The notes beneath the pieces were generated by a model that ran no database searches, was not told the DNA's origin, and saw nothing but the letters and a program-made list of their open reading frames with translations. This document shows positions 1 to 64,000 of a stretch of DNA of 64,000 nucleotides, in pieces. The translations under genes were made by a program, and so were the position numbers. Position 1 is the first letter of the stretch. Each line of letters starts with the position of its first letter. This DNA comes from Opitutia bacterium (GTDB taxonomy: Bacteria; Verrucomicrobiota; Verrucomicrobiia; Opitutales; UBA953), in contig CANIUQ010000003.1 in the NCBI GenBank assembly GCA_947470855.1, forward strand, positions 1-64,000, given 5' to 3'.

Positions 1-102
1 CAACTCAAGTGATTTTGAGTGGTTAAAAATGATGAAACGGGAAGCTCCTTTTGTTGAGCCTGCAGCGGCTAGTAGCACGCTGGAGTCTAAGAAGACTCTC
101 AC
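1..102 (-). CDS. PIN-domain (VapC-like) toxin, N-terminal fragment truncated by the left window edge
   Basis: Not in ORF track. Minus-strand translation from GTG at 102: MRVFLDSSVLLAAAGSTKGASRFIIFNHSKSLEL, open to the edge; LDSSVLLAA is a PIN N-terminal signature; start overlaps the antitoxin stop (GTGA). Confidence 0.7.
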   Translation of the reverse strand, partial: MRVFLDSSVLLAAAGSTKGASRFIIFNHSKSLEL

Positions 103-338
103 TTTTTCTTCTTTTTATAAGTTTTGAAGTCAGCCTCGTCGTTAATGATCCAGCGATCTATGGATTCTTTAGGGATGTCACGAATAGGCATGGCTATGGC
201 TGATTGCATTGTAACGACTCCGTTTTTTTCTTCGAGTACAACCATGGGCGAGGCGAGACGATTGAGTTTTAATTTGATACGAAGTTCGGGTGGTAGCGTG
301 AGAGTGCCACGTTTGCTTACTGGTAAGGTGTAGGTCAT
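99..338 (-). CDS. AbrB/MazE-like antitoxin
   Basis: MTYTLPVSKRGTLTLPPELRIKLKL... swapped-hairpin AbrB motif; internal ATG at 338 chosen because the upstream part of ORF 99..656 is low-complexity repeat translation. Confidence 0.7.
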   Translation of the reverse strand: MTYTLPVSKRGTLTLPPELRIKLKLNRLASPMVVLEEKNGVVTMQSAIAMPIRDIPKESIDRWIINDEADFKTYKKKKK

Positions 339-394
339 GCAGTTATGCTGTATTGCAGTAATGCAGTAGCGAGGAAAAAGGGGAGGCAAGTGGG

Positions 395-533
395 CGAGAT
401 ACAGTGCAAAGGTGCAAATCGGAGCGGAGCTCCTGTGCAAAGGTGCAAAGGTGAAACGAGAAGGGGGCCAGTGGAAAAGAGGAAGAGGGGACAAGAGATA
501 CAGTGCAAAGGTGCAAATGTGCAAAGGTGGAGG
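395..533. repeat. TGCAAA-module intergenic repeat cluster A, one copy with a hairpin insert
   Basis: Repeated CAGTGCAAAGGTGCAAA units at about 402 and 501; hairpin GGAGC-GGA-GCTCC at 421-433. Confidence 0.85.
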
Positions 534-555
534 CAAAAAACGTCCCGACTGTAGA

Positions 556-2337
556 TTATTTGGAGTCGAGTTCGAGCCAGCGGGAGAGGGCTTGGCTGTG
601 TTGTGATTCGATTTCCTGTAATCGTTTTTGAATTTGTGACGCCTTGAGGGGCCCATCTTTATACAACTCTGGATCAGCTAACTGAGCCGTAAGGTCAGAC
701 TGCTCTTCTTCTAACTTGGCAATTTTAACAGGCAAATCGACGAGGTCCTGTCTTTCCTTGTTGTTCATCTTCGCAGGTTTTTTGGTAGGTTCAGATGAAG
801 GGGGATTTGTTTTGTTGGCGAGTGCAGGACGTTTGTTGCGTTCGACTTCGCGACGCCAATCGGAATAGCCACCGACATGTTCGGAGATGATGCCGTTGCC
901 TTCGAAAACTAAAGTACTGGTGACGACATTATCGAGGAAATCACGGTCGTGACTCACGATGATGAGGGTGCCTTTATATTCGACGAGTATGTCCTCGAGA
1001 ACATCGAGAGTTTCGGCATCGAGGTCGTTGGTAGGTTCGTCGAGAACGAGAACGTTGGCTGGTTTGGTGAAGAGTCGAGCGAGTAGGAGGCGATTGCGTT
1101 CGCCACCGGAAAGAACTTTGGCTTTTGAACGAGCGCGGGTGGGTTCGAAGAGAAAGTCTTGGAGGTAGCTGATGACGTGGCGGGAGCGACCTTGGACTTC
1201 GACCTTGTCAGAGTCACCCGCCAGATTTTCGGCGACGGTGAGTTCATCGTTTATGAGATCGCGCATTTGGTCGAAGTAGACCACTTCAAGTTTGGTACCG
1301 AATTTGATTTGACCGCTGGTGGGAGTTAGTTGGCCCAGTAAAATTTTAACCAGCGTGGTTTTGCCCACTCCATTGGGTCCGATGAGTCCAACTTTATCGC
1401 CGCGATTGAGTCGCAGGTTGAATTGTTGAAAAATTGTGGTGCCGTTGGGGTAGGTGAAGTTGAGGTTTTCGGTTTCGACGACGCGTTCGCCTGAGCGATC
1501 GGCTGAACTAATTTCCATTTTAGCAGCGCCGGTGGCAGTGCGCATTTCTTGTCGCTCGGTGCGCATGATTTTAAGGGCTTCCATACGGGCGTTGGATTTG
1601 GTGCGACGGGCGCCTGGACTGCGGCGAGACCAGGCTTCTTCTTGGGCGAGTTTTTTGTCGAACGCAGCGCGTTGGCGTTCTTCGGCGACGAAGAGTTCTT
1701 CTTTGCGGATCAGGTAGGTGTCGTAATCGCAGGACCAGCTTGTGAGTTTACCGCGATCGAGTTCGATGATGCGGTTGGCCATGCGGCGGAGGAATGCGCG
1801 GTCGTGGGTAACGAAGAGAAGAGGAATTTTTTCGGCGAGGAGGAATTCTTCCATCCAAAGAATGGATTCTAGATCCATGTGATTGGTTGGTTCGTCGAGG
1901 AGAAGTAGGTCGGGTTTGGCGGCGAGGGCTTTGGCGAGGAGGCAGCGTCGTTTTAAACCACCGGAGAGTTCATTAAAAGTGCGGTCAGCTGGAAGGCCGA
2001 GTCGTTCGATTAGGTCGTCGACTAGGACATCGCGTTCCCAATCTTCTTCTGGTCCGTCGTGGCGCAGTCCTGATTCCACGATGGAGCGAACCGTACCAGG
2101 GAGGTCATCGGGGATTTCTTGGGTGAGGCGGGCTTGGGTGATGCCACTCGGGTGAGTGACTGTACCTGAGTCGGGTTGCATTTCACCTGCGGCGATGCGC
2201 ATCAGTGTGGTTTTGCCGGCGCCGTTACGTCCGAGTAAGCAGACGCGTTCGCCTTCTTCGATTTGAAGGTTGAGGTGATCGAGGACGGCGGGTCCGCCGA
2301 AGTTAACGCAAATGTCGAGGAGGCTTAAGAGGGCCAT
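556..2337 (-). CDS. uup: ABC-F family ATP-binding protein, Uup-like
   Basis: Two ABC cassettes (GRNGAGKTTL, LSGGLKRR, LLLDEPTNHMD; GPNGVGKTTL, LSGGERNR, LVLDEPTNDLD) plus C-terminal coiled coil; start at MALLSLLDICVNFGG, excluding the repeat-encoded extension. Confidence 0.9.
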   Translation of the reverse strand: MALLSLLDICVNFGGPAVLDHLNLQIEEGERVCLLGRNGAGKTTLMRIAAGEMQPDSGTVTHPSGITQARLTQEIPDDLPGTVRSIVESGLRHDGPEEDWERDVLVDDLIERLGLPADRTFNELSGGLKRRCLLAKALAAKPDLLLLDEPTNHMDLESILWMEEFLLAEKIPLLFVTHDRAFLRRMANRIIELDRGKLTSWSCDYDTYLIRKEELFVAEERQRAAFDKKLAQEEAWSRRSPGARRTKSNARMEALKIMRTERQEMRTATGAAKMEISSADRSGERVVETENLNFTYPNGTTIFQQFNLRLNRGDKVGLIGPNGVGKTTLVKILLGQLTPTSGQIKFGTKLEVVYFDQMRDLINDELTVAENLAGDSDKVEVQGRSRHVISYLQDFLFEPTRARSKAKVLSGGERNRLLLARLFTKPANVLVLDEPTNDLDAETLDVLEDILVEYKGTLIIVSHDRDFLDNVVTSTLVFEGNGIISEHVGGYSDWRREVERNKRPALANKTNPPSSEPTKKPAKMNNKERQDLVDLPVKIAKLEEEQSDLTAQLADPELYKDGPLKASQIQKRLQEIESQHSQALSRWLELDSK

Positions 2338-2370
2338 GGAAGGGGGCGGGGGAGGAGAGACAGTGAGAAC

Positions 2371-2604
2371 GTGCAAAAGTGCAAAGGTGCAAAAGTGGAG
2401 ACAAGAAGTGGGCGAGGGCGGCAAGAGGCAGTGCAAAGGTGCAAACGTGCAAAAGTGGAAAGGTGGGGAAGCGGGTGACGGGTGACGGGAAGGGGGAGAG
2501 AGGCAAAAGGCAGTGCAAAAGTGCAAATCGCGACGGGGTCGCTGTGCAAATGTGCAAAGGTGGGGAAGCGGGTGTCAGGTGTCGGGTGACGGGTGTCGGG
2601 AGGG
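2371..2604. repeat. TGCAAA-module intergenic repeat cluster B plus GGGTGAC/GGGTGTC tandem heptamers
   Basis: GTGCAAARGTGCAAA units at 2371, about 2430 and about 2510; hairpin GCGAC-GGG-GTCGC at 2530-2542; G-tract runs at 2473-2496 and 2584-2604. Confidence 0.85.
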
Positions 2605-2671
2605 AAAAGTGGGCGAGGGGAAAGGAAAGTTAGGGGACCAGTGGAAAAGGGGAAGAGGATGAAGGTAGGGG

Positions 2672-3952
2672 TTAGTGGAATTTTTCGAGGCGGGAGATTT
2701 CGGGGAAGCGCCAGTGGACGATGCCCATGACTCCAAATACGGCGAGGCCACCGAAGACGACAGAGTTTACTGTTCCGAGGAGGCGTGCAGCGAGACCGGA
2801 TTCGGCCATGCCGAGTTCGTTTGAGCAACCGATAAAGACGGCGGTGACGGCGGAAACGCGTCCCATCATTTCGGGAGGGACGCTTGTTTGCAGAATGGTT
2901 TGTCGGATGATGACATTTACGGCGTCGGCAGCACCTGAAATAAATAGGAAGAGAAAAGAGAAGATGAAGGCTGCTTGAAGGCTGAGTCCGAGAGCGTTGG
3001 CGATTTGTATCGAAAGACCAAAGCCGATGATACAGAGTCCAAAAATGGCGAATGAGCCGTAAAGAGAGCGTCCCACGTGTTGAAAAGAAGGGCGAAAGAG
3101 GAGGAAGATTGACATGATGACAGCTCCGCAGGAGGTGGCGGCGCGGAGGAGTCCGAATCCTAATGGTCCGACATTGAGCATTTCGGCGAAGATGGGAAGA
3201 AGTGCGACTGCTCCGCCGAATAAAACCGCAAACAGATCGAGCGTGAAAGCACCGAGCATAGCGCGTTGGCTGAGCATGAAGTGTATGCCCGTTCGCAAAC
3301 TTTGCAGGATTGGTTCGGGTTGTCGGGATTGGAGTTCGTGGGAGGTTTTGATGCTGAGATTGTTGAGTAGTGCTGCGATGAAGAGGATTGAGGAGACTGA
3401 GTAGGCGAGGTATTCGCCGTTGAGCCAGATGAGTAGACCTGCGAAGCCTGGTCCGATAACGGAGGAGAGTTCGAAGAGTGTGTTGCGCCAACGAACTGCG
3501 CTGGGGATTTGGGAACGCTGAAGAATTTCGGCGATCATCGCTTGGCGGGCTGTGGTGAGGAAGCTACGGGCGAGACCACCGCCGATGACGACGCCGTAGA
3601 GTAGGCAAAGTTTGAGCCAAGAAGTGGCGATGAGACTGGGGAGAAAAAGGAGAAGCGAGAGCAGGAGCATCACCGTGAGTGATGTGCAAGCGATGAAGCG
3701 TCGGTTATTTTTATCGGCGACATGTCCGGCGAAGAGGACTGAGCTGACGAAAGGAATCACTTCGGCTAGACCGACTGCGCCGAGAGCGAGAGCAGCGTTG
3801 GCGTGATTGGCTTTGGTGATTTCGAAAACTTGCCAGGCGATGGTGACCGTTTGGATTTGAATGGCGAGGGTACCTAGCACCAAGGCTCCGACGTAGAGTC
3901 GGAACGCAGGCAGACGCATGGGAGAGTCGTCATCGGTCTGAAAAAGGTGCAT
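2672..3952 (-). CDS. MFS transporter (EntS/DUF894-like)
   Basis: About 12 hydrophobic segments; RLYVGALVLGTLAIQIQTVTIAWQVFEIT near the N-terminus. Confidence 0.8.
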   Translation of the reverse strand: MHLFQTDDDSPMRLPAFRLYVGALVLGTLAIQIQTVTIAWQVFEITKANHANAALALGAVGLAEVIPFVSSVLFAGHVADKNNRRFIACTSLTVMLLLSLLLFLPSLIATSWLKLCLLYGVVIGGGLARSFLTTARQAMIAEILQRSQIPSAVRWRNTLFELSSVIGPGFAGLLIWLNGEYLAYSVSSILFIAALLNNLSIKTSHELQSRQPEPILQSLRTGIHFMLSQRAMLGAFTLDLFAVLFGGAVALLPIFAEMLNVGPLGFGLLRAATSCGAVIMSIFLLFRPSFQHVGRSLYGSFAIFGLCIIGFGLSIQIANALGLSLQAAFIFSFLFLFISGAADAVNVIIRQTILQTSVPPEMMGRVSAVTAVFIGCSNELGMAESGLAARLLGTVNSVVFGGLAVFGVMGIVHWRFPEISRLEKFH

Positions 3953-4118
3953 GTGCAAAGTGATATGTGGGTGCAAATAGATGGACGGTCAAACTCGCTT
4001 AAAAATCTTGTTTTTAATCGTCATTCGGTTTAGAAGTTTCGCATCCTTACCCCTAAGGTTTCATGGAGTTATTCGACTCCTCTCTTTACCTTTAACCCCA
4101 AATTTATAATAAATAATT

Positions 4119-5468
4119 ATGGCACACCGATTATTCGGGACGGATGGTATTCGAGGCAGAGCGAACGAGTATCCTATCACCTCTGAAATCGCCCTTAAAT
4201 TGGGTCAGGCCATCTCACGGGTTTTGAAATCGAGTGGTGCCAATCACAACCGCGTCGTCATTGGTAAGGATACCCGGATTTCTGGGTATATGTTAGAGAC
4301 CGCTTTGACTAGTGGTTTGGTGTCGCGCGGGATGGACGTGTTTTTGGTGGGTCCGATGCCGACGCCTGCCGTGGCGCATTTAACCAAGTCGATGGGTTGT
4401 GGTGCGGGGATTATGTTAACCGCTTCGCACAATCCTTATGACGATAATGGATTGAAAATTTTTGGTCCTGATGGGTTTAAGTTATCTGACGAATTAGAGA
4501 AGGCCATTGAAGAGGATATTCTTTCGGATGGAAAACATCCTGCCGTTGAACCGGCGAAGATTGGTAAAGCGTTTCGTATCGATGATGCCAGTGGGCGTTA
4601 CATTGAGTATGCTAAGCAGAGTGCAGGTCCGGCGGATTTGAGTGGTTTGAAGTTAGTTGTCGATTGTGGACATGGTGCTTCGTATCTCATTGCGCCTATT
4701 ATTTTCCGTGAATTAGGAGCCAAAGTGAAGAAGTTGGGCGTCGAGCCTGATGGTATGAATATCAATGATGGGGTGGGAGCGTTGCACCCTGAGCATGCGG
4801 CAGCTGTGGTGAAAGAAACTGGAGCCGATATTGGTATTTCGTTTGATGGTGATGCTGATCGGGTGATTTTTACTGATGAGACTGGGACTCCTGTTTCGGG
4901 GGATCGCATTTTAACTTTGTGTGCTTTGGCGATGAAGCAAGAGGGCTTGTTGCGTGGTGACACCATGGTAACGACCGTGATGAGTAATTTAGGTTTGCAT
5001 GAGGCGATGCGTAAAGTGGGTGTGAAGGTGGTGACCACGGGGGTGGGTGATCGACTCGTCATTGAGGCTTTGCGCAAAGGTGGCTATTCCTTTGGCGGAG
5101 AAAATTCTGGGCATTTAATTTTTGCCGATCATGCGACGACCGGGGATGGGATTTTGAGTGCGATTCAGGTTTTAAAGATTATGAAAAAATCGGGCAAAAA
5201 ACTTTCTGAATTAGCCAAAGTCATGCATGAATATCCTCACGCTTTGGTGAATTTGAAAACGAAGGCTAAGCCACCCATTGAAACCATGAAGCATTTACAA
5301 GCGGCGATGGTTGAAGCCGATTCGGCCTTTGGTCAGGTTGGTCGCCATTTGATTCGCTATTCCGGCACCGAAAATAAAATCCGCATTTTGGTTGAGCATC
5401 GTGAGCAAGGTGAAGTGGATCGATGGACTAAACGTTTCCAGGAGGCCGTTGAGCGGGATTTAGCCTAA
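4119..5468 (+). CDS. glmM: Phosphoglucosamine mutase
   Basis: FGTDGIRGRAN, TASHNPYDDNGLKIF, FDGDADR, RYSGTENKIRILVE. Confidence 0.95.
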   Translation: MAHRLFGTDGIRGRANEYPITSEIALKLGQAISRVLKSSGANHNRVVIGKDTRISGYMLETALTSGLVSRGMDVFLVGPMPTPAVAHLTKSMGCGAGIMLTASHNPYDDNGLKIFGPDGFKLSDELEKAIEEDILSDGKHPAVEPAKIGKAFRIDDASGRYIEYAKQSAGPADLSGLKLVVDCGHGASYLIAPIIFRELGAKVKKLGVEPDGMNINDGVGALHPEHAAAVVKETGADIGISFDGDADRVIFTDETGTPVSGDRILTLCALAMKQEGLLRGDTMVTTVMSNLGLHEAMRKVGVKVVTTGVGDRLVIEALRKGGYSFGGENSGHLIFADHATTGDGILSAIQVLKIMKKSGKKLSELAKVMHEYPHALVNLKTKAKPPIETMKHLQAAMVEADSAFGQVGRHLIRYSGTENKIRILVEHREQGEVDRWTKRFQEAVERDLA

Positions 5469-5470
5469 CC

Positions 5471-6358
5471 ATGCGTCACTTTTGTTATAGTGAAGAAGGG
5501 GCTCAGGCTGGGTGTGAGCCGTTAACTGTGAAGCGTGCGCTGGGCGATGTCCCGGTTGCGAATGTGAGTTTGGCTACCCATCAGCAGGTGGCTTTGCAGT
5601 CGCTTGGGTATAGTTTAGTCGAGGACAAGAAATGTGATTTAGAGATAAGTCCTGCCGCGTGGTTTGATAGCAAAGAACTTGCGTCTTTTGTCTCTGATGA
5701 AGAGGCAGGGCAAATCGTCGATGAGCAAGGGGGCGTGTTAGCGCATTACAAGAAGCGCGGTAAAAAAATTTGTAAGACCAAGATCTCTTTTCTTATTCGT
5801 TTTAGTTGGGATTTTTTACGAGCCAACGAGTTGGCTATTGCGGCGATGACTCAGTGGGAAAATCACGGAACGTGTCATTCGTCCTTGTATGTTGAAGGCA
5901 GACTTTCGGTTGGGCGTGGCACGAAGATTTTACCTGGCGTCGTCGTTGAAGGGGATGTCGTGATTGGGGATAATTGTAAAGTTGGGCCCAATTGTTATCT
6001 TCGGGGCAGTACGACCGTGGGCAGTCACTGCCATGTTGGTCAGGCCGTGGAGTTAAAAAATTCAATATTATTCAGTCACACCAATGTCGGGCATTTATCC
6101 TATATTGGAGATTCTATTTTAGGTGAGAAAGTGAATCTTGGGGCTGGGACGATTACCTCTAATTTACGTCACGATGGTAAGACTCATCGCAGTGCCGTGG
6201 CGGGTTCGTTGGTTGATACTGGGCGGCGCAAGTTTGGTGCCGTGATTGGGGATCGTGTGCACACCGGGATTCACACCTCGATTTATCCAGGTCGCAAAAT
6301 TTGGCCTGGTCTAACTACTTTACCGGGCGACATCGTCACCCAAGATTTACAACAATAA
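5471..6358 (+). CDS. Left-handed beta-helix acyl/nucleotidyltransferase, GlmU C-terminus-like
   Basis: Hexapeptide repeats (ILPGVVVEGDVVIGDNCKVGPNCYLRG..., NLGAGTITSNLRHDG); lies between glmM and glmS; no LxxGxGTRM uridyltransferase motif. Confidence 0.8.
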   Translation: MRHFCYSEEGAQAGCEPLTVKRALGDVPVANVSLATHQQVALQSLGYSLVEDKKCDLEISPAAWFDSKELASFVSDEEAGQIVDEQGGVLAHYKKRGKKICKTKISFLIRFSWDFLRANELAIAAMTQWENHGTCHSSLYVEGRLSVGRGTKILPGVVVEGDVVIGDNCKVGPNCYLRGSTTVGSHCHVGQAVELKNSILFSHTNVGHLSYIGDSILGEKVNLGAGTITSNLRHDGKTHRSAVAGSLVDTGRRKFGAVIGDRVHTGIHTSIYPGRKIWPGLTTLPGDIVTQDLQQ

Positions 6359-6363
6359 CGACT

Positions 6364-8202
6364 ATGTGTGGCATCATTGGCTATATTGGAACCAGACCTG
6401 CGACTCCCATTTTGATTGGTGGTCTTAAGCGGTTGGAATATCGCGGGTATGATTCGGCGGGTTTGGCGTTGCTTGAGCCCAAGTCGATTTTGACTTATCG
6501 TTCTGTCGGAAAAGTTGCGCACCTAGTTGAAAAAGTCCGTTTGAATTTAACGCCTGAGCGTCAGAATGAATTAACGGTGGGGATTGCGCATACCCGATGG
6601 GCGACGCATGGAGCTCCGACTGAGGCGAATGCGCACCCGCATTACGATAAGAGCCGCCGTATTTGTGTCGTGCACAATGGCATTATTGAAAACTATCGGA
6701 CTATTCGTGAAAAGTTACAGGCCAAAGGGCACAAGTTTGATTCTGATACTGATACCGAGGCTTTATCGCGTTTGATTGGTGAGTGTTATCGGGGTGATTT
6801 ACGTAAGGCCGTGATTAATGCCCTGCGTCAGATTGAGGGTGCTTATGGTATTGCCGTGCTCTGTGCTGATGAGCCGGACAAGATGGTTGTGGCGCGTAAG
6901 GGTAGTCCCTTGGTTATTGGTATTGGTGAAGGCGAGTGTTTAGTGGCGTCGGATCCTTCCGCTTTGGTGGCACACACTCAGCGCGTTATTTACCTCGATG
7001 ATGGAGATGTTGCAGTGATTACACCTGATTTGGTGGATATACGGAATTTGGATGATGAGCCCATTGAGCGGAATGTTTCTGAATTAGGTCTCGATGTTGG
7101 TGCTGTTGAAAAAGGTGGTTATGAGCACTTCATGTTGAAGGAAATTTTTGAACAGCCTGAGACTGTACGAAATGCCCTGCGTGGGCGGATTGATTTGAAG
7201 GAAGGCACTGCCATTTTATCGGGCATGAATGCGACTCCAGCGGAATTGGCGGAGATTGCGCGCATTATTGTCGTGGGTTGTGGCACCTCTTTGCATGCGG
7301 GCATGGTAGGAGAGTTTGCCTTTGAAGATGTTGCGGGGATTTCGACTGAGGTGCAGCAGGCTGCCGAGTTTCGTTATCGAAATCCTATTGTTGATCGGAA
7401 CGACATGGTTATTGCCATTTCTCAGTCTGGTGAGACTGCAGATACCTTAGCGGCGATTCGCAAAGCGAAGGAGAAGGGTACAAAAGTTTTTGGACTCGTG
7501 AATGTGGTGGGTTCGGCGATTGCCCGTGAGGCAGGTCGAGGGGTGTTTATTCATGCTGGACCCGAGATATCGGTTGCTTCGACCAAGGCGTTTACCGGAC
7601 AGGTGGCCGTGTTGCTTTTGATGGCACTGAAACTTGGTCGCACCCGTCGACTTTCCAATGAAGACAGCTTGAAGTTGGCTCAGGAGATTAATCGTTTGCC
7701 CGAGTTGGTGGAGTATGTGTTAAAGCAGAACGATGCTATCGCGAAGGTGGCTGAGCGTATGGCTCAGTCGGATCATGCTTTCTTCTTGGGGAGAGGTCCG
7801 ATGCATCCCGTCGCTTTGGAGGGTGCTTTGAAGTTGAAGGAAATTTCTTATGTGCATGCCGAGGGGTATCATGCGGCTGAGATGAAGCATGGTCCGATTG
7901 CTCTTTTAACCCCCGGGGTGCCGGTGGTTGTGTTGGCTAATCACTCTCCCGTGTTGGACAAAGTGTGGAGTAATGCTGAGGAGTGTAAGGCTCGTGGAGC
8001 GCGTATCATTGCGGTTGTGACTGAAGGTGAGCCTAAGACTGATTTGGCGGATGACACCATTGTCTTACCTCCGTGTAGTCCGTTAGTGGCGACTATTCCT
8101 GCCGCTGTCGCATTACAGTTGCTCGCTTATCATGTGGCGCGTTTGCGTGGATGTTCGATTGATCAACCGCGCAATTTAGCGAAGTCGGTCACCGTCGAAT
8201 AG
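6364..8202 (+). CDS. glmS: Glutamine-fructose-6-phosphate aminotransferase
   Basis: MCGIIGYIG N-terminal nucleophile, two SIS domains, C-terminal DQPRNLAKSVTVE. Confidence 0.97.
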   Translation: MCGIIGYIGTRPATPILIGGLKRLEYRGYDSAGLALLEPKSILTYRSVGKVAHLVEKVRLNLTPERQNELTVGIAHTRWATHGAPTEANAHPHYDKSRRICVVHNGIIENYRTIREKLQAKGHKFDSDTDTEALSRLIGECYRGDLRKAVINALRQIEGAYGIAVLCADEPDKMVVARKGSPLVIGIGEGECLVASDPSALVAHTQRVIYLDDGDVAVITPDLVDIRNLDDEPIERNVSELGLDVGAVEKGGYEHFMLKEIFEQPETVRNALRGRIDLKEGTAILSGMNATPAELAEIARIIVVGCGTSLHAGMVGEFAFEDVAGISTEVQQAAEFRYRNPIVDRNDMVIAISQSGETADTLAAIRKAKEKGTKVFGLVNVVGSAIAREAGRGVFIHAGPEISVASTKAFTGQVAVLLLMALKLGRTRRLSNEDSLKLAQEINRLPELVEYVLKQNDAIAKVAERMAQSDHAFFLGRGPMHPVALEGALKLKEISYVHAEGYHAAEMKHGPIALLTPGVPVVVLANHSPVLDKVWSNAEECKARGARIIAVVTEGEPKTDLADDTIVLPPCSPLVATIPAAVALQLLAYHVARLRGCSIDQPRNLAKSVTVE

Positions 8203-8211
8203 AGGATTTTT

Positions 8212-8229
8212 CTAGGGTAAACACCCTAG
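8212..8229. other. Perfect 7-bp inverted repeat CTAGGGT-AAAC-ACCCTAG
   Basis: Direct reading 10 bp after the glmS stop; no following T-tract, so terminator function is uncertain. Confidence 0.6.
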
Positions 8230-8274
8230 GTGTGAGACATTGCGTGAGGCTATCTGGCTCCGTGCCATGGGCTC

Positions 8275-8675
<401 letters not shown>

Positions 8676-8761
8676 AATCAGCGGAATATGAAGGAGTGCG
8701 TGGCGGGGGACTTTTTTCAAGCGAATAAAAGTCGAGGCTAGGGAATGAAATTCGTTCGAAG

Positions 8762-8833
<72 letters not shown>

Positions 8834-8885
8834 TCGAACCTCTTTACCAAAGAGAGTTTGAGACCGCAGGTAAAGAATAAATAAA

Positions 8886-9449
8886 TTAGCGATGACCTCT
8901 TTGGCGGACGGCTTCGAAGAGGCAAACGCCTGCGGAAACCGAGACGTTGAGGCAGGGCACGGAGCCGAGCATTGGGATGCGGAGGAGAAAATCGCATGTC
9001 TCGGTTGTGAGGTGTCGCATACCTTCGCCTTCGGCGCCCATGACGATGGCGAGAGGGCCGGTGAGTTTGGCGGAGTAGAGAGATTGGCTTGCTTTATGGT
9101 CGCTGGTGCCGGCGATCCAGACTCCGCCGTCTTTCAGTTTAACGAGGGCGTTGCGGAGATTGTTAGCTTGGACGATGGGAATGCTTTCGGCGGCGCCGAC
9201 AGCTACTTTTCTTACCGTTTCATTTACCGGTGCTGAATTTTTCTTGGTGATGACGACGAAGGCGCAGCCTGCGCAATCGGCGGTGCGGAGGCAGGCGCCG
9301 AGGTTATGCGGGTCTTGGACTCCGTCTAAAACTAAAATGAGCGGATCTTTGTGGCGCTGGAGAAGTTCGGGGATATTACTCTCGTCGAGTAATTGTAGAG
9401 GACGATGAAGGTCGGCGTGACGCGGAGCTCGATCGTTGGACCTGGACAT
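8886..9449 (-). CDS. TrmH/SpoU family RNA 2'-O-methyltransferase (RlmB-like), no N-terminal substrate-binding domain
   Basis: LDGVQDPHNLGACLRTADCAG, GAEGEGMRHLT, PMLGSVPCLNVSVSAGVCLFE. Confidence 0.9.
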   Translation of the reverse strand: MSRSNDRAPRHADLHRPLQLLDESNIPELLQRHKDPLILVLDGVQDPHNLGACLRTADCAGCAFVVITKKNSAPVNETVRKVAVGAAESIPIVQANNLRNALVKLKDGGVWIAGTSDHKASQSLYSAKLTGPLAIVMGAEGEGMRHLTTETCDFLLRIPMLGSVPCLNVSVSAGVCLFEAVRQRGHR

Positions 9450-9455
9450 CGTTGA

Positions 9456-10478
9456 TTAATTTTTGCGGGCTAAGCGACCGCGAGCGTGGAGGGCTTCGGC
9501 AATTTGGATCGCGTTGAGGGCGGCACCTTTCCAGAGCTGGTCACCGCTGACCCAGAGGGAGAGACCGTTATCGAAGAGTGTGTCTTTGCGGATGCGACCC
9601 ACACCGCATTTTTCTTTGCCAGCGTAGTCGAGTGGCATGGGGTAAATTTTCTTTGCGGTATCGTCGCAGACTTCGGCGCCGGGGAAGGCGGCGATGGCTT
9701 GGCGGGCGACGGCGACATCGACGGGTTTTTCGAATTCGGCGCTGATGGCGATGGAGTGAGCACGGAAGACTGGAACACGAACGCAGGTGGTTGTGACCTT
9801 TAAGCTAGGAAGGTTCATGATTTTACGACCTTCGTTGAGCATTTTCATTTCTTCTTTCGTGTAACCATCTTCCAAGAATGAATCGACGTGTGGGATGAGA
9901 TTGAAAGCGATGGTGTGTGGGTAGACTTTGGCTGGGGAGGGTTCGCCTTTGACCCAAGCGCGGACTTGAGTGTCGAGTTCGCGCATGGCTTCGGCGCCTG
10001 TGCCGGAGACTGCTTGGTAGGTGGAGGCAAAGAATCGCTTTAGACCAAAAGCTTTATGGAGAGGGAAGAGTCCCATTAAAGCGATGGCTGTGGAGCAGTT
10101 GGGGTTGGCGATGATACCGTGGTGGTTATCGAGTGCATCGGCATTGATTTCGGGGACGACCAGAGGGACTTTGGGGTCCATCCGGAAGGCTGAGCTATTG
10201 TCGATGACGATGACACCGCGTTTGACTGCTTCGGGGGCAAGGGCGAGGGAGACGGAGCCTCCGGCGCTAAAGATAACGCAGTCGAGTCCTTCGAAAGCCT
10301 CTGGTTTGGCCTCTTGAACCGTCCATTCCTTACCTCCGTAGCTGATCTTAGAACCAGCCGAGCGAGCTGAGGCGAGGGGGCGCAGCTCTTCCACGGGGAA
10401 GTTTCTTTTTGCCATGAGAGCGAGCAGTTCTTGACCCACCGCGCCTGTCACGCCCACGATGCCGATACGATATGCCAT
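9456..10478 (-). CDS. asd: Aspartate-semialdehyde dehydrogenase
   Basis: GIVGVTGAVGQELL, NPNCSTAIALM, TYQAVSGTGAEAM. Confidence 0.95.
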   Translation of the reverse strand: MAYRIGIVGVTGAVGQELLALMAKRNFPVEELRPLASARSAGSKISYGGKEWTVQEAKPEAFEGLDCVIFSAGGSVSLALAPEAVKRGVIVIDNSSAFRMDPKVPLVVPEINADALDNHHGIIANPNCSTAIALMGLFPLHKAFGLKRFFASTYQAVSGTGAEAMRELDTQVRAWVKGEPSPAKVYPHTIAFNLIPHVDSFLEDGYTKEEMKMLNEGRKIMNLPSLKVTTTCVRVPVFRAHSIAISAEFEKPVDVAVARQAIAAFPGAEVCDDTAKKIYPMPLDYAGKEKCGVGRIRKDTLFDNGLSLWVSGDQLWKGAALNAIQIAEALHARGRLARKN

Positions 10479-11029
10479 GTTCTGAGTTATCTTTGGTGTT
10501 AAAAGGGGAGTTGTTAGAGCGCCTCAAGGCACTCGGTATTCCTGCTTCGAAACATTGCCTAGTTGTGTCGATTGACCAGCAAAAATTATGGTATTTTGCA
10601 GAGAATGCGGTTCATGCCTATAAAGTCAGCACGGCGCGGGCGGGTCGTGGATGTATTAAGGATTCTTTGCAGACCTCGGTGGGCGTGTTACGAGTGGCCG
10701 AGAAGCATGGTGCGGGGGCGCCGCAGGGAATGGTGTTTAAGGCTCGTCAGCCTACGGGTGAGGTTTGGCAGCGTGGGAAGCCTCAGCCTGATAATTTAAT
10801 TACCAGTCGAATTCTTTGGCTCGAGGGTATGGAATCGGGAGTGAACGCTGGAGAGGATGATCAAGGGCGCGTGGTTGATACCAAGTCGCGTTTCATTTAT
10901 ATCCATGGCACCAATCAGGAGGAGAAGTTAGGTCAGCCCAATAGTCATGGGTGTGTGTTGTTATCCGATGCGGATGTGATTGAGCTTTATGAACGAGTTC
11001 CGCTGGGAACGTTCGTTTACATTGCTTAA
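10472..11029 (+). CDS. L,D-transpeptidase (YkuD family)
   Basis: YIHGTNQEEKLGQPNSHGCVLLSDADV active-site motif; no obvious signal peptide. Confidence 0.85.
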   Translation: MPCSELSLVLKGELLERLKALGIPASKHCLVVSIDQQKLWYFAENAVHAYKVSTARAGRGCIKDSLQTSVGVLRVAEKHGAGAPQGMVFKARQPTGEVWQRGKPQPDNLITSRILWLEGMESGVNAGEDDQGRVVDTKSRFIYIHGTNQEEKLGQPNSHGCVLLSDADVIELYERVPLGTFVYIA

Positions 11030-13098
11030 TCTTTATCGTTTTCCTGCAACCAGCCTTCGAGCATTGCTTTGGCGACAGGGCCAGCCGTTTTACCGCCCCA
11101 AGTGCTTGTATCGAGTTGGCCTTCGATTAAGACGGCGAAAGCCACGGCAGGATTATCGGCGGGAGCGTAACCGATGACCCAAGCAAGGTGGGCTTTTTCT
11201 CCGTTCTTAAAATATTCTGATGTACCAGTTTTAGCGGCGATGGTCAGACCCTCGATTTGCATACTGCGTGCGGTACCTTCTTCGACGCAGCGTTTCATCC
11301 CTGAGCGAATGGCTTCGAGTTGGTCTTTGTTAAGACCGATGGATGTTGCACCTTCGTGGCGTCCATCGCGATTGGGATCGTGAATGATGGTTGGAGTGGT
11401 GCGGGTTTCGTTGCGAGCGACGGATGCGGCTAAGCAGGCCATGTGGAGTGGGGTTGTGAGCGTGTAGCCTTGTCCGATGGACATATTAGCTGTGTCACCC
11501 GCATTCCAAGGGCCGGCCCCAATGCGTAGCTTGTAGGCGGGGTCGGGGATGACCAAGCGGTTAGTGGGATAAGGTAGTTCGGTTGTGGAGGGGTTGGAAA
11601 GACTGGGTGGCATGCGTAGGAGCGGGGCATCGAGTCCGAAGCGACGAGCTTCTTTCGCGAGAAGGTCTGGGCCAAGTTTTAGTCCGACGCGATAGTTCCA
11701 AACATTGGAGGAAATCGTGAGCATCTTTTCCACGTCAACCGAACCAAAAGCTTCGCCACCGTGTTCAGGGAAGTCGCGATTACCCACGCGGAAGCTTGTG
11801 CCACATTCGAGGATATCATCCCAGTCGATGACATGGTTGCGCATGCCGGCGATGGCGGTGATGATTTTGAAAGTTGAGCCTGGGGCGTATTGACCTTGGG
11901 TAGCGCGATTGAGCCAACCGCCTTGGTTTTCGATTTCGTTGTAGTATTTATTGGTGATGCGATTGACCAATTGATTAGGGTCGAACGTTGGCTGGCTGGC
12001 CATGGCGAGGATTTCGCCCGTATTAACATCGAGCATTACGGCGGCCCCAGGAAGAGGGTTGTCGGTTGAGTCTTTGATGGCGCGCAAAGCTTCTTCGGCG
12101 GCCAATTGAATATTAATGTCGAGTGACAGATTGATTGAGGAACCTTGTCGCGGTTCGCTGCTGCGTAAAAGTTCTTTATTATAGCCCGAGGAAGTTTTGG
12201 TCCAAAGTTCCCAGCCGCTAGCGCCACTTAGAATCGGATCAAACGTCTGTTCGATTCCTGCTGCTCCGCGCTTACCCGTGTAGCGTAGCTTTTGGAGATT
12301 GTCGAAATTGAGGTCGGTGAAGTCATCGACGTTTGGGGGCAAGTCGGTTGAATCGCGGATATAGCCAAGGACGTGAGCCGCCATCGTGCTATACGGGTAG
12401 GAGCGCACCATATCGGATTCGAGTGAGATGGGGCCACCTTGGGGGAACTGTTCGATGAAGCGGGCAACCGTACGATTAGCCTCATCGGGGTCGGAGGCGT
12501 TTTCAGAACCTGGGAAAGCGAGGTCAGTAATGAGAATGAATTTAAGGGCGCGTGATTCGGTTAAGTGTTTTCGGAGCGCCAGACGATTGACCGTGCGTTC
12601 ATCCCTATTGGTAGGAAGTTTTGATGCGGTTTTGGATCGTTTAGGCTTATCTGTATTGGCATCGATGACGAACCAGATTTTGTCTAGCCAGCCGTTAAGT
12701 ACGTTGAGTCGTGCTTGTTCGCCAAGAGCGTCATAGTTAATTTTTAAGACCGTCGGATCCGATTTAGCTTTACGAATGAGGCTAAGGTATTCTTGGCGAA
12801 ATTCTGGTTGGAGAGAAAGAATATCGGCCTTAACGCTCCAGCGTACCCGATTATCGACGATAGTGTAGCCGTGACGGTCGTAGATTTTTCCGCGTGCGGG
12901 AGGGCGAATAACAACGCGCTTAATTTGGTTATCCGACTGCACCATAATCTCATTGGCTTGGACAAGTTGGCGGTAGGCTAAGCCAGCGGTGATGTAGATG
13001 AACCCGGCGATGAAAAAGATGAAAAGAAAATTGATACGAACCCGACTGAGGGGATCAGAAGGGGTTGAGTGAGGTGATTCGTTAAAAAGATTTTTCAT
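11026..13098 (-). CDS. mrdA: Penicillin-binding protein 2
   Basis: N-terminal TM; APGSTFKIITA, SSN, KTGTSE motifs; next to mreDCB. Confidence 0.93.
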   Translation of the reverse strand: MKNLFNESPHSTPSDPLSRVRINFLFIFFIAGFIYITAGLAYRQLVQANEIMVQSDNQIKRVVIRPPARGKIYDRHGYTIVDNRVRWSVKADILSLQPEFRQEYLSLIRKAKSDPTVLKINYDALGEQARLNVLNGWLDKIWFVIDANTDKPKRSKTASKLPTNRDERTVNRLALRKHLTESRALKFILITDLAFPGSENASDPDEANRTVARFIEQFPQGGPISLESDMVRSYPYSTMAAHVLGYIRDSTDLPPNVDDFTDLNFDNLQKLRYTGKRGAAGIEQTFDPILSGASGWELWTKTSSGYNKELLRSSEPRQGSSINLSLDINIQLAAEEALRAIKDSTDNPLPGAAVMLDVNTGEILAMASQPTFDPNQLVNRITNKYYNEIENQGGWLNRATQGQYAPGSTFKIITAIAGMRNHVIDWDDILECGTSFRVGNRDFPEHGGEAFGSVDVEKMLTISSNVWNYRVGLKLGPDLLAKEARRFGLDAPLLRMPPSLSNPSTTELPYPTNRLVIPDPAYKLRIGAGPWNAGDTANMSIGQGYTLTTPLHMACLAASVARNETRTTPTIIHDPNRDGRHEGATSIGLNKDQLEAIRSGMKRCVEEGTARSMQIEGLTIAAKTGTSEYFKNGEKAHLAWVIGYAPADNPAVAFAVLIEGQLDTSTWGGKTAGPVAKAMLEGWLQENDKD

Positions 13099-13114
13099 TA
13101 ACTGCCAACGTGGC

Positions 13115-13627
13115 TTACGGGATACGCAGTTTGTCCATTACCCGATTTTGATAGACTGAGATAGTATTAAAGAGAAGCAGGGTAAGTGTTGCAGACAGCA
13201 GGAGTTGAAGAGTTAGGTTATATAAAAATGAAGAGAACTGGAATGGAATTTCTTCACGCATGGAGATCGACATCGCCAGATACCAGATAAAGCAACTGAT
13301 GGCGTTAACGAGGATGGCACCTTGACGGAGACGTGCTTTGTCGCGGAGGAGTTCGGGGAAGCTGGAAAGAATAATGGCGAGAAAGATTAAGCAGAATGCT
13401 AGGCTACCGTGGGGAATGGGGCGAAGAGCCTCAAAAGTAAATCCGATGAAGGCAGAGAAGAGAATCGCTTGCCAGCGGCGTAGACGGCGGCAGGGGGCGA
13501 CGATGACTAATCCTGAAATGTAGAAGACAAGGTTCCAGGAGGAGAGTGAGCTACTGAGCAAATCAGCGGCGATCAACCAAGGGTAGGTTGCGAGGAAGAG
13601 AATGAGCCAGGCCCAGGTGAGGGTCAT
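13115..13627 (-). CDS. mreD: Rod shape-determining protein MreD
   Basis: Small polytopic membrane protein between mreC and mrdA. Confidence 0.8.
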   Translation of the reverse strand: MTLTWAWLILFLATYPWLIAADLLSSSLSSWNLVFYISGLVIVAPCRRLRRWQAILFSAFIGFTFEALRPIPHGSLAFCLIFLAIILSSFPELLRDKARLRQGAILVNAISCFIWYLAMSISMREEIPFQFSSFLYNLTLQLLLSATLTLLLFNTISVYQNRVMDKLRIP

Positions 13628-14517
13628 TTAAATTCCTCCAACTTAATCCGGTCGGTAGGCGACATGAGAATTTCGCCTGCGGTTGGGTATTTGGGAACGA
13701 GGACTGAGACTTCTTCGATCGTGTCGAGATTCTTTGATGGCACCATGTAGGCTTCTTTAAGATTACCTTGGGCTGTTTGTGTGACTCCGCCTTCGAGAGT
13801 TCCGAGAATGAGGCCTGTGGGGAAAACTCCGCCAAGACCTGTGGTAATGACTTTAGCGACTTGTCCGGCTGGAGGGGTGTAGTCGGCTTGAATGATTGAT
13901 ACCTTAGCGCGCCCCGTAGTGAAGGGGTTGGAGGCAACGCCGCTTACGTGAACGATGCGGGGAGGGTCATCTCCTTCGAGAAAGGCGGTGCAGCGGAAGG
14001 CTGGGCTAGTTACCAGTTCGACTTCACTGATGTTAAGGTGGACTGTGGTGACGCGGCCGACCACGCGATTGCCAAAGACAACCGGGCAACCTGGGCGAAT
14101 GCCGTCATTGCGACCTTTGCGAATGAGCATGCGTTGCCACCACGTTGAAGTGTCGCGTGTGGCGACCCGGGCGACGACCGTGAGGTATTCGGTCGAATTC
14201 GGATAGCGTAGCATCTCACGGAGACGTAGATTTTCCTTTCGGATATCCTCCATTGCATGGAGTTTTAACTCTAATGTCGCATTGATGCGCGCAAGGTCAC
14301 GTCCGGCGGCGATGAGATCTTCGGTGCTACGACTGCGCAGTTCCCAGTAACGCGCGAGGTCGCGACTTTTGCTGAGGAGTTGGATAGCGGGAGCTTGGAA
14401 TTCGGAAAAAGCCTCTTTGTTAAGGCGACGAATTGTACTCGGTAGTGTAATCCATAGCCCGATGAAAACAATCAGGGCGATGATGGATGCTTTGGCGCCT
14501 TGGCGGTTATTATCCAT
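13624..14517 (-). CDS. mreC: Rod shape-determining protein MreC
   Basis: N-terminal TM and coiled coil; VVGRVTTVHLNISEVELVTSPAFRC. Confidence 0.9.
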   Translation of the reverse strand: MDNNRQGAKASIIALIVFIGLWITLPSTIRRLNKEAFSEFQAPAIQLLSKSRDLARYWELRSRSTEDLIAAGRDLARINATLELKLHAMEDIRKENLRLREMLRYPNSTEYLTVVARVATRDTSTWWQRMLIRKGRNDGIRPGCPVVFGNRVVGRVTTVHLNISEVELVTSPAFRCTAFLEGDDPPRIVHVSGVASNPFTTGRAKVSIIQADYTPPAGQVAKVITTGLGGVFPTGLILGTLEGGVTQTAQGNLKEAYMVPSKNLDTIEEVSVLVPKYPTAGEILMSPTDRIKLEEFK

Positions 14518-14537
14518 GGCGGGTTAGCCCGCGAGAA

Positions 14538-15554
14538 TTATTCCCGACTGCTCCAGCGAGAAGCGTTGGCTAAAATTTTACCCGTACCATTGACCACTGC
14601 ACAGAGTGGGTCTTCAGCGATGATAACAGGGAGTCCGGTGGCTTCGGAGATAGCGCGGTCGATGCGACGGATGAGGGCGCCACCACCGGCGATGACGATA
14701 CCGCGATCAACTAAGTCGGCAGAAAGTTCAGGCGGAATGCGTTCCAATGATCCTTTGATGGCTTCGATGATTTGGTTGATGTTATCGGCCATGGCTTCGC
14801 GAACTTCTTGAGAAGTTAGGTGCAGGGCGCGGGGGAGGCCAGTGACCGAGTCGCGACCCCGTACTTCGTAGGTCATTTCCTGTTCAAGGGCGTAGGCTGA
14901 GCCGATTTTAATCTTAATTTCTTCAGCGGTACGTTCCCCGATGATGAGGTTATAGGAATTCTTGATATATTTGATGATCGAGGAGTCGAATTCGTCACCA
15001 CCGACGCGAATCGAGCGAGCGTAAACGATACCACCCAGAGAGATAACGGCGACTTCGGTTGTACCACCACCGATGTCGACGATCATTGAGCCAGCGGGCT
15101 CTTCGACAGGTAGACCAACGCCGATAGCGGAGGCGACAGGTTCAGGAATGGTAATGACATCATCTGCACCCGCGCGATAAGCTGAATCCATAACGGCTCG
15201 ACGTTCCACGGCGGTGATGCCGTAAGGAACAGCGACGACGACGGTGAGATTGGTGAAAACGGATTTACGGGCGACCTTACCGATGAAATAGCGAAGCATG
15301 TGTTCGCTGATCTCGAAGTCGGCAATCACACCGTCTTTCATTGGACGAAGCGCTTGGATATCTCCAGGCGTACGACCTAGCATTAATTTTGCTTCGTTAC
15401 CGACGGCAATGGGCTTGCGTGTGCTGGAGCGGATTGCGACTACGCTGGGCTCGCGTAAGACCACACCACGATCCTTGAGGAACACCAGAGTGTTCGCCGT
15501 ACCGAGGTCGATGCCGATGGCTTGATTGAATAACCCTGGAAAGCGCTTTAACAT
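14538..15554 (-). CDS. mreB: Rod shape-determining protein MreB
   Basis: IGIDLGTANTLVFLKDRGVVLREPSVVA; MIVDIGGGTTEVAVISLGGIV. Confidence 0.97.
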   Translation of the reverse strand: MLKRFPGLFNQAIGIDLGTANTLVFLKDRGVVLREPSVVAIRSSTRKPIAVGNEAKLMLGRTPGDIQALRPMKDGVIADFEISEHMLRYFIGKVARKSVFTNLTVVVAVPYGITAVERRAVMDSAYRAGADDVITIPEPVASAIGVGLPVEEPAGSMIVDIGGGTTEVAVISLGGIVYARSIRVGGDEFDSSIIKYIKNSYNLIIGERTAEEIKIKIGSAYALEQEMTYEVRGRDSVTGLPRALHLTSQEVREAMADNINQIIEAIKGSLERIPPELSADLVDRGIVIAGGGALIRRIDRAISEATGLPVIIAEDPLCAVVNGTGKILANASRWSSRE

Positions 15555-15574
15555 CAGTCGTGAGTGGTTTACGT

Positions 15575-15603
15575 CATAAATAACTTATGAACAGGGTAGT
15601 CAA
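15575..15603 (-). promoter_or_regulatory. Candidate sigma70-type promoter for mreBCD-mrdA
   Basis: Minus strand TTGACT-17 bp-TTTATG, about 20 bp upstream of the mreB start. Confidence 0.45.
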
Positions 15604-15718
15604 ACCCCTTTTCCCCATAGACTTATGTCGGTTTGACCCTTGAATTGACAGAATAAGCCCTATTCTACGCATTAAGAATGAAATCACCGTGTCCGGTTCA
15701 CCTTGTCTTGCTTCTGTT

Positions 15719-16693
15719 TTAAGAGCGTGTGAGTTCGAAAAATATAATACCTGTGCCGAGGATGATTCGATACCAGGCGAATGGACCTAGACCGCGGCGA
15801 GTGATAAATCCAATCATCCATTTTACTGAGATGAAGGCGGTGATGGCGGCGATGATGAGGCCCAGTGAGGCGTAATGGATGGGGTAAATTTGGGTGAGGG
15901 CGGGCCCAAGGGAGACTATTTTGTAGAGGGAGGCTGCGGTGAGAGTTACGAAGCCGACTAAAAATGAAAACTCTGTGGCTGCACCATTAGACAGGCCTGC
16001 CCAACGTCCGCCCAAAATGGTGGCAAGTGAGCGACTCGTTCCTGGGATTAGGGCGACGCATTGGCAGAGTCCGACTTGGAGAGCTTGTTTGAAATTCAAT
16101 TTCTGGATTTCGTCGTGAGAGGAATGATGGTTAGGTAATTTTTTTTCTGCCCAGAAAATAACAAAGCCGCCGATGATGAGAGCTGAGGCGACAATTTTAA
16201 TATCGAAGGCGATGATGTCTTTAACGAGTAGTCCAATGATACCAGCGGGGATGAATGCAATCATTACGCAGGTCGCGAGACAGAGGGACGGTTTCTCTAG
16301 TCGAATGATTCCGAGTACGAGATTTTTAAGACGCGTAAAAAAAGCGGCGATGACAGCTAAGATTGCACCGAGCTGAATGATTACAATGTAATCGTCGACA
16401 GCTTGTTCTTGGTTGATGGGGCGATTTTTACGATCGGCGACGCCGGAAATGATGACATTTTTATCTTTTTTCACCCCCATGATTTCATCGCTGATAATCA
16501 TGTGACCGGTCGAGGAAACGGGTAGATATTCTGTAATACCTTCGACGGTTCCTGTCACGATGGCGCGAGTCAGGGTGAATTGGGCGCGCATTTCTTCGGC
16601 AGAAATTGTGGCTTGGGCTGGGGGTTGACTTGTGTTCGCCTGAAGTGGCGCACAAAGACAGAGCAGGAAAAGGCAGGGGAGTCGTAAAGACAT
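15719..16693 (-). CDS. uppP: Undecaprenyl-diphosphatase (BacA/UppP family)
   Basis: GTVEGITEYLPVSSTGHMII, PGTSRSLATILGG; signal-like N-terminal extension. Confidence 0.93.
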   Translation of the reverse strand: MSLRLPCLFLLCLCAPLQANTSQPPAQATISAEEMRAQFTLTRAIVTGTVEGITEYLPVSSTGHMIISDEIMGVKKDKNVIISGVADRKNRPINQEQAVDDYIVIIQLGAILAVIAAFFTRLKNLVLGIIRLEKPSLCLATCVMIAFIPAGIIGLLVKDIIAFDIKIVASALIIGGFVIFWAEKKLPNHHSSHDEIQKLNFKQALQVGLCQCVALIPGTSRSLATILGGRWAGLSNGAATEFSFLVGFVTLTAASLYKIVSLGPALTQIYPIHYASLGLIIAAITAFISVKWMIGFITRRGLGPFAWYRIILGTGIIFFELTRS

Positions 16694-16787
16694 GGCATTC
16701 GTGTAGGTTAAAAACAGTGATACCGCAAGACATCTGCCCTTGTCGCTTGCGCTTCGGAGTCACTTTCGTTTTAACTTTGAAGAACTT

Positions 16788-18023
16788 ATGTCGGCTTCCA
16801 GTCTCATTCCGACCAACGAACCTCGCTTTCAGGTACCTGATGCTCGGGGACGATTTGGTCAATTTGGTGGACTCTATGTTCCCGAGACTTTGATGACTCC
16901 GTTATTAGAGTTAGCAAAGGTTTACGATGAGGCGCGTCGAGATCCTGCTTTTCAGAGTGCCTTTACTAAGATGCTCAACGAGTTCGCGGGGCGTCCGACA
17001 GGTTTGTATTTTGCAGAAGGATTAACCAAGCACTGTGGTGGGGCGAAAATTTACTTAAAGCGCGAGGACATGCTGCATACTGGTGCGCATAAGATTAATA
17101 ATGCTATTGGGCAGGCTCTTTTGGCTGTGCGTATGGGTAAGAAGCGAATCATTGCTGAGACTGGAGCAGGACAGCATGGTACGGCGACCGCGGCGGTGTG
17201 TGCAAAGTTTGGTTTGCAGTGCGTGATTTATATGGGTGCTGCCGATATGGAGCGACAGGCTCTGAATGTTTATCGCATGAGATTGATGGGGGCAGAGGTG
17301 CGTGGAGTTGAGGCTGGTCAACGCACTCTTAAAGAAGCTGTCAATGAAGCCATGCGTGATTGGGTGACGAATGTACGCGACACCCATTATATTCTAGGAA
17401 CCGCTTATGGTGCGCATCCGTACCCTATGATGGTGCGTGATTTTCATCGTATTATCTCTATGGAATCCAAGCAACAGATGTTGAGAGCTGAGCGACGCCT
17501 CCCTGACCACGTGGTTGCGTGCGTCGGTGGTGGGTCGAATGCAATTGGATCTTTCTTTGAGTATTTAGATGAACCGAGTGTGAATCTTGTTGGGGTTGAA
17601 GCGGGTGGTCGTGGCATCAAGCAAGGTCAGCATGCAGCTCGCTTTGCGGGTGGTCGTTTAGGTGTTTTACAGGGTTGTCTCACGCCGATTTTGCAGGACG
17701 AAGAAGGTCAAATTGAAGCCACGCATTCCGTTTCAGCAGGATTGGATTATGCGGCTGTTGGACCTGAGCATGCCTATTACAGTGAGAAAGGTCGGATTCA
17801 ATTTGCTTATGCTACGGACCAAGAATGTCTCGATGCGTTTCAATTACTTTCTCGCACCGAAGGAATCATACCTGCCTTAGAGTCCAGTCATGCCATCGCG
17901 TATGGATGTAAATTGGCGTCCGACAGTCCGCGTACGGAAGTTGTTTTGATTAATCTCTCTGGTCGCGGTGACAAAGATGTATGGAGTGCTGCGCGTGCGA
18001 TGGGAGTTGAGATTAAACTTTAA
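16788..18023 (+). CDS. trpB: Tryptophan synthase beta chain
   Basis: [40 protein letters not shown]. Confidence 0.96.
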
Positions 18024-18025
18024 TC

Positions 18026-18904
18026 ATGGCTTTGGCGTCGATGACAGGCTTCGGTCGGTCGGAATTAAAACTTCCTGGTCGAGTCTGGGCGATTGAGTTG
18101 ACCTCGGTGAATCAAAAATCGTTACAGGTTGCTGTCTATGGTCCCGAGGAATGGCCCTTGTTAGAATCGACTTTAACTGCATGGATTCGACCTCGTGTTT
18201 ATCGAGGTAAAATTACTGTTCGTCTTACTTCAGCTGAGGGGAACACAAGGGCGATTTCGTGTTGGGATGAGACCTCTTTGCAGGCATCGTTTGCTGAGCT
18301 TAAACAACTCGCAGGCAAGTTGAACATTCCCTTTCAACCCGATGCACGTTTGCTTTTAGAGTTAGCAGAATCTCGACGCCAGAATCGCGTCGCTTTGCCT
18401 TCGTGGGATGACGTTCTGCCTCACTTGCAAAAATCTTTTACCGAAGCCCTCGACCGTTTGGTAGTGATGCGTGAGCAAGAAGGTGCGCGATTAGGTAAAG
18501 ATTTGATGATGCGAATTGAACAGCTCGAGAAATTACTCGCGGTTATGGAGATATCGGAAGAAAATGCTCCTGAGCGTCACCGAGATTTATTGTTAAAACG
18601 ACTCAAGGATTTGGGTCTTTCGGTCGATTTATCAGACGAGAGGGTTTTAAAGGAGCTCACTCTCTATGCCGATCGAAGTGATATTACGGAGGAGATTGTG
18701 CGACTAAGGAGTCACTTTTCTCAGTTTCGTGAGGAGTTAGGCGGCGAGAAAACTGGACGAAAACTCGACTTTTTAGTGCAAGAATTGCTCCGTGAAGTAA
18801 ATACCATTGGTAGTAAAGCCTCGGAAATCTCGACAACTAAGGCGGTTTTAGAAGCCAAAACGGAAATTGAGCGGATACGAGAGCAGGTGCAGAATTTAGA
18901 ATAA
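18026..18904 (+). CDS. yicC: YicC family endoribonuclease
   Basis: SMTGFGRSE start; KLDFLVQELLREVNTIGSKASE C-terminal signature. Confidence 0.92.
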   Translation: MALASMTGFGRSELKLPGRVWAIELTSVNQKSLQVAVYGPEEWPLLESTLTAWIRPRVYRGKITVRLTSAEGNTRAISCWDETSLQASFAELKQLAGKLNIPFQPDARLLLELAESRRQNRVALPSWDDVLPHLQKSFTEALDRLVVMREQEGARLGKDLMMRIEQLEKLLAVMEISEENAPERHRDLLLKRLKDLGLSVDLSDERVLKELTLYADRSDITEEIVRLRSHFSQFREELGGEKTGRKLDFLVQELLREVNTIGSKASEISTTKAVLEAKTEIERIREQVQNLE

Positions 18905-18972
18905 TTTTTCGGGTGTGGTATTGCCAAGGGGGCTTTCGCATGCCTTTGTCTATCAACACTTACGCATTTGCC

Positions 18973-19296
18973 ATGTCTGACAACCTTACTAAGCGGGAAA
19001 TCGTTCTCAAAATCTTCACCGACAAAGGTTATCCGCAAAAGCATATTCGCGATAGCGTGCAGCTGACCTTAGATGCCATCTGTGAGGCATTGCTAACTGG
19101 TCGCGACGTGGAGTTGAGAAACTTTGGTGTGTTTCAAGTGCAAGTGCGCAAGAGTCGTATTGGTCGTAATCCCAATCGTCCTGAAACTGACGTGGTGATT
19201 CCTCGACGTGCAGTGATTAAATTTAAAGCCGGCAAAGAGCTGAAGGCTAAGTTGAAGACTTATAATCTTGATAAGACTGAACCTAAGCCTGAGTGA
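18973..19296 (+). CDS. HU/IHF-family DNA-binding protein
   Basis: LTKREIVLKIF...VELRNFGVFQVQVRKSRIGRNPNRPETDVVIPRRAVIKFKAGKELK. Confidence 0.92.
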   Translation: MSDNLTKREIVLKIFTDKGYPQKHIRDSVQLTLDAICEALLTGRDVELRNFGVFQVQVRKSRIGRNPNRPETDVVIPRRAVIKFKAGKELKAKLKTYNLDKTEPKPE

Positions 19297-19313
19297 TTTT
19301 TTGCTTTAAGCCG

Positions 19314-20651
19314 ATGGCTGATTTTAAATCACTCCCTGGTTTTCGCGAGTTTTATCCTGAGGACCGTGCGGTCTTGGATCATCTTTTCAAGGTCTGGCGT
19401 CAGGCCTGCCGTCGATATGGTTTTCGGGAATGGGAATCTCCTGTTTTAGAGCCCCTTGAGCTTTTCACAGAGAAGTCTGGCGAAGAGATTGTTCGGCAGT
19501 TGTTTAATTTTGAGGATAAGGGTGGTCGTCAGGTCAGTTTGCGTCCGGAGATGACTCCATCTTTGGCACGAATGGTGGGAGCTAGGGCGAATGGGATGGC
19601 TAAGCCTATTCGCTGGTTTGCGATTGGTGAAAACTATCGTTACGAGAAGCCGCAGAAAGGCCGACTCCGTGCTTTTTATCAGTTGAATGCCGATTTGCTT
19701 GGTGAAGCTGGTCCGACGGCGGATGCGGAGTTGATGGCTCTCTGTGCCGATTGTTTACTCGGGTTTGGTTTAACCTCGAATGATTTTCGGATTCGGATTT
19801 CGGACCGCACGCTTTGGTTTCGCTATTTAGAGGGTCAGGGTGTTCCTGAGCCGAAAATTGCTGGTGTCTTGAATGTGGTGGATAAGTTAGAGCGTGGTAG
19901 TCCTGAGGAGCTCTTGAAGGCCATGAATTTGGCGATTCAAGATACCGCGTGTGATGCTGTTAAATTACTAGAGGCAGCTCGTCGATTTGCGGCAATCAAT
20001 TCCATCGCTGATTTAGAAAAGTTGGCGGCGGGCGACGCACCCATGATGGCTCGCTTGGAGGATTGGAGGCAATTGCTGTCGACTGTAGAAGCACTCGGAT
20101 TCCGCGACTGTGTCACCATCGATTTAACGATTGTTCGAGGTTTGGCTTATTATACTGGATTTGTTTTTGAGGCTTTTGAAACGGGCGGGGATGCTCGTGC
20201 CTTAGCTGGCGGTGGTCGCTATGATACCTTGGTGAAAAAAATGGGTGGCCCTGATTTACCTGCGGTGGGGTTTGGTATGGGCGATGTCACGGTGCGTGAC
20301 TTATTGCAGTCCAAGAACCTTATACCGACATACGCCGATGGACCCGAATTTTATGTTATGATTTTAGGTCCAGAGGCACGTGCGACTGCGTTAGCCGATG
20401 TGGCCGCCTTGCGTCGTGCAGGCTTCCGAGTGGAATATAATTTCCGTGACGGGAAATTTGGTAAGTTGATTCAAACCGCTGAGAACATTGGTGCCTCTTA
20501 TGCATTGATTTATGGTGGCGAGGAAGTGGCTAAAGGTGAAACCAAGGTGCGTTGTTTGCGTGAACGTGTGGAGGGTATGGTGCCACGGGCTGACCTTGTT
20601 CCAGCTCTGCGTGCCGTGCGTGAAGAAGGCATCAAAGCGATTTTACCTTAA
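19314..20651 (+). CDS. hisS: Histidyl-tRNA synthetase
   Basis: LPGFREFYPED, RPEMTPSLAR, RGLAYYTGFVFEAF, AGGGRYD, C-terminal anticodon-binding domain. Confidence 0.9.
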   Translation: MADFKSLPGFREFYPEDRAVLDHLFKVWRQACRRYGFREWESPVLEPLELFTEKSGEEIVRQLFNFEDKGGRQVSLRPEMTPSLARMVGARANGMAKPIRWFAIGENYRYEKPQKGRLRAFYQLNADLLGEAGPTADAELMALCADCLLGFGLTSNDFRIRISDRTLWFRYLEGQGVPEPKIAGVLNVVDKLERGSPEELLKAMNLAIQDTACDAVKLLEAARRFAAINSIADLEKLAAGDAPMMARLEDWRQLLSTVEALGFRDCVTIDLTIVRGLAYYTGFVFEAFETGGDARALAGGGRYDTLVKKMGGPDLPAVGFGMGDVTVRDLLQSKNLIPTYADGPEFYVMILGPEARATALADVAALRRAGFRVEYNFRDGKFGKLIQTAENIGASYALIYGGEEVAKGETKVRCLRERVEGMVPRADLVPALRAVREEGIKAILP

Positions 20652-22256
20652 ATGACCAACGAACAGAAACGCCAGTATCGCAACATGGCGAAGACCGCTT
20701 CGTGGACTATGGTCTCGCGCATTACGGGTTTAGTTCGCGATCAAGTAACGACGGCGATGTTTGGCGCTGGTCATGTCGGTGCGGCTTTTCTTTTTGCTTT
20801 TCAGATTCCTAATCTCTTTCGACGTTTGTTAGGGGAAGGTGCGTTAACGGCGGCGACTGTACCCGTTTTAGCGGCGAAGACTGATGAAGGAGGTAAACCA
20901 GCGGCGTTTGCCTTCTTAAATTATGTTTTACGTCGAATGTTACCTTGGATGATTGGTTTGACCCTCTTGGCCATTGGAGTTGCTTTGGGGTGGCTTTTGT
21001 TGGCAACGAATTTGGAGAATCAGTATGCGGCTGAACTGACGATTTGGTGTATGCCCTATATGCCCATTATCTGTATTGCGGCACTTTTTACTTCGGCGGT
21101 TAATCTTTGTGGGAAATTCGGTTTAGCTGAAATTGCCTCATCGTGTCTGAATTTGTGTATGATTTTGGGAGTAGGCTTTTTTGGTTATTATTTAGCTGAT
21201 TCTGACATTGGTCGTGCTCGATGGTTGTGTGTCGGTGCGATTGCAGGTGGCACTTTACAACTACTAATTCCCCTATGGGGCTTGAAGAACGAGGGCTGGC
21301 GCAGTCAACCTGTGCAAGCGGATGTCAAAGCCTGGAATGCATTGAAAATTGCTTTTATTCCTGCGGCGTTGGGAGCGGGAATTTTACAGGTTAACTTTCT
21401 CATTTCACGCAGTTTGGCGTTCAACGTCGATGTCTCAGGCTTAACCTATTATTACATCGCGAATCGTATTGTTGAACTTCCGATTGGCTTATTCTCAACC
21501 TCCATTGCCACCGTGATTTTTCCTGCGATGGCGACAGCTTATGCGCAAAATGACCAAGCCAGTTTAGGTCGGAACTTTGCTCGTGGCATGCGTTTAGTTT
21601 TGGCGATTAACGTGGCTGCGGCTGTCGGGTTTATCGTTTTTTCAGGAAAGATTATAAAGTTACTTTTTGAATTCGGTCGATTCACGGCTATCGATTGCGA
21701 GCGAACAGAGATTATTTTATTACTCTTTGCGTTAGCCATGCCGTTTCACGCCTTGATTTCAATTTTGACGCGTGCGCTCAATGTTTTGGGTAAGACACAG
21801 GAGACTTTTCGTGTCGCGATGGTGTCAGTGGCAGCGAATATTGTTTTATCGATTATCGCTGTTTTTACGGGTTTTGGTTTTAATGGTTGGACGGGAGTTA
21901 AAGGTTTGGCATTAGCCAATGCCTTAGCGGCGATTCTCCAGTTCATTTTACTGCGCCGTGCTTTACGTCGAACCTCGGATGTCTTTTTCCAAGAGAGTTT
22001 AGTTTTACCCGTATTTCAGACTTTGGTTGGATCTCTCTTAATGGGGGCTTTGGCTTACCAGTCCTTCCAGATATTGTTTGGTCTTAATCAGCATTGGCTG
22101 GGTATGAAAATGAATCTGATGGTCAGCTTAGCCATCGCTGCTGGTATCGGGGCGAGTTTCTATGCCGTGGTGCTTTATGGATGGAAGTATCCTGAGCGGG
22201 ACATGTTCCAGCCATTCGTGCAGCGCGTTCGGCGGCTGTTTAAGCGCGAGGCTTAA
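20652..22256 (+). CDS. murJ: Lipid II flippase MurJ
   Basis: About 14 TMs; SWTMVSRITGLVRDQVTTAMFGAG; IPNLFRRLLGEGALTAATVPV. Confidence 0.95.
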   Translation: MTNEQKRQYRNMAKTASWTMVSRITGLVRDQVTTAMFGAGHVGAAFLFAFQIPNLFRRLLGEGALTAATVPVLAAKTDEGGKPAAFAFLNYVLRRMLPWMIGLTLLAIGVALGWLLLATNLENQYAAELTIWCMPYMPIICIAALFTSAVNLCGKFGLAEIASSCLNLCMILGVGFFGYYLADSDIGRARWLCVGAIAGGTLQLLIPLWGLKNEGWRSQPVQADVKAWNALKIAFIPAALGAGILQVNFLISRSLAFNVDVSGLTYYYIANRIVELPIGLFSTSIATVIFPAMATAYAQNDQASLGRNFARGMRLVLAINVAAAVGFIVFSGKIIKLLFEFGRFTAIDCERTEIILLLFALAMPFHALISILTRALNVLGKTQETFRVAMVSVAANIVLSIIAVFTGFGFNGWTGVKGLALANALAAILQFILLRRALRRTSDVFFQESLVLPVFQTLVGSLLMGALAYQSFQILFGLNQHWLGMKMNLMVSLAIAAGIGASFYAVVLYGWKYPERDMFQPFVQRVRRLFKREA

Positions 22257-23104
22257 TTTTTGGCGGTGGAAGGCAGAGGCTGACAGTATTTTGCGTGCAG
22301 TGCGCTGATCATCGCTGCGGTTTCGACATCCATTTCGCCATCAACTTTCTTACCTCGGAAGTGTCGCTGAAAAGCTTCGATGGTAAGTTTAAGACTCATC
22401 TCCGAAGAGTCGTAGGGACGGTAGCCATAGTCGATTAACTGACCCACGATTTCTTTTTTATCGGGTAAATTTTTGGCGTAGAGCGTTTGGAATTTTTGGA
22501 TATCTGCTTCATCTGGCCAGGCTCCGATGCCAGCGTCGGCGAGTTGTTTCCAAGGAAACAGACTCCCGGGGTCTTTCTTTCTGCCGATAGCGATATCTGA
22601 ATGAGCGAGAATATGAGTTGGCTCGATGCGATAGCGAATAACGATTTCTTGGCAGAGGGCGATGATTTGGGAGATCTGGGATGGCGAGTAAGTATTCAGG
22701 TTGCCGTCGAGGTTGACGATTTCGATTCCGACGGAGGATTGGTTGAGACTCTGGTCTTGTCGCCACGCACTTTTTCCTGCGTGCGAGGTGGCGAGGTGTT
22801 CAGGTGCAAAGCGGTAGACTTGAGGTTGGGGTTTATTGCAAACGAGATAATGGATGCCTACTTTATTGGTTTCACTTTTACCTTGAAGGATCTGTATCGA
22901 TGAGGGCAGGGAGGCAGCTGTGTGATGGAGGATCAAGTAGCGAATGGGCTGCTTACGAGGCTCAACTTCCACGCAGGGTAAATCTTGTGCGATGCTAACC
23001 CGGTCACGTGGGCACTGCTTCGGACTCGATGCACACCCGGCGAAAAGGAACAGACTTAGAATGAGAGTGAGAATATTCCGATAGCTTGAAGCGCTTTGAT
23101 ACAT
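22253..23104 (-). CDS. N-acetylmuramoyl-L-alanine amidase (AmpD-type), lipoprotein
   Basis: Lipobox LFAGC; YLILHHTAA, HYLVC, SVGIEIVN, LAHSDIAIGRKKDPGSLFPW; C-terminal peptidoglycan-binding-like segment. Confidence 0.9.
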   Translation of the reverse strand: MYQSASSYRNILTLILSLFLFAGCASSPKQCPRDRVSIAQDLPCVEVEPRKQPIRYLILHHTAASLPSSIQILQGKSETNKVGIHYLVCNKPQPQVYRFAPEHLATSHAGKSAWRQDQSLNQSSVGIEIVNLDGNLNTYSPSQISQIIALCQEIVIRYRIEPTHILAHSDIAIGRKKDPGSLFPWKQLADAGIGAWPDEADIQKFQTLYAKNLPDKKEIVGQLIDYGYRPYDSSEMSLKLTIEAFQRHFRGKKVDGEMDVETAAMISALHAKYCQPLPSTAKN

Positions 23105-23177
23105 CGAGTGTTGAGATGGGGTAAGCCTAGTGAAGCGGGTATTAGTGACAAAAGAATACGATTATTATCGATTATAT

Positions 23178-23236
23178 GCCTGTATTTATTGGTTATTACT
23201 TAATTAGACATAATGTATATTGTGCGAAATACAGGC
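23178..23236. repeat. Perfect 10-bp inverted repeat GCCTGTATTT ... AAATACAGGC
   Basis: Arms 23178-23187 and 23227-23236 enclose all but the last 4 bp of the dif-like site, which lie in the right arm. Confidence 0.8.
23203..23230 (-). other. dif: Candidate dif chromosome-dimer resolution site (XerC/XerD target)
   Basis: Minus strand ATTTCGCACAA-TATACA-TTATGTCTAAT versus E. coli dif GGTGCGCATAA-TGTATA-TTATGTTAAAT: XerD arm 9/11, XerC arm 7/11, centre 4/6. Confidence 0.8.
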
Positions 23237-23341
23237 GAGGCAATTTTAAGGGGTAAAAGCACCCCATGATTAACATGAAAAATCGACTTCCCGATCTCTT
23301 TTCAGGCGCTGCTATTAGTTCAGATGAATCAGAATTCATAC

Positions 23342-23410
23342 GAGTGTCGAGAAATCTCAGAAACATTCACTCCTTTGGTCATTAGTGAGAGAAAAAATGA
23401 TTCTTTCTCT
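23342..23410 (+). other. Candidate structured leader with competing hairpins
   Basis: GAGTG(23342)/CACTC(23369) overlaps TCACT(23368)/AGTGA(23384); followed by AGAGAAA(23388)/TTTCTCT(23404). Confidence 0.35.
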
Positions 23411-23482
23411 GCTTATTAAAAATATTTTTTGTGATGTGGCATTGACAGAACTCTGCCTTGCCTCAATCCAACACTCTTTCGC

Positions 23483-25258
23483 ATGCAGAATTTCGCGAGT
23501 CAGTGCCTCGATCAGGCCAAAACACTTTTAAAGTTAAATCTCGGTTCACTCTCTGAAGATGGACTAGTGATACCTGTCGCTGGAGAAGTTTCACGAGCCG
23601 ACGAGCCTGGCCATGTGGCCTTAGCTTTTGGTGAGTATTTCCGAGCAACGGGTGAACTTACCTTAGAGCGACGGGACATACCTCCGATTGTTGCCAAGTG
23701 CATCACCGCCCAGGTGCGGCTTTCTCAGGGGTCTGATAACGGGATGGCTTTTGCCTGTTTAGGTCTCTTAGCCTTTGGTCAAACACGTGAACGCAATCCC
23801 GTTTGGGAGATTTTGGATGCGGATATTCGCAAACTCATCGATGAGCGTTTAGCGATAACCTTAGATCATTATGATCACGTGCAGGCTTTTGATATTGCTA
23901 AGGCTGTTTGTCGTTTCTCGTTTGGTCTGACAAAGAAAGACGAAACCGGAATGTTAGTGGATCGATTCTTGGAGCGTGTTACGAGTCATTCCACGGGTGG
24001 ATTCCATGACGATGCTTCAAAGTCTGCCAAACCTGATAATTTGGGTGGTGCCTTTGATTTGTATGGTGTGGTTGCTCTTATTTTTATTCGGCAGGCTTTG
24101 CAACTTCACGCCAATATTCAGTTACGCGATAGTAAATTGCCTAAACTGCGTACGACCGCCGAGAAGTATCTTCGGGTAATTTTAGAAACTGTGCGTGAAG
24201 ATGGATTAGGTTGGTCGTATGGCCGTGGTATTGGTGCTTATGGGCAGATGCATTGCATTACCCTTTTAATGCAGGCTTTGCGGGACCGTTGGATTGCTTC
24301 GGATAAAGAACTTTTAGCACGCGATTTAATTCGTCGTCTTTACACGAATTTTTTCACGACCTACTTCGATATGGAGCACGGTTTGATTGTGGTGCGCGAT
24401 GGTGAGCGCGATACCATTCCAGGGCACACAACAAGAATGGCTAATTTTGATGCTGCGCGCTACCTTTCTCAATGGTCGCGCTTGGCTAAAACCATTGGTG
24501 GCGGGATGGATGTTTACCCTTCACCCCATCGTCAAGCCACCTGTCGCCTCTATTCTTTCGATAAGACGGCTCGAAAGGAACAAGGCTTGTTAGCTTATTC
24601 CGATCCAGCATCTGGGTTGCACATTTTAATGCCTATTCTCTCAGGTGGAATTCATCAGTATTCTGACTCGCTGGCATTCCCGCATATGCCGGGCGTGTTT
24701 GATTGGCCGGCTAATCACTACACTTCCCCTTTTATTCCTGAATTCACCATTGCGGACCGTGTTTATACGCCCTCTTTCTATGGAAAGAACTTGCAGGTCG
24801 TCATGGGAACTCGTTCCGGCACCTATCATTTCCGTTATGAGCAACCTGAGTTGATTGATAAGAACGAAAAACTTTCCTCGGGTATTGCCTCATTAAAAGT
24901 CGACTGGGAGTTAGCTGGAAATCGAATCGTTGGCCGGTTTACTTTAATTCCTAAGTCGCCCGTTATCTTAGATCATTTCCGCCTGGTTTTACCGATTGCT
25001 GCGCTTCACTCACAGATGACTTCAGGAAATGCATTGCGACTGGGCCCTGAGTCACATCGTTGCGAAGTGTTGCGTGATGACTTCCAAGCCGAATGGCAAG
25101 AGACGAAGGTTGTCACCGAAGATAGCCGTCATCGTACGCTTTGGGGCAAGGTGCATTACTATCAAGTTTTAGAGCGTAGTAAGCCGATTAGCTTGCGGGC
25201 GGGGTCGAGTTATCAATTCGAAATTGCCTATCAGCCTGATATCCAACGCGGGGCTTAA
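23483..25258 (+). CDS. Uncharacterised 591-aa protein, possible alpha-toroid plus beta-sandwich (heparinase/lyase-like) architecture
   Basis: Long helical N-terminal half with GGFHDD, GAYGQMHC, then beta-rich half; no signal peptide seen; no family motif recognised with certainty. Confidence 0.6.
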   Translation: MQNFASQCLDQAKTLLKLNLGSLSEDGLVIPVAGEVSRADEPGHVALAFGEYFRATGELTLERRDIPPIVAKCITAQVRLSQGSDNGMAFACLGLLAFGQTRERNPVWEILDADIRKLIDERLAITLDHYDHVQAFDIAKAVCRFSFGLTKKDETGMLVDRFLERVTSHSTGGFHDDASKSAKPDNLGGAFDLYGVVALIFIRQALQLHANIQLRDSKLPKLRTTAEKYLRVILETVREDGLGWSYGRGIGAYGQMHCITLLMQALRDRWIASDKELLARDLIRRLYTNFFTTYFDMEHGLIVVRDGERDTIPGHTTRMANFDAARYLSQWSRLAKTIGGGMDVYPSPHRQATCRLYSFDKTARKEQGLLAYSDPASGLHILMPILSGGIHQYSDSLAFPHMPGVFDWPANHYTSPFIPEFTIADRVYTPSFYGKNLQVVMGTRSGTYHFRYEQPELIDKNEKLSSGIASLKVDWELAGNRIVGRFTLIPKSPVILDHFRLVLPIAALHSQMTSGNALRLGPESHRCEVLRDDFQAEWQETKVVTEDSRHRTLWGKVHYYQVLERSKPISLRAGSSYQFEIAYQPDIQRGA

Positions 25259-25371
25259 AGTCCGTTCCACTCAGTTTTAAAGAATTAACTAAGTAAACTG
25301 GCTCATTTTACGGTGGGTTTTCTTGCTTCGTTATTGTCCTCTCGAACCCACTCCCCTATTCCCTAGCCCGA

Positions 25372-26907
25372 ATGTCTCGTTCGTTTTACATCACCACGGC
25401 TATCGATTATGCCAATGGAGCACCCCACCTCGGACATGCTTACGAAAAAGTATTATCCGATGTTATTGCACGTCATCATCGAATGCTCGGAGAGAAGGTT
25501 CATTTTTTAACTGGTTTAGATGAACACGGCCAAAAAGTTCAACAAACCGCGCAGAAGCTGAAGGTGGAGCCACAGCAGTTTGTCGATGGCATTGCCGTCA
25601 TCTTTCAAGAGATGTTAAAAAATCTTCAGATTTCGAATGATGATTACATTCGCACGACTCAACCTCGCCACCAAAAAGTCGTCCAAGATTTTCTGCAAAA
25701 ACTTTACGATCAGGGGTTGATTTATTTAGGGAAAAAAACCGATTGGTATTCTACCCGTCAGGAGCAGTTTTTGACTGATAAGGATCGGGATGAAAATGGT
25801 AACTGGCCTGAAATTTATGGTGAAGTAACACAAACCACGGAGGAGAATTATTATTTCAAGCTCTCCCAGTTTCAGCCTTGGCTGATTGAGCACATTCAAT
25901 CGCATCCCGATTTCATCAATCCGTCTTTTCGACGTAAGCAGGTTTTAGAGTTCCTCAAAGAACCTCTGAACGACCTTTGTATTTCTCGTCCGAAGTCACG
26001 TCTAACCTGGGGCATTGAACTACCTTTTGATCGCCAATTTGTTACTTACGTCTGGTTTGATGCGCTGACCAACTACTACTCCGCCGTCGTCGAAAAAGGC
26101 TTATGGCCGGCGGATATTCACGTTATTGGAAAGGACATCTTATCTCCTCCGCATGCGGTTTATTGGCCTTGTATGCTGAAAGCCCTTGGCATTGAACCGC
26201 CCAAGCAACTTTTGGTTCACGGGTGGTGGACAATTAACAGTCAAAAAGCCTCAAAGAGTGCGGGGAATGCTGCCGACACTTTAGCTTTAGCTAAACTTTA
26301 TGGTACCGATGCTTTTCGTTACTATCTCAGTCGCGAGATGGTGGTCGGGCAAGATGCTGACTTCTCTGAGAAAGTTTTTGCTGATAAGTATAAAGCCGAT
26401 CTTAGTCATAATTTAGGAAATCTCGTCAATCGATTGCTCACGATGGTGGGTCGTCATTATCAAGGCACCGTTCCAGCTCCTGCTGCCGATGAGGAGAGCG
26501 AAAAATCTTTGCGTCAATTGTGGATGCAGACCGAGAAAAAATATTTAGCCTCTTTTGCTGAGTGTCAGATTAGCCATGCCTTGGAAGCCTTGTGGGTGTT
26601 TATCAGTGCGATGAATGCCTACATTGAAAACCGGGCGCCTTGGAAATTAGCCAAGTCGACTGATCCTTTGGATAAAGCTCGATTGGATTCTTGTTTAGCA
26701 CTTGTTGCTGAGGGGTTGCGCTTGGTTTCGATTGTTTTAACCCCCGTTTTACCGGAAACCTGTGCTAAACTTCAGAGCACATTGGGCTTGGACTCGCCTA
26801 GGCTTTATGAGGGTCAGTTATCGTGGAGCCAGCGTTGCACAGGCTTAAAAGTAGCAGAAAAGTGTATTTTATTCCCTCCCATTGAGACGGTGGCTGAATC
26901 TCCTTAG
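25372..26907 (+). CDS. metG: Methionyl-tRNA synthetase, short form
   Basis: YITTAIDYANGAPHLGHAYE (HLGH), TGLDEHGQKVQ, KASKSAGN; no Zn cysteines, no C-terminal tRNA-binding domain. Confidence 0.93.
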   Translation: MSRSFYITTAIDYANGAPHLGHAYEKVLSDVIARHHRMLGEKVHFLTGLDEHGQKVQQTAQKLKVEPQQFVDGIAVIFQEMLKNLQISNDDYIRTTQPRHQKVVQDFLQKLYDQGLIYLGKKTDWYSTRQEQFLTDKDRDENGNWPEIYGEVTQTTEENYYFKLSQFQPWLIEHIQSHPDFINPSFRRKQVLEFLKEPLNDLCISRPKSRLTWGIELPFDRQFVTYVWFDALTNYYSAVVEKGLWPADIHVIGKDILSPPHAVYWPCMLKALGIEPPKQLLVHGWWTINSQKASKSAGNAADTLALAKLYGTDAFRYYLSREMVVGQDADFSEKVFADKYKADLSHNLGNLVNRLLTMVGRHYQGTVPAPAADEESEKSLRQLWMQTEKKYLASFAECQISHALEALWVFISAMNAYIENRAPWKLAKSTDPLDKARLDSCLALVAEGLRLVSIVLTPVLPETCAKLQSTLGLDSPRLYEGQLSWSQRCTGLKVAEKCILFPPIETVAESP

Positions 26908-26949
26908 ACGTGGTTAGACAAATCACGGTTTTCTGTTTCACTTTCTTTT

Positions 26950-28290
26950 GTGCAACCCTCCGCCACGGATCAGCTACTGTCCCAGTTGCAGGACGCCGAA
27001 AAGCGGGCTGCGGGTAACGGTTTTGTCAGTTGCTCATTGCTTGTACCTGAACTCGATCCTTTAGCCGTTTTAGAGACCTTGAATGAGTCGGCCCCTCGAG
27101 CTTATTTTGAAAATCCTTCTCGTCGTCGTGCCAGTGCTGCGGGAAGTCCTTTGGTGCAATGGCGTGGTCGCGGTAAACAGCGCTTCCTTGAAGCCGACTT
27201 GTGGTTAAAAAAACTAAACGCATCGCTGATTTCTGTGGGTCGAAAACCACGTATCCTTGCGAGTTTCCCCTTTTATCCCAGCGAGCCTGATTTTGGAAGT
27301 GACTCATGTCTCTTCCTGCCGTCTTGGCAGGTTATCACGGAGGAAGGCGTGACCACGGTCATCTTATGTGAACCGGCCACTGCAGGTTGTGCGGAAAGAT
27401 TGTTGACCCGTTTGTATTCCTTTAAGCATTTCCACTATCGCCTGACCGAGACTAGTCCACGTGCTCAATCCCCTACTGTTTTGAGTGAAGTCGGCGGTGC
27501 GTGGTTCCCTTCGGCCGTCAAACGTGCGACGGAACTTATTCGCGAAGGTGCTTTCGAAAAAATTGTTTTATGTCGGGCATTTGATTGGCGACGCTCGGAG
27601 CCCTTTAATGTTTTTGGTACGTTACACCGTTTGCGTTTGGCCAATCCTAATTGTCACAGTTTTTTGATGGACGAAGATGATGGGGCGTTATTGGGAGCAA
27701 CCCCTGAGACCTTGCTCTTTTTATTGAATGGGGAGATTCGTACGGAAGCAGTGGCTGGTACGACCAAGCGAGGTGAATCCGCTTCCGAGGATGCTCGTTT
27801 GGCTGAAGCATTATTGTCTAGCGAGAAAGACCAACGTGAGCACCAAGCCGTTACCGCCTCCATCTTGCGTCGTTTGAGTATGGTCGGCGTTTTAGCGGCA
27901 ACGAAGCGACCTCCCGAACTTTTACGTTTAGGGAATGTGATGCATATACGTACTCCGATTGTGGGAGCCATGTCAGCGGATCGACGGTTTTTAGAGATTG
28001 CTGGTGAATTACATCCCACCCCTGCTGTTGGTGGTAAACCACGAGATACTGCCCTACCCTTTATTCCAGGATTTGAACCACATTTGCGCGGTCTTTATAC
28101 GGGTGCCGTTGGCTGGATTGAGTCGGGCGGTGATTCGGGTCGGCTTTATGTCGCATTACGTTGTGCGAAAATCAATGGAAACACGGCACGAGTTTTTGCA
28201 GGAGCAGGTATTGTTGAAGGATCGGACCCAGCCTCGGAGACCATGGAGACTGAAATGAAGCTTCGCACAATCCTCGAAGCCTTGGTTTAA
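26950..28290 (+). CDS. menF: Isochorismate synthase (chorismate-binding family)
   Basis: IVLCRAFDWRR, LGATPETLLF, AGTTKRGES, HPTPAVGGKPRD, LRCAKINGN...GAGIVEGSDPASE; GTG start. Confidence 0.87.
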   Translation: MQPSATDQLLSQLQDAEKRAAGNGFVSCSLLVPELDPLAVLETLNESAPRAYFENPSRRRASAAGSPLVQWRGRGKQRFLEADLWLKKLNASLISVGRKPRILASFPFYPSEPDFGSDSCLFLPSWQVITEEGVTTVILCEPATAGCAERLLTRLYSFKHFHYRLTETSPRAQSPTVLSEVGGAWFPSAVKRATELIREGAFEKIVLCRAFDWRRSEPFNVFGTLHRLRLANPNCHSFLMDEDDGALLGATPETLLFLLNGEIRTEAVAGTTKRGESASEDARLAEALLSSEKDQREHQAVTASILRRLSMVGVLAATKRPPELLRLGNVMHIRTPIVGAMSADRRFLEIAGELHPTPAVGGKPRDTALPFIPGFEPHLRGLYTGAVGWIESGGDSGRLYVALRCAKINGNTARVFAGAGIVEGSDPASETMETEMKLRTILEALV

Positions 28291-28291
28291 G

Positions 28292-28729
28292 ATGAAAGTT
28301 GTTTTACAGCGAGTTCGTTCGGCCTCGGTTTCAGTGAACAATCAAGTCGTTGGGGAAATTCGGCGTGGCTATCTTTTACTGGTTGGAATTGCACAGGGAG
28401 ACACCGAAGAACAGGTGAAACGAATGTCTCAGCAAATCATCAAAGCCCGACTGTTTTCCGATGCAGATGGCAAAATGCAGTCGAGCATTGTGGATATTAG
28501 TGGCGAGATTTTGGTGGTGAGTCAGTTTACTTTATTGGCTGATTTTGCGAAAGGCAATCGCCCCTCCTTTCATCAAGCTGCTAGACCTGAAATTGCCCAG
28601 CCACTCTGCGATTACTTCGTTGACCAATTGACTCAAACCCTTGGTCGAAAAATCCCTACGGGTGTTTTTGGTGCCGATATGCAAGTAGAACTCATGAATG
28701 ATGGCCCCGTGACCATTGTTTTTGAATAA
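28292..28729 (+). CDS. dtd: D-aminoacyl-tRNA deacylase
   Basis: MKVVLQRVRSASVSVN, SQFTLLADFAKGNRPSF, NDGPVTIVFE. Confidence 0.96.
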   Translation: MKVVLQRVRSASVSVNNQVVGEIRRGYLLLVGIAQGDTEEQVKRMSQQIIKARLFSDADGKMQSSIVDISGEILVVSQFTLLADFAKGNRPSFHQAARPEIAQPLCDYFVDQLTQTLGRKIPTGVFGADMQVELMNDGPVTIVFE

Positions 28730-28771
28730 ATTTTCTTTGCCACAGAAAGACTCTTCCCTTGAAGATGTGTT

Positions 28772-29530
28772 ATGCTTTCTGTCCGCATTATTCCCTGCCT
28801 TGATGTGCATGACGGACGAGTTGTGAAAGGTGTAAAGTTTCAAGAGTTACGCGATGCTGGGGATCCCGTGGTCGTTGCTGCGGCTTACGAAGCTCAGGGA
28901 GCCGATGAATTGGTATTTTTAGATATTACGGCTTCGAGCGATGGGCGAAAAACCATGGTTGATGTCGTCGAACGTACCGCGGATCAGGTTTTTATGCCTT
29001 TAACCGTTGGAGGTGGATTACGATCGATTGAAGATATACGAACCATGCTGAATGCAGGGGCGGATAAAGTTTCCTTGAACACCTCAGCGGTGAAGAATCC
29101 CGAGTTAGTTTTAGAGGCTGCGCGCAAATTTGGTAGCCAATGTATTGTGGTGGCGATTGATGCGAAGCGTGTTGCTCCTGGGAAGTGGGAGGTTTTCACC
29201 CATGGCGGTCGAAATCCCACTGGACTCGATGTGGTTACCTGGGCTCGTCAGATGCAGAGTTATGGTGCCGGCGAAATCTTGCTAACGAGCATGGATTGCG
29301 ATGGGACGGCCGCAGGCTACGATGTTCCCCTTTGTCGAGCCGTGGCGGAGGCGGTTGAGTTGCCCGTTATTGCTTCAGGCGGAGCAGGCAAACTTGAGCA
29401 TTTGGCTGAGGTGCTAAAAGAGGGCTTAGCCAGCGCCGTTTTAGCTGCCAGTATCTTTCACTTCGGCACCTTTACCGTGCGACAAGCCAAAGAGCATCTC
29501 AAGTCTGCTGGTTTACCCGTGAGGCTCTAG
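28772..29530 (+). CDS. hisF: Imidazole glycerol phosphate synthase subunit HisF
   Basis: [46 protein letters not shown]. Confidence 0.97.
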
Positions 29531-30849
29531 AGACTGTTGGTACGATTGCTAGCTTTGGGCATAACGAGGATTTTATCCAAGCGATGACCATCCATGTCTG
29601 CTACCTCGAAGATATATCCGAGTGCTTCGATGCAATCGCCTTCGCAGGGAATGCGACCGAGTGAGCGCATGATAAATCCAGAAATCGTTGTAAAACGTCC
29701 GGTACCCTCTCCGGGGAATTTTCCAGTGATACCTGTCGCTTCTCGGAAATCATCAAGAGTGATAATCGCATCGACCATCCAACTACCATCTTCTCGTCGT
29801 CGAACTGGCTTGGGTTGAGCAATGGGAGAACCCTCGGTAGGCAGTTCACCGACGACGGCTTCAAGGACGTCGTTCAGTGAAACCACTCCACGAACGTGTC
29901 CAAAGTCATCCAGCACGAGTGCGAGGTGAATTTTTTCTTTGCGGAATCGTTCGAGTAACTGTGTGCCTGTGGTTTGGCGCGAGACTGTGGGTGATTCCGT
30001 TATCAAATCCTTAATTTGAGCTGTTCCAGTTAATGAGAGATTAGCCCAAAGACGTTTAACGGAGACAACCCCGAGTGGGCGATCTGGAGTTCCGCGAAAG
30101 ACGGGAAACCATGTGTGACCCGAGGCAACGATTTTTCGCCAATTGATTTCTTCGGGATCGTCCAGATTAAGCCAAACAACTCGATTACTGGGAGTCATGA
30201 GTTGTTCAGCTGTAATTTGGTCCATGGAAAGTGCACCATGTACCATGCGGTGTTCAGAGGCATGCAAAACTCCTGAGGCCATGCCTTGATCCACCATCAT
30301 TCGAATTTCATCTTCCGAGGTTATGTCTTCTCGGGTTCGAGTGATGCCAAAAATTTTGAGCACTAAATTCGCTGCACCACTCAGAGCACCTACTAAAGGA
30401 GAGGCCACCCAGGCCATGAAAGCCATGGGACGCGAAAGCACAGTGGCAATTGATTCCGGATTTGATAGCCCTATTTTTTTTGGGACAATTTCAGCGCAGA
30501 TAATGGTGAGGGAACCAATAAAAAATGAGACGCAAGCCCGTGCTACGCCTTCGGCGTTTTTGGCAATAAACTCGCTAGGAAACTTTTGTAGGTAGGGTGC
30601 AAGGAATTCCGCGAGAGGTTGACCGCCAAAGGTTGCGGCTAAAATAGCACCAAAGGTTAGACCCACTTGAACCGTGGAAAGGAATTTCGTCGGATTGGCG
30701 AGGAGTTCGAGAGCCTTCTGAGCTCCTTTGCTGCCATTCTCGGCTAACTTAAAGAGACGACGCCGATTGGACGATACCAGTGACATCTCCGAGAGTTCGA
30801 AGAATCCAATGGTTAACCAGCAGGAGATAATAATAATGACAATTTCCAC
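29527..30849 (-). CDS. CNNM/CorC-type hemolysin-family transporter
   Basis: N-terminal TM domain, paired CBS region, C-terminal CorC domain. Confidence 0.92.
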
Positions 30850-30929
30850 GTTAAAGAATTGAAAAGGACCTCATTCTTTCAGTCAAATCCGCTTGTTGCC
30901 AAGCCGTCAGTTCTCTAAGGTTTCATGGA

Positions 30930-32537
30930 ATGGCGACGCATTTTGACGCAATCATTGTGGGAAGTGGTATTGGTGGGCTTAGTTTTGCCCTGAATTTGGC
31001 CAATCGCGGTCATTCCGTTGCCATTGTCACCAAAAAGACGAGTACGGAGTCGAATACCAACTGGGCACAAGGTGGCATTGCCTGTGTGACGAGTGGAACC
31101 GACAATTTTCAAAGTCATATTCAAGATACTCTGAGTGCCGGAGATGGTCTTTGTGAAATGGATGTCGTGAAACACATTGTTGAGTCGGGTCCTGCTCGCG
31201 TCGCTGAGTTAATCCAATGGGGTGTGAAATTTGAAAATGGTCCTGATGGGAAACCTGATCTCGGTCGCGAAGGCGGTCACTCGCAACGTCGTATCTTACA
31301 CGCTCGCGACATGACAGGTCGGGCTATCGAGTCTGCTCTTATCCGTGCCGTTAGTGCCCAACCCAAAGTTAAAATTCTCGAGTATCATTTTGCCATTGAT
31401 GTTATTACGCGGGCTAAAATGGGTTTACGCCCAGCGCATGCCCAAGAAAATCGGGTGGTTGGGATTCATGTCCTGAATATCAAGGCTGGTCGGGTGGAAA
31501 CCTTTTCTGCCTGTTCGGTGGTTTTGGCGACAGGTGGTTTAGGTCAGGTTTATCAATTTACCACCAACCCTGACATTGCGACTGGCGATGGAATTGCAAT
31601 AGCCTATCGCGCAGGTGCTGAAGTAAGAGATATGGAAATGGTGCAGTTTCACCCCACCGCATTAAAATCTCCCGATGGTGGCAGAGCGCTTATTTCCGAG
31701 GCCGTGCGTGGCGAAGGCGCCATTTTAAAAGATCTGAATGGCCGGCCCTTCATGAAAGATTTTCATCCGCTCGGTGACCTTGCGCCGCGTGATATTGTTG
31801 CGCGATCGATTGACTCAGTCATGAAGAGAGATGGTTCACCGCATGTTTTATTGGATGCGACCCAAGTTGCAAAAGGTCATCTGGCAGAGCGTTTCCCCCA
31901 TATTTATCAGACCTGTAAACAAGCTGGTTTTGATTTAACTCAGGAACCTATCCCTGTCGTTCCGGCAGCGCATTATCTCTGTGGTGGGGTGAAGACCGAT
32001 TTACATGGTCAAACCAGTTTACCAGGTCTTTTTGCTGTCGGTGAAGTCGCTAGCACTGGTTTGCATGGAGCCAATCGCCTGGCTTCAAACTCTTTACTCG
32101 AGGCTGTCGTTTTAGCCCACGATGGTGCCCAAGCTGCCGATGATTGGATTAAAAAGCATGCGGGACCTAATGGCCGCCTTCCCTCTTGGATTGACGGCTC
32201 GGTCGGTGATCCCGATGAGCGCGTTGTGTTAACACATAATTGGGATGAACTTCGCAGAACCATGTGGGATTATGTGGGTATTGTCCGTTCAACCAAACGC
32301 CTGCGTCGTGCGAAGACCCGGGTTAAAACCCTAGCCGATGAAGTCAGCGAATACTATTGGAATTTCCGCGTTGAGCCACGCCTTCTCGAATTGCGTAACT
32401 TGATTCAAGTAGCTGAACTCATTATCGACTGTGCGCTACAGCGACAAGAGAGTCGTGGTTTGCATTATACTTTAGACTATCCTCAAAAAAATTCTGTGTC
32501 CTTGCACACCTCCGTGGTGAGTTCCCTAGGAAAATAG
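30930..32537 (+). CDS. nadB: L-aspartate oxidase
   Basis: IVGSGIGGLSFAL, NWAQGGIACV, HPTAL, YLCGGVKTDLHGQTSLPGLFAVGEVASTGLHGANRLASNSLLE. Confidence 0.96.
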   Translation: MATHFDAIIVGSGIGGLSFALNLANRGHSVAIVTKKTSTESNTNWAQGGIACVTSGTDNFQSHIQDTLSAGDGLCEMDVVKHIVESGPARVAELIQWGVKFENGPDGKPDLGREGGHSQRRILHARDMTGRAIESALIRAVSAQPKVKILEYHFAIDVITRAKMGLRPAHAQENRVVGIHVLNIKAGRVETFSACSVVLATGGLGQVYQFTTNPDIATGDGIAIAYRAGAEVRDMEMVQFHPTALKSPDGGRALISEAVRGEGAILKDLNGRPFMKDFHPLGDLAPRDIVARSIDSVMKRDGSPHVLLDATQVAKGHLAERFPHIYQTCKQAGFDLTQEPIPVVPAAHYLCGGVKTDLHGQTSLPGLFAVGEVASTGLHGANRLASNSLLEAVVLAHDGAQAADDWIKKHAGPNGRLPSWIDGSVGDPDERVVLTHNWDELRRTMWDYVGIVRSTKRLRRAKTRVKTLADEVSEYYWNFRVEPRLLELRNLIQVAELIIDCALQRQESRGLHYTLDYPQKNSVSLHTSVVSSLGK

Positions 32538-32541
32538 CTCA

Positions 32542-33456
32542 ATGAAAATTGTTGTTGTCGGCACTGGTGCAGTGGGTGGTTGGTATGCTGGGTTATTGGC
32601 ACTCGCTGGTCACGAAGTTCATGCCGTTACGCCCAGTGATTGTCGAGTCATTCAAGAACGTGGTTTAATCCTGAGGGATCGACAAACGGAGCGCATAGTA
32701 AGGCTCTCCTCGGCTACAGCGCAGCCACAACCTGTGCGGGGTTGTGATTTGATTATCGTCGCAGCCAAATCGACCGCTAATGACAGCTTACCCCAGTTGA
32801 TTAAGCCTTTACTCGAGTCGCACACCCTTCTCTTAACCCTGCAAAACGGAATGGGAAACGTGGAGGCCTTTCTTCCGATTATTCCTGCAGATCGTTTGGT
32901 TGCTGGACTTTGTTTCGTTTGTATCAATCGCCTTTCTCCAGGGGTAATCGAAAATACATTATCTGGTTATATTCGTATGGCAGCGGCTCGAGGCTCAAAA
33001 AACGCTGCTGTAAAAACGGTTGTAGACTTGTTTTCGCAAGCAGGTGTTGAGGTCAAAGCGGAGGATTCACTGAACGGAATTTTATGGAAAAAACTGTGTT
33101 GGAATATTCCGTTTAATGGTTTGGCGATTGCGGCGGGCGGATTGACCACGGATAAAATTCTGAAAGACCCATTGTTAAAAGCCCGAGCCAGAAAGTTGAT
33201 GATTGAAGTGCAGACTGCGGCAAAACTCGATGGCGTGCCCTTTACTGACGAGCATTTGGATCGTCAATTTACCGTAACCGAAGGTATGGGTCCCTATCGC
33301 CCATCGAGTCTGATTGATTACGAGCAAGGTCGTGCCGTCGAAGTCGAAGCCCTTTGGGGTGAGCCTTGGCGGCGAGGTCAGGCGGTTGGTGCAGCTATGC
33401 CAGAATTGGCCAAACTCAAAAGTGAAATCGAGCAACGCCTCAAGACCCGGGGGTAA
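32542..33456 (+). CDS. panE: 2-dehydropantoate 2-reductase family protein
   Basis: KIVVVGTGAVGGWYAGLLA, LLTLQNGMGNVE, KLCWNIPFN, SSLIDYEQGRAVEVEALWGEP. Confidence 0.88.
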   Translation: MKIVVVGTGAVGGWYAGLLALAGHEVHAVTPSDCRVIQERGLILRDRQTERIVRLSSATAQPQPVRGCDLIIVAAKSTANDSLPQLIKPLLESHTLLLTLQNGMGNVEAFLPIIPADRLVAGLCFVCINRLSPGVIENTLSGYIRMAAARGSKNAAVKTVVDLFSQAGVEVKAEDSLNGILWKKLCWNIPFNGLAIAAGGLTTDKILKDPLLKARARKLMIEVQTAAKLDGVPFTDEHLDRQFTVTEGMGPYRPSSLIDYEQGRAVEVEALWGEPWRRGQAVGAAMPELAKLKSEIEQRLKTRG

Positions 33457-33464
33457 ACGTGTTA

Positions 33465-33920
33465 TTACTGGGAAGCGCTCGCCGCTGCTGGTAGATGATG
33501 TAGAATAGAAATGACCTCTGCGTTCGTCCGAGCAATCGTCCAGAATGATGCTGGAATGGCTGGACCCGAACTTCCTGAAAATACTTTTCTACCGTTGGCA
33601 TCAAAAACACTAATCGAAAGCGACATGATTGTTTCGGATCCGTTGGGAGGCTGAATTTGCCAAGAAGAACGAACAAAGCCTTGTGCTTTGGCTTTATCAC
33701 TAACCACGATAAAACCGTGAATGGCGAATTCCTCGGATACTGCCTCTGCTAAGTTATTAGAAAGAGAGTTGGCGGCCGCACAATCGGTCAGACGGGGGTT
33801 TTCGATGTAGACTTTGCGAAAGGATAAACCTGGAGAATGGTCGGCTCCACTTTCACAACCAACAAGAACCATCGACAATAACAATAGTCGCAACGAAAGG
33901 CATCCGTTTCGCGTAAACAT
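33465..33920 (-). CDS. Small predicted lipoprotein
   Basis: MFTRNGCLSLRLLLLSMVLVGCESG lipobox; internal ATG preferred over the long ORF start. Confidence 0.6.
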   Translation of the reverse strand: MFTRNGCLSLRLLLLSMVLVGCESGADHSPGLSFRKVYIENPRLTDCAAANSLSNNLAEAVSEEFAIHGFIVVSDKAKAQGFVRSSWQIQPPNGSETIMSLSISVFDANGRKVFSGSSGPAIPASFWTIARTNAEVISILHHLPAAASASQ

Positions 33921-34071
33921 GGGCACTAGGGGTAATAGAAAATTAGCGATAAACCTTCTGATAGAAAGCCAAAAAATACCCGTTAATTGCAATAAATTGT
34001 AAATAGACCTGTAAACCAATGTCTCCTTTAGTCGGCTTGCAGGTTTATCTCTGGCGTATCTAATCCATCGG

Positions 34072-35127
34072 ATGCCCGTCATTCAAGCAGTCACCTTCGA
34101 TTTAGCGGGAACGATTCTTTTTCCTCACCCTTCCGTGGGTGAAGTTTATGCCAATTGTGCGGCCAAGGTGGGTGTTCGGGTTGAGCCAAAGATTCTCAAC
34201 CAAAACTTTCTCACTGCCTATTCTGGAACCAAGAAACAGAAATCAGCCGAACACTTTTGGCGCGAAGTGGTATATCGCACTTTTGGAGCGGACTTACCTA
34301 ATGATAAAGCAGAGGCGGTTTTCCGGGAATGTTGGCAGGCTTTTGCTGACGAGAAAGCGTGGCGTTTAGCTTCGGGAGTTAAGCAAACCATCACTGCTTT
34401 AAAATTTTTGGGACTTAAAGTAGCGATTCTTTCCAATGCAGACGCTCGTATGCATAAAGTCTTACAGGGCAAAGGACTCAGTCAGGTTTTAGATGGCGTA
34501 TATCTCTCAACCGAAATCGGCTTTGATAAACCTGATGCCAAAGTTTTTCATGCTGTGGCAAAGTCACTCAGTATACCCATTCGCTCTTTGGTTCATGTTG
34601 GAGATAGCCCTCAAGAGGATGGCGAGGGGGCACGTGATGCTGGTGCCATGGGCTTGATTGTGGGCGGCAGGCATGCACCAGAACGGTGTCTTAGAGCTGA
34701 AAAAATTTGGGAAGTTCCTTATGTTTTGCGTGCGGTCATGACTGATGGCATGCGTCAGGGTAAATTTTCCCGCACCGTCCAAAATCTTTTAGCTAACCTT
34801 AGAGGTTTGCCGGAGGATCGTGGACGCTCGACCGACCGACAACTGAAGTCGCTAGATGAAGCGGTCGGCGATGCTTTACAAAAATGGCGTATTGATAAAC
34901 CTGTTCCTGAGGATGCGATTGTCGCACATTGGCATCAATTACTGCCTAGCAAACTTGCTAAACTGTGTGCCCCTCTCCGGCTCAAAGACGACGGTCGTCT
35001 CATGATTCAGTGTGAGAGTAATGTGGTGAAATCCGAGGTGCGTTTTCACGAAAAAGCTCTGCTGGCGAAGATTCGCCAACTCCCCGGTTGTCAGGTTGTC
35101 AAAGGCCTGCTCTTTACGAGTTCTTAA
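34072..35127 (+). CDS. HAD-superfamily hydrolase fused to a DUF721/DciA-like C-terminal domain
   Basis: HAD motifs TFDLAGTILF, ILSNADARM, DKPDAKVFHAV, HVGDSPQEDGEGARDAGAMGLIV; C-terminal DEAVGDALQKWRIDKPVPEDAIVAHWHQLLPSKLAKLCAPLRLKDDGRLMIQCESNVVKSEVRFHEKALLAKIRQL. Confidence 0.75.
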   Translation: MPVIQAVTFDLAGTILFPHPSVGEVYANCAAKVGVRVEPKILNQNFLTAYSGTKKQKSAEHFWREVVYRTFGADLPNDKAEAVFRECWQAFADEKAWRLASGVKQTITALKFLGLKVAILSNADARMHKVLQGKGLSQVLDGVYLSTEIGFDKPDAKVFHAVAKSLSIPIRSLVHVGDSPQEDGEGARDAGAMGLIVGGRHAPERCLRAEKIWEVPYVLRAVMTDGMRQGKFSRTVQNLLANLRGLPEDRGRSTDRQLKSLDEAVGDALQKWRIDKPVPEDAIVAHWHQLLPSKLAKLCAPLRLKDDGRLMIQCESNVVKSEVRFHEKALLAKIRQLPGCQVVKGLLFTSS

Positions 35128-35527
35128 CTTTTGAGGATGGCTCAAACGGACGCAGAAAAGCTTCTTTAAAATCATAAAGATTTTCGAAGTCGGACAAGTC
35201 GTCTTCTTCCGATTTCCCAAAAAGACCCACTTCGATGAGCTTAAAAACAATATGTCCCACATCCACGCTCTTTTTCAGTCCCCAGTTTTGTAGAAGGTGG
35301 TAAGACATCGGCCCATAGGTGTTGAGGACATATTCACGAAAACCGTCTAAGAGGTCCTCACCCGTAACGTGACGATTTGGAGATTCAGTGGCGTCTTTGC
35401 TTTTTTTCTCTTCGCCGTGCACTTTCTTTTGCGAGTAGTCGAGTGCAAGTCGCACTAAATGATAGGCCTGTGGAGTATAGCGCCGGTCTTTTTGGCAAAG
35501 GGCGCGGACGATTTCATCAAAATCCAT
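35114..35527 (-). CDS. Minf_1886 family protein
   Basis: AYHLVRLALDYSQKK, GEDLLDGFREYVLNTYGPMSYHLLQNWGLKKSVDVGHIVFKLIE. Confidence 0.8.
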   Translation of the reverse strand: MDFDEIVRALCQKDRRYTPQAYHLVRLALDYSQKKVHGEEKKSKDATESPNRHVTGEDLLDGFREYVLNTYGPMSYHLLQNWGLKKSVDVGHIVFKLIEVGLFGKSEEDDLSDFENLYDFKEAFLRPFEPSSKVKNS

Positions 35528-36616
35528 TTAGAGTTTAGCGAGTTCTTTTAAGAGACGTTGATTTTGTTCGGGTGTACCCACTGTAAGGCGAAGCCAACCT
35601 GTCATACCGTAACTTTTCAGAGGGCGAACGATGACGCCCACTTTTTGCAGACGTAAGAAAACTTCTTCCGCTTGAGGAATTTGTGCGGCGAGGAAATTCG
35701 CTTCACCCTCAATAAAGTGGAACCCGAGTTGTTTTAGTCCTTGGCCGAGTTGTACTATCCCCTGGGCGTTAACGAGTTTTGTTTTTTGAACGAATTCGCG
35801 ATCCTGAAGGGCCGCTTCAGCAGCGGCGAGAGCGGGAAGATTGACATTAAACGGCTGACGTACGCGATTGAGCAACCCACAGACTTCCGCCGAGCCCATA
35901 AGATACCCGACGCGTAAACCTGCTAAGCCATAGGCTTTCGAAAATGTCCGGGTTATCACCACTTTTCTTCCAGAAAGAATCAGGGGACGCAAATCGGCCG
36001 AAGCATCGAGGTATTCAGCATAAGCTTCATCGAGACAGAAGATAACATGTTCAGGCAGTGAGCGTGCTAAATCTAAAATCGCTTCGGGCTCATCGGTGCC
36101 TCCCGTCGGGTTATTGGGACTGGCTAAGAAAACAATCTTTGTTCGCGGTGTTATCGCTGCCTTGAAAGCTGGCAAGTCGTGACGGAAGTTTGGCATCGGC
36201 ACCTCGACTGGTGTCGCCCCTTGCATCAGCGTGGCCAATTTGTAGACGACAAACGCTTGTGATCCAAAAACAACTTCATCACCTGGACGAAGAAATGTTT
36301 GAGCTAATAAAATCATGACTTCATTCGACCCATTACCGATGACAAATTGGTTGGGTTGCATTTGCCAATGTTGTGCCAGTTTTTCTCTCAGAAAAGTGCA
36401 GCCACCATCGGGGTAGAGGTGAACCGAGTCTAGGGCACGTCGAGCTGCCTCGAGTCCCAAAGGTGAGGGGCCGAGAGGATTCTCATTGGAGGCCAATTTG
36501 ATGACCTGCGTGGGATCCAGTCCGAACTCGCGAGCCACAACTTCAATAGGCCGACCCGCCTCATAGATGGGTTGAGACAAAACAGGCTGATTAGCCAACT
36601 CAGTGTAACTGGGCAT
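35528..36616 (-). CDS. hisC: Histidinol-phosphate aminotransferase
   Basis: KLASNENPLGPSP, LASPNNPTGG, LDEAYAEY, TFSKAYGLAGLRVGY. Confidence 0.95.
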   Translation of the reverse strand: MPSYTELANQPVLSQPIYEAGRPIEVVAREFGLDPTQVIKLASNENPLGPSPLGLEAARRALDSVHLYPDGGCTFLREKLAQHWQMQPNQFVIGNGSNEVMILLAQTFLRPGDEVVFGSQAFVVYKLATLMQGATPVEVPMPNFRHDLPAFKAAITPRTKIVFLASPNNPTGGTDEPEAILDLARSLPEHVIFCLDEAYAEYLDASADLRPLILSGRKVVITRTFSKAYGLAGLRVGYLMGSAEVCGLLNRVRQPFNVNLPALAAAEAALQDREFVQKTKLVNAQGIVQLGQGLKQLGFHFIEGEANFLAAQIPQAEEVFLRLQKVGVIVRPLKSYGMTGWLRLTVGTPEQNQRLLKELAKL

Positions 36617-36709
36617 AAGGATAATATGAATGCAGGGATATCCGATTGGCAAGTCAAGCGAGCCCTACCCGCTTGCCTATTCTCAACCTTTTATTCACAG
36701 TCGACGCTC

Positions 36710-37675
36710 ATGCGTATCATCGTAACAGGAGCCTCGGGTTTTGCTGGACGAGAAGTGGTGATGGCTTCTTTGCTTCGTGGTCATGAGGTTTTTGCGATTG
36801 GTGGAACCCAACTTCCAGTGATTCCTGATTTAAAAAGATCAGAGTGTTTCGATTGCACCGACGAGGTTAAGTTACAGTCACTGATTCTTGATGAATTTCC
36901 TCAGGCGGTAATCAACTGTGCCGCCTTGAGTACGATTGAGGCGTGTGAAAAAAATCCCGATTTAGCCCAACGGCTCAATGTCGACCTACCTCGGAAGTTA
37001 GCCCAGCTCGCTTTTCATGTGGGTGCCAAGCTTATCCATTTTTCAACCGATATGGTTTTTGATGGTCAAAAAGGGCGCTACGAACACACCGATTTGCCAC
37101 GACCTCTTAATCACTACGCCAAAACGAAAGCTGATGGTGAAAAAGAAGTTTTACAGTATGGTCGAGAGCATGCGGCCGTCATTCGTACAACTCTCTTAAA
37201 TGGAAACTCTTTTCGAGGAACCAAGAGTCTACATGAGCGTTTATTCCATGAATGGGCGAAAGGGCGGAAAACTAACCTCTTCACTGATGAAATACGCCAG
37301 CCCGTTTCCGTAAGCAATTTAGCCGATATGGCCGTTGAACTATGTGAGCGCCCCAATTTGTCAGGCGTCTATCACTGGGCTGGTGCGGAGCCATTGAGTC
37401 GTTACGCCATTGGCCTAAAAGTTGCCGAGCATTTTGGACTCGATGCTCAGAAACTTATCCAACCTAGTGAACGTGGCGAACTGACTAAATATGAAAATCG
37501 CCCTCAAAACCTCAGTATGCTTTTACACCCCTTAGCGGGGAAATTACGAACTCCAGCCCAATCTTTTGCCGACCAATTGGGTGAATTACGGGTTCCTCGA
37601 GGTTGCGAGGACTGGTTTGAACAAGAAACTGGTCAAAAGGTCGTGCGTTTATTGCAAAAAGGGATAGACTTCTAA
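36710..37675 (+). CDS. RmlD-like NAD-dependent sugar-nucleotide reductase
   Basis: MRIIVTGASGFAGREVV, FSTDMVFDGQKGRY, YAKTKADGE. Confidence 0.85.
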   Translation: MRIIVTGASGFAGREVVMASLLRGHEVFAIGGTQLPVIPDLKRSECFDCTDEVKLQSLILDEFPQAVINCAALSTIEACEKNPDLAQRLNVDLPRKLAQLAFHVGAKLIHFSTDMVFDGQKGRYEHTDLPRPLNHYAKTKADGEKEVLQYGREHAAVIRTTLLNGNSFRGTKSLHERLFHEWAKGRKTNLFTDEIRQPVSVSNLADMAVELCERPNLSGVYHWAGAEPLSRYAIGLKVAEHFGLDAQKLIQPSERGELTKYENRPQNLSMLLHPLAGKLRTPAQSFADQLGELRVPRGCEDWFEQETGQKVVRLLQKGIDF

Positions 37676-37676
37676 A

Positions 37677-38372
37677 ATGGACGTTCTGCCACGAGAAGCC
37701 AACACCGCGGTCGCTAACATGGCGGCGAACTATCTTTTGTTGGAGCATTATCCTCAGCCCACCCACATTCGATTTCGTCCATTTGCTTGGTCTGAATTAG
37801 CCTACACTTTTGGAGTTTCTCAGAAGTGGGAAAAGTATCGATCAGTAGTTCCCCCCCCTGTTCCTTTAATTCGTCGGTGTACTGGTGGTGGATTGGTTTC
37901 GCATTTAGATGATTGGACTTTTGCTTTAGCTATTCCACCTGAACACGAACTCTTTAAAGCCGATGCCCTCGAAAGTTATGCTGCGGTTCATCAGGCCTTA
38001 ATGACCAGTTTGTTGGCTCAGGAAATGCCCGTAAAACTCGTACCCTTGCCACAAGGTGAAAGAGTTTTTCAAGCTCCCGATCACTGTGCGCACCGCGCTG
38101 AGCCTCATGATGTCGTGTTGATTGAGGATGGTCGAAAAGTGGCGGGTGCATCACAGAAACGTTCGCGCAAAGGGCTACTCATCGAAGGCTACATTAGTCG
38201 ACCTCTCCTACCCGATTGTGATTGGTTGCGATTCGAAAAAGATTTTGCGGAAGAACTTGGTAAAGTTCTAAAAAGCAAACCCGTCAAAGTTCCCTACCCC
38301 ATTTACGATCAATCTGACCACGAGGGAACCTGGGCTAAATTTAACTCTGCCTCGTGGAATCAGCGCCTCTAG
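37677..38372 (+). CDS. Lipoate/octanoyl protein ligase family (LplA/LipM-like)
   Basis: IRRCTGGGLVSHLDDWTFAL; DGRKVAGASQKRSRKGLLIEGYI. Confidence 0.82.
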   Translation: MDVLPREANTAVANMAANYLLLEHYPQPTHIRFRPFAWSELAYTFGVSQKWEKYRSVVPPPVPLIRRCTGGGLVSHLDDWTFALAIPPEHELFKADALESYAAVHQALMTSLLAQEMPVKLVPLPQGERVFQAPDHCAHRAEPHDVVLIEDGRKVAGASQKRSRKGLLIEGYISRPLLPDCDWLRFEKDFAEELGKVLKSKPVKVPYPIYDQSDHEGTWAKFNSASWNQRL

Positions 38373-40894
38373 CCAAATAAGTCCATTTCGGACTGATTGG
38401 TTGGCTGGGGTTTGTGCGTTGCTTTGGGGGCATTATTCTTAGTCGTCTCGACGATGGGTGCAACAGGCAGACTCTTACCCGTTTCGAGACCTTGGAGAAT
38501 TTCCCTGGCACGCGAAACCACCGCGGGTGGCATTCCCGCCAAGCGAGCCACCTGAATTCCATAGGAGCGATCTGCTGCACCGGGAACGACTTGGCGTACA
38601 AAGATGATTTCATCTTTCCACTCCTTAACGGCCACTGACCAATTTTGTAAGCGTGGGAGTGAATGAGCGAGTTGTGTCAGTTCATGATAATGTGTGGCAA
38701 ACAAAGTGCGCGGACCTTCCTTTGCACCGTGTAAGTGTTCTGCCACCGCCCATGCGATGCTGATTCCATCATAGGTACTGGTGCCACGCCCAATTTCATC
38801 AAGAATGACCAACGAGCGGACCGTGGCATTATTCAAGATATTTGCCGTCTCATTCATTTCCACCATGAAGGTCGAGTTTCCTCGTGCCAATTCATCGGAG
38901 GCACCAACTCGACAGAAAATGCGATCAACTAGACCAATCTTGGCTGACTGAGCTGGCACCCAGCAGCCCAAATGTGCCATTAAGACAATCAATGCAACTT
39001 GGCGAATATAGGTAGATTTTCCAGCCATATTCGGACCCGTAATGAGCGCAATCTGCTGACCCCGACAGCTCAAGAAAGTGTCATTAGGCACAAAGGCCCC
39101 TGCACCAGCACGTGTTTGCAGCATGCGTTCCACGACGGGATGTCGTCCTTGTTTAATTTCCAGTACATCGGACTGATCCACTGTGGGACAAACCCAATTT
39201 AACTGCAGAGCACACTCGGCCCAGCCACGCAAAACATCAATCTCGGCAAGAGCTTGAGCGGTACTCAGCAGAGAAACCGTTTTGGTCATTACCTTTTCTA
39301 AAATTTGTTGAAAGAGTTCCACTTCGCGAGCGAGAGCTTGTTCATCGGCACGCAAAACTTCTTTTTCTTTAGTGCGTAATTCCTCTGTCGTAAAGCGCTC
39401 GGCATTTACCATCGTTTGCTTGCGAATATAGTCAGCAGGGACGGAACCAAGATTGGATTTGGTTACTTCAATGGCATACCCAAAAGCGCCATTGTACTTA
39501 ACTTTTAGATTTTTTATTCCCGTACGGGTCTGTTCCTGTCGTTCAAAATCAGCAATCCACGTTTTACTGGTTGAGGCAAGATTTCTTAGCCGATCCAACT
39601 CGGCATCGTACCCAGCGCGGAGAGCTCCACCCTCGGTTAAGTCGATCGGCAGTTCATCAGCGAGAGCCTTATCCAACAGCTGCAACAATTCCGTTTCACA
39701 CTCAATCCGGCCTGCGTATTCCTTGGCCACATCGCTTGGTAAACTAGCGCATTCCTCTTGTAGCGCAGGGAGTATTTTTAATGTATCACGAATCCCACCG
39801 AGTTCTCGCGGATTGCGTAAACGATTTTGCAAGCGGGTTAAAATACGTGGAATATCACGAACTAAGTTGAGAGATTCGCCGAGTCGATTGGATGAACCGC
39901 GGTGTTTGTGCAACACTCCAACCATCGCTTGACGTTGTTGGATAACTTTTAAATCAGTGGACGGTTCCGTCAGCCAAAGTGCGAGTAATCGTGCACCTCC
40001 TGCTGTCACAGTGCCATCGACGGATTGTAAAAGCGAAGTCTCACGGGTACCGCCACTCGAGGTGAAAAGTTCTAAGTTCTTAGCCGATGCTGCATCGAGT
40101 AAAACCGCAGAACCGAGTTTAGTTTCAGTAAGACGAAAAATATTTTTAGGGCGATCGCACAGAGTGTCGGTGACATAACCCAAGACGGCTCCAGCACAGC
40201 CGAGTGCAGCATTTTGCTCGTTAATGCCAAATCCAGCCAGACTGTGAACGGAGAGCGTTTGGGATACTAAGCGGGCTCCTCCTGCCACATCAAAATTCCA
40301 TCCTGGCAGACGCGTGCAGGGTCGATCCTCGAGGAAAAGACGAAGCGCCTCTCGACCTTCAGTGGGGTCATCGACGCCCTCGGCGAGAAGAACCTCTTTA
40401 GGGTCAAGAGCATGGAGCAAGGGCAGTAAACGTTGCGGAGAAGCGTCGGTACAAAGACGAAAATCGGCTGTCGATACATCGAGCCAAGCGGCATGCCAAC
40501 CTTGTTTATCCCAATGAAGAGCGACGAGGTAGTTTCCGCGACGAGAGTCTAATTGAGAGTCTTCGATGGCCGTTCCAGGTGTCAGGATACGGGTAATTCC
40601 GCGGCGCACGAGTTTACCTGTCACCGCCGCTTCGAGTTGTTCGCAAATCGCCACTTTCCATCCCGCAGCCAGCAAACGATTGATATAGGCAGGGGCAGCG
40701 TGATAGGGCAAACCTGCCATGGGAGTCTCATGACGTTTGGTCAATGTGAGTCCTAAAATTTTTGATGCGGTAACAGCGTCTTCACTAAACACCTCGTAAA
40801 AATCTCCCAAGCGAAAGAGCAATAAAGTACCGGGCGCCAGTTTCTCTCGAAACTCACGGTACTGACGTTGCATGGGGGTTTCTTTTTCCACCAA
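38369..40894 (-). CDS. mutS: DNA mismatch repair protein MutS
   Basis: FRLGDFYEVFSEDA, LITGPNMAGKSTYIRQVA, ILDEIGRGTSTYDGISIAWA; ATG at 40873 is an alternative start. Confidence 0.97.
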   Translation of the reverse strand: MVEKETPMQRQYREFREKLAPGTLLLFRLGDFYEVFSEDAVTASKILGLTLTKRHETPMAGLPYHAAPAYINRLLAAGWKVAICEQLEAAVTGKLVRRGITRILTPGTAIEDSQLDSRRGNYLVALHWDKQGWHAAWLDVSTADFRLCTDASPQRLLPLLHALDPKEVLLAEGVDDPTEGREALRLFLEDRPCTRLPGWNFDVAGGARLVSQTLSVHSLAGFGINEQNAALGCAGAVLGYVTDTLCDRPKNIFRLTETKLGSAVLLDAASAKNLELFTSSGGTRETSLLQSVDGTVTAGGARLLALWLTEPSTDLKVIQQRQAMVGVLHKHRGSSNRLGESLNLVRDIPRILTRLQNRLRNPRELGGIRDTLKILPALQEECASLPSDVAKEYAGRIECETELLQLLDKALADELPIDLTEGGALRAGYDAELDRLRNLASTSKTWIADFERQEQTRTGIKNLKVKYNGAFGYAIEVTKSNLGSVPADYIRKQTMVNAERFTTEELRTKEKEVLRADEQALAREVELFQQILEKVMTKTVSLLSTAQALAEIDVLRGWAECALQLNWVCPTVDQSDVLEIKQGRHPVVERMLQTRAGAGAFVPNDTFLSCRGQQIALITGPNMAGKSTYIRQVALIVLMAHLGCWVPAQSAKIGLVDRIFCRVGASDELARGNSTFMVEMNETANILNNATVRSLVILDEIGRGTSTYDGISIAWAVAEHLHGAKEGPRTLFATHYHELTQLAHSLPRLQNWSVAVKEWKDEIIFVRQVVPGAADRSYGIQVARLAGMPPAVVSRAREILQGLETGKSLPVAPIVETTKNNAPKATHKPQPTNQSEMDLFG

Positions 40895-40969
40895 TCAAAA
40901 GCCAAAGCCCTGCATTGAACGGGGCAAGAATGGAGTGATGTCTCGAGGCTTTGCGGAGCCCAAAGTTGC

Positions 40970-42514
40970 TCACATCACCTGTGCTGCGAGTTCAGAAAGG
41001 GCGCTTCGGACGCCGTGCAAGAGACGAACATTGGCGGTAATGCTATGTCCCTTCATGCGTTCGTAGGTATGAATAAGGCCGTTTGATTTCCCGTCGAGAT
41101 AGGGGGTGTCAACTTGATCGAGGTCGCCGATAAGGACGACTTTAGAACCCTCGCCTATTCGCGTGATAACTGTTTTTGCCTCATGAGGCGTCATATTCTG
41201 AGCCTCATCGACAATCATAAAGGCATGACCAATCGAGCGCCCGCGAATAAAGGTCATGGCCTCGATTTCAATTAAACCAGAATCAATCAGCCATTGATAG
41301 GGCTTACGCGGTTGACCAACTTGTTGAAATTGAGAGCCGAAAATAGGCTGAGCCGATTTCATCGCTTGGGCCTTCTTCTGTTTGCGTTGTGAATCGGTAG
41401 CAATGAGTTGTTTAGAACTGGGAGATACTTGCGCTGAAGCAGGAGCACCACTTCGCGAGAAAAGCACTTCCAAGTTGTCGAAATAAGGCTGAATATAGGG
41501 AGAAAGCTTCTCCTCTTTGGTGCCGGGAAGTGCACCGATGTCTTTACCAATCTGGACAACTGGGCGAGAAACGTAGAGTTTTTTATAAGGAGCAAAATCG
41601 CTTAAGACCTGAGAAAGAGCAGCCGCAATGGAGAGAAATGTCTTTCCAGTACCAGCACGACCAAAACAAGTTACCAATTTAATTTCAGGATTAAGCAACG
41701 CATCGAGGAAGATCCATTGCTCATAGTTTTTGGGAATGACTCTCATGCCGCGAGGCATCTGAAGGCCTTTGCGAGCACCACTCTCGTTGGAAAGAAACTC
41801 GCGATATAATGAAAGCGGAACAAACGCCCCCTCCCCGACATGTCGAGCAGGCTCGCTCCACGAATCGGAAACTAACATCACATACTCATTGATAACAGGT
41901 AAGGGCTCGGACTTGAAGCTAACGGCTACCTGAGCGAGCTCACGGAAGTCGCGCATGGCAGCAGAAGAAATTGAAATCGAACGATAATCACCGATGTCTG
42001 TGCTTTCGATGCGGTCATTCCGGTAATCTTGAACCTCTAGGCCCAAAGCTTGCGCTTTGAGTGCCATGCACGAGTCTTTGGTGACTAAGATGACTGGATG
42101 ATTGGAGGTGTCGCGAAGGTAAAGAGCCGAGGCAATGATACGATGGTCAGGCGCATCCACTTGCATAAACACACTGCGAAGCCTCTCTGCTTTAGGTCCA
42201 GTAAAATGTTCACGGATTAAACTTTCATTAACCACGACGCGTAGTTCGCCACCGTCTTTTAAGTCGGCACGCAAAGCACTTGGCTTAGAGGCATCGCCCT
42301 CGGCGATTTCTTTGAGTTTTCGATTCTCAAAGAGTGCACGAATTGATCGATTAACGCGACGTGCACTGGCACCTAATTGGCCCTGATGGGTTTTTAACCG
42401 ATCGAGTTCGGATAAAACCTCCACTGGGATTGCGACCGTATGCTCATCAAACTTAAAGAGCGATTCCGGATCATGAATTAAAACGTTCGTGTCCAGTACG
42501 TAGGTTTTTTTCAC
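40970..42514 (-). CDS. PIN-PhoH fusion ATPase
   Basis: N-terminal KKTYVLDTNVLIHDPESLF; GRAGTGKTFLS, IVDEAQNMTPHEAKTVITRIGEGSKVVLIGDLDQ. Confidence 0.92.
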   Translation of the reverse strand: MKKTYVLDTNVLIHDPESLFKFDEHTVAIPVEVLSELDRLKTHQGQLGASARRVNRSIRALFENRKLKEIAEGDASKPSALRADLKDGGELRVVVNESLIREHFTGPKAERLRSVFMQVDAPDHRIIASALYLRDTSNHPVILVTKDSCMALKAQALGLEVQDYRNDRIESTDIGDYRSISISSAAMRDFRELAQVAVSFKSEPLPVINEYVMLVSDSWSEPARHVGEGAFVPLSLYREFLSNESGARKGLQMPRGMRVIPKNYEQWIFLDALLNPEIKLVTCFGRAGTGKTFLSIAAALSQVLSDFAPYKKLYVSRPVVQIGKDIGALPGTKEEKLSPYIQPYFDNLEVLFSRSGAPASAQVSPSSKQLIATDSQRKQKKAQAMKSAQPIFGSQFQQVGQPRKPYQWLIDSGLIEIEAMTFIRGRSIGHAFMIVDEAQNMTPHEAKTVITRIGEGSKVVLIGDLDQVDTPYLDGKSNGLIHTYERMKGHSITANVRLLHGVRSALSELAAQVM

Positions 42515-42561
42515 ACTTCATTTATCGTCTTTTCTTCACTCTGCGCAATAAGGAAAATGGA

Positions 42562-42867
42562 TTATCTTTTTTCTTCGGCGATTTGGCGAAGGTAAGCCCA
42601 ACTGTAGATTCCTGTTTTATGTCCGTCACTAAATTCGAAACTCACCGCATAGTTACCCACTTTTTGCCATTGCGTGACAGACACCCCGGGAAATTGGCGA
42701 GGGCCGTCACCACCCCAGCGTTGTCCGAGGATATCGACTTCACCCATATTTTCAGCACTCGGCGAACGTTCTCGGAGAAATTCACCCGTTAAAAAATCTT
42801 CGCTACCATCTGGCCAAATTACCGCGATGCCTTGTCCGACGATTTCGATAGCCTTGGGCCCTAACAT
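42562..42867 (-). CDS. DUF971 domain protein
   Basis: GIAVIWPDGSEDFLTGEFLRERSPSAEN...FSDGHKTGIYSWAYLRQI. Confidence 0.82.
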   Translation of the reverse strand: MLGPKAIEIVGQGIAVIWPDGSEDFLTGEFLRERSPSAENMGEVDILGQRWGGDGPRQFPGVSVTQWQKVGNYAVSFEFSDGHKTGIYSWAYLRQIAEEKR

Positions 42868-42965
42868 CTTTTGACCACTAAAACATGTTGTCGCATTGGC
42901 AAGCGGAGAGAAAACTTGGCTGCAACCTTGACTCAAAGTCTTATCTGCGAGACTCTTAAGACACT

Positions 42966-43271
42966 ATGGCTGGCGTAGGCAAATTACTCAAACAAGCACA
43001 AAAGATGCAACGTGGGATAGCCGAAGCCCAACAGCAACTTTCGGAAACGCGTCTCGACTTTTCCCACGGTGGCGGAGCCATCAAGATAACTGTCAATGGC
43101 CACGGCTTGGTTTTGGCACTGTCGATTGATCCCGAATTTCTGAAAGAAGATAAAGCGGTCATCGAATCCTCTCTGGTCGCTGCCCTACAAGAAGCAGCGA
43201 ATAAAGCTCGTGAGGTTAATGAATCCGCCATGTCCAAAGCGACGGCAGGCTTCTCCCTTCCTGGGCTCTAA
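42966..43271 (+). CDS. ybaB: YbaB/EbfC nucleoid-associated protein
   Basis: AGVGKLLKQAQKMQRGIAEAQQQL; upstream of recR. Confidence 0.87.
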   Translation: MAGVGKLLKQAQKMQRGIAEAQQQLSETRLDFSHGGGAIKITVNGHGLVLALSIDPEFLKEDKAVIESSLVAALQEAANKAREVNESAMSKATAGFSLPGL

Positions 43272-43275
43272 AAAC

Positions 43276-43878
43276 GTGACCCCTCATTTTGAAAAAGTTC
43301 GTCAGTTACTCCGTCAATTACCCGGATTAGGACATCGTTCAGCGGAGCGACTTGCCCTCTTTTTGCTCGTTGAAAAACCTGAGAAACTTCACCCCATTAT
43401 CGAGGCATTAGAGCAAGCAGCGAAAGTCGTTCACCGCTGCGCACGCTGCGGCAGTTTAACCGAAACTGATTTATGTGAAGTCTGTGCGGATGTTAAAAGA
43501 GAGTCCCACTCCCTCTGTATAGTGGAACAAGTTCCAGACTTAATGGCTATCGAGCGCTCCCAAGCACATCGTGGCACCTATCATGTTCTCCATGGACGTC
43601 TCTCTCCCATTAACGGCGTTGGTCCAGACAACCTTAATCTAAACTCCCTCGAAAAACGTTTACAAACTGAACCGATAACCGAAGTGGTTTTGGCCTTGGG
43701 CAATGATATTGAGGCAGAAGCAACCTGCCATTACTTGCACGAGTTAATTCTAGGCATTCAGCCCAAAATGAAAGTTTCACGTATCGGTTTTGGTTTACCC
43801 AGTGGTAGCGGTTTAACTTTTGCTGATGTCGCGACATTACGGAGCGCACTCGAGGGTCGTCGCAATGTGGGAACCTAA
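43276..43878 (+). CDS. recR: Recombination protein RecR
   Basis: LLRQLPGLGHRSAERLALFLL, CARCGSLTETDLCEVC, LGNDIEAEATCHYL, FGLPSGSGLTFAD; GTG start. Confidence 0.95.
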   Translation: MTPHFEKVRQLLRQLPGLGHRSAERLALFLLVEKPEKLHPIIEALEQAAKVVHRCARCGSLTETDLCEVCADVKRESHSLCIVEQVPDLMAIERSQAHRGTYHVLHGRLSPINGVGPDNLNLNSLEKRLQTEPITEVVLALGNDIEAEATCHYLHELILGIQPKMKVSRIGFGLPSGSGLTFADVATLRSALEGRRNVGT

Positions 43879-45037
43879 TCCTTTTCATCTATACCCCGAG
43901 AAAGCTGAAGCTTTTTGGCTCAAGCAAGCGGAGGAAGTAACGGGGTTACTTGAGGAGGAGGCTCTCGAGCGGATGACTCCTTATGTTTCTGAACTTTCGG
44001 ATCTTTTCACCATCGATCGACCTGACACTCATTTCCCCGATTATTTCAAAGACCCCACCCTGCTCACTGCCTACGGTGTTTTCTTTTTACCCCAAAGTTT
44101 TGTCCGTACTTCTTTTGCGCTCTCTTATCTTTTGGATTTTAGACAATGGAAGTGCCTTAACCCTTGTCCGCGAATTCTCGATTTAGGCTCAGGCCCTGGT
44201 TCCTGCGGTGTCTCGGTCGCCCACCAATTCCTGCAACGTGGAGTTAAGAAAGTGGATTTGGTAGGGGTTGATAAATCTCCTTCTGCTCTCGCTGGATTCG
44301 AACAATTTGCGCAAAGTGTTCTGGGCAATAAAGCAACCATTTCGACGCGTGTTGGGGATGCCTCGCATCCACAAAATTGGCCCAGCGGGAGTTTTGATGT
44401 CGTGGTTGCTGGGTTCGTCATGAACGAGATGAAACAGCTTTCAGATAGCGATTTAATCTCTTGGATACAGGAAGTTCAAAAACACCTTCATCCTGAAGGT
44501 CTGCTGTTGATTATCGAGCCTGCGCTTCGACAGACCTCAGAGCGTCTGCAACGACTGAGTGATCACCTAGCACATCGTGGAATCATCACTCGTCTTGGTC
44601 CCGACTTAGATGCTCACCCCTGCCCGCAACTTGCCCAAGGGCAGCATTGGTCACATGAAGTTCGCCGATGGCACATTCCAGCAACGGTCGATTTTGTTAA
44701 CCGAAAGTTGCATCGTGATTTACGCGAAGTTCGTTTTTCCTTTGCCGCTTTTTCTAATCGAGCCTGTCCCCCAGTTCCAGCTCGAGCACGCCGAATTGTT
44801 TCCGACATCCAAATGATTAAGGGTTTGATTCGTTTTATTGCAGTCTATCAAGGGCAATGCGAAACGATTGAAATCGCTACACGGGGTCACTCGAAACATG
44901 AGGTTAAACTGCTTGCAGGTCGATTGGAGCGAGGTGATGTCATCGCCCATCAGGGGGAGCACGCCCCTAAAGTCAGGCTATCATCCTTTGCCGACTTGGA
45001 GGTGCTCTACTCAGCCCATGAGAGCACTTCTCAATAA
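43865..45037 (+). CDS. Rsm22-like small-ribosomal-subunit methyltransferase homologue
   Basis: ILDLGSGPGSCGVSVA, GFVMNEM, LLIIEPALRQTSERLQRLSDHL, HPCPQ...QHWSHEVRRW. Confidence 0.75.
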   Translation: MWEPNPFHLYPEKAEAFWLKQAEEVTGLLEEEALERMTPYVSELSDLFTIDRPDTHFPDYFKDPTLLTAYGVFFLPQSFVRTSFALSYLLDFRQWKCLNPCPRILDLGSGPGSCGVSVAHQFLQRGVKKVDLVGVDKSPSALAGFEQFAQSVLGNKATISTRVGDASHPQNWPSGSFDVVVAGFVMNEMKQLSDSDLISWIQEVQKHLHPEGLLLIIEPALRQTSERLQRLSDHLAHRGIITRLGPDLDAHPCPQLAQGQHWSHEVRRWHIPATVDFVNRKLHRDLREVRFSFAAFSNRACPPVPARARRIVSDIQMIKGLIRFIAVYQGQCETIEIATRGHSKHEVKLLAGRLERGDVIAHQGEHAPKVRLSSFADLEVLYSAHESTSQ

Positions 45038-45052
45038 CATCTTTTAACCTAA

Positions 45053-45094
45053 TTGTCACTTTTGTCACTTTTAGACCACAGATGAGTGGCAAAA
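45053..45094. repeat. Perfect tandem 9-mer (TTGTCACTT)x2 plus inverted arm upstream of ppk1
   Basis: Copies at 45053-45061 and 45062-45070; TTTTGTCACT (45060) versus AGTGGCAAAA (45085), one G-T mismatch. Confidence 0.6.
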
Positions 45095-45166
45095 GAGTGA
45101 AGTTTTGGCAGTTGAGCGGGTCATTGCTGACAAACACCTTTAAAGTCGATTTAGTTGACGTCTATC

Positions 45167-47236
45167 ATGTTCAATCGAGAACTCAGTTGGCTGACCTTTA
45201 ATCGTCGAGTCTTAGAACTCGCCGAGGATAACTCTGTTCCACTCCTTGAACGCGTCCGCTTTCTCTCGATTGTCAGTTCTAACTTAGATGAATTTTTTGA
45301 AATTCGTGTCGCTGGACTGATGCAGCAAGAGGAATCTGTCAGCCACCCTGCTACTAAAGAGTTCCTCGAAGAAGTTTTACAGAAAGCTCATAAACTTGTG
45401 AGTGCTCAGCAGGAGTGTTGGCATAAACAATTGCTGCCGGCTCTCGCCGAAGAGAAAATCATTTTCAAAAACATCGTGAGTCTAACGGAAGAAGATTTGC
45501 GTGAACTTTCTCAACGTTTTGATCGCGATATCTTACCTGCGCTAACGCCACTGGCGATAGATCCCTCGCACCCTTTCCCTGTTTTAACGAATAAAGGACT
45601 CTATCTTCTTGTTTTACTGAAAGATACCACGACTGGCGAGGCTCGTCGTGCGGTTGTCCCCATTCCACGAATTTTACCTCGTGTTTTAAGTTTAGGGAAC
45701 CAAGGGCAAAAATCATTCACCCTGTTGAGTTATGTCATTCAAAAGTTCATTGAACGACTTTTCACTGGTCTCGAGGTCAAGGGAGCTCATGTTTTCCGCA
45801 TCACCAGAAATAGCGATTTGTATGTCGATGAAGAGGAAGCGGGTAATTTACTCGAAGTGATTGAAGAAGAAATTCGTAACCTACGCAAAGGTGCACCTGT
45901 TCGTTTAGAAATTAATGAGGGAGTTCCTGAAGAAGAGTTAAACTGGCTTTTGAAAGTGACAGGTTTGCCGAAGATGAATGCCTTCCTCTCGTCTGGCCCG
46001 GTCAACATGATGCGTCTTAGCAGCCTGATTGATTTAGCGGGTCGGCCTGACTTGCTTTATCCCAGCTTTGCCCCCGCCCTGCCGGCAGAGTTTATCGACT
46101 CTAGCAAGATTTTCTATCGCATCGCTAAACACGACATTCTTTTACACCATCCCTACGAATCATTCACACCCGTCGTGGATTTTATACGACAAGCGGCACG
46201 TGATGAATCGGTAGTCGCCATCAAACTCACGCTCTATCGTACAAGTGGTGATTCACCTGTGGTCGAGGCGCTCAAAGAAGCAGCCCGTAATGGCAAGCAA
46301 GTTACTGCCTTAGTGGAATTGCGAGCGCGCTTTGATGAATTGAACAATATTGAATGGGCTCGCCAATTGGAAGAAGCTGGAGCTCACGTTGTTTACGGTT
46401 TGGCGGGACTCAAAACTCACTGCAAAGCTTGCTTGGTTGTTCGTCAGGAAAAAGGCGGACTTAAACTCTACGCACATTTAGGAACTGGAAATTATAACCC
46501 AAAGACCGCCCGGCTATACACCGATTTTTCACTCTTCACCGCTGATGATGAAATCACGGCTGATGTTGGGTTACTCTTCAATGTCCTCACTGGTAACTTA
46601 GCCAAACCTAAGTTTAAACACCTGATTGTCGCGCCCTTTGATTTACAACGCCGAATTCTCGAATTGATTCAAAGTGAAATCAGTGCCGCTCAAGCTGGAC
46701 GTAAAGCCACCATCTTTGCAAAAATCAATAGCCTCGTTGATCCCGATGTCATTCAGATGCTTTATCAAGCTTCGCGTGCGGGAGTAAAAATCCATCTCTT
46801 AGTCCGTGGCATCTGTTGCCTCAAACCAGGCATCCCTGGTAAGAGTGAGAATATTAGCGTACACAGCGTTCTAGGCCGATTTCTCGAGCACAGTCGCTTG
46901 TTCCGTTTTGAAAACTCTGGAGGCGAACCGATTATCCTCATGGGTAGCGCCGACTGGATGCCCCGCAATTTCCTGCGGCGCGTTGAATGTGTTTTCCCGA
47001 TTAAAAATAAGTCACTGCGCAAACGCGTTGAGCAAGAAATCCTCCAAACCTATGCCTCGAATCTCGGTGATGCCAAAGCTTTGCAGCCTGATGGAGACTA
47101 TCTCGTGCTAACACCTCAAGGACGACGGGCGCCCTTGGCCCAAGACACTTTCCTTGCTTTGGCTCGTCAAGTCAGCCCAGAAAACCTTATCGAGAAGCCG
47201 AAGCGCCCAAGCAAATCCGTTCGACGGCAGAGTTAA
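45167..47236 (+). CDS. ppk1: Polyphosphate kinase 1
   Basis: FNRELSWLTFNRRVLE, SNLDEFFEIRVAGL, AIKLTLYRTSGDSPVVEAL, HLGTGNYNPKTARLYTDFSLF. Confidence 0.96.
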   Translation: MFNRELSWLTFNRRVLELAEDNSVPLLERVRFLSIVSSNLDEFFEIRVAGLMQQEESVSHPATKEFLEEVLQKAHKLVSAQQECWHKQLLPALAEEKIIFKNIVSLTEEDLRELSQRFDRDILPALTPLAIDPSHPFPVLTNKGLYLLVLLKDTTTGEARRAVVPIPRILPRVLSLGNQGQKSFTLLSYVIQKFIERLFTGLEVKGAHVFRITRNSDLYVDEEEAGNLLEVIEEEIRNLRKGAPVRLEINEGVPEEELNWLLKVTGLPKMNAFLSSGPVNMMRLSSLIDLAGRPDLLYPSFAPALPAEFIDSSKIFYRIAKHDILLHHPYESFTPVVDFIRQAARDESVVAIKLTLYRTSGDSPVVEALKEAARNGKQVTALVELRARFDELNNIEWARQLEEAGAHVVYGLAGLKTHCKACLVVRQEKGGLKLYAHLGTGNYNPKTARLYTDFSLFTADDEITADVGLLFNVLTGNLAKPKFKHLIVAPFDLQRRILELIQSEISAAQAGRKATIFAKINSLVDPDVIQMLYQASRAGVKIHLLVRGICCLKPGIPGKSENISVHSVLGRFLEHSRLFRFENSGGEPIILMGSADWMPRNFLRRVECVFPIKNKSLRKRVEQEILQTYASNLGDAKALQPDGDYLVLTPQGRRAPLAQDTFLALARQVSPENLIEKPKRPSKSVRRQS

Positions 47237-48389
47237 AGCCATCACTATCGCCCAAGATTTCGACTTCCAATCGCACATAAACCAATGGAATTGGCGGACG
47301 GAATCTTGCCTGTAAGCGTACAGCGTCTTTTTCCGTTGTAACAATCATCTCAGCTTTTGCTCTCAGGGCGGAGTCTAAAACCTCATCCAAGTCCTGATCA
47401 TTAAAGGCATGGTGATCGAGGAACCGTCGATTCGAAACAATCTTTGCCCCCTCAGCTTTAAGAGTCTCTTCAAAGCGCTCGGGGGTTGCGATACCCGAAA
47501 AAGCCGCAATTCTTTTACCAGCCAAAGTTGATAAAGGAATACCCTTACGACCTTCGACTTCAATCAACTCCTTCGCACGGTGAGCGCAGGCAATAATCTC
47601 AGCTTTCGCATTATGCTGTCGAATGAGATTCACTAATTTTTCCGAAGGAGCACCCGTAGTCTTCGTAACAAAAACATAAGTCGCACGTTTTAAACTCGAT
47701 ATCGGTTCACGTAAAATACCACGTGGCAAAAGGCAGCCGTTGCCAAATGGATTTTGGCTATCGACTAACAACAAATTAATTTGTCCACGGAGAGGTAAAT
47801 ACTGCAAACCGTCATCGAGCAGAATGGTATCCACACCAAAACGGCGTAAGGCGAATCGTCCGCCCTCAACGCGATCTCGGTCAACAATCACGACGACACC
47901 ATCGTTCACGAGGTTGCTCGCAAGCATGTAAGGCTCGTCGCCCGCCTCATCTGGACCCGCTAAAACGGATTTACCGTCGGAGACAACGAGGGGGTCAGGA
48001 CGACTTCCTTGGGTGAGCCAACGCCAGAAACTTTTAAGCAAAGAATCGCTCGAGCCCTTATAGCCTCGTGATAAAATGGCCACTTTGCGACCACGCCGGG
48101 CCAAAATTTGGGCCATTTTCATAACAATAGGGGTTTTTCCCGTTCCTCCGACGGTTAAATTACCCACGACCACCACCTTACAACCGAGGGGTGTATCCCG
48201 AAAAAGACGATTTCGATAGAGCCAAAGTCGGAGTCGTACAATGACGTTAAAAAGACACGAAAGAACGAATAAAAATGCCCCTAAAAGCATCGCACCAAGG
48301 CCCTTTTTACGCTCATAAACGACGTCTATGGCATAGGCAGCAATTGCCTCGCCGATTGCGGAAAATAGACCTCGTTGCTTTGCTGCCAT
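47187..48389 (-). CDS. lpxK: Tetraacyldisaccharide 4'-kinase
   Basis: [53 protein letters not shown]. Confidence 0.94.
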
Positions 48390-48457
48390 GAGACAAATTG
48401 ATGCAAACTTGTTTGACGCAGGCAAGCCAACCGATTGAGAAGGGACGGCTCAGGGAC

Positions 48458-48859
48458 ATGCTTTATCATCTTTTACGCACTAAATTACTCCGTGCCGAAG
48501 TTACCGGTGCACGTCCTGATTATGAAGGTTCGCTGGCGATCGACTCCGAACTCATGGCCTTGGTTGGCACCCTGCCTTACGAAAAAATCCTCGTAGGAAA
48601 TATTACCACGGGCGAACGTTTTGAAACCTATGCCATCCCTGCTCCAGCGGGCAGTCGTCAGGTATGTCTTAATGGTGCGACAGCCCATTTGGGTAAAGCA
48701 GGGGACTTGCTTGTCGTGATGACTTTTGCTGAAGTTACCCCCGAAGAAGCCAAAAGCTGGAAACCTAAAACCGTCACCCTAGCGGAGCGCAATCAACGTA
48801 TTGTTCGTCTCGATAACCCTGAAGCACCCTCCTCACTTCTCTCCACTTTCCACCAATGA
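48458..48859 (+). CDS. panD: Aspartate 1-decarboxylase
   Basis: [25 protein letters not shown] (Gly-Ser self-cleavage site), NGERFETY-like [22 protein letters not shown]. Confidence 0.93.
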
Positions 48860-49935
48860 GTTACCGTCTTTATATTCCAGGACCTCTGACTGTTTCAGAG
48901 TCTATCATCAAAGCCATGGGCAAGCCCATGATTGGACACCGTTCCAAAGACTTCGTGGCTCTCTATGAAGACATGCAACCTCGTCTGAAGAAAATGTTCT
49001 TCACCCAGGATCCAGTCTATCTCGGCACTAGCTCGGCATGGGGAGTCATGGAGGGTGCCCTCCGCAATGTTTGTCGCAAGGGTGTGCTTAATTGCATGAA
49101 TGGCGCTTTTTCTGATAAATGGAATGATGTAGCCAAGCGTTGTGGAAAGTACGCCGAAGCCCTCTCTTTTGAATGGGGGAAGCCCGTTGACCCTGAAGCA
49201 GTACGTAAAGCCTTAGCGACGGGCAAATTTGACTGCATCACATTCATTCACTCCGAAACATCCACAGGAACCCTTTCTCCCATTGCTGACATTATGGCCG
49301 TGGTACGAGAGTTCCCTGACGTTATCTCCATTGCCGACTCGGTCAGTTCATTCTCCACTTTGCCGATTCATAAAGATGAACTCGGGATTGATATTTTACT
49401 TACTGGTTCGCAAAAGGCCTTAGCTCTTCCTCCTGGACTGGCTATTTTTGCGGTCAGCGAGAGAGCCCGCGAGCGCGCCAAGCAAAGTCCCGATCGCGGT
49501 TACTATTTTGATCTGATTGAATTCCATGATAACCACAGCAAGGGCATGACACCTTCCACCCCTTGTATCTCCCTTCTCTTTGGATTGCAGCAGCGACTCA
49601 TCGAAGTCGAAGCCGAGGGCTTAGAAAATCGCTACGAGCGCCATCGTCGACTCAATGAACGCATCCGTGAATGGGGTTTTGCCAAAGGCTTTACCTTACT
49701 TCCTGAAATCAAGTACGCCACTCGCGGTCTCAATTGTTTCAAAAACGATCGCAATGTCGACCTCGAGCGTCTCAATAAGACCCTAAAATCACGCCATAAA
49801 TTGGTCATCGATGGTGGTTACGGAAAACTTAAAGGTAAGACATTCCGTATCTCTAATATGGGCGATGAAACGGAAGCCACCATTGCAACGCTCATTGCGG
49901 CCTTGGATGATGCTTTCGCAGAGCAAGGAATGTAA
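48856..49935 (+). CDS. Class V aminotransferase (alanine-glyoxylate/serine-pyruvate type)
   Basis: [61 protein letters not shown]. Confidence 0.9.
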
Positions 49936-49967
49936 CCGACTCTTGACCCTCGGTTATCATCCCACGC

Positions 49968-52685
49968 ATGCCTAAGAAATCGACCAAAACCCCCTCCGTC
50001 GAACCCGCCATCGCTGGTTCCAAGACTCTTGTCATTGCCGAGAAACCCTCGGTTGCTGCGGATCTTGCCAAAGTTCTTAAAGTACCCAAACGGGATGATT
50101 TTTTTGAAAATGACGAATGGGTCATCAGTTCAGCGGTCGGCCATTTAGTGAGACTCAAAGACCCGCAAGATTTAGATGAGAAATATAAACGGTGGTCCTT
50201 AAAAGATCTGCCCATTTTACCTGAGAAGTTCAACGGTAGCGTCTCCAGTGATATCTTAAAAATTATTACGGGTGATCGCCAAGATGGTTCCCGCTATAAA
50301 CTCTTAAAAAAGCTAATTCAACGCCCAGATGTTGGCGCGATTGTCAATGCCTGCGATGCAGGACGTGAAGGTGAATTAATTCTTCATCAAATTTATGTTT
50401 TAGCAGGACGGCAGTTACCAATTAAACGTCTTTGGCTTACCAGTATGACAGCCGAGGCGATCAAAGACAGCTTCGCCCACTTACTCAACGCCGAAGCCAA
50501 GGCGGGACTTCTCGATTCAGCGGTGGGACGAGCTCAAGCCGACTGGCTAGTAGGCATGAATGCCAGTCGTTTTTCCACCATTCGCATTGGCGGCGGTCGT
50601 CGTAATGAATCCTACTCAGTTGGACGCGTACAAACGCCAACGCTGATGTTAATTGTGCAACGTGAATTAGAAATTCGCGCCTTTCAGCCCAAAACATTTT
50701 GGAAAATTGAAGCAACTTTTCAGGTTAAAGCCGGACAGTATAAAGGTGTAGCCCAGGTTCCAGGAATCACCGATCGCAAAGAAGCCGAACGCTTTTTTGA
50801 TGAGGCCCAAGCCAAAAAACTTGCCGAAGAATCTCAGTCCATCGGGGTTGGTACAGTTGCCGATGAGCGTAAACCCAAGAAGGAAAGTGCTCCTCGTCTT
50901 TTTGACCTAACCAGTTTACAACGAGAAGCCAACCGTCGTTTCGGGTTATCGGCCAAATCCACTTTAGGTGCTGCGCAAGCTCTTTACGAAAAGTTTAAGG
51001 CGGTCACCTATCCACGTACGGATTCACAATATTTACCCGAGGATTATGTATCGAACGCACAAAATGTTTTATCCTCGCTGTCTGATGGACACACTGCGGG
51101 AACTCATGCACGCGAAGTTCTCTCCCAAGGTTGGGTGAAATCGGCTGGTAAACGGGTTTTTGATAACAAAAAAGTAAGCGATCACTTCGCGATTGTACCG
51201 ACTGGGACGATTCCAGTTGAGATGAGTGAAGTGGAAAGAAAGATTTTTGACCTGATTGTACGTCGTTTTATTGGGGTCTTCTTCCCGATGGCAGAATTCG
51301 AGGAAACCGTGCGGACCACAGCCGTCGGTCAACATACTTTTCGCACCACAGGTAAAGTCCTGGTGGTCGCAGGTTGGCGTGCGGTCTGGGGTCAAGAAGC
51401 CGACGCCGAGGAAGAAAAGGAAGGTTCAACTAACCTTCCCGCCCTCCAGTCTACTGATGGCACCCCACCCCAAGCGAAACTAGAAGTAGTCGAAACGAAA
51501 CAAGATGCGACCAAACCTCCCGCTCGCTATAATGAAGCTTCTCTTCTTGGTGCGATGGAAAATGCGGGTAAGTTAGTGGATGACGAAGCATTGGCTGAGG
51601 CGATGAAAGAGCGCGGATTAGGGACCCCTGCAACGCGTGCTCAAACCATCGAAGGTTTACTCAATAATCAGTATATCGAACGCCAAGGCAAAGAACTCGT
51701 TCCTCTAGCGAAAGCTTTTCAACTTCATCAGTTCATTCATGCCAAAGGCTTAGCCTTTATTTCTGAACCACAGCTCACAGGCGAGTGGGAGTATCAGCTA
51801 AAACAAATCGAGCACGGTGACCTATCAGTCAAAAAGTTCATCCAAGATATTAAGGATCAAGTTCATATTATGGTGGAAAAAGGGAGTGCTGAAATTCCTC
51901 CCACCGTGGTTCAGCCTGAAATTCTTTCCCCCACTGACCACAAGCCACTACTGACTAACGGAGAAAGTTTTTTTTCGCAGGATCGCTCAGCGGATGGCAA
52001 AAAACCCATGCTGATTGTCTACGCTGGCATTAATGGACATACCGTTACTCCCGCTGAATTAGCTGAACTGATCGCCAAACGTCGCATCGGACCATTTCAC
52101 GATTTCAAATCCATGAAGTCTGGTAAAAACTTCACCGGCTTCATTGATTTAGTCGATGAAGATTCCATCGTGTCATGGAAAGATAAACCAGCAACGACAT
52201 CGGATGAGGGTGAAGCTAAGCCTAAGCGCAAAACCAAGCCAAAGCCTCCTTCTGGACGACTGAAGGCTATCTTACACCTTCCGCCGCGTGAAGGTGTAGA
52301 CGGTAATCCCGATGCCTTCGACGCCGATTGGCCAGTCTTAGGCCTCTGCCCTATTTCTGGCTTACCCGTCCAACAAACACCTTCGGCCGGATACCGCGTC
52401 TGCCCCCAGAAAGCATTGGCTGCAGGAGCAAAGAAGACTTTTAGCCTTAATGCCGAGATGCTCAAAGCATCGATTACCCCCGAGGATGTGAAGAGTTTAT
52501 TGAATCAAGGTAAGACACCTCTGAAAAAGTTTATCTCTAGACGCACTAACCGTGGCTTTGAAGCCTTTCTCGTTGCTGACAAATCTAAGGGATGGTGGTT
52601 TGAGTTTCCTCCGCGTAAACCTAAAGCAGGAAAGAAGGCCGCAGTCGACTCCGACGCAAAGTCCAGCGACGGCAATCCCTTCTAA
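49968..52685 (+). CDS. topB: Type IA DNA topoisomerase (topoisomerase III-like) with extended C-terminus
   Basis: TLVIAEKPSVAADLAKVL, CDAGREGELI, YSVGRVQTPTL, TYPRTDSQYLPEDY. Confidence 0.93.
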   Translation: MPKKSTKTPSVEPAIAGSKTLVIAEKPSVAADLAKVLKVPKRDDFFENDEWVISSAVGHLVRLKDPQDLDEKYKRWSLKDLPILPEKFNGSVSSDILKIITGDRQDGSRYKLLKKLIQRPDVGAIVNACDAGREGELILHQIYVLAGRQLPIKRLWLTSMTAEAIKDSFAHLLNAEAKAGLLDSAVGRAQADWLVGMNASRFSTIRIGGGRRNESYSVGRVQTPTLMLIVQRELEIRAFQPKTFWKIEATFQVKAGQYKGVAQVPGITDRKEAERFFDEAQAKKLAEESQSIGVGTVADERKPKKESAPRLFDLTSLQREANRRFGLSAKSTLGAAQALYEKFKAVTYPRTDSQYLPEDYVSNAQNVLSSLSDGHTAGTHAREVLSQGWVKSAGKRVFDNKKVSDHFAIVPTGTIPVEMSEVERKIFDLIVRRFIGVFFPMAEFEETVRTTAVGQHTFRTTGKVLVVAGWRAVWGQEADAEEEKEGSTNLPALQSTDGTPPQAKLEVVETKQDATKPPARYNEASLLGAMENAGKLVDDEALAEAMKERGLGTPATRAQTIEGLLNNQYIERQGKELVPLAKAFQLHQFIHAKGLAFISEPQLTGEWEYQLKQIEHGDLSVKKFIQDIKDQVHIMVEKGSAEIPPTVVQPEILSPTDHKPLLTNGESFFSQDRSADGKKPMLIVYAGINGHTVTPAELAELIAKRRIGPFHDFKSMKSGKNFTGFIDLVDEDSIVSWKDKPATTSDEGEAKPKRKTKPKPPSGRLKAILHLPPREGVDGNPDAFDADWPVLGLCPISGLPVQQTPSAGYRVCPQKALAAGAKKTFSLNAEMLKASITPEDVKSLLNQGKTPLKKFISRRTNRGFEAFLVADKSKGWWFEFPPRKPKAGKKAAVDSDAKSSDGNPF

Positions 52686-53458
52686 ATTTTTTTCTCCCAC
52701 TTTTGCCGAGGAATACGCTGTAAAAAAGGCACGTTAAGTTCCTCCTCAAAATAGCGTAAATGATTAAGATCATCGGGGCTACCATCCTCCATCGGAAGTA
52801 ATTTTTCAATATACTGCTTTCGATACCAGAGGTAGGCCTCAACTTTTTTTCCACCCTCCCAATAAGATTTAGCGCAAAGGAAGTAAGCAAACCACGGGGC
52901 ACCTCTCGACTCAGCTGCACGTCGATAATACTCTGCAGCCAACAGAGAATCTTTGAGTTTAATTTCAGAAAGTTGGCCTGCGGAAATTAAGAGGCTGGGA
53001 CTGCCACCAGTGTATTTCACGCCCTCTTCAAAAACCGTTAATCCGTGGCGGGCATATTTCTTAAAAATTTCATCTTGGATTTCCCGAGTAACTTTATTGT
53101 AGCCACCGCGACGACGAATTTCCCAATGTGCCATGTCATAGCCAATCACGCAGCCCGTGTTCTCCCAAAAATAACGTGAACGTGGTTCCAGTGCACAAGC
53201 CGTTCGCATTAAGGCCTCGCAAGCAGCACGATCCTTTTTTTCCCAGTAAACATAGCTACGAATCCACGTGCCATCAGCGATAATGTTACGCAGTCCACCG
53301 AGAATACCTAAAAGTACGCCCTGCCCTAAGGATGGCTCGATTTCTTTACGACCAATTTCAGGAACGGAAGGTCGAATCTTTTGCCAGGAGGATTCGGAAT
53401 ACACTCCCGCGCCCAAAAGTAGCGTGCCTGCTAATAGCCATGTTGCACGATGCCACAT
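52682..53458 (-). CDS. Membrane-anchored TPR-like protein
   Basis: One N-terminal TM; helical-repeat-like YYRRAAESRGAPWFAYFLCAKSYWEGGKKVEAYLWYRKQY. Confidence 0.55.
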   Translation of the reverse strand: MWHRATWLLAGTLLLGAGVYSESSWQKIRPSVPEIGRKEIEPSLGQGVLLGILGGLRNIIADGTWIRSYVYWEKKDRAACEALMRTACALEPRSRYFWENTGCVIGYDMAHWEIRRRGGYNKVTREIQDEIFKKYARHGLTVFEEGVKYTGGSPSLLISAGQLSEIKLKDSLLAAEYYRRAAESRGAPWFAYFLCAKSYWEGGKKVEAYLWYRKQYIEKLLPMEDGSPDDLNHLRYFEEELNVPFLQRIPRQKWEKKI

Positions 53459-53460
53459 CG

Positions 53461-54309
53461 TTAGATTTCGCGACGCTGAAAGGTCAAACTCGCGAGAAAC
53501 AGATAAGCGATGAGATAGAATCCGCCTGAAAGAATAGCTGCGGACACCGCCCCCGTCGCTACGGCACTCGGATCGAGTGCTAAGGCATCACCGATATTGA
53601 ATTGTTGGAGATTAGGTAAGAGACGACTAGCCAACCAGAGTAAAGCATGACTGAAAGGGTTTAATTCAGCAGGCTTAAAAAGGGCCTCTTGGGCAAGCCA
53701 CTGTAATTGACCAGCCACAATCGTCATGGCACCGACAACAACCGCAAAAAGAAATGTGCGAGCAATGGTAGAAATAAGAAGAACCATTGAGGTGACAACG
53801 CCCAGTCGGAACCACTGTAAAAGTGCGTGAGAGAAAACCCCTTCGAGACTAAACTGCGGAGCAACTTTTGCCGTTTGCTCAGCCAGAATAACCAGCTCCT
53901 GCCAACGACCCCAAAGCATCACTCCCAGAAGGGTAGAAAGGACGAAGACAAAGAGTCCTAAGACAATCCAAATACCCGCAAACTTTCCTAGCAGAAACTC
54001 GGTCCGACTTACGGGCTTCGCGAGAAGAGTTAGAGCTGTGCGATTATCTATTTCAGCAAAAAGTAGCTGAGCCGTCATGACTAGGGCTAAAATGGATCCA
54101 AAGAAAAAGAGTCCGCCAAATCCAAAATCGGCAATGAATTTTAATTCTCCATGTCCAAAATCGAGAAAACGAAAAGCGAATGAGGACAAAACCATCGCGG
54201 CACCGAGCACGATGAGGAAAGCGAAGAACCGTTGACGCACCGCCTCCAAGAAAGTCAATCGGGCCAACCAAAAGATTCGTAAGAGAGAGGGTTTCATTGA
54301 TTTAAGCAT
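53461..54309 (-). CDS. ABC-2 type transporter permease (NosY-like)
   Basis: About 6 TMs; IFWLARLTFLEAVRQRFFAFLIVLGAAMV; overlaps the ABC ATPase gene. Confidence 0.85.
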   Translation of the reverse strand: MLKSMKPSLLRIFWLARLTFLEAVRQRFFAFLIVLGAAMVLSSFAFRFLDFGHGELKFIADFGFGGLFFFGSILALVMTAQLLFAEIDNRTALTLLAKPVSRTEFLLGKFAGIWIVLGLFVFVLSTLLGVMLWGRWQELVILAEQTAKVAPQFSLEGVFSHALLQWFRLGVVTSMVLLISTIARTFLFAVVVGAMTIVAGQLQWLAQEALFKPAELNPFSHALLWLASRLLPNLQQFNIGDALALDPSAVATGAVSAAILSGGFYLIAYLFLASLTFQRREI

Positions 54310-55159
54310 CGCGACTGCCAGTGACTAATTCGCGGAAGAGATCTTCCAGAGAACGTCGAGGGTGAGTAATAGAAGTTACGTGAGCACCCTGTGCTTGCAA
54401 TGCCGCTTCAGCCGCAGCCTGGGCCGCAGGCGTGAGATGCTCGACGGTAATGACATGCTTATCGCGACGTGCGAGCACTTCATCAACCCGTCCTTCAAGG
54501 ACGAGACGACCTCGATCCATAATCGCGATACGGTCACAAACTTGTTCAACCTGGCCCAAGAGATGTGAGCAAAGCACCACCGTCTTTCCTTTATCTCGCA
54601 TGGAGTGAATCATTTTGCCGATGGCAGCTGAACCAACGGGGTCGACTCCAGCCGTTGGTTCATCGAGAATAACCAATTCGGGATCATGGACAATCGCTTG
54701 CGCAAAACCAATGCGCTGCAACATACCCTTGGAGTAGGTAGCAATTGTCCGATTCCCCGCTTCGGACATAGACGCGAGAGCGAGGGCTTCTTCGACAGCC
54801 GAATCGAGTTGAGACGGAGCAACACCACTGAGTCTCGCACAATAGCGGACTAATTCACGACCCGTTAGAAATTTATGGAAGTAAGGAGCTTCGGGTAAAA
54901 ATCCGGTGCGCTGTCGAGCAGAACTCGTCGCAGAAGGATAACCTAGAATAGAGATTTTCCCTGAAGTAGGTGCAACTAAGCCAAGAATAATTTTTAGCGT
55001 CGTACTTTTCCCACAACCATTAGGACCTAATAATCCAAAGACCTGGCCACGGGGAATTTCCAGGCAAAGATTATCAACGGCACGAAGTTTAAGTCCGCGT
55101 ATTCCAACACGAAAATCTTTAGTCAACCCTTGGACCGAAATCGCCGAATTCGCACTCAT
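54302..55159 (-). CDS. ABC transporter ATP-binding protein
   Basis: GLLGPNGCGKSTTLKIILGL, YSKGMLQRIGFAQAI, LVILDEPTAGVDPVG. Confidence 0.94.
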   Translation of the reverse strand: MSANSAISVQGLTKDFRVGIRGLKLRAVDNLCLEIPRGQVFGLLGPNGCGKSTTLKIILGLVAPTSGKISILGYPSATSSARQRTGFLPEAPYFHKFLTGRELVRYCARLSGVAPSQLDSAVEEALALASMSEAGNRTIATYSKGMLQRIGFAQAIVHDPELVILDEPTAGVDPVGSAAIGKMIHSMRDKGKTVVLCSHLLGQVEQVCDRIAIMDRGRLVLEGRVDEVLARRDKHVITVEHLTPAAQAAAEAALQAQGAHVTSITHPRRSLEDLFRELVTGSRDA

Positions 55160-55437
55160 CGTTTAATGGTAAATTGATTCGTCGTACGAACGCCAGAAAA
55201 GTTACGCATATCTACCTGCCGAATATGGCCATCGAGGGTAGTTAAAATACTGGCCGTGAAGGCCTCAATTTCGTTTTCCGCCCCTTCGACATGAAGGTAA
55301 ACACGCCCATCAGCCAAATTTTGGACAAAGCCGGTAACATCGTATCCACGTGCGATACCTAAAACTTGGGCGCGAAAACCGACCCCCTGAACATGGCCTG
55401 TATACCAAACTTCGCGATGGGAGACATGGGTTGACAT
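55156..55437 (-). CDS. acyP: Acylphosphatase
   Basis: WYTGHVQGVGFRAQVLGIARGYDVTGFVQNLADGRVYLHVEG. Confidence 0.92.
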   Translation of the reverse strand: MSTHVSHREVWYTGHVQGVGFRAQVLGIARGYDVTGFVQNLADGRVYLHVEGAENEIEAFTASILTTLDGHIRQVDMRNFSGVRTTNQFTIKR

Positions 55438-55494
55438 TTTTACGGTTTCCCCGATGTTTGGTAGGGTTTCATCCACCGCAATCCTTCTTTATCT

Positions 55495-55779
55495 ATGCAT
55501 CTCCCTCTCGCCGTTCTCGATGCCCCCATTTTCTGGGCTATTATTGGTATTGGTATTTTGCTCTTCGGTGGATCCAAACTTCCCGAACTTGCTCGTGGTT
55601 TAGGTAAGGCGAAGAAAGAATTTAAAAAGGCCTCGGAAGAGGTTGAGGATGAAGTTCGTAGTGCCGTGGAGGAAGACGAACGTCGCCAATCCCGCCTTCG
55701 TCGAATTGAAGAAGAAGAGCGTGCCAAGATTCGAGCTCGTATTGAGGAAGAAGAGCGCCTAAAAGGAAAACAAAACTAA
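55495..55779 (+). CDS. tatA: Twin-arginine translocase TatA/E with charged coiled-coil tail
   Basis: WAIIGIGILLFGGSKLPELARGLGKAKKEFKKA. Confidence 0.92.
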   Translation: MHLPLAVLDAPIFWAIIGIGILLFGGSKLPELARGLGKAKKEFKKASEEVEDEVRSAVEEDERRQSRLRRIEEEERAKIRARIEEEERLKGKQN

Positions 55780-55786
55780 TACCTTA

Positions 55787-55810
55787 GGGGCCAAAAGGCC
55801 CCTTTTCTTT
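55787..55810 (+). terminator. Rho-independent terminator after tatA
   Basis: GGGGCC-AAAA-GGCCCC-TTTTCTTT. Confidence 0.85.
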
Positions 55811-55814
55811 GGCT

Positions 55815-56405
55815 ATGTTTACGGGATTGGTTCAGGCAACAGGTAAAGTTATCGCACTCGATAAAACACCTCAGGGTGGTGTACGATTACAGATTGAATC
55901 TACCCTCTTTGAAAAGGTTTCTCCCGGCGCAAGTATCGCGGTCAATGGTTGCTGCCTCACTGTCACCGACCCCCTGCCCTCCCGTGCCACCTTCGATTTA
56001 CTTGGTACAACTTTGTCGCTGACCAATCTAGGAAATCTAAAAATAGGTTCTCTGGTTAATCTTGAACCAAGCGTTCGTCCCACTGACCCGATGGGAGGGC
56101 ATTTTGTTACGGGTCATATCGATGCTTGTGGAACCATTCTTTTTTGGGGGCCTGACGGCGCCGATTGGAGATTAGACATTAAAGCACCCCCTGCGATTAC
56201 ACGCTATCTTGTCACGAAAGGCTGTATCGCAGTCGACGGAATGTCTTTAACTGTTGCCGAGCTACTCCCTGAAGGGTTTCGGATTTGGATTATTCCTCAC
56301 ACCCTAGAAGTAACTAATCTCGCACAACGAATTTCGGGCGATAGGGTTAACTTAGAGGCTGATTTGTTGGCAAAATATACGGAAAAACTTTTAGCAAAAA
56401 GCTAA
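55815..56405 (+). CDS. ribE: Riboflavin synthase alpha chain
   Basis: MFTGLVQATGKV, VNGCCLTVTD, GHFVTGHIDACGTI, DGMSLTVAEL. Confidence 0.95.
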   Translation: MFTGLVQATGKVIALDKTPQGGVRLQIESTLFEKVSPGASIAVNGCCLTVTDPLPSRATFDLLGTTLSLTNLGNLKIGSLVNLEPSVRPTDPMGGHFVTGHIDACGTILFWGPDGADWRLDIKAPPAITRYLVTKGCIAVDGMSLTVAELLPEGFRIWIIPHTLEVTNLAQRISGDRVNLEADLLAKYTEKLLAKS

Positions 56406-56407
56406 AG

Positions 56408-57070
56408 TCACGAAAGCTCATTGAGTTTTTGCTCCACTTCGCGAGCAATGGTCTCGTCATTTTGCCCACGGTCAACTGGAGGAAGCGGAACAAATGTCAC
56501 TTCAACTTTTGAAAAAGGAAGCGGTAAACCAAATCGATCCCAACTTTTAAGGTAAATGGCTCGGTGAAAACGAATACCCAAAATCAAAATAGGGCTTGCC
56601 GTCAATTTGGCTAAAGAAACTAGGCCTAATTTACAGACGCGTCTTGGACCTTTGGGGCCATCGGGAGTAATTCCAGCATGGTGACCTTGGCGCACGGCTT
56701 TGGTCAGAGCGATAAGTGCCTCTGTACCACGACGACTTGAAGAGCCTCGCACGGCGTGAATTCCCATCAACTTAAAAAAGGCAACTAGCCAACCTCCATC
56801 GCGACTCGCACTGATCAGCGCAGCAATCGGACGCCCGAAAAATCGGTTACACACAAGTGAAGCAAGAAAAAGTCGATCATGCCATAAGGCGATAATGTAC
56901 GGACCTTCACGATCATCGACTTTGGGCACTGAACACTGAACACGTAAAGTTGCTAGCCAAAGACGCAAAAACAACGCAAAGGGAAAAACCCAAATCCAAT
57001 GATACCAAGGTACAACTTGGGGTGTATCGTGTATCTCTGGTGAATCTGGCGCCACAATGCGATTAATCAA
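56408..57070 (-). CDS. DUF374 lysophospholipid acyltransferase family protein
   Basis: IIALWHDRLFL, ASRDGGWLVAFFKLMGIHAVRGSSSRRGTEAL, ITPDGPKGPRRVCKLG. Confidence 0.9.
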   Translation of the reverse strand: MINRIVAPDSPEIHDTPQVVPWYHWIWVFPFALFLRLWLATLRVQCSVPKVDDREGPYIIALWHDRLFLASLVCNRFFGRPIAALISASRDGGWLVAFFKLMGIHAVRGSSSRRGTEALIALTKAVRQGHHAGITPDGPKGPRRVCKLGLVSLAKLTASPILILGIRFHRAIYLKSWDRFGLPLPFSKVEVTFVPLPPVDRGQNDETIAREVEQKLNELS

Positions 57071-57093
57071 TAATCTCGGATAAGTTCAAACAC

Positions 57094-57636
57094 TTATCCG
57101 AGGCCGAGAGCACGTCGAATGGCAGGGCGTTCGAGCAAAAAGAGCAACGGCGTCGCAAAAATTTCCGGTTGCGCCGACGACCATACCTCAAGTTCGCGCG
57201 GGGTTCGCCATAGAACCGAGTCTACCTCTGGTTTGTGAAGCCGACAGGTAAAATCACCCCGCAGAAGATAGACACGCACAAACTCATTACCTAAGCGACG
57301 GTGTGCCGGAACATAATCAATCTCCAGCAATTGTTCATTCATGATCGTAATTCCCATCTCTTCCCGAAATTCACGCACAGCTGCCTTTAGGTATGTTTCG
57401 CCACTATCCAGATGCCCCGCACAAGAGGTGCTTATTAGACCAGGGCTTTTATCTTTGGCATAAGATCGCTTTTGCAAACAAAGTAGTCCATCGGACCGAA
57501 GCCAAAAAATATGTACAGCACGGTGCTTCAGTCCTTGTTGGTGTATCGCGTCGCGTGACAGGGAGCCGACCACGCAATCATGGTCGTCGACGATATCAAA
57601 AATTTCTTCCGGAGACTGGCCAATTTCGTCACGCAT
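57094..57636 (-). CDS. NUDIX hydrolase (YfcD/Idi-like)
   Basis: EIFDIVDDHDCVVGSLSRDAIHQQGLKHRAVHIF; NUDIX box GHLDSGETYLKAAVREFREEMGI; start trimmed to the ATG overlapping the upstream stop. Confidence 0.9.
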   Translation of the reverse strand: MRDEIGQSPEEIFDIVDDHDCVVGSLSRDAIHQQGLKHRAVHIFWLRSDGLLCLQKRSYAKDKSPGLISTSCAGHLDSGETYLKAAVREFREEMGITIMNEQLLEIDYVPAHRRLGNEFVRVYLLRGDFTCRLHKPEVDSVLWRTPRELEVWSSAQPEIFATPLLFLLERPAIRRALGLG

Positions 57637-58361
57637 TATCGTCCCAAATCCATAATCGTATTCCAGCGTTTGGAAAGCTCGCGATCGTGTTTCTTCCATT
57701 CTGGATCCCAATCGGCGAGTTGATTCCAAAAGCGATCGGAGTGATCCATGTGTCGTCGATGCGCTAACTCGTGAAGAATCACATGGTCGTGAATCAAAGG
57801 AGGTAATAAGATTAAACGCCAATTGAGCGATAAAGTCCCTTGATGAGAGCAAGAACCCCAACGACTAGTCTGATCGCGAACACTAACGGAACCAACCGTA
57901 ACACCGACTTTTTGTGATAAACGAGCCACAGCTAAGGGCAAACCGGTATCCGCCAAACGTCTGGCCACTCGAATTGCCGCAGATTCTCGATTATCATCGG
58001 GCAACCCAAAAGTAACAACATCCTCCTCCGTCGCGAGATGCAATCTGGCACGCACACTCGAGGTAATCGAGATGGCGACCAAACGATCATCCAGCGTAGC
58101 CCAGGGAAATTTAGTGAGATGTTTAACAATCGACGGTTGGACTGGACGAGCCTTTGCCACCACCTTCTCCAACCAAGGTAAATGATTATTTAAAAAGGCA
58201 ATGGCTGCAGCACGGCTGGTATCTGCTGGATAAGATAATTCAACTCGCGGACCAGGTTTAACGGATAATCGCACCCGACGCGAACGCTCTGAAATCTTAG
58301 GCCAAACCGATAAAGGTTTTCCTGCGACATGCAAAACAATCGGTGAATCGGGCGATGACAT
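57636..58361 (-). CDS. YgjP-type M48-like metallopeptidase
   Basis: SRWGSCSHQGTLSLNWRLILLPPLIHDHVILHELAHRRHMDHSDRFW. Confidence 0.9.
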   Translation of the reverse strand: MSSPDSPIVLHVAGKPLSVWPKISERSRRVRLSVKPGPRVELSYPADTSRAAAIAFLNNHLPWLEKVVAKARPVQPSIVKHLTKFPWATLDDRLVAISITSSVRARLHLATEEDVVTFGLPDDNRESAAIRVARRLADTGLPLAVARLSQKVGVTVGSVSVRDQTSRWGSCSHQGTLSLNWRLILLPPLIHDHVILHELAHRRHMDHSDRFWNQLADWDPEWKKHDRELSKRWNTIMDLGR

Positions 58362-59020
58362 TAGGATGAGGCATTAAGCCCCTCAGCGTTTTCCTTAACC
58401 CGAGAGGTAAATCGTCGCAAAGCAGAATCGGGGTCAATCCCTGCATCACGACAAGCAGCCACGAGCCTAAAAAGTTTTTCCCCTGCTTTTTGCTCATCGA
58501 GATCCTTTGCTTCACGAGCAATCGACTCTTTGTTTACGACCGACCCCACGGTTAATTGCTTTTTCTGAATCTGCTTCCATAACTCACGCGCAACCAAAAG
58601 GGCATCGAGTGACTTGGGAAGTTGTTTAAAAAGTGTGGGAGCTGCTGCCCCTTTTTCTCGGGCTTTGATTTGTTCCCATTGCTGAACAACCGCATCCGCC
58701 GAACCTAATTTTTGTCCAGTACCAAAAACATGAGGGTGGCGACGAACCATTTTTTCGTTCACCTCTTCAGCCACATCATCAAAAGTAAAATGACCTGCTT
58801 CGGCTGCCATTTGCGCATGGAGAGCCACATGAAAAAGTAAATCGCCGAGCTCCTCGCGCAGATTTGCCATATCCTTGCGGTCAATCGCCTCTAGAACTTC
58901 GGCAACTTCTTCGACGAGGCAGTCACAAATCGATTGATGATTTTGCGCACGATCCCATGGACAGCCATCGGGGGCACGCAAACGGGCCGTAGTTTCAAGG
59001 AGCTTTTGGATACCTGACAT
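58361..59020 (-). CDS. mazG: Nucleoside triphosphate pyrophosphohydrolase MazG
   Basis: LRAPDGCPWDRAQNHQSICDCLVEEVAEVLEAI, LREELGDLLFHVALHAQMA, KMVRRHPHVFG. Confidence 0.95.
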   Translation of the reverse strand: MSGIQKLLETTARLRAPDGCPWDRAQNHQSICDCLVEEVAEVLEAIDRKDMANLREELGDLLFHVALHAQMAAEAGHFTFDDVAEEVNEKMVRRHPHVFGTGQKLGSADAVVQQWEQIKAREKGAAAPTLFKQLPKSLDALLVARELWKQIQKKQLTVGSVVNKESIAREAKDLDEQKAGEKLFRLVAACRDAGIDPDSALRRFTSRVKENAEGLNASS

Positions 59021-59094
59021 AGGCACGATGGAGTGGCTTATCGAACGAGAGTCAAAACGATTGCCAGAACTCAATAGCTTGTTTCCGTAGGGGG

Positions 59095-59886
59095 GTGGAC
59101 AAGTTAACGGAAATCATGAATGCCAAACGTAAGGAAATAGCCCCTTACGCTCGTCTGGTTACAGAAGCCGAGCTCGCCGTCTTCGCCCAGCACACCCTGC
59201 CCCCAGGTTTTCGAGCCTCTTTAGTCAACCCCCATCGTCTCACGATTATTGCGGAGGTTAAACGAGCCTCTCCCAGTGTGGGAGATATCGCCCAATCCAT
59301 CAATGCGGTCGAACAGGCTCGCCTCTATGCGGATGCTGGTGCCGACTGTCTTTCCGTGTTAACGGAGTCCCGGTATTTCAAAGGTCACCTGCAAGATTTA
59401 ATTACCGTCGTCCAGGATCAAGCTCGTCGCTCCAAGCCCCTGCCCTGCATTCGCAAAGACTTCATGGTACACCCGTACCAAGTCTTTGAGGCTGCTCAAG
59501 CGGGAGCTCGCTGTATTCTCATCATCGTGCGCGGATTAACGGATGACGAAATTCGCCCGCTGCACCACGCTGCGCAAATTGCTGGGTTGGATGTTTTATT
59601 CGAAGTTCACGATGAAGCTGAATTGGAACGTGCATTGAAGCATAACCCTACGATGGTTGGAGTAAATAACCGCAATCTTTCGACTTTCCAAATCGATCTT
59701 TCTTTCGCCGAACGCGTGCTTCCGCAAATGCCTTCCCACATTTTAAAAGTAGCAGAAAGTGGTATTAAGACCGTGGACGATGCTCGACGCATGCGTCAAG
59801 CAGGAGCTCAAGCCTTGCTCGTCGGGGAATCGCTTATGCGATCCCCAAATCCTCAAGCACTTTTATCTGCTTTTCGAGAAGTATGA
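59095..59886 (+). CDS. trpC: Indole-3-glycerol phosphate synthase
   Basis: IIAEVKRASPSVG, VLTESRYFKGHLQDL, CIRKDFMVHPYQ, VGVNNRNLSTF; GTG start. Confidence 0.96.
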   Translation: MDKLTEIMNAKRKEIAPYARLVTEAELAVFAQHTLPPGFRASLVNPHRLTIIAEVKRASPSVGDIAQSINAVEQARLYADAGADCLSVLTESRYFKGHLQDLITVVQDQARRSKPLPCIRKDFMVHPYQVFEAAQAGARCILIIVRGLTDDEIRPLHHAAQIAGLDVLFEVHDEAELERALKHNPTMVGVNNRNLSTFQIDLSFAERVLPQMPSHILKVAESGIKTVDDARRMRQAGAQALLVGESLMRSPNPQALLSAFREV

Positions 59887-60716
59887 ACGACGGCCCCTTG
59901 TCGCTCTCGGAGACTCGCGAGTTGCTCGCACGTCTTTCGCACATGCCCAAAAAATGGTTAGGGCAAAACTTTTTAGTCGATGGCAATATCGTTCGTAAAT
60001 CTCTCGAGTTAGGTGAAGTAAAACCGGGAGACGTTGTGGTCGAAATTGGTCCGGGGTTAGGAACACTGAGTCGCACACTTTTGGGAGCAGGGGCTGATTT
60101 ACATGCCGTTGAAGCCGACTCCACCATGGTCTATCATTTGCAAAGTTCACTCCAGTCACGTTGGCCTCAAAGCTTTCATTTAATGGAGGGTGACGCTGTT
60201 GAACACCCCTTAGCCGATTTAGTAAATCCCCCCGAAGGAACCTTTAAGGTTATCGCCAATTTACCTTACGCCATCTCCACTCCTTGGATTGAAGCCATTT
60301 GTCAGGGGCCACTTCCATCGGTGATGGTTTTGATGTTACAACGAGAAGCTGCCGAGAGGTTAACCGCTGAAGTAGGAACCAAGCATTGGTCAGCTGTTAC
60401 CGCACAAGTGCAACTGGCGTTCGAAAAAGTAAAAGTTCACCCCGTACCTGCTCAATCATTCAATCCTCCTCCACGGGTTGATTCCTGTCTTTTGGTTTTG
60501 AAAAAACGACCCGATGCACAGCGACTCAGTCAACGTGCTCGAGAAGTTGCTCGAGGGCTTTTCACCCAACGCAGAAAGCAAGTTGGGTCGTCAGCAAAAA
60601 AGTTGTTTCTGGGTGCATCCGATGTCACAGATTGGCTAAATAACCTGCCAAACTATGGTTTAACGACACAAGCTCGCCCCGAGGACATTCCTGCCGAAGC
60701 CTGGCTTAACCTTTAA
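59883..60716 (+). CDS. rsmA: 16S rRNA dimethyladenosine transferase
   Basis: KKWLGQNFLVDGNIVRK, VVEIGPGLGTLSRTLL, VIANLPYAISTPWI. Confidence 0.95.
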   Translation: MNDGPLSLSETRELLARLSHMPKKWLGQNFLVDGNIVRKSLELGEVKPGDVVVEIGPGLGTLSRTLLGAGADLHAVEADSTMVYHLQSSLQSRWPQSFHLMEGDAVEHPLADLVNPPEGTFKVIANLPYAISTPWIEAICQGPLPSVMVLMLQREAAERLTAEVGTKHWSAVTAQVQLAFEKVKVHPVPAQSFNPPPRVDSCLLVLKKRPDAQRLSQRAREVARGLFTQRRKQVGSSAKKLFLGASDVTDWLNNLPNYGLTTQARPEDIPAEAWLNL

Positions 60717-60763
60717 ATCCACGTTGGATTGCCTTTCGGCAAATCTCTGCTCTTTGTCTGCCT

Positions 60764-62143
60764 ATGTCTGTTAAAGTAGGATTAGTTTCCCTCGGTTGTG
60801 CTAAAAATCTCATCGATTCTGAGATCATGATTGGCCATCTCGCCAAGGCGGGGATGTCCATGACCAGTAATGCTGCGGAGGCCGACGTCGTCATTGTTAA
60901 TACCTGCTCATTTATCGATGCCTCTAAGCATGAAGCGCTAGAAGCCATTTACGAAATGAGTGATGGCAAAGCGAAGGCACGAAAGAAAAACCAAAAACTT
61001 ATCGTCGCGGGATGCATGTCGCAAAGGTATCAAGGAGCCCTTCCCGTGGTCGAAGGAGTCAAGGGTCGAGTCGAGCTACCCAAAGTTGATGCCTTTATTG
61101 GTTTAGACCAGGTAACCAACATTGTTCCCGTTATCGAAAAAGTGATGGGCGGTTCCGCTGGTCGTACCGAGTTTGTCGCCAAAACGACAACGTTTATTCC
61201 TGATTACGATACACCACGTTTTCGTTTAACCCCAAAACATTCCGCCTACATCAAAATTGCTGAAGGTTGTAATCACCCTTGTACCTTTTGCATCATCCCT
61301 CGCATTCGCGGTCGCCACCGTAGTCGTACCATTGACTCTGTGGTCAAAGAAGCTCAGCAACTGGTTAAAGAAGGGGTTAAAGAAATTAACCTCATTTCTC
61401 AGGATACTACCTATTTCGGCATGGATCGCTGGACCGATGAACGTCCTAATCCTCGCAGTAAAGTCGACTCATCTAAAGGCGAATCGTTGGCCTCCCTCTT
61501 ACGTGAGTTAGATAAAATCGAAGGCGATTTCTGGATACGTTTACTTTATACACACCCAGCACACTGGAGCGATGAGTTGATTGAAACCATTGCACAATCA
61601 CGTCACATCGCTCGCTATGTTGATATACCTCTGCAGCATATTTCGAATAAGATGCTGACGGCGATGCAGCGTGAAACCAGTGGTGACTATATTCGCGACC
61701 TGATTACCCGCATGCGTCGTGGCGTTCCCGATATGGTGATTCGAACGACTTTCATCGTCGGTTTCCCGGGGGAAACCGAGGAAGACTTTAATGAACTCTT
61801 GAACTTCTTAGAAAATACCCGCTTCGATCGAGTTGGTATTTTCAAGTATTCCAAAGAGGAAGGCACTAAGGCAGCCAAGATGGAAGGTCATCTTTCTGAT
61901 GAAGTTAAAACCGATCGTCACGCACGGGCGATGCTTTTACTGCAACGTCTGTCTAAAGAACGTGGCAAGCGTTTCATCGGTCGTAAGCTACGCGTGCTCA
62001 TTGAAAACCCTGGAGTGGGACGAAGCGAAGGTGACGCCATGGATATCGACGGCGTGGTTAAAGTGCCTACCCAATATCCTGTAGGACAATTTGCCGATGT
62101 TGTCATTACAGGCGCGGAAGAGTACGACTTACTTGCCAAATAA
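60764..62143 (+). CDS. rimO: Ribosomal protein S12 methylthiotransferase RimO
   Basis: VSLGCAKNLIDSEIM, NTCSFIDASKHEALEAI, EGCNHPCTFCIIPRIRGRHRSR. Confidence 0.96.
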   Translation: MSVKVGLVSLGCAKNLIDSEIMIGHLAKAGMSMTSNAAEADVVIVNTCSFIDASKHEALEAIYEMSDGKAKARKKNQKLIVAGCMSQRYQGALPVVEGVKGRVELPKVDAFIGLDQVTNIVPVIEKVMGGSAGRTEFVAKTTTFIPDYDTPRFRLTPKHSAYIKIAEGCNHPCTFCIIPRIRGRHRSRTIDSVVKEAQQLVKEGVKEINLISQDTTYFGMDRWTDERPNPRSKVDSSKGESLASLLRELDKIEGDFWIRLLYTHPAHWSDELIETIAQSRHIARYVDIPLQHISNKMLTAMQRETSGDYIRDLITRMRRGVPDMVIRTTFIVGFPGETEEDFNELLNFLENTRFDRVGIFKYSKEEGTKAAKMEGHLSDEVKTDRHARAMLLLQRLSKERGKRFIGRKLRVLIENPGVGRSEGDAMDIDGVVKVPTQYPVGQFADVVITGAEEYDLLAK

Positions 62144-62151
62144 ACGGAGAC

Positions 62152-64000
62152 TCACTCGCGTTCTGGCGTAAAGTCAGCTGGCTCCGATAAAGCAGCAGAG
62201 TCACTCAGTCTAATTAATGAATCCAAGGAACTGAAGTGACGTGTCCAGTCGGTCATATCAGGAATATCGCCGACCACCGTCGAAAACAGCTCACGTTTCT
62301 CTTGTTTTAAATCTTCAATACGCTCCTCCACGGTTCCGGGAGCAATCATACGATAAATTAAGACAGGGTTTTTTTGTCCAATACGATGCACCCGATCCAC
62401 CGCTTGTGCTTCAACGGCGGGATTCCACCACGGATCCATCAAGAAAACATATTCGGCTGTATTGAGGGTAATACCCGTGCCACCAGCCTTTAATGAAGCG
62501 AGAAACACCGCTGGGCCTTTTGTTTCCTTGAATTGCTCGACAGGGGTTGAGCGATCTTTGGTTTCCCCCGTTAATTCAAAGATGGGAAGATTGGGTAAAT
62601 CTTTGTGGATGGCCGACTTCACCCGATCGAGTAGTGAAACAAACTGGGAAAAAATAACGGCTTTGGAATCGTTCGCTGCTATCTCAGAAAGTTTGGAAAC
62701 CAGAAGAGTCACTTTTCCTGAATGAAGACTCGGGGAGTGTTCGTTTTCAGGAAGCAGACCAGGGTCACAACAAACTTGTCGAAGACGCATTAAAAGCGTG
62801 AGAACCGAAGCTGCATCGCGCGACAGTAATGAAGCGAGTTCCCCGGAAAGCCCACTCCCCTGCGACAAATGCTGATAAAGAGCTCGTTGCTCGACCGTCA
62901 AAGGACACGGCAAGACGACCTCCATCTTAGGCGGAATATCGGAAGCCACATGTCGCTTTAATCGTCTTAAAATAAACGGCGAAACTTGACGGCGCACTTT
63001 CACTAAAGCGGTGGCCGAATCGCGCAGCATGATGCGCTCGAAGTGTGCACGTTTACCCAAGAGACCTGGCATCAAAAAACGAAAAATCGTCCATAAATCC
63101 GTCGGTCGATTCTCTAAGGGTGTCCCCGTGATGGCGAGACGGTGCTGTGCTTGAACACTTAAGCATGTTTGAGTCGTTTTAGCCTCAGGATTTTTAATCG
63201 CTTGGGCTTCATCTAAAACAATGTAGCCGAATTTTGTTTTACCGAGAAGGTCGGCATGACGGCGAAGTTGCGTGTAACTTGAAATCCACAACTTGGGCTC
63301 AGGGTTTTTTGTAAAATCGTTCTCCGCCGTCAAAACGGAAGCCTGCAACTCAGGGTGAAAACGTTTTATTTCCCCAAGCCACACGGGAATGACACTGGCA
63401 GGACATACAATGATGGATCGCTCTTCCAGCGGACGTGAAGCTAAGAGTGCCAAAACTTGTACAGTTTTTCCTAACCCCATTTCATCGGCCAATAGGGGGT
63501 GTGAACCTAAATCACAGAGACGCGCCAACCATGCGACACCTTTAGCCTGATAGGGTCGAAGATGTGCAGGCAGACCCTCTGGAGGTGGAGGCTCTTGCAG
63601 TAGGCTATCTTTCCAAGCTTTTAACTCATCATTGAGTTTAAGTGAGCCTACGGCGGCGTGATCAAAGAGCGAAAGTAACAAGTAGCGAGGAATCTCACCC
63701 TCCTTCGCTTTCCAATCCTCCGAAAAATCGGCTACCGCCGCGTTGTAGGCCACGACTCCCTTACCGGGAAGAATCACCGGACGTCCACCCGCCTTTAATA
63801 ACAGTTTTTGTTCATGCTCCTGCAGAGGATGTGAACCGGCACGCAGATTCCAATTAAGGCGAAACGATTTCTTATCCTCGGTTGATTCAACCTGAGCCTC
63901 TACAGCCACTTGCAATTGTTCATTTTTAAAAATAGTAAGAACCTCTTCACCAGATAGACGAAAACGCTTACGCCATTCATTAAGATCTTCGCGAACAAAC
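62152..64000 (-). CDS. SNF2-family DEAD/DEAH helicase, N-terminus beyond the right edge
   Basis: LADEMGLGKTVQVLALL, VLDEAQAIKN, LTGTP-like ITGTPLENRPTDLW, LKAGGTGITLN, DPWWNPAVEAQAVDRVHRIGQ; frame stays open to 64000. Confidence 0.93.
   Translation of the reverse strand, partial: FVREDLNEWRKRFRLSGEEVLTIFKNEQLQVAVEAQVESTEDKKSFRLNWNLRAGSHPLQEHEQKLLLKAGGRPVILPGKGVVAYNAAVADFSEDWKAKEGEIPRYLLLSLFDHAAVGSLKLNDELKAWKDSLLQEPPPPEGLPAHLRPYQAKGVAWLARLCDLGSHPLLADEMGLGKTVQVLALLASRPLEERSIIVCPASVIPVWLGEIKRFHPELQASVLTAENDFTKNPEPKLWISSYTQLRRHADLLGKTKFGYIVLDEAQAIKNPEAKTTQTCLSVQAQHRLAITGTPLENRPTDLWTIFRFLMPGLLGKRAHFERIMLRDSATALVKVRRQVSPFILRRLKRHVASDIPPKMEVVLPCPLTVEQRALYQHLSQGSGLSGELASLLSRDAASVLTLLMRLRQVCCDPGLLPENEHSPSLHSGKVTLLVSKLSEIAANDSKAVIFSQFVSLLDRVKSAIHKDLPNLPIFELTGETKDRSTPVEQFKETKGPAVFLASLKAGGTGITLNTAEYVFLMDPWWNPAVEAQAVDRVHRIGQKNPVLIYRMIAPGTVEERIEDLKQEKRELFSTVVGDIPDMTDWTRHFSSLDSLIRLSDSAALSEPADFTPERE

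Follow-up and report, generated by a model that had tools for sequence, protein, structure and literature searches.

The window analysed here, a 64,000-nt stretch of DNA, contains two very small hairpins, copies A and B, whose flanks are identical and whose stems differ. This locus raises the question of why two such copies differ in their stems and still pair perfectly: is the structure selected, is it regenerated, or do such palindromes move? The two hairpins, reported by a first-pass annotation together with units that have the same flanks and no hairpin, are present in the sequence, and hairpin-less units lie at three places. The features are as follows.

404..453, + strand: element copy A, GTGCAAAG GTGCAAAT C, stem-loop, T GTGCAAAG GTGCAAAG GTG; two octamers, hairpin, two octamers, the standard layout
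421..433, + strand: hairpin of copy A, GGAGC-GGA-GCTCC, 5 bp with a 3-nt loop (sequence and predicted fold)
2513..2562, + strand: element copy B, GTGCAAAA GTGCAAAT C, stem-loop, T GTGCAAAT GTGCAAAG GTG (sequence and layout)
2530..2542, + strand: hairpin of copy B, GCGAC-GGG-GTCGC, 5 bp with a 3-nt loop (sequence and predicted fold)
503..525, + strand: hairpin-less array GTGCAAAG-GTGCAAAT-GTGCAAA, with a T junction, as copy A would read minus its hairpin
2371..2393, + strand: hairpin-less GTGCAAAN array of 3 units
2431..2453, + strand: hairpin-less GTGCAAAN array of 3 units
99..338, - strand: small protein gene, its 5' end nearest copy A and about 70 nt away
556..2337, - strand: ABC-F type ATPase gene between copies A and B (named from motifs)
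2672..3958, - strand: major-facilitator-type transporter gene beyond copy B (named from sequence; orthologues found)

The core of copy A (412-441) reads GTGCAAATC-GGAGC.GGA.GCTCC-TGTGCAAA and that of copy B (2521-2550) reads GTGCAAATC-GCGAC.GGG.GTCGC-TGTGCAAA, with the same flanks of 9 nt and 8 nt. There is no third match to this frame in the window with up to 3 mismatches allowed. Shuffled windows contained a mean of 0.18 frame matches, and two matches were seen in 0 of 100 shuffles. Other short tandem words occur in the same intergenic regions, both here (2461-2620) and at loci L058, L218, L221 and L234; they include GTGACGG/GTGTCAG, GTGGAAAR, GTGGACNA, GAGTACNG, GGGGTA and more. Several of these words hold a self-complementary tetramer (TGCA, GTAC or CTAG), so that each strand could fold on itself. 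Elsewhere in the window, two 73-nt copies that are 95% identical (8603-8675 and 8761-8833) have the look of a duplicated pair of tRNA genes, minus strand.

That only two hairpin copies are visible holds within the window but not outside it. A search of the 1.36-Mb host genome with TGCAAATC-N(5-30)-TGTGCAAA, a pattern that leaves pairing open, found 7 exact copies of GTGCAAATC-N13-TGTGCAAA, and all seven inserts are 13 nt long and form perfect 5-bp hairpins. Five of the stems are of the GCGAC/GTCGC type, one of them with a double change (GCGAT/ATCGC), and two are GGAGC/GCTCC. A further form, GGTAGCT-A-AGCTACC, lies inside a GTGCAAA array adjoining a tRNA gene. At a contig end of the host genome (L060:3717-4022; G000:C20), a tRNA gene has a second copy of its 3' end about 180 nt downstream, accompanied by a GTGCAAA/GGTAGCT-A-AGCTACC element, an arrangement that, judged by its sequence, resembles an attachment site or a tandem duplication.

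Across the genus we counted 413 exact-frame copies, with matches in 39 of 55 genomes and 0 to 30 copies per genome; since exact octamers were required, these are minimum counts. The MAGs that make up this set are in many cases split into more than 100 contigs, and host-genome contigs end in or near these repeats. The first-pass annotation had named unpaired genomic copies, or confinement to the two copies in the window, as grounds against its reading; the seven paired inserts and the hundreds of copies in the genus are neither. Hairpin and array counts per genome climb together (Spearman 0.91), and several relatives have neither arrays nor hairpins. In the rest of the order we found only isolated, apparently chance matches, in which none of 14 inserts of at most 18 nt had a 4-bp stem; the three out-of-genus inserts that reach a stem of at least 4 bp are 29-30 nt long. 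When 85,462 species were scanned with GTGCAAA-N16-GTGCAAA, the array-embedded TC-stem-T hairpins among the titled matches listed were all from Verrucomicrobiota/Opitutae (L109, L126, L147 and L162). The other matches listed looked like chance, and one more TC-stem-T array locus (L176) lies outside the titled set. The hairpin family is specific to one genus of uncultured bacteria.

The pairing of the stem was assessed in 185 non-redundant sites with 74 distinct inserts, gathered by the octamers alone from stretches around the repeats, most of which had been picked via the TC...T pattern. With the stem position held constant (2 nt ahead of it and 1 nt behind it), full Watson-Crick pairing was present in 57 of the 70 distinct inserts of 13, 14, 16, 17 or 18 nt, as against about 0.4 expected from shuffled inserts. 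For the 16-nt inserts, of which 27 are distinct, pairing holds in 97% of cells and double changes occur in 4 of 5 pairs; there are 27 double-changed cells compared with a shuffled mean of 8.1, a value reached in 0 of 500 shuffles. Kinship among sites, many of which are related through duplication, inflates these counts, but controls in which the partner column was slid by 1-3 positions retain the kinship and all lost the signal. Chance palindromes are ruled out by the number of paired inserts, by the covariation and by the unpaired out-of-genus inserts. The stems, of 4-7 bp with loops mostly of 3 nt, fall into GGAGC, GGCC, GCGAC and GCGGC families. Compensatory change between copies had been read as a sign that the structure is selected or regenerated, and the pairing, the covariation and the nearly frozen stems described below strongly support that reading. 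The GGR loop of the two window copies is not a rule: loops of TGC, TAC, TTC, GAA, AGA, GAT, CTT and others were found elsewhere.

In the repeated unit, a pair of GTGCAAAR octamers and TC precede a stem of 4-7 bp, whose loop is short and usually 3 nt long, and T and another pair of octamers follow it; this 2+2 layout is present in 139 of 180 sites. To the left, conservation stands at 93-97% per position in unit -2 and is lacking in unit -3. To the right, the second octamer stays conserved apart from its C (73%), and of unit +3 just GTG is kept. The sharp ends and the 2+2 layout indicate a discrete unit of about 50 nt rather than a hairpin dropped randomly into a long array. RNA fold prediction lengthens the hairpin by TGCA:TGCA pairs between octamers, with z-scores of -1.2 to -2.1. 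This longer hairpin was rejected: its outer helix is disrupted, almost uncompensated, in 67 of 180 sites, and its inner helix hardly varies, so there is support for the central stem only.

Comparison of homologous sites shows nearly frozen stems and free loops. In 32 homologous pairs, differences were found at 24% of loop sites (22/93), 16% of flank sites and 3% of stem sites, and stem differences fall to 3/278 once one exceptional pair is left out. This pair is a block of about 260 bp, duplicated on either side of an mscL-like gene in the host genome (L058:120-373 and 825-1077). In this recent duplication the flanks differ by 2.8%, and the copies also differ by an octamer indel and a 7-nt indel. 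Here the stem has been exchanged whole, GCGAC-GGA-GTCGC for GGAGC-GAA-GCTCC, with three pairs changed on both sides. It is the one clear exchange among the 32 pairs, and no other joint change of both arms was seen in them.

The element is also present at some sites and missing from their homologues (present at L236:3499 and missing in L083; present at L220:1808 and missing in L071). The segment missing from L083 is bounded by direct octamer repeats, the pattern expected from slippage. The copy A site, upstream of the same gene in sister genome G038 (94% nucleotide identity to the host over the neighbouring gene), reads GTGCAAAGGTGCAAAAGTGCAAAGG without a hairpin. This genome has 49 octamer pairs and 0 exact hairpin copies; its octamer pairs are enriched in the T junction (10/49), as would be expected where a hairpin had been lost or was still to be gained. 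Within GTGGGC/GTGGAC words, G038 has a different palindrome, GCGAGC-GAA-GCTCGC, along with close variants (L328:771-793 and L334:939-959). The earlier likening of the hairpins to palindromic mobile elements is borne out in the sense of a dispersed family whose homologous sites differ in presence/absence and, in one case, by exchange of the whole stem, a pattern that loss and gain would fit alike, but not for transposition as such.

The positions of the copies bear on what the element might do. Of the 185 sites, 155 are intergenic, 27 are too near a locus edge to be placed and 3 lie inside genes called with a hexamer model made in this analysis. In the high-GC relatives, 128 of 142 copies have the 5' side of their GTGCAAA strand towards the nearest gene, whichever way the gene runs, and the GTGCAAA strand reads away from it at a median distance of 66 nt. 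These 128 copies comprise 69 at gene 3' ends, which run in the gene sense, and 59 at gene 5' ends, which run in the opposite sense. Among copies with the nearest gene on the left, the GGAGC type prefers 5' ends and the GGCC type 3' ends (31:13 vs 22:43, in related loci that are not independent). Other simple repeats are known to share this polarity (PMC4692102), so it need not mean function.

Several features of the surrounding regions were seen alongside. In four apparent polysaccharide gene clusters (L218, L221, L226 and L235, from genomes G041, G042, G043 and G029, respectively), the element is found at many gene boundaries, with the GGCC type after genes and an inverted GGAGC type before the next gene. 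Elements at these boundaries may be a substrate for gene shuffling. Intergenic regions of the high-GC relatives (L218-L237 and L288-L327) have a convergent G-skew, which falls smoothly from about +0.27 by the left gene to -0.27 by the right gene and is partly seen also without GTGCAAA arrays, whatever the gene orientation. Gene 5' leaders in these relatives look pyrimidine-rich rather than Shine-Dalgarno-like.

Selection on RNA might maintain the stems if the element were a transcribed terminator, mRNA 3'-end stabiliser or leader structure. Conserved stems with free loops would fit this explanation, as would the position of about half of the copies (69/128) behind gene 3' ends in the sense direction. 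However, the other 59 lie upstream of genes in the opposite sense, the fold z-scores are modest and the outer helix is often broken. There is no T run after either hairpin in the window, the terminator scan was empty at these sites and Rfam covariance models gave no match to the element, so that a terminator or a known RNA family lacks support. We consider an RNA element improbable, and a specific RNA role is so far unsupported, with the element sitting at both gene ends in opposite sense. Another idea is that the octamers and hairpin are read as DNA, by a protein that binds or marks a boundary at gene ends. The invariant 2+2 frame, the conserved stems and the polarity of 128 of 142 copies regardless of gene direction could all be explained in this way, but G038 has no exact hairpin copy, several relatives lack arrays and hairpins altogether, and the stem sequence differs wholly between families; such a site seems quite improbable. 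It is also possible to dispense with selection, the palindromes being regenerated by intrastrand templated repair (quasi-palindrome correction) that changes both arms together. Such correction would account for perfect stems of changing sequence and for the rarity of half-changed stems. Correction alone would nevertheless let both arms drift together, whereas stems at homologous sites are nearly unchanged (3/278 vs 16% in flanks) with no joint change besides the whole-stem exchange, and we regard this explanation as decidedly improbable.

A further candidate is a REP/REPIN element mobilised in trans by a resident RAYT (Y1 tyrosine transposase). The palindrome is short and extragenic, its stems are family-like, and the REP-type transposase that had been proposed as a thing to look for was indeed found: RAYT-like Y1 transposase genes of about 140-190 aa are present in the host genome and many relatives (PF01797 profile). 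Their flanking repeats, however, are of another kind. The host gene (L238, G000:C21:18000-21808; 1401-1817, minus strand) is flanked by REPIN-like inverted palindromes with a GTAG tag, GTAGGGACGCCACTCCGTTGGCGTCC...GGACGTCACGGAGTGACGTCCCTAC, and not by the GTGCAAA element, which has no such tag. In the flanks of 13 RAYT genes that we inspected, GTAG-type palindromes adjoin the gene, mostly as inverted pairs, with the relatives' palindromes differing; GTGCAAA arrays lie farther from the gene in a few. Across the 55 genomes, no association between RAYT and hairpin was detected (RAYT in 26/39 hairpin-bearing vs 8/16 hairpin-free genomes, Fisher p = 0.36), a test that MAG incompleteness blurs; 13 of the 39 hairpin-bearing genomes have no detectable PF01797 match and 8 of the 16 hairpin-free genomes have one. 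The GTAG flanks and the lack of association rule out membership in a RAYT-mobilised REP family, and mobilisation by RAYT is very unlikely, being already largely refuted. A retro-element was likewise rejected, as the reverse transcriptase RVT_1 is absent from 54 of the 55 genomes and present in 1.

The comparisons show that copies A and B belong to a discrete, genus-specific family of dispersed hairpin repeats of about 50 nt. We propose, with about even confidence, that such repeats spread, swap stems and are lost through recombination, template switching or slippage and that their stem is kept by selection. The octamer frame would supply short homology between copies, and the hairpin itself may favour fork stalling, so that replication template switching, short-homology recombination or slippage could act without a dedicated transposase or reverse transcriptase. 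Selection would keep the stem intact by acting on the hairpin formed in single-stranded DNA or RNA. Spread by octamer homology is favoured by elimination of RAYT and reverse transcriptase, and a trans-acting enzyme may be the mover instead. Some observations sit less easily with this proposal: conversion that homogenises whole elements should homogenise the loops too, yet loops vary most; the clear whole-stem exchange is a single case; and presence/absence could reflect pure loss rather than gain. More speculatively, and in our view with a rather low probability, the constant octamer frame may be a docking site for a hairpin cassette, short palindromes being exchanged whole between loci, at both gene ends, by an undescribed process (a dedicated enzyme or structure-driven template switching) with selection on the folded stem.

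The family bears on the open question of how bacterial repeats of the smallest size can spread when no transposase is known for them. It offers a clean comparative system of sharply bounded units across 55 related genomes, each with 0 to 30 exact copies, almost no reverse transcriptase, very different stem and loop rates, and resident RAYTs whose own distinct REPs are an internal control. With a catalogue of the whole genus, selection and structural regeneration could be tested directly against each other.

The octamer pairs gave no match when the literature was searched for them, and comparison with known small repeats was made by structure and position. Di Nocera et al. 2013 (PMC3733652) described GTAG- and CGTC-tagged REPs, including those of Opitutus terrae, as extragenic palindromes of 20-40 bp in many copies, mostly near gene ends, with families defined by complementary stem changes and by loop changes. 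The GTAG superfamily has an unpaired GTAG or close variant at one hairpin end; CGTC REPs have an unpaired CGTC tag, a stem of 8-9 bp and a loop of 4-5 nt, and also occur without a dedicated transposase (PMC3733652). The GTGCAAA element resembles GTAG REPs as a short, largely extragenic palindrome with many copies and complementary stem variants, but it lacks the GTAG tag and has fixed octamer arms, with GTGCAAATC and TGTGCAAA flanking the hairpin in nearly all copies; true GTAG REPs coexist with it in the same genomes. It differs from CGTC REPs in its shorter stems, its mostly 3-nt loops and the lack of a CGTC tag. Like the REPIN/RAYT system (Bertels and Rainey 2011, PMC3116915), it is a dispersed, hairpin-forming, non-autonomous repeat in a genus with RAYT genes, but it is not at RAYT gene ends and its presence does not follow RAYT. 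The element is not a member of the GTAG or CGTC REP superfamilies or of the RAYT-linked REPINs. Another parallel is with the G-rich heptamer repeats of Xanthomonas and Nostoc (Rehm et al. 2015, PMC4692102), which lie closer to the 5' neighbouring ORF whichever way it points. These share with our element the polarity and a preferred unit number, four in the heptamers and 2+2 here; they are GGGNATC quadruplex repeats, for which the accessible text describes no inserted covarying hairpin.

The best reading is that these tiny, dispersed hairpin repeats form a new family, REP-like and closest in style, by description and not by sequence, to the small dispersed repeats (SDRs) of Nostoc. The latter are reportedly hairpin elements of 21-27 nt with compensatory changes, are said to be often embedded in tandem heptamer arrays and recently mobile, and are reported to have had an RNA intermediate suggested for them. 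The GTGCAAA element is likewise a very small hairpin with compensatory stem changes inside a tandem frame, here of octamers (GTGCAAAN on both sides). As to recent mobility, presence/absence and one stem exchange were observed at homologous sites, a pattern in which loss and gain are indistinguishable. As regards an RNA intermediate, reverse transcriptase is absent here from 54 of the 55 genomes. The GTGCAAA element also differs from Nostoc SDRs in belonging to another phylum, in having an octamer frame that is itself part of the repeated unit, with its 2+2 layout and sharp ends, and in carrying a stem that comes in several families and is exchangeable as a block.
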